Assembly (NCBI GenBank): GCA_019237945.1
Contig: JAFAOG010000614.1
Span: 1-32,186, forward strand
Source: Deltaproteobacteria bacterium
GTDB lineage: Bacteria > Myxococcota_A > Polyangia > Haliangiales > Haliangiaceae
Direction: 5' to 3'
Length of the DNA stretch: 32,186 bases
Shown here: one piece after another, positions 1-32,186 of the stretch
How the letters are laid out: every line of letters begins with the position of its first letter
Position numbering within the stretch: position 1 is the stretch's first letter
The notes under the pieces: model-generated
The model's input: the letters and a program-made list of their open reading frames with translations, nothing else
Database searches by the model: none
What the model was told of the DNA's origin: nothing
Program-made: the position numbers and the translations under genes

Positions 1-2
1 TC

Positions 3-206
3 CCGAACGTCGTCGCCAAGCTCGCGCCCGAGGACATCCTGATCGACAAGAACCGCGGCCGCGCGACGATCTGGTACCAGGTGCGGATCAACCTCAAGAA
101 CGTGCCGCCCGACGAACGCCCGCCGCAGGAGACGCCGGACCCCGACTACGACGTGCGCACCGAGTGGGGGCACGGTGCTTCTGATCCAGACCCAGAGTCG
201 GATTAA
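3..206 (+). CDS. C-terminal end of an unrecognised protein (partial)
   Basis: An open frame enters from the left edge and ends at TAA 204-206, giving the last 67 residues of a protein whose start lies outside the window. The tail reads ...EDILIDKNRGRATIWY..., then a Pro/Asp/Glu-rich acidic end (PPDERPPQETPDPDYD ... DPDPESD). Codon use is typical of the window, with G or C in most third positions. I recognise no domain. The acidic, proline-rich end looks like a disordered tail. The gene could belong to any unit transcribed into the window from the left; no function is assigned. Confidence 0.6.
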   Translation, partial: PNVVAKLAPEDILIDKNRGRATIWYQVRINLKNVPPDERPPQETPDPDYDVRTEWGHGASDPDPESD

Positions 207-230
207 CGCGAAGGACGCGAAGGCACGAAG
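205..230 (+). repeat. GCGAA-type short tandem repeat, left block
   Basis: Three units of about nine bases follow each other (AACGCGAAGG, ACGCGAAGG, CACGAAG), starting within the TAA stop of the left-edge gene. A related block occurs on the opposite strand at 492-515. Similar GCGAA/GCAAA repeats are dispersed between genes in several bacterial phyla, to my knowledge; whether this one is dispersed in this genome cannot be seen here. Confidence 0.5.
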
Positions 231-311
231 TCGGAATAAGAAGAGGCGGAGAAGAGCCGGAGTTTTTTTTGCGCGCTTCGCGCGCGCCCACGCGCGAGGC
301 TCTGGCGCGGC

Positions 312-405
312 GCGCGGAGGCGCGCGAGACAAGAAGAAAGAGGGAGCGCGCACGCGCGGCGCGCGGAGGCGCGCAAGACAAGAAGGAAGGAGTGCGCGCG
401 GCGCG
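312..405 (+). repeat. 49-nt imperfect tandem repeat
   Basis: Two copies start at 312 and 361. Each begins GCGCGGAGGCGCGC, continues with an AGACAAGAAG-type purine stretch, and ends in a GC/CG run. The copies differ at a handful of positions. Non-coding. Confidence 0.6.
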
Positions 406-430
406 GACGCGGAGCCAGTGGGCGAGGAGG

Positions 431-447
431 ACTCGCGCTTCGCGAGT
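431..447 (-). terminator. CTT-loop hairpin, possible terminator of the ligase gene
   Basis: Perfect 7-bp inverted repeat ACTCGCG-CTT-CGCGAGT about 95 nt beyond the ligase stop. There is no T run next to it on the minus strand, so it is not a classical intrinsic terminator. A sister hairpin with the same CTT loop lies at 271-283, beside an A8 run on the minus strand. Confidence 0.3.
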
Positions 448-491
448 ACTCCGAGCCGCCCTCTGGGCTTGTTGCCTTTTCCGATCCGGAA

Positions 492-515
492 CTTCGCGTT
501 TTCGCGTTTTCGTGC
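492..515 (-). repeat. GCGAA-type short tandem repeat, right block
   Basis: Read on the minus strand it is GGCACGAAAACGCG then AAAACGCGAAG, an eight-base periodicity. It has the same CACGAA/ACGCGAA words as the block at 205-230 but in opposite orientation, so the two blocks bracket the spacer as loose inverted arms. Confidence 0.5.
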
Positions 516-540
516 CAATCCGGCCCGCGGCAGCGACCCA

Positions 541-1623
541 CTACGGCGCGAAGATCTGCGCGATCTCGAACGCCGGCGTGACCTCGAGCTGATCGTAGCG
601 GCACTCCGCCGGTGGCTTGTCGGGGCGCCAGCGCTTGAAGTGCGTCGCGTGGCGGAAGCGCGTGCCTTGGAGGTGGTCGTAGCCGACCTCGGCGACGAGC
701 TCGAGGCGGATCGGCTCCCAGCTCAGGTCCTTCTTGCGGTTCCACCGGCTCGTCGCGCCCGGGAGGCGCTGCTCGGTCTCGACGTCCTGAAAGTCGGCCC
801 AGTCGCGCCACGGATGGTTGTCGAGCGCGCCCTCGCGCATCGGCTTGAGCTGCTCGGCGAGCTGCGCGCGAACCTCTTGCTTGAACGCGCTCGTGATGCC
901 GACGTGATGCAGCGTGCCCTGATCGTCGTAGAGGCCGAGCAGCAGCGAGCCGACGAGCCTGTCCTTGCCGTTCTTGTACCAGCGGAAGCCGGCGACGACG
1001 CAGTCGGCGGTGCGTGCGTGCTTGATCTTGAGCATCGCGCGCTTGCCGGGCGTGTACGCGAGCGACTCCGGCTTGGCCATCACGCCGTCGAGGCCGGCGC
1101 CTTCGAACCGCTCGAACCAGTCCTGGGCGACCGCGCGGTCGCGCGTCATCGGCGTGATGTGAACCGGCGGCTTGACGCCCGCGAGGGCCTGCTCGAGTCG
1201 GTTGCGGCGCTCGAGCTGCGGCTTGTCGCGCAGATCTTCGTCGCCGAGCGCGAGCAGGTCCCACGCGACGTAGGAGCTCGGGTGCTCCTGCGCGAGCAGC
1301 TTGACGCGCGACGCGGCGGGATGGATGCGCAGCAGCATCGCCTCGAAGTCGAGCTTGCCGTCGTGCGCGATCACGACCTCGCCGTCGAGCACGCAGCGAT
1401 CCGGGAGCGCCTCGCGCAGCGAGACCTCGAGCTCGGGGAAGTAGCGGCCGAGCGGTTTGAGGTCGCGGCTCTGGATGTAGACCTCGCTGCCGCTCTTGAA
1501 CACGAGCGCGCGAAAGCCGTCCCATTTCGGCTCGAACAGCCACGTGTCGCCCTCCGGAATGCCCGCCGAGAGCTTCGCCAGCATCGGATCGACGGGCGGC
1601 TGGAACGGCAGGGCGAGCTTCAC
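541..1623 (-). CDS. ligC: ATP-dependent DNA ligase, stand-alone LigC-like
   Basis: A 360-residue ligase that seals nicks in duplex DNA through a lysyl-AMP intermediate, cytoplasmic. Motif I is EPKWDGFRA with the adenylated Lys at 33. It is followed by SRDLKPL (about 52-58), VLDGEVV (motif III, about 78-84), DGVMAKP (motif IV, 179-185) and AMLKIKH (motif V, 196-202), then an OB-fold region from about 205 to the end. The length fits the short LigC/LigD-ligase-domain class; polymerase and nuclease domains of full LigD are absent, and no Ku gene is nearby. The start is a GTG at 1623, chosen because MKLALPFQPPVDPMLA matches the family N-terminus and a TAGCGT hexamer lies 6 nt upstream with no Shine-Dalgarno. 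It is divergent to the STN gene. The family assignment is firm; the LigC label is by architecture, and the role in repair is inferred. Confidence 0.9.
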   Translation of the reverse strand: MKLALPFQPPVDPMLAKLSAGIPEGDTWLFEPKWDGFRALVFKSGSEVYIQSRDLKPLGRYFPELEVSLREALPDRCVLDGEVVIAHDGKLDFEAMLLRIHPAASRVKLLAQEHPSSYVAWDLLALGDEDLRDKPQLERRNRLEQALAGVKPPVHITPMTRDRAVAQDWFERFEGAGLDGVMAKPESLAYTPGKRAMLKIKHARTADCVVAGFRWYKNGKDRLVGSLLLGLYDDQGTLHHVGITSAFKQEVRAQLAEQLKPMREGALDNHPWRDWADFQDVETEQRLPGATSRWNRKKDLSWEPIRLELVAEVGYDHLQGTRFRHATHFKRWRPDKPPAECRYDQLEVTPAFEIAQIFAP

Positions 1624-1629
1624 GCGGGC

Positions 1630-1639
1630 ACGCTACACT
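1630..1639. promoter_or_regulatory. Overlapping back-to-back -10-like hexamers
   Basis: TAGCGT (minus strand, 1635-1630) lies 6 nt before the ligase GTG, and TACACT (plus strand, 1634-1639) lies 6 nt before the STN GTG. They share the central TA. Neither start has a Shine-Dalgarno, so both mRNAs would be leaderless if these hexamers are used. Confidence 0.45.
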
Positions 1640-1645
1640 GATCGC

Positions 1646-1978
1646 GTGCGCGCTGTCCTCCTGATCGTCATGCTCGCGGCGACCGCGCACGCCGAGGATC
1701 TGTGCCGGCGTCCCGCGCGCGGCCCGACGGTCGATCTCGATGTGAAAGATGCCGACGTGCAGGACGTGCTGCGCCTGATCACCGACGTCGCGAAGGTCAA
1801 CCTCGTCATCTCCGACGAGGTCCGCGGCCGGGTCACGCTGCAGCTCAAGCGCGTGCACTGGGAGCAGGTCGCATGCACGATCGCCAGGCTCGAGCACCTG
1901 ACGATGACGCTCGATCAGAACGTCCTGCTCGTCACTTCTGCAGCTCGGCGATCATCCGCTGACGCTGCTCGTCGGTGA
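1646..1978 (+). CDS. Small secreted protein with a single STN (secretin/TonB short N-terminal) domain
   Basis: A 110-residue protein. Residues 1-16 (VRAVLLIVMLAATAHA) form a signal peptide, with cleavage probably before ED. Residues 28-93 read VDLDVKDADVQDVLRLI..VAKVNLVISDEV.GRVTLQLK.VHWEQVACTI, which matches the STN domain that precedes the gate domains of PilQ-type secretins. No secretin or TonB-receptor barrel follows: the frame stops at 1978. GTG at 1646 is chosen because it gives the signal peptide and sits 6 nt after TACACT. The last 16 or so residues are Arg/Ala/Ser-rich and overlap the convergent cytochrome gene by 47 bp. Stand-alone STN proteins are known as small periplasmic proteins; this could also be a remnant of a larger secretin gene. 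Function unknown. Confidence 0.7.
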   Translation: MRAVLLIVMLAATAHAEDLCRRPARGPTVDLDVKDADVQDVLRLITDVAKVNLVISDEVRGRVTLQLKRVHWEQVACTIARLEHLTMTLDQNVLLVTSAARRSSADAARR

Positions 1979-3353
1979 CCGAGCGAAACAGCGGCGGCGG
2001 CATCGTCAGCCGCGTCGTCGTCGGCATCTGGATCCGCGCGATCGCGAGGTCCTTCTCCTCGCGCGTCATCTGATCGAGCTTGTCGACGAGGAACTTGTCT
2101 CGCGTGATCGTCGGATCGAGCCGGCTGTGGTGGCACTGCTGGCACTGCTGGACGAGCAGCGTGTGGCCGTCGGCGTTCGCCGGCGATGCGAAGCCCATGT
2201 CGACGAGGCGCGTGTCGAGGAACACGTCGCGGATGTCGGTGTCGAGTGCGGCGCCGGCGAGGTGCGCCTGGTACTTCGCAGTCATCGCTTCGAGCTTGTC
2301 GGGGTCGGTGACCTTGACGTCGTGGTACGGCGCGGGGATGAACCGGCCGGCCTCGGCCGCGTCGTAGATCGTCTGCCACGCCGCGCTCCAGCCGATCGGC
2401 ACGTTGTTCGCCGGCTGCGCGGGCGCCATCTTGACGATGTCGCTCTCGATCTGCGCCGACGGAAACGCGTTCGGCTGGTTGCCGAAGCCCGCGGCCTGGA
2501 TGAACGCGGCCATCTGATCGGGGTCGCTGTGATCGAGCAGCGCCGCCGGGATGCCGCCGTAGTCCTCGTGCGTGCCGTGCGCAGCTTGGAAGTCGGCGAG
2601 CAGCGCCTTGCCGCCCGCGGTCTGCGCGCTCATCCAGTGCGTGTGCGGCGCCTCGATCTCCTGCATGCGCAGGATCAGCGGATCGCCCGTCATCGGATCG
2701 TCCTTGCCGGTGCCGATGTGACACTGCCGGCAATCGGCGATCGTGTTACCGAGCGCGGTCGTCGACTCGTAGATGCGGATGTTGCTCCAGCCGACGAGCT
2801 GATTTTCGGTCAGCAGATCATTCGGGCCGCAGCCCGTCGCGGTGCAGTCCTTGTCGAACAGCACGATGTAGAAGTTGACCGCCATGTCGGCCGGCGAGAA
2901 CGACGCGACCTCGACGAACGGCTCGCCCGGATCGAACGCGACGAACGTGTAGTCGCGCGGCGGTTTGCCGTCGGCACCGAGCGGCGTGAACACGAACGCG
3001 GTCGGCGTGATCGAGCTGACCTTGCGCGCGGTCAGCGCCGACGAGTGCGCGAGCAACGCGAACGCCGGATCGTGGCCGGCGCCGAAGTCCATGTTCAGCG
3101 TCGCGAGCAGGTCGCGAAAGCCGTGCGGCGTCGGCAGCGTCGGCTGACAGAACCGGTTCGTGATGCGATCGGCGTTCGCGGGGAACGTCGTGTCGGCGGG
3201 ATCGTGGTCGCACAGCTCCGCGTGGGCACCGGTCGCGTCCTTGAGCGTCGCGAACACGTCCGCGGGGATCGTCGGCGGCATCACGTTCGTTTCGCTCGGC
3301 ACCGCGAACGTCGTCGTGCACGCACCGAGAGCGATGAGGACCGTCCATCGCAT
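1932..3353 (-). CDS. Di-heme cytochrome c-like lipoprotein
   Basis: A 473-residue exported protein. The N-terminus MRWTVLIALGAC is a short lipoprotein signal with the acceptor Cys at 12; this start (ATG 3353) is preferred over a GTG 24 nt upstream because the upstream version buries the signal behind extra residues. Two c-type heme attachment motifs are visible, CRQCH at about 208-212 and CQQCH at about 404-408, the latter in a cytochrome-c-like C-terminal domain with a later MPPP stretch. Other Cys residues (FC, DC..GC) may form disulfides. It probably acts in electron transfer at the cell envelope. The partner is not visible, and I cannot place the protein in a named enzyme family. Its 3' end overlaps the convergent STN gene by 47 bp. 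MsrB lies upstream on the same strand, separated by about 87 nt containing a hairpin. Confidence 0.8.
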   Translation of the reverse strand: MRWTVLIALGACTTTFAVPSETNVMPPTIPADVFATLKDATGAHAELCDHDPADTTFPANADRITNRFCQPTLPTPHGFRDLLATLNMDFGAGHDPAFALLAHSSALTARKVSSITPTAFVFTPLGADGKPPRDYTFVAFDPGEPFVEVASFSPADMAVNFYIVLFDKDCTATGCGPNDLLTENQLVGWSNIRIYESTTALGNTIADCRQCHIGTGKDDPMTGDPLILRMQEIEAPHTHWMSAQTAGGKALLADFQAAHGTHEDYGGIPAALLDHSDPDQMAAFIQAAGFGNQPNAFPSAQIESDIVKMAPAQPANNVPIGWSAAWQTIYDAAEAGRFIPAPYHDVKVTDPDKLEAMTAKYQAHLAGAALDTDIRDVFLDTRLVDMGFASPANADGHTLLVQQCQQCHHSRLDPTITRDKFLVDKLDQMTREEKDLAIARIQMPTTTRLTMPPPLFRSVTDEQRQRMIAELQK

Positions 3354-3413
3354 TGGCGCCGCAAGAGTGCACCGCACGTGCCTGCGCTAATCGCGCAAGA
3401 TGTCAGGGGCGCC

Positions 3414-3433
3414 GTGCCCCAGAGCCGGGGCAC
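3414..3433 (-). terminator. Stem-loop after msrB
   Basis: Perfect 7-bp stem GTGCCCC / GGGGCAC with a 6-nt loop, placed 7 nt past the msrB stop and ahead of the cytochrome gene. No U-tract follows on the minus strand, so it may only protect the 3' end or act with Rho. Confidence 0.4.
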
Positions 3434-3440
3434 CTACGTC

Positions 3441-3887
3441 TCACTTCGGGGGAAGCTTCCCCGGCTCTCCCTCGACGAACTCCATCGATACGGAATTCAA
3501 GCAGTAGCGGAGGCCGGTCGGGGGTGGGCCGTCGTCGAACACGTGGCCGAGGTGGGCGTCGCAGCGGGCACAGCGAATCTCGACGCGGCGCATGCCGTGG
3601 CTGTCATCGGTCAGCTCGCGGACGTGTTCGGGATCGTACGGCTGGAAGAAGCTCGGCCAGCCGGTTCCCGAGTGGAACTTCGACTGCGACGAGAACAGCG
3701 GCAGTCCGCACAGCCGGCACACGTAATTTCCCGGCTTCTTGTTGTCGAGCAGAAGGCCGCAGAACGGGCGCTCCGTGCCCTGATGTAGGATGACGTGGCG
3801 CTCCTCGGGCGTGAACGCGGCGGCGAGCTCGGCGATCCGAGCTTCGCTGAGGGGTGAAAGATCGTGGCCAGATCGCGAGGTGGGCAT
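3441..3887 (-). CDS. msrB: Peptide-methionine (R)-S-oxide reductase MsrB
   Basis: A 148-residue repair enzyme that reduces the R-epimer of methionine sulfoxide in oxidised proteins. Visible hallmarks are [12 protein letters not shown] (69-80), [19 protein letters not shown] (114-132) with the catalytic Cys at 129, and two CxxC zinc pairs (C57/C60 and C106/C109). No signal peptide is seen, so it is probably cytoplasmic. ATG 3887 is preferred over ATG 3926, which would add 13 residues encoded across a strong inverted repeat and is divergent by only 9 nt from the next gene. Neither start has a Shine-Dalgarno, so the start remains open. The thioredoxin-dependent reaction is family knowledge. Confidence 0.93.
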
Positions 3888-3895
3888 GACAGGAG

Positions 3896-3925
3896 TGTTA
3901 CGCCGGAACAGGCGTTCCGGTAACA
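3896..3925. promoter_or_regulatory. Inverted repeat between msrB and the giant lipoprotein gene
   Basis: Arms TGTTA-CG-CCGGAAC (3896-3909) and GTTCCGG-TAACA (3914-3925) pair over 7 plus 5 bp, with a 2-nt bulge and a 4-nt loop. It overlaps the TAACAT hexamer (3921-3926) proposed as the -10 of the plus-strand gene, so it is a candidate operator or 5' hairpin for msrB. Confidence 0.45.
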
Positions 3926-3926
3926 T
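3921..3926 (+). promoter_or_regulatory. Putative -10 (TAACAT) of the surface-lipoprotein operon
   Basis: A TANNNT hexamer 9 nt before the ATG at 3936, with no Shine-Dalgarno between. It follows the pattern seen at other transcription units in the window. Confidence 0.35.
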
Positions 3927-3935
3927 GTGACCTAG

Positions 3936-6900
3936 ATGGGGATTCGCGCCACGCTAGCGTGGCTCGTGCTGTTGATCTGCGGCTGTTACTCGCCGCAGCT
4001 CACCCATTGTCCCGACGTTGACTGCCCGAGCAACGAGGTCTGCGACAACCACGGCGGCTGCGCGTTTCCACAGCAGCTCGCGCCGTGCATGGGCCAGGTC
4101 GACGGCACGTCGTGCGCCTACACCGACCAGACCGGCAAGGATGTCACCGGCGCATGTCAGGCCGGGCTCTGCGTCCCACTCGCGTGCGGCGACGGCATCC
4201 TGACGAGCGACGAGGTCTGCGACGACGGCAACAACCTGTCGGGCGACGGCTGCTCCGCCGATTGCAAGTCGCTCGAGACGTGCGGCAACGGCATCACCGA
4301 CAGCGCAAAGGGCGAGCAGTGCGACGACGGCAACACGACCGACGCCGACGGCTGCCAGCACGACTGCAAGCTGCCTCGGTGCGGCGACGGCGTGACCGAT
4401 ACGCAGCTCGACGAGCAGTGCGACGCGGGCGGCTCCAACAGCGACACGCCGAACGCGCCCTGCCGCACGAACTGCCAGCTGCCGCGCTGCGGCGACCACA
4501 TCGTCGACACCACGAACGGCGAGGTCTGCGACGACGGCAACAACGCGAGCGCTGACGGTTGCTCCGGCGACTGCAAATCGAACGAGACGTGCGGTAACGG
4601 CATCGTCGACGCGCTCGCCGGCGAGGTCTGCGACGACGGCAACACGACGTCCGGCGACGGCTGCTCGGCCGACTGCCGCTCGATCGAGGTGTGCGGCAAC
4701 GGCGTCGTCGACGTCGGCCTCGGCGAGGTCTGCGACGACGGCAACACGGTGTCGGGCGACGGCTGCTCGAGCGATTGCCGGTCGCGCGAGGTGTGCGGCA
4801 ACGGCATCGTCGACACGATCGACGAGCAGTGCGACCTCGGCGGCGCCAACAGCGACCTGCCCGATCATCCGTGTCGCTCGACGTGCAAGCTGCAGGCGTG
4901 TGGCGACGGCATCGTAGATCCCGGCCACGGCGAGCACTGCGACAACGGCGCGGCGAACAGCACGCTGCCTGATGCGTGCCGCCCGAACTGCGAGCTGCCG
5001 CGCTGTGGCGACGGCATCCAGGATTCGACCGAGGTCTGCGACGACGGGAACACGAACAACGGCGACGGCTGCTCGTCGGACTGCCACTCGCTCGAGGTCT
5101 GCGGCAACGGCATCATCGACACGTCGAAGGGCGAGCAGTGCGACAACGGCGCGTCGAACTCCAACCAGCCGAACGCGACCTGCCGCGGCGACTGCACGCG
5201 CCAGAAGTGCGGTGACTCGATCGTCGACAACGTGTTCGGCGAGCTGTGCGACAACGGCGCCGCGAACTCGAACGCGCCCAACGCCGCGTGCCGCGTCAAC
5301 TGCACGCCGAAGCGCTGCGGCGACGGGATCAAAGATACCGGCGAGGTCTGCGACGACGGCAACGTCGTGTCCGGCGACGGCTGCTCCGCGGACTGCAAGT
5401 CGCTCGAGACCTGCGGCAACGGCATCATCGACCTCGCGAAGGGCGAGCAGTGCGATGCGGGCGGCGCGAACTCCAATGCGCCGAATGCGCCGTGCCGCAC
5501 GAACTGCAAGCTCCCCGCGTGCGGCGACTCGGTCACCGATACGTCGCTCGGCGAGCTGTGCGATCAGGGCGCGGCCAACTCGAACAACCCGAACGCGACG
5601 TGCCGCACGAACTGCCAGCCGCAGCGCTGCGGTGACACGATCACGGACAACACGAAGGGCGAGGTCTGCGACGACGGTAACAACGTCGGCGGCGACGGCT
5701 GCTCGCCGGACTGCAAGTCGAACGAGACGTGCGGCAACTCGATCGTGGACGCGATCAAGGGCGAGCAGTGCGACGCGGGCGCGAGCAACTCGAACAATCC
5801 GAACGCGCCGTGCCGTCCGACGTGCAAGCTGCCGACGTGCGGCGACGCGATCACCGACACCGTGCTCGGCGAGGCGTGCGATCTGGGCGCGAGCAACTCG
5901 AACAACCCGAACGCGACGTGCCGCACGAACTGCCAGCCGCAGCGCTGCGGCGACACGATCGTCGACAACACGAAGGGCGAAGTCTGCGACGACGGCAACG
6001 TCACCGCGGGCGACGGCTGCTCGGCGGACTGCAAGTCGAACGAGACGTGCGGCAACGGCATCATCGACATCGTCAAGAACGAGCAGTGCGACAACGGCGG
6101 CCTCAACTCGAACGCACCGAACGCGACGTGCCGTACCACCTGCAAGCGCCAGGCGTGCGGCGATTCGATCGTCGACACCGCGTTCGGCGAGACGTGCGAC
6201 CTCGGCGCCGCCAACTCGAACGCACCGAACGCGACGTGCCGCTCGAACTGCACGGTCGCGCGCTGCGGCGACGGCATCGTCGATCCGGCCGCCGGCGAGG
6301 TGTGCGACGACAGCAACAACACCAGCGGCGACGGCTGCTCCGGTGACTGCAAGTCGCTCGAGACGTGCGGCAACGGCATCGTCGACGTCGCCAAGGGCGA
6401 GCAGTGCGACGACGGAAACGCGATCAACAATGATGCGTGCCACAACAACTGCACGCTGCCGCGCTGCGGCGACGGCGTGGTCGACTTCAACGAGCAGTGC
6501 GACGCGGGCGCGGCGAACTCGAACGCGCCGAACGCGGCGTGCCGCACGAACTGCACGCCGGCGCGCTGCGGTGACGGCATCGTCGACACGACGCGCCCCG
6601 AGGTCTGCGACGACGGCAACAACACGGCCGGCGACGGCTGCTCGGCGGACTGCACGTCGAACGAGACGTGCGGCAACGGCATCGTCGATCTGATCAAGGG
6701 CGAGCAGTGCGACGACGGCAACCGCCGCGGGCGCGACGGCTGCAGCGCGTGCAAGATCGAGAGTGCGATCGCGGTGAAGCCGGGCGGCTCGCCGGGTGGG
6801 CGCCACAGCGGGATCCTCGTCTACGACGCCGGACGCCAGCGCGTCGTGATGTTCGGCGGCTACACCGTTGGCGGTCCGATCGGCGACACGTGGGAGTGGG

Positions 6901-8938
6901 ACGGCACGAGCTGGACGCAGATGTTCCCGGCGCACTCGCCGTTCCCGCGGTTCGATTCGGCGGCCGCGTACGATGCGGTTCGCCATCGCGTCGTCCTGTT
7001 CGGCGGCTTCAGCGCGAACTACGGCGGAGCGCTCCAGGACACCTGGGAGTACGACGGCGTCGACTGGACGCAGAAGAGCACGGCGACATTGCCGCCCGAC
7101 CGCGGCGGTGCCGCCATGGCGTTCGACGCGAATGCCGGCAAGCTCGTGATGTTCGGCGGCTGCACCGGCTTCAACACCGACAACTCGCCGTCGAGCCCGC
7201 TCCAGGACACGTGGACGTACGACGGCACGAACTGGACCTTGATGAGCCCGACGACGAAGCCGTCGGCGCGCGCCGGCATGCGCATGGTGTTCGATTCGGT
7301 CGGCAAGATCGTCTTGATGTTCGGCGGTCGCGACACCAAGAACGGCGCCGCGAACCACATGTGGAAGTGGAACGGGGCGAACTGGACGGACGCCGGCGCC
7401 GCCGCGGGCCCGTTCTCCGACTACGACACGACCGGCATGACGTTCGACGCGAACCGCAGCAAGGTCGTCGCGTGGGACGGCTCGAGCGGCGGCACGACCT
7501 GGGAGTGGAGCGGCGCCGCGTGGACCGCCGTCGCGGGCGGTGCGCCAACGGTCCCTGCGACGGCGCCGATGTTCCGCGGCTACATCCAGCTCACGTACGA
7601 CGCCGCGCACAAGCAGGTCGTGCTGTATGGCGGCGACCAGGGCGACTACATCCCGGCGTTCAATGCACCGAGCCCGCCCGGCCCGCTGTTTTACAGCGAC
7701 ACGTGGCTGCGCACCGGCGCGGCGTGGGCGCAAGCTCCCGCGTTCTCCGAACCGAGCGCGCGCGTGCGTGCGGCGGCCGGCTACGATCCGCTGCGTCGCC
7801 GCATCGTCATGTTCGGCGGCCAGACGACCGCGCGGCGCAAGTTCGGCTGCGGCGCGAGCGGCTGCATGCTCAACGACACGTGGGAATGGGACGGCGCGAA
7901 GTGGGCGAGCGTCGCGGCGACGACGCCTCCCGCCGTGCGCGCGGGCGATCAGCTCGACTACGACACGAGCGCGCGCGTGATGCGTCTGTACGGCGGCGAC
8001 TCGTACTCGTCGACGGGACCGACCGACACGACGTACACCGACGTCTACAGCTACAACGGCGCGGCGTGGACCGCGCAGGCCTCCGCGGGGCGCGCGAGCG
8101 TGCGGCAGTCGGCGATGGCGTACGACGCGAGCGGCAACAAGCTCGTCACGTTCGGCGGCTATGCGATCCCGAGCGGCACCGCGAGCAACGAGACGTGGAC
8201 ATGGTCGGCGAGCGGCGGCTGGGTCAAGCTGACGCCGACGTCGCCCCCGGCCGGCCGCGACGACACCGCGCTCGCGTACGACCCGGTTCGCCAGCGTTCG
8301 GTGCTGTTCAGCGGCAACCCGCGCGACGGCTCGAACCTGACCGACGTCTACGAGTTCGACGGCGCGCAGTGGTCGCGGTTCACGCCGAGTGGGCCCTCGG
8401 CACGTCGCGGGCTCCGCGCGTTCTACAACCCCGACTCGCAGCGCGTGACGTTCTTCGGGAACAACCCGGGCGCGAGCGAGGACATCTGGGAGTGGGGCGC
8501 CGCCGGCTGGACGCAGCGCCAGCTCACGAACACCGTCGCACCGCGCTACCAGTCGGCGGTTGCGTACGACGCCGCGAACCACGCGATCGTCATGTTCTCC
8601 GGCCGCGATGCGACGTCGTTCGCGCCGGTCGCCTCGACGACCGTCATCAAGTTCCAGTCGAACACGACCGTCGAGTCGTGCACGTCGGCGGCGCTCGACT
8701 ACGACGGCGACGGCCTCGCGGGCTGCGCCGACGATGACTGCTGGAGCGTGTGCACGCCGCTGTGCCCGCCTGGCATCACGTGCCCCGGCACCGCGCCGAA
8801 GTGCGGCGACGGTACGTGCAGCGGCTTCGAGGACTGCAACATCTGCCCGGCCGACTGCGGCGCGTGCCCCGGCGGCAAGTGCGGCGACTTCCACTGCGAC
8901 GGCGGCGAGACCCACGCCACGTGCCCGAACGATTGCTG

Positions 8939-8939
<1 letters not shown>
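3936..8939 (+). CDS. Giant cysteine-rich repeat / kelch surface lipoprotein, copy 1
   Basis: A 1667-residue exported protein. Residues 1-17 (..VLLICGC) form a lipoprotein signal with the lipidated Cys at 17, followed by YSP and a Cys-rich linker. Residues 84-938 hold 25 tandem repeats of 32-36 residues of the DUF4215 / Myxococcus cysteine-rich type ([24 protein letters not shown]). From about 950 to 1570 come 12 kelch-like blades of the form R..A.AYD...R.VMFGG...DTWEWDG..WT, enough for two six-bladed propellers. The C-terminus (about 1581-1667) has a DYDGDG calcium-binding-like loop and two CGDG.C....C..CP.DC modules; there is no MYXO-CTERM or other C-terminal anchor. It ends in TGATG with its paralogue. 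It probably sits on the outer surface, binding a partner or matrix; the ligand is unknown. The domain reading is firm, the function inferred. Confidence 0.9.
3948..3963. promoter_or_regulatory. Perfect 16-bp palindrome at codons 5-10
   Basis: GCCACGCTAGCGTGGC is fully self-complementary and lies 12 nt inside the first giant lipoprotein gene, just downstream of its proposed promoter. It could be a dimeric repressor site or an mRNA hairpin near the start. It could also be chance in GC-rich DNA. Confidence 0.3.
4185..6755 (+). repeat. Array of 25 DUF4215 cysteine-rich coding repeats (copy 1)
   Basis: Twenty-five in-frame repeats of about 100 nt. Repeats 2-4 and 7-24 follow a three-repeat order: type A (CGNGIVD..KGEQCD.G), type B ([25 protein letters not shown]) and type C ([26 protein letters not shown]), giving a period of about 306 nt. 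Repeats 1, 5, 6 and 25 stand outside the triplets. Confidence 0.9.
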
Positions 8940-13882
<4,943 letters not shown>

Positions 13883-13896
13883 GCTCGTAGCAGTCG

Positions 13897-16881
13897 ATGG
13901 CCGCCGATCCGGACGACGACGAATTCGCGCGCACGGCAACGGCGCCCGATACGCAGGCGTCGCCGAAGGAGGCGCTGCCGCCGCTCGGCGACAAGCTCGG
14001 CCGCTACAAGCTCGAGCGACCGCTCGGGATCGGCGGGATGGGCGTCGTGCACTGCGCGTTCGATCCGGATCTCGAGCGGCGCGTCGCGCTCAAGGTCCTG
14101 CGCAAGGTCGATCGCAGCGACGAGGCGCGGCTGCGGCTGCTGCGCGAGGCCCGCGCGCTCGCGAAGATCACGCATCCGAACGTCGTCAATGTCCACGAGG
14201 TCGGCACCGCCGACGGCCGCGACTATGTCGCGATGGAGCTGATCGACGGCGACTCGCTCGATGCGTGGCTCAAGGCGCAGCCGCGATCGACGGCCGACAT
14301 CATCGCCGCGTTCATCTCGGCGGGGCGCGGTCTCGCGGCGGCGCATGCCGCGGGCCTCGTGCATCGCGACTTCAAGCCGCACAACGTGCTGCGCGATCAG
14401 CACGGCCGCATCGTCGTCACCGATTTCGGGCTCGCGCGCGGCGTCGAGAAGGACGGGCAGGACATCTCGTTCGACACGACGCTGCCGCCGGGGACCGCGG
14501 CCGACGAGCTGACGAAGACGGGCTCGCTGCTCGGCACGCCCGCGTACATGGCTCCCGAGCAGTGGGATCACGGGCCCGTGGGGCCGGCCGCGGATCAGTT
14601 CGGGTTCTGCGTCGCGCTGTGGGAAGCGCTCGCCGGCGAGCGTCCGTTCAAGGGCGACACGTTCGAGGACCTCAAGCACGAGATCCAGCGCGGCCCCGAC
14701 GAGCTCGACGTGTCGAAGCTGCCGCGCCGGCTGCGCAAGCCGCTGCGCCGCGGGCTCGATCCGGATCCCGCGAAGCGCTATCCGAGCATGGATGCGTTGC
14801 TCGCGGCGCTGACCCGCGCCGAGCGGCGGCCGGGCGTCGCGGTCGTGATCGGCTCGGGCGCGATCGTCGCGGCGGCGACGTTGTACCTCGCGCTCTCGAA
14901 TCGCTCGACCGGTCCCGACTGCCGCGCGCCCGTGATCGATCCGGGGTTCTGGTCGGCGAATCGCGCCGCCGAGCTGGCGCGTGCCGATCAGGGGCCTGCG
15001 GCGGCTGCGATCCAGGCCGACTTCGACCGCTGGAAGGGCGCGCGCGCGAGGGCGTGCAGCGCGAACGTCGCGGACCGCGAGGCTCGGCTCGGCTGCCTCG
15101 ACGGCGTGCTCGCGCGGCTGTCGCTCGCGACCCAGGCGACGCTGGCGACGAAGGTGCCACGCGTCGAGACGGCGCAGATCCTCGTCGATCCGGCCGTGTG
15201 CGAGACGCCGCGGCCGCCACGCCTGATGCCGGCGACGTCGCCGGAGATGGTCGGCCTCGCGACGCACGTGCTCGAGAGCGGCCTGACGCGCGATCTGTTC
15301 GACGGCGCGGCCGCGGATGCACTGATCGCGAAGACGTCGGAGCCGTGCTCGTCGGCGGTCGCGCACCTGCTCGCGGTGTCGGCGCGCGAGAACGGCCTCG
15401 ATCGCGATCACGAGCTGGACGAGGCGGACCGGCTCGCGCAGCGCTGCGGCGATGACCGGCTGATCGCCGATGTCGCGATCGGCGAGGCCGTCGAGGTGAT
15501 GAGCGAGACCGACTCGCTGACGAACGAGCAGACCGGCAAGCTCAAGCGCGCGCAGGCGCTCACCGACGTCGTGGCACAGCGCGACCTGCAGTCCGATCTC
15601 GACGAGGTGCGCGCGACGATGGCGAGTCGCGCCGATGACGACGGCGAGGCGATCGCCCGCGAGACGGCCGCGATCGCCGGCTACGAGACGCGCGGACGTG
15701 TGCGCGCCCAGATCGCGGCCGGGCTGCGCCTGATCGCGTTCCAGGAGCTGCGCGGCCATCCCGAGGACCTCGCCGCCGTGCCGGCGCTGCTCGCGCAGTA
15801 CCGCGCGCTCGCGGTCAAGCACCTCGGCGAGCACGACGAGGCCGTACGCAACATCGACCTGACGATCGCGCAGGAAGACTTCTCGCGCGGCGACGTCCGC
15901 GGCGCGCACGCCAAGCTCGAGCACCTGATCGAGCCGATGCCGCTGCCGCACGCGCAGAAGATCACCGGGCGCGTCGTCGACGAGCAGGGCCAGCCGGTCG
16001 CGGGCGCCCTTGTCACCGCCGGCTCGCGCCTCGTCGGCGATGCGGTCTCGGCCGCGATGCCCTCCGACATCGCACGCAGCGCGACGACGAAGGCCGACGG
16101 CACGTTCGAGCTCCCCGAAGCGCCGGAGCGCGGTGCGATCGTCGCCGAGCTCGCCGGCAAGCGTTCGGTCGCGCAGAAGCTCGCGAACAACCTGACGCTC
16201 CAGCTCCAGCCGACCACGCACATCGAGGGCAAGGTCGATCTGCACGGCGTCCCCGGCGAGACGGTCGGGCTCTCCGCACATTCGACCGCGCAGGGCGTCA
16301 CCGTGCCGTACGCGGTGACCGCGCCGATCCTCGCCGACGGCTCGTTCGTGCTCGACGGCCTGCCGCGCGGCAAGATCTCGATCTCGATCGGCCGCGCGAG
16401 CGCCGCGACGTTCCTGCTCGCGGGCACCGAGGTCGATGCGACGGGCGACAGCGTGCGCGGCGTCCAGATCTCGCTCGGCGGCGGCGCGCGCGTGATCCAC
16501 GTGATCGTGCGCAGCACGGTGGCGTCGCGCGTTCCGAGCGCGGAGGTGTTCGTGCTGCCGGGCCACGTCGCGTCGGCGAGCCTGCTGTCGATGGTCGAGC
16601 TCCTCAAGACCTCGAACGTCCGCTCGGCGCGTCAGCTCGAGGGCGAATCCGCGCCCAAGCCGGTGCTCGCGCAGATGAAGGCGGGCGACATGTACGCGAC
16701 GGTTCGCGACGTCCCCGATGGCGCGGCCAGCGCGTGCGCACTCGGCCTCCCGGATCGCAGCGACCCCACCATGAAGCACATCGACGAGCACCTCGATCGG
16801 ATCGAGGTCAAGTGCGTCGATATCCCGAAGGATGCCGAGGTCGTCGTCGTCGAAGTCCCGCCGTTTCCGCGGATCGACTAA
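13897..16881 (+). CDS. Transmembrane Ser/Thr protein kinase with carboxypeptidase-regulatory-like ectodomain
   Basis: A 994-residue Hanks-type kinase. The N-terminal kinase domain (about 36-310) has the Gly loop GIGGMGVVH (from 44), the ATP-binding Lys at 66 (VALKVL), HRDFKPHN with catalytic Asp 158, DFG at 176 and the substrate-loop APEQ at 219; all catalytic residues are present. A single membrane helix follows (VAVVIGSGAIVAAATLYLAL, about 313-332). The region outside the membrane is long. Residues about 340-680 are mostly helical with scattered Cys. From about 689, ITGRVVDEQGQPVAGALV..TKADGTFEL begins a carboxypeptidase-regulatory-like beta domain, and HIEGKVDLHGVPGETV...LADGSFVLDGLPRGK looks like a second. 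It lies 14 nt after the second giant lipoprotein, so it is likely co-transcribed. Its signal and targets are unknown. The stop overlaps the convergent gene by 4 bp. Confidence 0.92.
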   Translation: MAADPDDDEFARTATAPDTQASPKEALPPLGDKLGRYKLERPLGIGGMGVVHCAFDPDLERRVALKVLRKVDRSDEARLRLLREARALAKITHPNVVNVHEVGTADGRDYVAMELIDGDSLDAWLKAQPRSTADIIAAFISAGRGLAAAHAAGLVHRDFKPHNVLRDQHGRIVVTDFGLARGVEKDGQDISFDTTLPPGTAADELTKTGSLLGTPAYMAPEQWDHGPVGPAADQFGFCVALWEALAGERPFKGDTFEDLKHEIQRGPDELDVSKLPRRLRKPLRRGLDPDPAKRYPSMDALLAALTRAERRPGVAVVIGSGAIVAAATLYLALSNRSTGPDCRAPVIDPGFWSANRAAELARADQGPAAAAIQADFDRWKGARARACSANVADREARLGCLDGVLARLSLATQATLATKVPRVETAQILVDPAVCETPRPPRLMPATSPEMVGLATHVLESGLTRDLFDGAAADALIAKTSEPCSSAVAHLLAVSARENGLDRDHELDEADRLAQRCGDDRLIADVAIGEAVEVMSETDSLTNEQTGKLKRAQALTDVVAQRDLQSDLDEVRATMASRADDDGEAIARETAAIAGYETRGRVRAQIAAGLRLIAFQELRGHPEDLAAVPALLAQYRALAVKHLGEHDEAVRNIDLTIAQEDFSRGDVRGAHAKLEHLIEPMPLPHAQKITGRVVDEQGQPVAGALVTAGSRLVGDAVSAAMPSDIARSATTKADGTFELPEAPERGAIVAELAGKRSVAQKLANNLTLQLQPTTHIEGKVDLHGVPGETVGLSAHSTAQGVTVPYAVTAPILADGSFVLDGLPRGKISISIGRASAATFLLAGTEVDATGDSVRGVQISLGGGARVIHVIVRSTVASRVPSAEVFVLPGHVASASLLSMVELLKTSNVRSARQLEGESAPKPVLAQMKAGDMYATVRDVPDGAASACALGLPDRSDPTMKHIDEHLDRIEVKCVDIPKDAEVVVVEVPPFPRID

Positions 16882-17621
16882 CGCTGCAGGCGCGCCTCGG
16901 GCAGCTTGCCACGCAGCTTCGCCGCCCACATCTTGCCGCCCTTGTCGTAGGCCTTGCCGAGCAGCGCGCGGAGATCGGCGTCGAGCAGCTCGTCGGGCGA
17001 CTGCGACGCGCGCCAGGTGACGGTCCTCTCGCGAAGCTCGGCGAGCCGCGCGAGCACGTCGTCGATCGAGGCCGTGACGCGCGCACCCTCGGGCGCCACG
17101 TGCGCGGCAACGAGCTTCTCGATCGACGTGTCCGGCGGCAGGTTCGTGATCGACACGAACGGCGGCCGCGCGAGGCTCGGCACCTCACCGCGCGTCGTCG
17201 CGTGCTGGCGTTCGCCGGTGTAGCTCGAGAGTGCGACGAACACGCGCGTCGGGTTCTTCCTCGTCACGCTGATCGCGGCGAGCGTGACGCCGTCGTGGGA
17301 AACAAGCATGCGAGAGACCATCAGCGCCTCGCCGCGCCGCTCGACGACCAGATCGCCGAGCGACCGGAATCCCGACGATTCGAGCGCCTCGCGATGGCTG
17401 TCGGCGATCCGCAACAGCGCGAGGAGCTCGCCGTCGGTCTCGGCGCGGGCGACGCGATAGGGCGATGGCCCCTCGGCAGCCTCGCGGGCGTCGCGCAACG
17501 CCTGCTCGAAGCGTTTCATCTGCTCGGCGCGCTTCCACCAGGCGCCGACACCGCGAAACCGCGACCAGATCCACACGTAGAAGACGGCCGCACCGACCGC
17601 GATGCCGACGAGCGCTTCCAT
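16878..17621 (-). CDS. Unrecognised membrane-anchored protein
   Basis: A 247-residue protein with one N-terminal membrane helix (LVGIAVGAAVFYVWIW, about 4-19) and a soluble, largely charged remainder that begins with a helical, possibly coiled stretch (KRAEQMKRFEQALRDAREAAEG). I recognise no domain. Its ATG overlaps the stop of the NAD(P)-binding gene as TGATG, so it is probably the last gene of the reductase operon. It converges on the kinase gene with a 4-bp stop-codon overlap. The hydrophobic start and steady codon use support a real gene. Function unknown. Confidence 0.75.
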   Translation of the reverse strand: MEALVGIAVGAAVFYVWIWSRFRGVGAWWKRAEQMKRFEQALRDAREAAEGPSPYRVARAETDGELLALLRIADSHREALESSGFRSLGDLVVERRGEALMVSRMLVSHDGVTLAAISVTRKNPTRVFVALSSYTGERQHATTRGEVPSLARPPFVSITNLPPDTSIEKLVAAHVAPEGARVTASIDDVLARLAELRERTVTWRASQSPDELLDADLRALLGKAYDKGGKMWAAKLRGKLPEARLQR

Positions 17622-18310
17622 CAGCGGAGCGCGGCGCCGTCGACGATGATGTCGTGCTCGGGCTGCTCGCCGAGCCGGATCAGCGCGGACGCGAGCACGT
17701 CGGGCGTGGTCGACTTGTAGCGCGCGCGCAGCTTCTTGCCGCCGAGCACGCCCGCGACCGCGAGCAGGCCGTCGCCGACGACCGCGGCCGTGCGCTCGCC
17801 GAGCCGCCCGTCCTCTCGCTCGCCCGTGATGATCGACGGCCGCGCGATCACCGATGGCAGGCCGCTCGCCTTGACGACGTCCTCGGCTTGCCCGCGCGCC
17901 TTGAGGTAGGCCGAGCGCGCCGTCGCATCGGCGCCGACCGACGACAGGTACACGATCCGCGGCTGCGTCTCGGAGGCGCGCGCGGCCTCAACCGCGATCT
18001 TCGTCAGGCCGAGGTCGACGGCCTCGTAGATGTTGCCCTCGACCGAGTCGGCCTTCGCCTTGCTGCGCGTCGTGCCGATCAGGACGTAGACCTGCGCCGG
18101 CCGCACCTCGCGGAAGCGCGCCGCCATCGCGGGTGCGTCCCACGCGGTCGTATCGACTTCGGCGCCGAGCTCGCCAAAGCGCGCCCGCCACTCGGCGAGC
18201 TGCTTCGAGTCCGGGCGCACGTGGGCGAACGTCTTGACGCCGCGCACGCACAGCTGGCGTACGACCTCGCGGCCGACGAAGCCGGTCGCGCCGAGCACGA
18301 AGGCCGTCAT
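17621..18310 (-). CDS. NAD(P)-binding Rossmann-fold protein (NmrA / atypical SDR-like)
   Basis: A 229-residue cytoplasmic protein. The N-terminus MTAFVLGATGFVGREVV carries the dinucleotide-binding GATGFVG loop. IVYLSSVGAD marks the central strand of atypical short-chain dehydrogenases, and AYLKARGQAEDVVKASGLPSVIARPSII matches the following helix and strand seen in NmrA-like and NAD(P)H-binding proteins. Its length fits compact family members. The ATG at 18310 overlaps the reductase stop as TGATG. The link to ferredoxin-NADP reductase suggests shared use of NADP(H), but the substrate cannot be told from sequence; it may be a redox sensor rather than an enzyme. Confidence 0.85.
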   Translation of the reverse strand: MTAFVLGATGFVGREVVRQLCVRGVKTFAHVRPDSKQLAEWRARFGELGAEVDTTAWDAPAMAARFREVRPAQVYVLIGTTRSKAKADSVEGNIYEAVDLGLTKIAVEAARASETQPRIVYLSSVGADATARSAYLKARGQAEDVVKASGLPSVIARPSIITGEREDGRLGERTAAVVGDGLLAVAGVLGGKKLRARYKSTTPDVLASALIRLGEQPEHDIIVDGAALR

Positions 18311-19251
18311 CAGAGCTTCGCCAGCGCGGCCTGCATGCGCGCCTTGAGCGGCTCGACGACGGCCGGGTCCTTGATGTTGATCACGGGCTCGGTGTCGTAC
18401 TGCTCGTAGAACACGCTGTCCTTCATCTCGGCGGGCACGCCCAGCGCCTCGCGGATGCGCTTGAAGTCGGGGATGAAGCCGCGATCGATCAGCGGGACGA
18501 CCGTGCCCGTGATCGTGCCGGTGAGACCGCAGATGAACACGACGACGTTCTTCGGCGTGAAGCCGCCGGCGGGCAGGTCGAGCCGCTGCTCGAGGTCGGC
18601 GAGGCGCGCGCCCTCGAAGAACGCCTCGACGCGGCCGGTGTCGCCCTTCCAGTCCGGCGCCTCCTTCGGGCGCGAGACCGTGCCGTAGTACTTGAGCTTG
18701 TTCTCCGCGACCAGGCGCGCGAGCTCGTCTCGATAGCCGAGGTCCGCCGGATACGACGCGCCGTGGAGCAGCACCCACTTCGAGAGATCGGCATTCGGGT
18801 TGCGCCGCAGCTCGCTGCGCACCATCGACACGAACGGCGCCGAGCCGGTGCCGGCGGCGACCATCACGCGGATGCGCGGGTCATCGACGCCGACCGTGTC
18901 CTTCACCGTGAACACGCCGGCCGCCACCGGGCGCATGTACATGCGATCGCCGGCCTTGATCTTCCACAGCAGGTGCGTGAACGGGTTGTCGCTCTCCGGC
19001 TTGCTGACCCAGCGGATGTAGAACTCGATCGGGCCGTCGTCCTCGGGTGCCGACGCGATCGACATCGAGCGCCGCACGCTGCCGAGCTCGGGCTTGACCT
19101 CGTTGTTCAGGCCGAGCACGCAGTACTGACCAGGGACGAACCACGGCCGCTCCGCGGGCATCTGATCCGGCTTGACCCGGAAGATCGAGAGCGCGTCGGT
19201 GAGGTCGATGCGCTCCGCGAGGGTCGCGTTGTACTCGAGTACCTTGGCCAT
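18310..19251 (-). CDS. fpr: Ferredoxin-NADP(+) reductase
   Basis: A 313-residue flavoenzyme moving electrons between NADPH and ferredoxin or flavodoxin. The FAD site is RRSMSIASAP (60-69) and the NADP site is VAAGTGSAPFVSM (131-143); VVFICGLTG is the C-terminal nucleotide-binding strand. ATG 19251 (MAKVLEYNATL) is preferred over a start six codons upstream because a TAGCGT hexamer lies 8 nt before it. The C-terminal 50 or so residues (IPDFKRIREALGVP..DSVFYEQYDTEP) extend beyond the short Fpr form, resembling longer family members. It heads a coupled three-gene operon. The family is firm; the symbol is by general similarity. Confidence 0.85.
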   Translation of the reverse strand: MAKVLEYNATLAERIDLTDALSIFRVKPDQMPAERPWFVPGQYCVLGLNNEVKPELGSVRRSMSIASAPEDDGPIEFYIRWVSKPESDNPFTHLLWKIKAGDRMYMRPVAAGVFTVKDTVGVDDPRIRVMVAAGTGSAPFVSMVRSELRRNPNADLSKWVLLHGASYPADLGYRDELARLVAENKLKYYGTVSRPKEAPDWKGDTGRVEAFFEGARLADLEQRLDLPAGGFTPKNVVVFICGLTGTITGTVVPLIDRGFIPDFKRIREALGVPAEMKDSVFYEQYDTEPVINIKDPAVVEPLKARMQAALAKL

Positions 19252-19259
19252 CAGCCGGG

Positions 19260-19265
19260 ACGCTA
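19260..19265 (-). promoter_or_regulatory. Putative -10 (TAGCGT) of the reductase operon
   Basis: A TANNNT hexamer on the minus strand 8 nt before the ATG at 19251, in the 37-nt gap after the small lipoprotein gene. It suggests that the reductase operon has its own, leaderless promoter. Confidence 0.35.
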
Positions 19266-19288
19266 ACACGCCCGGCCGGGGGCGAGGG

Positions 19289-19651
19289 TCAGGTCGAGCG
19301 GTCGGTGCGGGGCGCCTTGTCGAGGGCGTCCCAGGCGTCCTTGCGTGCGGCCTCGAGGCGCTTCATCGCCTCGGTGGCCTTCGCCTCGTCGGGATCGCGC
19401 AGCGCGTTCTTCGCCTCGTCGAAGCGCATCTGCAAGAGCGTCAGCTTCTCGGTGACGCGCGCGCGGGCGGCCTCGGTCAGCGGGAACACGCGCGCCATCG
19501 TGTTGATGATCACCGGCTGGGTCGCGATCACCTGGAGCTCCGCTTCGAGCGAGCGCACGCGCAGCTCGCGTCGAGCATCGGCCGAGGCAGTCTGCGGAGC
19601 AGCCGGCTTGCTGCACGCCACGGCGGCGAGAGCGGCGAGTAACGTGCGCAT
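19289..19651 (-). CDS. Small helical lipoprotein next to a C39-like peptidase
   Basis: A 120-residue lipoprotein. MRTLLAALAAVAC is the signal, with the lipidated Cys at 13. The rest is a short Ala/Pro/Thr linker and a charged helical region (LRVRSLEAELQVIA..., ARARVTEKLTLLQMRFDEAKNALRDPDEAKATEAMKRLEAARKDAWDAL) that probably forms a coiled coil. No known domain. ATG 19651 is chosen for the signal peptide; a longer frame upstream is the shadow of the peptidase gene. Only 2 nt separate it from that gene, so they are surely co-transcribed. It probably sits on the same membrane as the peptidase and may scaffold it; this is inference from position. Confidence 0.8.
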   Translation of the reverse strand: MRTLLAALAAVACSKPAAPQTASADARRELRVRSLEAELQVIATQPVIINTMARVFPLTEAARARVTEKLTLLQMRFDEAKNALRDPDEAKATEAMKRLEAARKDAWDALDKAPRTDRST

Positions 19652-19653
19652 GA

Positions 19654-20244
19654 CTATTCCTTGGAGATCGTCGAGTGGTCGCCGGTGACGACGAGCGCCG
19701 GATAACCGGCCGCCTTCCACTCGAGGTCGAGCACGTCACGCGAGCGGCGCATCCATTCACCGCTCGCCGGATCGATCGTGACGACCGTTCCGTCGTGTGG
19801 ATTCATCGCGACCGCGACTTCGTAGTGCGAGCGATTGTGTCCACGATCAAAAGGGAGCATCAGGCCCAGCAGCACGGGCCGCCCGGAGGCAAGCTCGTGC
19901 TGCAGGTCCTGTGTCGAGGCGCGCAAGGCGAAGGCATCGAGCCCTCGATCACGCGCCAGATCGCGCAGCGCTCCGAGCTTCACGCCTTTCTCCGACGGTG
20001 GAATCCGGTGCGCGAGGTCGTCGACAGACCAGTGGCGCCCCCAGGCGCCGGCGACCATCGCAAGTGCAGCGAGACCGCAATCGGACTCCTGCTTTTGCCG
20101 GACCACGGGTGTCGGAGCGGCGCGGAGCCAGGACGAATCGAGCTGGGCGGGCGTGACCGGCCGCGCGCCACCCGTGTAGGGAAGCTGGCATCCAGTCAGG
20201 CTGACCAGCGCGACGATGACCGCCGCGACGATCGTGCTCTTCAT
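19654..20244 (-). CDS. C39-like cysteine peptidase lipoprotein
   Basis: A 196-residue exported peptidase. The signal ends in SLTGC (lipidated Cys 19). The peptidase motif VRQKQESDCGLAALAMV carries the oxyanion Gln 50 and catalytic Cys 56; RSHYEVAV supplies His 140 and TIDPASG supplies Asp 158, the full C39 triad. C39 enzymes usually cut after a double glycine in leader peptides and are usually fused to ABC exporters; this one is a free lipoprotein, so it acts outside the cytoplasm. The gene immediately upstream, 9 nt away, encodes a secreted 89-residue protein with a Gly-Gly pair before its hydrophobic tail, an obvious candidate substrate. Fold and triad are firm; the substrate is inferred. 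Confidence 0.88.
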   Translation of the reverse strand: MKSTIVAAVIVALVSLTGCQLPYTGGARPVTPAQLDSSWLRAAPTPVVRQKQESDCGLAALAMVAGAWGRHWSVDDLAHRIPPSEKGVKLGALRDLARDRGLDAFALRASTQDLQHELASGRPVLLGLMLPFDRGHNRSHYEVAVAMNPHDGTVVTIDPASGEWMRRSRDVLDLEWKAAGYPALVVTGDHSTISKE

Positions 20245-20253
20245 CGGCGTTGC

Positions 20254-20523
20254 TTAGACGAGGATGAGGAGCAGGAGAAGCAGCACGATCAGCGCGCCGC
20301 CCGAGATCCCGATCACGACAACGCTGCCGCCTTCGTAGTTGGCAGCCTGCTTGTCCTGTTGCTCGCGCGCCGCGTAGCTCGTCGAGTCTTTCTGCGCGGC
20401 CGGCGCCGGCGCCTGGACAGTCATGGTCTCCGCCGCGACGGGCTTGACCGGGTCAGCGAACGCCGCGGCCGGCGCGAGCGCCAGCGACGCGGCAAGGGCG
20501 AGAGAAGCAGAGCGAAGCAACAT
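20254..20523 (-). CDS. Small secreted protein with Gly-Gly motif and hydrophobic C-terminal tail
   Basis: An 89-residue protein. Residues 1-23 form a signal peptide (..ALAPAAAFA, cleavage before DP). Residues 24-63 are polar and Ala/Pro/Gln-rich (..STSYAAREQQDKQAANY). EGGSVVVIGISGG follows, with Gly-Gly at 65-66, then an uninterrupted hydrophobic tail to the end (LIVLLLLLLILV, membrane segment about 67-89) without a basic cap. The layout of signal peptide, short polar body, GG and C-terminal membrane helix resembles sorted proteins of the GlyGly-CTERM kind, except for the missing basic cluster. It is followed at 9 nt by a C39-like peptidase, a class that cuts after Gly-Gly. ATG 20523 has the strongest Shine-Dalgarno noticed here (AGGAG, 9 nt away), locked in a hairpin. 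Function unknown. Confidence 0.82.
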   Translation of the reverse strand: MLLRSASLALAASLALAPAAAFADPVKPVAAETMTVQAPAPAAQKDSTSYAAREQQDKQAANYEGGSVVVIGISGGALIVLLLLLLILV

Positions 20524-20532
20524 GGGATTTTT

Positions 20533-20552
20533 CTCCTAACGGTTGCTAGGAG
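20533..20552 (-). promoter_or_regulatory. Stem-loop that sequesters the ribosome binding site
   Basis: In the mRNA, CUCCUAGC pairs with GUUAGGAG (8 bp including one G-U) around an AACC loop. The 3' arm contains the AGGAG Shine-Dalgarno of the 89-residue protein gene. The hairpin would block ribosome access unless opened, so it is a candidate translational switch. Confidence 0.5.
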
Positions 20553-20598
20553 AACCGAGCAATCCCCGGACCATGCGCTCCAGCGCGCGGTGTGCGCC

Positions 20599-22224
20599 CT
20601 AGCGCGGCTTCGTCGCGAGCAGCGCCTTGAACTCGTGCGGAACGAGGCCCATCAATCGGTCCTCGATCCGATCCCAGCGCAGCTCACCGATGGTGGAAAG
20701 GTCGAGCTTGCCTGCCACCGTGTGCGCGAGAAGCTCGGGCGTATAGCCGATCTTGGGAAGATCGACGCCGAGGTCCGCCGCGAGCGCACGCAATGCGCGG
20801 AAGTGACTTCGCGTCGTCGCGAGGCCCTGCAGCGTGCGGTCGAGCTCGAGCAGATCGATCACGAACTCGACCGACGGCTGCAGGCCGACGTGCTTCGACG
20901 TCTGGATCAGATGACCGAAGTGCGTCGATAGCTCCGGATGATCGAGCTGCGACGACATCACCGGCCAGCGCGTCACGTCGCCGAACTCGGTGACGAACGC
21001 CGTGCCACCGGGCGCGAGCCACGATGCGATCCGCGCGATCAGCTGGAACGCGCCGGTCTGGACGTAGCAAGGCGTCGGCGCGTCGTCTCCGTTGACACCG
21101 TACTTGCCCGCGACCGCGACGACATCCTCGGCAGCCGGCGTCTCGGCCGGGAGATCGCCGACCATCTCGTTGCAGATGATCAGATCGAACGCGCCTTCGG
21201 GGACCTGCGCCGTGAGCGCGTCGCCAAGGATCCACGTCGCGGAGTCGCCGAGGCGCGCCTTCTGGGCGTCGGCGAGCGCGGGCGCGAGCTCGAGGATCGT
21301 GTAGTCGACCTCGCGGCCGGTGCTGCGCAGGTGCTCGATCGCGGCCTGCGCGACGTAGCCGAGGCCCGCGCCGATCTCGAGCACGCGGATCTTGCCGTCG
21401 CGAATGATGCCCTTCTGCGCGAGCGCATCGATCATCGCCTGGCCGTACGTGCGGCCGCCGAGCGCGGGATGCGGGATGCGGAGCAGGTGGGAGAGCGTCG
21501 TCTCCTGGTGATCGAACTGCTCGTCGGCCTTCGTCACCGAGTGCTTGTAGTAGTCGGTGAGATCGGGCGCCGGCGCGACGGGGGCGCCGGGCTTCCACGA
21601 CGCATACGGCATCGTCGACGACAGGTACGGCGGCGCCATGCCCGGCCGCTTCGCGTAGAGCGCCCACGGCATCATCGACATCTTCAGCGCCTGCACGTCG
21701 CTGTGCACGAGGCGGCGCACGAGGTTGATGATCTTGTCGTTGTCGTGGTGGTGACGCAGCTCGATCAGGCGCTTGTTGCCGTCGAGCGCGTCCCAGATCT
21801 TGGTCTCGTCGGGATCGAGGAAGACTTGCTGCACCGGACGCTCGCCCCACGCCGTCCACAGCGTCATCCGATCCTCGCGGCGCCGCCACACGTTCCACTT
21901 CGCCTTGATCGGCACGAACGCCCACATCGCCTCGATCTCGTCTTCCTTCTCCTCGACGAGCACGGCGTGCTGCGCGAGGATCTCGACGAACTGGCGCGGA
22001 TCGGCTTCGGTGAAGCGCGGCTTGAAGTACTCGATCGTCTCGTGCGTGTCGGCGCCGCCGTCGAACGCCTCGATCAGATCGGCGATGTCGGGGCTCATCT
22101 CCATGAGGTAGCCGTACAGATCGTGGAACAGGTACACCGCACCCATGTGCGTGAACCACGACAGATGATTCGAGCGGCGAAGACGCTGCGGCAGCGCCGG
22201 AGATTGCATGCCCCTTCGTACCAT
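20599..22224 (-). CDS. SAM-dependent methyltransferase (MidA-like) with two N-terminal PqqD/RRE-like domains
   Basis: A 541-residue protein. Positions here use the numbering from GTG 22227, one residue longer. Residues about 25-95 (VYLFHDLYGYLMEMSPDIADLIEAFDGG...) and about 120-185 (FLDPDETKIWDALDGNKRLIEL..) both read like the winged-helix PqqD fold, used in RiPP enzymes to grip leader peptides (RRE). A linker with PP and KPG stretches leads to the class I methyltransferase domain: VLEIGAGLGY (282-291) binds SAM, YTILELAPALADAQ is the acidic strand, and LIICNEMVGDLPAE resembles the NDUFAF7/MidA family. No signal peptide, so it is cytoplasmic. It lies 75 nt upstream of the Gly-Gly protein gene on the same strand. 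The start is uncertain (22227, 22224 or 22209). The methyltransferase is firm; the RRE reading is by eye. Confidence 0.82.
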   Translation of the reverse strand: MVRRGMQSPALPQRLRRSNHLSWFTHMGAVYLFHDLYGYLMEMSPDIADLIEAFDGGADTHETIEYFKPRFTEADPRQFVEILAQHAVLVEEKEDEIEAMWAFVPIKAKWNVWRRREDRMTLWTAWGERPVQQVFLDPDETKIWDALDGNKRLIELRHHHDNDKIINLVRRLVHSDVQALKMSMMPWALYAKRPGMAPPYLSSTMPYASWKPGAPVAPAPDLTDYYKHSVTKADEQFDHQETTLSHLLRIPHPALGGRTYGQAMIDALAQKGIIRDGKIRVLEIGAGLGYVAQAAIEHLRSTGREVDYTILELAPALADAQKARLGDSATWILGDALTAQVPEGAFDLIICNEMVGDLPAETPAAEDVVAVAGKYGVNGDDAPTPCYVQTGAFQLIARIASWLAPGGTAFVTEFGDVTRWPVMSSQLDHPELSTHFGHLIQTSKHVGLQPSVEFVIDLLELDRTLQGLATTRSHFRALRALAADLGVDLPKIGYTPELLAHTVAGKLDLSTIGELRWDRIEDRLMGLVPHEFKALLATKPR

Positions 22225-22232
22225 CACTGGCG

Positions 22233-22238
22233 TATGCT
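22233..22238 (+). promoter_or_regulatory. Putative -10 (TATGCT) of the acyl-CoA dehydrogenase gene
   Basis: A TANNNT hexamer 9 nt before the ATG at 22248, with no Shine-Dalgarno. The divergent methyltransferase start is within 25 nt, so the two promoters must overlap. Confidence 0.35.
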
Positions 22239-22247
22239 CGCGCGGCC

Positions 22248-23393
22248 ATGGGCTACCTGTTCGAGACCGAGGAGCACGCCGCGATCCGGCAGACCGCGCG
22301 CAAGTTCGCGCAGGCCCACATCGCTCCCCACGGCGCGCAGTGGGAAGAGGACGAGGAGTTTCCGGTCGAGCTCTACGCGCTGGCCGCGAAGGCCGGCCTC
22401 ACGGGCATCGGATATCCCGAGGCGATGGGCGGGCAGGGCGGCGACCTCTCGCACGTGCTCGTCGCGTGTGACGAGATGGTGCTCGCCGGTCGCTCCGTCG
22501 GCACGATGGTCGGCCTCGGCACGCATGGCATCGCACTGCCGCCGATCGTTCGCTTCGGCACGCCGGAGCAGCAGGCGCGGTTCGTGCGGCCGTGCCTGGT
22601 CGACGGCCGGATCAGCGCGCTCGGCATCACCGAGCCCGGCGGCGGGAGCGATGTCGCGTCGTTGCACACGCGCGCGGTGCGCGACGGCGATCACTACGTC
22701 GTCACCGGCGCGAAGACGTTCATCACGAGCGGCACGCGTGCGGACTTCGTGACGTGCGCCGTGCGCACCGGCGGCGAAGGGCACGGGGGCATCTCGCTGC
22801 TCGTGATCGAGCGCGGCACGCCGGGCTTTTCCGTGTCGAAGAAGCTCAAGAAGACCGGCTGGTGGGCGAGCGATACGGCGGAGCTCCACTTCGACGGCTG
22901 CCGCGTTCCGGTCGCGAATCGCATCGGCCCCGAGAACAGCGCGTTCCCGATGATCATGATGAACTTCGCGAGCGAGCGGCTGATGCTCGCCGCGCAGTGC
23001 GTCGCGATCGCCGAGCTCGCGTATCGCGAATCGATCGCCTACGCGCGCGAGCGCCAGGCGTTCGGCAAGCCGCTGACCGGGTTCCAGGTCACGCGGCACA
23101 AGCTCGCCGACATGGCGTCGCGGATCGCGGCGGCGCGCGCGCTGACGGGTGAGCTCGTCACGCGGGCGGTGAAGAACGATCCGCAGGTCGCGGGGCTCGC
23201 CGCGATGGCGAAGAACGTCGCGACCGATACGTGCTCGTTCGTGTGCGACCAGGCGGTCCAGATCCACGGCGGCTACGGCTACATGCGCGAGACGCTCGTC
23301 GAGCGGCTCTATCGCGACGCGCGCCTCTATCCGATCGGCGGCGGAACGCGCGAGATCATGAACGAAGTCATTGCCAAGACCGAGGGCTACTGA
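22248..23393 (+). CDS. Acyl-CoA dehydrogenase, isovaleryl-CoA type
   Basis: A 381-residue flavoprotein catalysing alpha,beta-dehydrogenation of an acyl-CoA, passing electrons to ETF. Signatures are ALGITEPGGGSDVASL (124-139), VTGAKTFITSG (152-162) and QIHGGYGYMRE near the C-terminus with YPIGGGTREIM. The position that holds the base Glu in medium-chain enzymes is Gly here, while Glu 243 in NFASERLMLAA sits where isovaleryl- and long-chain enzymes carry their catalytic base. With carboxylase genes 3 kb downstream, isovaleryl-CoA from leucine is a likely substrate, but another branched or long-chain acyl-CoA remains possible. Its stop overlaps the next start as TGATG. Confidence 0.92.
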   Translation: MGYLFETEEHAAIRQTARKFAQAHIAPHGAQWEEDEEFPVELYALAAKAGLTGIGYPEAMGGQGGDLSHVLVACDEMVLAGRSVGTMVGLGTHGIALPPIVRFGTPEQQARFVRPCLVDGRISALGITEPGGGSDVASLHTRAVRDGDHYVVTGAKTFITSGTRADFVTCAVRTGGEGHGGISLLVIERGTPGFSVSKKLKKTGWWASDTAELHFDGCRVPVANRIGPENSAFPMIMMNFASERLMLAAQCVAIAELAYRESIAYARERQAFGKPLTGFQVTRHKLADMASRIAAARALTGELVTRAVKNDPQVAGLAAMAKNVATDTCSFVCDQAVQIHGGYGYMRETLVERLYRDARLYPIGGGTREIMNEVIAKTEGY

Positions 23394-24697
23394 TGAAGAC
23401 CTGGCGCAACCTGCCACCGGCGCTGCTCGCGATGTTCGTGATCGAGCTGCTCTCGCTCGTCGTGTTCACGACCTACGAGCTGACGCACTCGTTCGACGCC
23501 TCGGCGGTTCGCTTCGACCTGACGGCGCGCGGGTTCTGGCTCGCGGCCGATGTGCTCGGCGTGTTCGGTGCGCTCGCGCTCGCGCGCCGGCTCGCGGGGT
23601 CGGCGGCCACCGGGTTCCGGATCGTCGCGGCGGGATTCGCGCTGTCGCTCGCCGGGCAGATCGTGTGGGACGCCGTGTGGATGCTCCATTCCAGTGGCAG
23701 CAGCAGCAGCTTCGAGACGCTGCACGAGCTCAGCGAGTGGTCGTGGTTCGTGCTCAAGCTGATCCCGCTCGCCGGCATCGCGGTCGCGACCGCATCGACG
23801 CACCGGCGTATCGCGGTGGCCGCGGTCGTGGCGATCGTCGTATGTGATCCGGCGCCGTTCCTGTCGCACCACATGTGGGGCTGGGTCGTTTCGGGATGGA
23901 AGTCGCAGATGCTCCTCTTCGAGGTGCTGCGCCTCGCGTCGCTCGCGGTGCTCGCCGTCGGTTCGCTCGCGCTCGCACCCGAGCCGTATCCGGCGCCGCC
24001 GACCGATGCCGTCCCCGGCTTTCACGCGATCGCGTCCGGTCTGTGGCTGCGCGTGATCGCGGCGTGCACGTTCGCGGGGTTGATGCTGCTGCTGTTGCTC
24101 GGCAAGGCGGGCGACGGCGCGATGGGCGTGTTCAAGCTCGCGACAATCTCGGTCGCGGTCGTCAACGCGATCTCGTTCTTGATCGTGGCGCGCGGCGCGC
24201 TGACCACGCTCGTTCGCGACATGCCGGGGCCGTGGATGCTCGTCGCGGGAATCGCAAACCTGTGGTGTCTCGGCGTCACGCTCGGCCAGCTCCCGTCGAC
24301 GTACGAGATGCTCTACGGCGACAGCCTCCGCTACGGCGGCGCGGATGCAATGGAGCGCGCGCAGGCGCTGTCGATCATCGCGCCGCTCGTCGCGGTCGGG
24401 GCGGTTGCCGCCATCGCGATCGCGATCGCCGGCTTCGCAGCCACGCGCGGCCTCGAACAGCTGCGTGCGGAGGCGCAAGGCAAGGGGCTCGGCTTCGTGT
24501 GCCTGATGGTCGCCGCGATCGGCATCCAGCAGTGGCTGCTGCCGCAGCAGACGTCCGAGGGCAGCATGATGTTCTTCATGCTCACCGCCGCCGGCTGCTC
24601 GCTCGGCGCGACCGTGATGATGGCGCGGCTGTGCACGCGCGCCGCCGACTCGCTGCACGCCGAGACCGCGCTGCCTACCGCGACGCTGCGTTCTTGA
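23393..24697 (+). CDS. Unrecognised polytopic membrane protein
   Basis: A 434-residue integral membrane protein with about ten to twelve hydrophobic segments (for example LLAMFVIELLSLVVFTTYEL near the N-terminus, LAGIAVATAS, VIAACTFAGLMLLLLL, LVAVGAVAAIAIAIAGFAA). No family motif is recognised. ATG 23393 overlaps the acyl-CoA dehydrogenase stop (TGATG), so expression is probably coupled. Loops contain short Ser runs (SSGSSSS) and HELSEWSW. The 3' end overlaps the convergent mepA gene by 23 bp. It could be a transporter or sensor for the same metabolic unit, but nothing in the sequence shows that. Confidence 0.8.
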   Translation: MKTWRNLPPALLAMFVIELLSLVVFTTYELTHSFDASAVRFDLTARGFWLAADVLGVFGALALARRLAGSAATGFRIVAAGFALSLAGQIVWDAVWMLHSSGSSSSFETLHELSEWSWFVLKLIPLAGIAVATASTHRRIAVAAVVAIVVCDPAPFLSHHMWGWVVSGWKSQMLLFEVLRLASLAVLAVGSLALAPEPYPAPPTDAVPGFHAIASGLWLRVIAACTFAGLMLLLLLGKAGDGAMGVFKLATISVAVVNAISFLIVARGALTTLVRDMPGPWMLVAGIANLWCLGVTLGQLPSTYEMLYGDSLRYGGADAMERAQALSIIAPLVAVGAVAAIAIAIAGFAATRGLEQLRAEAQGKGLGFVCLMVAAIGIQQWLLPQQTSEGSMMFFMLTAAGCSLGATVMMARLCTRAADSLHAETALPTATLRS

Positions 24698-25535
24698 ATC
24701 GCACGTGCAGGTGGTTCGCGTGATTGGGCCAGTGGCGCACGAGCCCGCTCGTCGCATCGCGCCCGGCCGGGTATTGCAGCACGCGCGCGAGCTCGTCCTC
24801 GTCGGTGCCGTGGGCGCGCGCCCACTCGTACAGCCGCTTCTGCACGCCGTAGTCGAGGAACATGATCTGGACGCCGTCACTCGTGTCGGCGGTGCGCGCG
24901 AACGCGGTCACGAGCGCCCACGTCGCGGCGAGGTCGAGATCCGCGCCCGCATCCTCGAAGCCGTGCGGCGCGTGGCGGAAGTAGAAGCCGACGTCGACGT
25001 CGTGCCCGGTGCGATGCGACACGTGCCCGGCGAGCGCGCCGCCGTGCTCCGCCGATAGATCGCCGATCGCGAGGTCGTGCACGTCGGGGTACGCCGCGCG
25101 CACCTCGGCGACCGCCTGCCGCACGTACTCGACGACCGCGGGCGCTCCATACGCGCGCTGCGGCCGGCGCAGGTAATAGCCGTCGCCCGCCTCGAGCTTC
25201 TCGGCGTCGGTCAGCGTCGGGCTGGCGTGCGAGCTGCCGTCGAGGATCGACGCCCGCCACGGCTGCAGCCGGCTCGCGATGCGGCGCGCGTCGTCGCGGT
25301 CTTCGCGCACGCGGCCGTCGTCGCGCGGTGCGCGCGGGCTCGCGGGCGGCGCGAGTTGCGGGCTCGCGGGTTTGGAAGGCGGGGGCACTGGCGAGTCATC
25401 GACCCACGCGGTGCCATCGATCACGGCGAGCGCGGCGCGCGCCTTCTCGTCGTCGGTGCGCGCGCGGTGTTTGTGCGAGTCGGCCGCCGCACCGAGCGGG
25501 ACAGCAATCAGCAGGCAGACGAGCACACGGCGCAC
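24675..25535 (-). CDS. mepA: Penicillin-insensitive murein endopeptidase (MepA-like)
   Basis: A 286-residue periplasmic zinc enzyme that cuts the D-Ala to meso-diaminopimelate cross-links of peptidoglycan. The signal peptide is MRRVLVCLLIAVPLGAAA. A Pro-rich, charged linker (about 20-95) follows. The catalytic region has IGDLSAEHGGALAGHVSH.TGHDVDVGF (157-184), with metal ligands expected among H171, H174, H178 and D181, and the closing motif RHWPNHANHLHVRF (267-280). It starts at a GTG. It lies 61 nt downstream of the zinc-finger gene on the same strand. The linker is longer than in E. coli MepA. Family firm. Confidence 0.9.
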   Translation of the reverse strand: MRRVLVCLLIAVPLGAAADSHKHRARTDDEKARAALAVIDGTAWVDDSPVPPPSKPASPQLAPPASPRAPRDDGRVREDRDDARRIASRLQPWRASILDGSSHASPTLTDAEKLEAGDGYYLRRPQRAYGAPAVVEYVRQAVAEVRAAYPDVHDLAIGDLSAEHGGALAGHVSHRTGHDVDVGFYFRHAPHGFEDAGADLDLAATWALVTAFARTADTSDGVQIMFLDYGVQKRLYEWARAHGTDEDELARVLQYPAGRDATSGLVRHWPNHANHLHVRFKNAASR

Positions 25536-25596
25536 CGAGCGATCGTCGCCCGGCGGGCGCGCGCGGGCCAGTTTCAGGCGGGCGGCGGCGGCGTCC

Positions 25597-26166
25597 TCAG
25601 GCGGCCGGCGGCGGCGCGGTCTCCACTGCCTCGATCACCGAAGCGAGGTCGGCTTCGGCCAGCCGCGAGTTCTCGCGCAGCCCTTCGACGAGCGTCGCCC
25701 GGTCACCGCCCTTGGCATCGCTGTAGGTGCCGGCACATGCCGGATGCAGGTACCCCGCGCTCTGCGTGACCATCGCGCCGGTCTCGATCTCGCGCTCGAC
25801 GGCGACGCGCAGGCTGTCCTTCGCGATCGCCTCGCCGCACTGCATGCAGCGAGCGCGGCCGGTCGGGGCCTTGTCGGCGTGCGGCAGGCCGCCCGGCTTG
25901 GCGCGGCCCTTCGCGATCGACTCCGTCATCTTCTGCTCGAGCTCGGCGCGGTTCGCGACCTCGCCGGGGTACTCGGCGAGCGCGGCCTTGAGCTCGGCGG
26001 GCAGCTTCTCGGCCGCGCACATCAGATGATGCCAGCGCAGGCTCGGCTGATCGCCGAAAGCGTTGGGCGCCTCTTCGCCGAACCGCAGCTCGCCCTTCGC
26101 GATCGGCTTCTTGCAGGTGCGGCAGCTCGCGCGGCCGGACTTCGCCTCTTCGATCACGTTCGCCAT
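25597..26166 (-). CDS. Protein with two PARP-type zinc fingers
   Basis: A 189-residue protein with two related zinc modules. Module 1 (about 11-62) reads GRASCRTCKKPIAKGELRFG...LRWHHLMCA with ligands C15, C18, H46 or H47, and C50. Module 2 (about 103-150) reads GRARCMQCGEAIAKDSLRVAVE...YLHPACA with C107, C110, H141 and C144. Both follow the CxxC...HxxC layout and the K.PI.KGELR core of PARP-type fingers, which in eukaryotes bind DNA breaks. There is no ADP-ribosyltransferase domain; the linker and C-terminus are charged and helical. ATG 26166 has TAGGTT 7 nt upstream and no Shine-Dalgarno. Possibly DNA-binding; its role in bacteria is not established to my knowledge. Confidence 0.85.
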   Translation of the reverse strand: MANVIEEAKSGRASCRTCKKPIAKGELRFGEEAPNAFGDQPSLRWHHLMCAAEKLPAELKAALAEYPGEVANRAELEQKMTESIAKGRAKPGGLPHADKAPTGRARCMQCGEAIAKDSLRVAVEREIETGAMVTQSAGYLHPACAGTYSDAKGGDRATLVEGLRENSRLAEADLASVIEAVETAPPPAA

Positions 26167-26201
26167 GCGCCAAAACCTACCACCTGACGCTGATTTGGCG
26201 C
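26167..26201. promoter_or_regulatory. Inverted repeat GCGCCAAA-N19-TTTGGCGC in a divergent promoter region
   Basis: Perfect 8-bp arms at 26167-26174 and 26194-26201 flank 19 nt. The site fills the gap between the zinc-finger gene (-) and the carboxylase operon (+) and abuts both proposed -10 hexamers (AACCTA at 26174-26179, i.e. TAGGTT on the minus strand, and TACGAT at 26212-26217). It is a candidate operator controlling one or both units; the regulator is not in the window. Confidence 0.45.
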
Positions 26202-26211
26202 GGCGGCTGTG

Positions 26212-26217
26212 TACGAT
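26212..26217 (+). promoter_or_regulatory. Putative -10 (TACGAT) of the carboxylase operon
   Basis: A TANNNT hexamer 6 nt before GTG 26224. It lies inside the alternative, longer frame starting at GTG 26209, and so favours the 26224 start. Confidence 0.4.
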
Positions 26218-26223
26218 GCGCCC

Positions 26224-27837
26224 GTGGTCGAACAGCGGTATCCGGTGATCGCCTCGCGCGTCGATGCGCGCGCCCCGGAGTACTCGCAGAACCGCGACGC
26301 GAACGCGGCCGCGCTCGAGAAGCTCGCGAAGGCGCTCGCGGATGCGACCGTCGGTGGCGGCGAGAAGTACACGAGCCGTCACAAGGCGGCCGGCAAGCTG
26401 CTGCCGCGCGAGCGCATCGAGCTGCTCCTCGATCGCGACTCGTACTTCCTCGAGATCGGCGCGCTCGCCGGCATCGGCGTGCCCGGTCACACAACCGGCG
26501 CCGGGTTCATCGGCGGCATCGGGCGCGTGTCGGGCGTCGAGGTCGTGATCAGTGCGAACGACTCGACGGTCAAGGGCGGCGCGATCAGCGAGATGACCGC
26601 GTGGAAGAGCGGGCGCCTCAATGACGTCGCGGAGCAGAACCGGCTGCCGTCGATGTCGCTGATCGAGAGCGCGGGCGCCGACCTGCCGAACCAGAGCAAG
26701 ATCTTCGTGCCCGGCGGCCGCGGCTTCCGCGATCTGACGCGGCGGAGCGAGCGGCGCATCCCGAGCATCTGTCTGGTGTTCGGCTCGTCGACGGCCGGCG
26801 GCGCGTACATCCCGGGCATGAGCGACTACGTCGTCATGGTCGAGAAGCAGGCGCAGGTGTATCTCGCGGGCCCGCCGCTCGTGAAGATGGCGACCGGAGA
26901 GGACACCGATCACGAGGACCTCGGCGGCGCGGAGATGCACGCGCGCGTCAGCGGCGTCGCCGATTACCTCGCGCGTGACGAGCGCGACGCGATCCGGATC
27001 GGGCGCGAGATCGTCGCGCACCTCGACTGGAAGAAGGGCGCGATGCCGACGCCGCGCGCGGTCGAGCCGCCTCGCTACGACGCCGAGGAGCTGCTCGGCA
27101 TCGTATCGCCCGACATCAAGGTGCCGTTCGATTCACGCGAGGTGATCGCGCGCATCGTCGACGGCTCGCGCTTCTCGGAGTTCAAGCCGCTCTACGGCTC
27201 GACGCTCGTGTGCGGCTGGGCGCATCTCCACGGGTTTCCGATCGGCATCCTCGCGAACAACGGCGTGTTGCTCAGCGAGAGCGCGCAGAAGGGCGCGCAG
27301 TTCATCCAGCTGTGCAACCAGAGCGACACCCCGCTGCTGTTCCTCCAGAACATCACCGGCTTCATGGTCGGCAAGAAGGTCGAGCAGGAAGGCATCATCA
27401 AGCACGGCGCCAAGCTCATCAACGCGGTGTCGAACTCGACGGTGCCCGCGATCACGATCATGACGGGCGCGAGCTACGGCGCCGGCAACTACGCGATGAG
27501 CGGCCGTGCGTACGCGCCGCGCTTCTTGTTCACGTGGCCGAACCACCGCATCGCGGTGATGGGCGGCAAGCAGCTCGCGGGCGTGCTCGACATCATCCAG
27601 CGCGAGGCGGCCGGCAAGCGCGGCGAGACCGTCGACGAGCAGAAGCTCGGCGTGATGAAGGCGATGACCGAGCAGATGATCGACAAGGAGAGCGACCCGT
27701 ACTTCGCGACCGCTCGCCTGTGGGACGACGGCATCATCGATCCGCGCGACACGCGCACGGTCGTCGCGATCGCGCTGTCCGCCGCGTACTCGGCCCCGTT
27801 CCGCGGCTCGACGTCGTGGGGAGTGTTCCGGCACTGA
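26224..27837 (+). CDS. Acyl-CoA carboxylase beta subunit (3-methylcrotonyl-CoA carboxylase type)
   Basis: A 537-residue carboxyltransferase that moves the carboxyl group from biotin to an acyl-CoA. Visible signatures include [79 protein letters not shown] and [24 protein letters not shown], with [13 protein letters not shown], the full pattern of MccB/AtuC-like subunits rather than PccB. GTG 26224 is chosen over GTG 26209 because of the TACGAT hexamer 6 nt upstream. The stop overlaps the alpha-subunit start as TGATG. With the acyl-CoA dehydrogenase at 22248 it fits leucine degradation (Liu pathway); geranyl-CoA or a related substrate cannot be excluded. Confidence 0.92.
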
Positions 27838-29762
27838 TGAAGAAGCTGCTCGTCGCCAACCGTGGAGAGATCGCGCTGCGCGTGATGCGAACGGCGCGCG
27901 CGATGGGCATCGCGACGGTCGCCGTGTACTCCGATGCGGACGCCGACGCCCCGTTCGTCCGGTTCGCGGACGAAGCGATCCGCATCGGCCCGCCGCCGGC
28001 GCGCGAGTCGTACCTCGTGATCGCGAATATCCTCGATGCCGCGCGCCAGACCGGCGCCGACGCGATTCATCCCGGCTACGGCTTTCTGTCGGAGAACGCC
28101 GCGTTCTCGGAGGCCGTGCACGAGGCCGGCCTCGTGTTCGTCGGGCCGCCGGCCGAGGTGATCCGCCAGCTCGGCAGCAAGAGCGCCGCGAAGCAGCTCG
28201 CGCAGAAGGCGGGCGTGCCGGTCGTGCCCGGCTACGCACCGGATGTCAGCGCCTCGCGCGACATCCAGTTCCCGGTGCTCATCAAGGCGAGCGCGGGCGG
28301 CGGCGGCAAGGGCATGCGCCTCGTTCGCAACGCCGGCGAGCTCCCCGAGGCGATCGAGCGCGCGAAGGGCGAGGCGAAGAGCGCGTTCGGCGACGACACG
28401 CTGCTGCTCGAGCGCTACATCGAACGCCCGCGTCACATCGAGATCCAGATCCTCGGCGACTCGCACGGCAACGTCGTCCACCTCTACGAGCGCGAGTGCT
28501 CGATCCAGCGCCGCCACCAGAAGATCGTCGAGGAGGCGCCGTCGGTCGCGCTCGACGACGCTCGCCGCCGCGCGATGGGCGAGGCCGCCGTGTCGCTCGG
28601 CCGTGCGGTCGGCTACGTCGGCGCGGGCACCGTCGAGTTCATCGCTGACCCGCAGGGCAACTTCTATTTCCTCGAGGTCAACACGCGCCTCCAGGTCGAG
28701 CACCCGGTCACCGAATTCACGACGGGCCTCGATCTCGTGCGCGAGCAGATCCGCATCGCGCGCGGCGAGCGCGTCGTCGAGCCACCCGCGCAGCGCGGCT
28801 GGGCGATCGAGGTCCGGCTGTGCGCCGAGGATCCCGAGCGCGACTTCCTCCCGACGACGGGCACGCTGCTCGCGGTCGACGTACCGCCGACCGTGCGCGC
28901 CGATATCGGCGTCGTCGCGGGCTCGCAGATCGGCATCCACTACGACTCGATGATCGGCAAGATCATCGCGACCGCGCCGACGCGCGCCGAGGCGACGAGC
29001 ATCCTGCGCGCCGCGCTCGAGCAGACCTGGGTGCCAGGCCTCGTCACGAACCGCGAGCTGCTCGTCCGCATCCTCGCCCATCCCGCGTTCGCGCGCGGCG
29101 AGCTGCACACGCACTTCCTCGAGCAGCACGCGGGCGAGCTCGCCGCCAGGCCGCCCGGCCTCGAGCGCCTGCGCATCGCCGCGATCGCGGCCACACTTGC
29201 CGGCATCGCCGCGCGCCGGTCGTCGACAGGCCCCGAGCTCGCGCCGCCCGGCTGGCGCAACGTCCGGTTCGCGGACCAACAGGTCACCTACAAGCACGGC
29301 GATCACGACATCGTGCTCGGCTATCGCCCGGAGCGCGGCGGCCTGACGTTCGCGATCGGCGGCAAGACCACGCACGTCTCGCACTACGAGCTCGCGGGCG
29401 ATCAGCTGACGTTCGTCGAGCAGGCCGGTCACCGGCGTAACGTCCGCGTCGTCGCGACGGACTCTCGCGCCTACGTGCTCTCCGAGGGCGCCCTGATCGT
29501 GCTCGACATCGAGCCGCAGTTCCCCGACCACGCACACCAGGCGGTCGAGGGCGGCCTGATCGCCCCGATGCCGGGCAAGGTCGTCAAGATCCTCGCCGCG
29601 GCCGGCGATGCGGTCCCAGCCGGCGCCCCGCTCGTCGTGCTCGAAGCGATGAAGATGGAGCACACGGTCCGCGCGCCGGAAGCGGGCACGCTGCGCGCGC
29701 TCCACGTCGCGGTCGGCGATCAGGTCGAGGCCGATCGCCTGCTCGCGGTCGTCACTCCGTAG
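27837..29762 (+). CDS. Acyl-CoA carboxylase alpha subunit (biotin carboxylase plus biotin carrier)
   Basis: A 641-residue subunit that carboxylates its own biotin with ATP and bicarbonate. It begins KKLLVANRGEIALRVMRTARAMGI, the biotin-carboxylase start. The ATP-grasp domain has KASAGGGGKGMR and the catalytic region has EVNTRLQVEHPVTE. A beta-rich BT-like region follows (about 450-560). The C-terminal carrier domain contains LEAMKMEHT, with the biotinylated Lys at 606. The ATG overlaps the beta-subunit stop (TGATG), so the two are made in step. The 3' end overlaps the last codons of the convergent TonB-like gene by 11 bp. This architecture fits MccA; the substrate follows from the beta subunit. 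Confidence 0.93.
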   Translation: MKKLLVANRGEIALRVMRTARAMGIATVAVYSDADADAPFVRFADEAIRIGPPPARESYLVIANILDAARQTGADAIHPGYGFLSENAAFSEAVHEAGLVFVGPPAEVIRQLGSKSAAKQLAQKAGVPVVPGYAPDVSASRDIQFPVLIKASAGGGGKGMRLVRNAGELPEAIERAKGEAKSAFGDDTLLLERYIERPRHIEIQILGDSHGNVVHLYERECSIQRRHQKIVEEAPSVALDDARRRAMGEAAVSLGRAVGYVGAGTVEFIADPQGNFYFLEVNTRLQVEHPVTEFTTGLDLVREQIRIARGERVVEPPAQRGWAIEVRLCAEDPERDFLPTTGTLLAVDVPPTVRADIGVVAGSQIGIHYDSMIGKIIATAPTRAEATSILRAALEQTWVPGLVTNRELLVRILAHPAFARGELHTHFLEQHAGELAARPPGLERLRIAAIAATLAGIAARRSSTGPELAPPGWRNVRFADQQVTYKHGDHDIVLGYRPERGGLTFAIGGKTTHVSHYELAGDQLTFVEQAGHRRNVRVVATDSRAYVLSEGALIVLDIEPQFPDHAHQAVEGGLIAPMPGKVVKILAAAGDAVPAGAPLVVLEAMKMEHTVRAPEAGTLRALHVAVGDQVEADRLLAVVTP

Positions 29763-30863
29763 CGTACGGCGCGAACGGCTGCTTCGACTGGCGCTGCGCA
29801 TTGAGCGCGGCGAGCTCGGCCGCGGTGTACGCGTCGGGGCCGCCTGCCGGCAGCTTCCACCGGATGAACGCGATGATGTAGAGGCGCGCGGTCGCGCGGC
29901 CTCGACGCGCGCGTCGTCGCCGGTCTCGTCGCATTCGTCCCACAGCGCGAACAGGTCGCGCTTGCGCGTCGCGGTGTCCCGTCCGTGCTGCCACGCCCAC
30001 ACAACATTCTGCTGCACGATCTGCGGAGTGTGCGCGAGCACCTCGCGTTCGTGATGCTTGCGGATCGCGACGCGGTCATCGCGCGTCTTGTCGAGCCACG
30101 CGAGCTCCTGCGGCGCATAGCGGCCGTCGCCGGAGTCGTGAAGGTGCACGGTGCCGTCGGGCGCGACGTCGGCGCGAAAGCTCTCGCGCTCGCGGCCGGT
30201 CATGTCGTGGACCGTGTGCACGGACTTGTACCAGCCGCCGCCCGCGGGATGCAGCTCCTGATGATCGCGGCGGTCGAGATCGACGACGAGCTTCATGCGC
30301 ATCGCGAGCACCTCGTCGGGCGACGCATTCGCGATCCAGCGCGGGTTACCGAGCGCCTCGCGATCCGCCGCGAGGTCGTCGTCGATCCGTTCGGCCTCGG
30401 TGTCCTTCGGGGGCACCGGCGGTGAGCGCGCGAGGAACCAGTCGATGAACTCCGGCGACAGGCCCTGGCCCGTCGATGCGGGCTCGCCACGGCCGCGCAT
30501 GCGCATCAGGTCCGGGCCGCCGGTGGCTGATGCGACGGGGCCGGGACTCTCGCCGGTCGTGCCCGCCGCCGCGTGGCCGCGTTCGCCGCCGGGCGATGAC
30601 GCGTGCGGCAGGCTCGTCGCGTGCTCGCGGCCGGCGATCGTGGCGGCGGGCATCGTGGCGACGGGCGTCGTCGGCAGATCGACGATCTCGACGACCATCG
30701 CGTCGTCCGGTTCCGGTTCCGGTGCCGGTGGGCGTGCAGGCGTCGCCGCTGGGGCCATCGGCGCGGGCGGACGAACCTCGACATGCTCATGCGAGGCGAC
30801 GAGCGCGATCGCCGTGCCATGCGCCAGCAGCGAGATCACGAGAGCGGCCGACCGCCTGCGCAC
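29752..30863 (-). pseudogene. TonB-like membrane-anchored protein, frameshifted near the 3' end
   Basis: The frame starts at GTG 30863 with MRRRSAALVISLLAHGTAIALVAS, a TonB-like N-terminal membrane helix, then a Pro-rich periplasmic stretch (RPPAPMAPAATPARPPAPEPEPD) and a globular region (about 130-315) ending RKRDLFALWDECDETGDDARVEAAR. After that the frame turns Arg/Ser-rich and would run on, antisense to the carboxylase genes. The neighbouring frame instead gives LYIIAFIRWKLPAGGPDAYTAAELAALNAQ...PFAPYATE and stops at 29752, a convincing C-terminus. A one-base loss (or two-base gain) in the GC run at about 29885-29910 joins the two parts into a product of about 370 residues. It may be a sequencing error, a true mutation or recoding. 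No TonB C-terminal domain is recognised, so energy transduction is uncertain. Confidence 0.65.
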
Positions 30864-30891
30864 ACCCGTTCGACGGCGGGACCCGACCGCG

Positions 30892-30906
30892 CGTTGCCAG
30901 GCAACG
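30892..30906 (-). terminator. Short hairpin between DUF2277 and the TonB-like gene
   Basis: CGTTGC / GCAACG stem with a 3-nt loop, 28 nt past the DUF2277 stop. No U-tract follows. It is either a weak terminator or an operator for the next gene. Confidence 0.25.
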
Positions 30907-30933
30907 GATCACGTCGCGCTGCGGTCTATCTGC

Positions 30934-31203
30934 TTAGCTGCCGTAACGAGCGGCCGCGCGGAGCTTGGCCTTCGCAGCCTCGATCTCGCGGTTCTTCGGC
31001 GGCGCGTCGGTCTCGAGCGAGTCGATCAGCTTGCGCGCGATCTTGAAGATGTCCTCGGTCGCGCGCTGAAACGCCTTCTCGTTCTGCTTCGACGGGTGCG
31101 TGTAGCCCGAGAGCTTGCGCACGAACTGCAGCGACGCGGCGCGCACCTCCTCGTCGGTGGCAGGCGGCGCGAAGTTGAACAGCGTCTTGATGCTGCGACA
31201 CAT
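30934..31203 (-). CDS. DUF2277 family protein
   Basis: An 89-residue cytoplasmic protein that starts MCRSIKTLFNFAPPATDEEVRAASLQFVRKLSGYTHPS, the characteristic beginning of DUF2277, and continues with a helical part ending EIEAAKAKLRAAARYGS. The length is normal for the family, whose function is unknown. ATG 31203 is supported by the conserved N-terminus and by TACCCT 7 nt upstream. It follows the small alpha/beta protein gene by 15 nt, though each gene appears to have its own -10. Confidence 0.9.
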   Translation of the reverse strand: MCRSIKTLFNFAPPATDEEVRAASLQFVRKLSGYTHPSKQNEKAFQRATEDIFKIARKLIDSLETDAPPKNREIEAAKAKLRAAARYGS

Positions 31204-31210
31204 GGGCGCA

Positions 31211-31216
31211 AGGGTA
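31211..31216 (-). promoter_or_regulatory. Putative -10 (TACCCT) of the DUF2277 gene
   Basis: A TANNNT hexamer on the minus strand 7 nt before ATG 31203, without a Shine-Dalgarno. Confidence 0.35.
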
Positions 31217-31218
31217 GC

Positions 31219-31485
31219 TCACCGGCGGCGCCGGGCGAGGTCCGTCGACGTGACGAGCTCGTAGCTCGACCAGGCGATCTCGGAGGCGAGGTACGGCGCG
31301 ATCGCGGCCTCGAGGCCGTCGGCGTTGCCGAGCGCGAGGTAGCGGCTCGTACCGGGCTCGCGCCAGGCGTGCCAGTGGACGTCGCGGTTGGCGCGGGCGC
31401 GCGAGGCGACCTCGTGAAGCGCGGTCTCGGCGGCGAGCCGGGTGTCGGGGCGGATCTCGAAGCGCGCGACCATGATCGGGGGCAT
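31219..31485 (-). CDS. Small protein, possibly of the dimeric alpha/beta-barrel (ABM-like) fold
   Basis: An 88-residue protein: VARFEIRPDTRLAAETALHEVASRARANRDVHWHAWREPGTSRYLALGNADGLEAAIAPYLASEIAWSSYELVTSTD. The order of strand, long helix, strands with HWHAWREPG, helix and strand suits the antibiotic-biosynthesis-monooxygenase-like ferredoxin fold, in which Trp and His residues may line a pocket, but no diagnostic motif is certain. ATG 31485 has TAGCAT 7 nt upstream; ATG 31473 is an alternative giving 84 residues. It is divergent to the M1 peptidase gene by 23 nt. Function unknown. Confidence 0.65.
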   Translation of the reverse strand: MPPIMVARFEIRPDTRLAAETALHEVASRARANRDVHWHAWREPGTSRYLALGNADGLEAAIAPYLASEIAWSSYELVTSTDLARRRR

Positions 31486-31492
31486 CGCGGTG

Positions 31493-31498
31493 ATGCTA
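31493..31498 (-). promoter_or_regulatory. Putative -10 (TAGCAT) of the small alpha/beta protein gene
   Basis: A TANNNT hexamer on the minus strand 7 nt before ATG 31485, without a Shine-Dalgarno. Confidence 0.35.
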
Positions 31499-31508
31499 AA
31501 CCAGGGCC

Positions 31509-32186
31509 GTGCGCTCGCTCGCCCTGCTCGTCGCTGCGTGCTCGGCGCCAGTCGCCGTGGCGTGCACGACGCTCGTCGCCGTTGCGTGCTCGTCGCCGGT
31601 CGCGCCGACGTCGCCGGTGCCGGCGCACACGGTGCTGCCGGCGCTGCGGCTCCCCGACGACCCGGTGCCGCTCGGCTACGAGCTGCGGCTCGCGATCGAT
31701 CCGGCGCGCGAGGACTTCACCGGCGACGTGAAGATCCGGTTTCGCGCGGCGCATGCGCTCGAGCGGATCGTGCTCGGCTCCGCAGAGCTGAGCGTCACGC
31801 ATGCGGAGCTCGACGGCGTGGCCGTGCGTGTCGCGGCGCACTCGGATCTGATGATCGGGTTCGATGCGCCGGTGGCGGCGGGCGAGCACGTGCTGACGGT
31901 CGCGTACGCGGGGAGGATGACGCACGACCAGGAGGGGCTGTTTCGCCAGGAAGCGGAGGGACGCTGGTACGCGTTCTCGCAGGGCGAGTCGCTGCTGACG
32001 CGGCGGTACGTGCCGTGCTTCGACGAGCCGCGCTGGAAGACGCCGTGGCACGTGACGCTCGTCGTGCCGAAGGGCGATATCGCGCTCGCGAACACGCCGG
32101 TCGAGCGCGAGACCGTCGGCGGCGTGATGCGCGAGGTCGTGTTCGCCGCGACGCCGGCGATGCCGAGCTACCTGCTCGCGGTTGCA
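31509..32186 (+). CDS. M1 family metallopeptidase lipoprotein, N-terminal part (runs off the window)
   Basis: An open frame from GTG 31509 to the right edge (226 residues). It starts MRSLALLVAACSA, a lipoprotein signal with Cys 11, and a near-repeat of the lipobox (LVAVACSS) follows 15 residues later. From about 47, LRLPDDPVPLGYELRLAIDPAREDFTGDVKIRFRA is the opening of the M1 aminopeptidase N-terminal beta domain. RYVPCFDEPRWKTPWHVTLVVPKGDIALANTPV is its most conserved stretch. The catalytic HExxH...E domain lies beyond the window. Family members are zinc aminopeptidases; as a lipoprotein it would act in the envelope. It has no clear -10 hexamer or Shine-Dalgarno. Confidence 0.85.
   Translation, partial: MRSLALLVAACSAPVAVACTTLVAVACSSPVAPTSPVPAHTVLPALRLPDDPVPLGYELRLAIDPAREDFTGDVKIRFRAAHALERIVLGSAELSVTHAELDGVAVRVAAHSDLMIGFDAPVAAGEHVLTVAYAGRMTHDQEGLFRQEAEGRWYAFSQGESLLTRRYVPCFDEPRWKTPWHVTLVVPKGDIALANTPVERETVGGVMREVVFAATPAMPSYLLAVA
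31526..31603 (+). repeat. 45-nt tandem duplication of the lipobox region
   Basis: GCTCGTCGCTGCGTGCTCGG (from 31526) recurs as GCTCGTCGCCGTTGCGTGCT (from 31571) with small differences, encoding LVAACSAPVA then LVAVACSSPVA. The shift is 45 nt, so the frame is kept and two possible lipidation cysteines result. Confidence 0.6.

Follow-up and report, generated by a model that had tools for sequence, protein, structure and literature searches.

A small protein, predicted to be exported, and the free C39 peptidase encoded next to it form a real, conserved gene pair, and we put the chance at about two in three that they are a dedicated periplasmic protease and its substrate, cut after a Gly-Gly motif. 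That estimate is for pair and cut jointly, and it is the cleavage that we infer; the protein architecture, the active-site residues, the gene order, the co-occurrence, the invariant GG and the homology of the peptidase to PA2778 were established directly. The pair lies in the window, by which we mean the whole 32,186-nucleotide stretch of DNA analysed, from a host genome of 8.13 Mb in 632 contigs. As we picture it, the small protein would leave the cytoplasm through Sec and stay anchored in the membrane by its C-terminal tail. The lipid-anchored peptidase could then bind a YAxRE...[F/Y]xGG segment just outside the membrane, as structure modeling suggests, and would cut after Gly66, a predicted position, parting the variable Ala/Pro-rich periplasmic portion from a membrane peptide of ~23 residues. 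The pair offers a concrete candidate substrate and cut site for a free periplasmic C39 peptidase, in a two-gene operon testable in E. coli.

The Gly-Gly tail and its pairing with the peptidase

Three genes on the minus strand occupy positions 19289-20523, separated by 9 nt (gene 1 to gene 2) and 2 nt (gene 2 to gene 3); the ORF listing and translations agree with the earlier note on this layout and on a first gene whose 89-residue product ends in EGG plus a hydrophobic tail. Gene 1 (20254..20523, minus strand, 89 aa) is the proposed substrate, a predicted exported single-span protein. It consists, in order, of a signal peptide (recognized by eye), a stretch rich in Ala and Pro, YAAREQQDKQAANYEGG, and a tail of 23 uncharged residues that follows ...NYEGG and ends the protein. 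On the same strand, the tail, which would span the membrane, is encoded at 20257..20325, the codons of Gly65-Gly66, after which the cut is predicted, at 20326..20331, and the proposed recognition segment Y50 to G66, with the motif YAxRE...[FY]xGG, at 20326..20376. Conservation, Ka/Ks ratios and AlphaFold2 confidence are the evidence for this segment.

The motif [F/Y]xGG is present in all 32 distinct tails collected (F in 24, Y in 8), with GG invariant and followed by 21-26 residues in every case. Because the tails of L113-L115 were found with GG in the search pattern and the orphan tails L109-L111 by profile, only the 26 tails picked by their hydrophobic end alone, with GG not required, test the motif without bias. 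In an alignment of 30 tails (A6), whose mean column identity is 32%, G65 and G66 never vary, and conservation is at least 90% at A23, P41, Y50 and E54, while the third base of the GG codons varies (GGC or GGT). The conservation of GG, on which the earlier note had made its reading depend, is more than chance. Against seven relatives, Ka/Ks was ~0.16 to 0.63 over residues 48-66 and ~0.24 to 1.45 over residues 24-47 (Ks saturated once for each stretch), the former being lower in six of the seven comparisons (barely for L073, not for L074); both stretches are short and residues 24-47 align poorly. The lack of a basic cap, which had also been remarked on, is real for the window protein and for 26 of the 32 tails, none of which has Lys or Arg among the last four residues, and does not extend to the other six, which carry one. 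Gene 1 matched neither NF033919 (PA2779) nor DUF6627 in NCBIfam and Pfam scans, and we found no family name for the tail-peptidase pair in either collection.

An ORF with [F/Y]xGG and a tail lies immediately upstream of a free peptidase at 29 of 30 distinct loci. These loci are the window, 22 named loci (L071-L092), L012, L013, L017, L024 (cut by a contig end) and L113-L115; L003-L011 and L014-L016 duplicate named loci and were counted once. The gap between the two genes is -4 to 15 nt at the 21 named loci with a tail, with some starts set by script or by eye. The sole exception, L077 (identical to L009 and L112; genome G004), has its tail on another contig (L109). Three orphan tails, L109, L110 and L111, have no peptidase within the 8.7-14 kb around them. 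Near the last of these, two genes with radical-SAM-like CxxxCxxC motifs, seen by eye (L111:3150-5505, G017:C78), lie ~1.0 and 2.2 kb from the orphan GG tail at 6537-6812. The peptidase family as used here takes in 22 of 38 loci, with E up to 2e-26; the 16 weaker loci (E 2e-10 or worse) were set aside, and L099, L101, L105, L106 and L107 among them fell outside the tail inspection. No GG-tail gene lies upstream of the distant free C39 proteins L093 (246 aa), L108 (192 aa) and L116 (a 254-aa frame in G071), and the pairing rule is limited to the peptidase family.

The association extends across genomes. Within the order, 35 genomes were searched; 22 gave a peptidase match, of which 16 have a free full-length protein and six the domain only, in frames of 748-1149 aa; a profile of 16 tails, gene 1 included (A1), matched 17 genomes at E<1e-10. 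Sixteen genomes have both, one has the tail only, none has the peptidase only and 18 have neither (Fisher p 4e-9, kinship ignored), with tail absences resting on the best 149 or fewer candidates scored per genome. The tail-only genome, G014, has no free peptidase and is 59% complete. Since A1 was built from tails beside peptidases, this co-occurrence is partly circular, and 15 of the 16 genomes with both were known beforehand by adjacency; beyond these, the profile contributed G004, G014, second copies and the finding of no clear tail in the other 18 genomes. In a phylum sample of 377 genomes, the eight with free peptidases at E<1e-30 were also the eight with tails at E<=1e-5, scoring being limited to the best 13 tail candidates and the best 8 peptidase candidates of each genome; profile A6 holds the tails of those eight genomes or of their kin, and the tails of G304, G391 and G100 had previously been found by adjacency. 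Nine of the 17 peptidase matches in this sample were weak (E 6.8e-14 to 9.3e-11), six of them in frames of more than 700 aa and the others in frames of 254, 402 and 501 aa, the last two (G190, G180) left out of inspection. The question raised by the earlier note, whether EGG plus a hydrophobic tail co-occurs with free C39 lipoproteins, can be answered positively from both the adjacency and the distribution among genomes.

Of the order's 17 tail-bearing genomes, 15 have one clear tail and two, G017 and G026, have two, so a many-to-one sorting signal is not supported. A search for such a signal with a profile covering the final ~41 residues (A8) gave one match in the window genome at E<=1. This near one-to-one pairing is unlike LPXTG, PEP-CTERM and GlyGly-CTERM, and it lends no support to the sortase-like logic once suggested for this locus, known sorting systems being many-to-one. 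Two genomes, fen_1103 and fen_1121, have two tail-peptidase pairs each, and there the paralogous tails and peptidases share their three nearest relatives. Over 22 pairs the mirror correlation was r 0.856, a value that none of 5000 permutations reached and that includes species descent. The coexistence of two pair subfamilies in one genome (L084/L089 in fen_1121, L085/L088 in fen_1103) provides a natural test of pair specificity.

The peptidase, its anchor and its fold

Gene 2 (19654..20244, minus strand, 196 aa) encodes a free C39 peptidase and predicted lipoprotein. It matches PF03412 (Peptidase_C39) at E 4.1e-15 with 56.2 bits against a gathering score of 22, and PF13529 at E 7e-9 with 36.8 bits against 24, and the Gln, Cys, His and Asp of the C39 active site are in place. 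In alignments of 15 and 22 sequences, window included, Q50 (20095-20097), C56 (20077..20079), H140 (19825..19827) and D158 (19771..19773) are invariant; Cys56 we take to be catalytic from the C39 family motif. The lipobox-like Cys19 (20188..20190) is also invariant in the 22 sequences. No ABC exporter is fused to gene 2, and the double-glycine-leader/exporter arrangement was not found for it, so that the previous description of a C39-like lipoprotein with an intact Cys/His/Asp triad and no fused exporter is borne out by Pfam and the alignments. The host genome has three PF03412 domains, the other two lying on different contigs, within ORFs of 868 and 1163 aa that are exporter-like by size. A tblastn search of plasmids (718 records) returned none covering 80% of the query; the 20 matches listed were all exporter domains.

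The main doubt about the pair and its cut comes from the lipid anchor. None of the 22 named peptidases has Asp at position +2 of the lipobox Cys; in the peptidases inspected, this residue is Q, A, R, G, H, L, Y, T or I, with D in L012 only. By the E. coli +2 rule, such residues in place of Asp predict the outer membrane, which would set the enzyme apart from a tail in the inner membrane. The separation would be avoided if the cut precedes Lol transport, or if the rule differs in these bacteria.

Just past the lipobox, residues 19-26 of the peptidase read CQLPYTGG (20167-20190), in which Y-x-G resembles the proposed substrate motif; G25 is invariant and Y23 at least 90% conserved in 22 sequences. 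As a copy of that motif the stretch was rejected, hhalign finding no relation between the two. A pseudosubstrate is one idea for it, a chance likeness the other.

For the structure models, both window genes were read through the first stop, in their common frame, as a single AlphaFold2 chain (22 alignment rows, 8 with both genes). This joint chain had a mean pLDDT of 83 and a pTM of 0.74, with 162 of 289 residues at 90 or above. Blocks 41-50, 51-60 and 61-70 of the small protein scored 72, 94 and 81 in the joint chain and 62, 65 and 58 when modeled alone (20 rows). These confidence values are an indirect sign that the segment ahead of GG docks on the peptidase. The signal-peptide region shifted in the opposite direction (48-51 in the joint chain, 74-75 alone), and since the alignments differ as well, effects of chain and alignment are possible. 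A Foldseek search with gene 2 placed PCAT1 (7n87, E 1.2e-6), ComA (3k8u) and 6mpz, the structure of a double-glycine protease together with a leader peptide, near the top, and PeiR and phytochelatin synthase (2bu3, rank 17, solved as an acyl-enzyme) at lower ranks. A sequence profile of the peptidase found ComA and 6mpz at ~3e-7.

Related systems and alternative readings

The best NCBIfam match of gene 2 is PA2778 (NF033920), at 30.8 bits and E 1.9e-7 against a curated cut-off of 150; on this sequence comparison, gene 2 is related to PA2778 and falls outside the family as curated. Aligned by hhalign, the peptidase and PA2778 gave a probability of 99.2% over 186 columns. The same comparison of the tails with PA2779 (Pfam DUF6627, NCBIfam NF033919) gave 6.9% over 13 columns, GG included, too weak for direct homology. 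The PA2779 model matched none of the 35 genomes of the order and one of 30 tails at E 0.0044; it does match elsewhere, namely 46 of 185 genomes (45 over the cut-off) drawn from the class to which a Halieaceae record belongs. We retrieved and examined 30 of the 55 matched places. By pattern, a C39 gene lies 3' of PA2779 at 28 of these 30 loci (pairs counted from matched coordinates; a narrower pattern gave fewer). The ORF-start offset is between -59 and 98 nt at 27 of them and 512 nt at the other, and a loose pattern found a lipobox-like motif in all 28 C39 genes. Before its membrane helix PA2779 has PAG in 29 of 30 cases, then G in 16, S in 8, A in 5 and E in 1. GS is one of the sites cut by C39 peptidases, and PAG plus G, S or A fits their known cut sites. 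Sites with GG, and sometimes GA, are given in PMC5557850.

The PA2779/PA2778 pair and ours share a two-gene order, Gly-[Gly/Ser/Ala] before a membrane helix, a downstream C39 lipoprotein and homologous peptidases. They differ in that PA2779 has PAG[GSA] and a further stretch past the helix (TD..G.T..FPF), without detectable homology to the tails, and in that the PA2778 copy scanned has TPRs whereas the window peptidase has none. We read the window pair as a divergent form of the PA2779/PA2778 layout, which is widespread in bacteria and unstudied; if the cut is true, a function for PA2779/PA2778 would be predicted as well. Our literature search, mostly outside subscription journals, found no publication on the tail-peptidase pair or on PA2778/PA2779 function; PA2779 is mentioned as a neighbor of bswR (PMC3985676), and a gene of its family appears in a strong-promoter screen (PMC10155442). 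A broader proposal, which we rate a little short of an even bet, is a general envelope class in which a lipid-anchored C39 peptidase would cut a dedicated exported protein after Gly-[Gly/Ser/Ala], on the outer side of its C-terminal membrane helix, and free a membrane peptide. Two substrate families with no detectable homology, PA2779/DUF6627 in gammaproteobacteria and the undescribed YAxRE-[FY]xGG tails in Myxococcota, would then have converged on the cut site under homologous peptidases.

Three other systems invite comparison. FapD, of the Pseudomonas Fap amyloid system, is likewise a free periplasmic C39 peptidase, and an E. coli assay showed FapC secretion to depend on the catalytic Cys of FapD (PMC5557850). 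It differs in working with the fapABCDEF amyloid operon; the portions of PMC5557850 and PMC6173800 at hand name no substrate for it, and fap models had no match among the window genes scanned. The C39 domains of the bacteriocin exporters PCAT1 and ComA are similar to the peptidase in sequence and fold, and their family cuts at double glycine; they differ in being cytosolic and fused to ABC transporters. The substrates of such exporters have N-terminal leaders, whereas here GG borders the C-terminal membrane tail of a protein that carries a signal peptide. Finally, GlyGly-CTERM/rhombosortase and MYXO-CTERM/myxosortase also place a motif before a C-terminal membrane helix, but in them basic residues cluster at the end, one enzyme serves many substrates, and the enzymes are intramembrane proteases of other families. 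GlyGly-CTERM is defined by a Gly motif, a membrane helix and at least one basic residue at the end (PMC3237569); the window protein has no basic residue after GG and matched no such NCBIfam model up to E 1. MYXO-CTERM is defined by an invariant Cys motif and an Arg-rich end (PMC11980579), and the window tail has neither Cys nor Arg.

Beyond the +2 residues, several observations weigh against a protease-substrate pair with a cut: GG could be kept for helix packing, the tails L109-L111 are orphans, L093, L108 and L116 occur without a GG-tail gene, and the tails and PA2779 are not detectably homologous. If the cut does occur, we lean towards the membrane peptide, and not the periplasmic piece, as its product, from the logic of C39 systems, where the part before GG is the leader, together with the weak constraint on residues 24-47. 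The same cut could instead shed the ectodomain, with the periplasmic ...[F/Y]xGG-COOH piece active and the tail a mere anchor. The conserved YAxRE...GG stretch would stay with the released piece, and the tail is of simple, anchor-like make-up; the conserved part, however, is needed for recognition by the protease anyway, and residues 24-47 of the piece are weakly constrained (six comparisons gave Ka/Ks of ~0.24 to 1.45; in the seventh, Ks was saturated). We regard shedding as unlikely, though deserving of some weight. C39 domains that only bind generally lose the Cys, while our 22 sequences keep Q, C, H and D without exception, which speaks against a partnership without proteolysis, in which the C39 domain would only hold the small protein and the GG segment would be a docking site in an envelope complex. 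The need for Cys in FapC secretion by another free periplasmic C39 peptidase, FapD (PMC5557850), points the same way. On the other side, the structure model suggests docking, and some C39 subsets are described as purely chaperones in PMC6173800; the odds of such a partnership seem to us rather low.

In re-anchoring, which the earlier note had considered, the peptidase would transfer the EGG carboxyl end to another acceptor in the manner of a sortase. Phytochelatin synthase among the fold matches lends it an argument, since its solved acyl-enzyme (2bu3, rank 17) indicates that related folds can hold an acyl intermediate. No sign of transpeptidation was found, however: 15 of 17 tail-bearing genomes of the order have one clear tail, third genes differ by clade and no constant acceptor gene lies next door, and 26 of 32 tails lack Lys or Arg at the end. 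We consider re-anchoring very improbable, and just as improbable that the GG tail is a rhombosortase or myxosortase substrate with a coincidental C39 neighbor. A rhombosortase model matched all 35 genomes, exceeding its cut-off of 84 bits in G004 (C413, 87.3) and G017 (C450, 84.8) and falling 3 bits below it in the window genome (G000:C403:11933-12355, 80.9). As G004 and G017 are two of the three genomes with orphan tails, the rhombosortase alternative is slightly raised for the orphans. The model also matched 14 of 14 control genomes below the cut-off, however, and it exceeds the cut-off in two of the 35 genomes against 17 of 35 with tails. Neither the Cys that marks MYXO-CTERM nor the basic residues that mark GlyGly-CTERM are present in the window tail, and adjacency to C39 at 29 of 30 loci argues against coincidence for either enzyme (the model search covered rhombosortase).

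Third genes and other genes of the window

Gene 3 (19289..19651, minus strand) encodes a small helical protein of 120 aa from ATG, or 143 aa from an alternative GTG start, with no Pfam or NCBIfam family above cut-off. Its description as a lipoprotein is plausible by eye, with a very short signal peptide; its standing as a constant part of the locus did not hold up. Relatives occur at four of the 22 named loci, all 3' of the peptidase (the L071 copy is 50% identical), so that gene 3 is a clade-specific companion and is ruled out as an essential part. At five of the 22 named loci, in one clade of named Myxococcales loci, the third gene encodes another probable lipoprotein, which has a hydrophobic stretch rich in Gly and no Pfam family above cut-off (for example L086:3999-4517, L088:6480-7001 and L091:6495-7025).

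Elsewhere in the window, a 1667-aa protein with DUF4215 and Kelch/beta-propeller matches, perhaps a surface protein, is encoded at 3936-8939 on the plus strand, and a Ser/Thr protein kinase (PF00069, 1.1e-37) with a carboxypeptidase-regulatory-like domain at 13897-16881 on the same strand. A protein of the penicillin-insensitive murein endopeptidase family (PF03411, 3e-13) is encoded at 24675-25535 on the minus strand.
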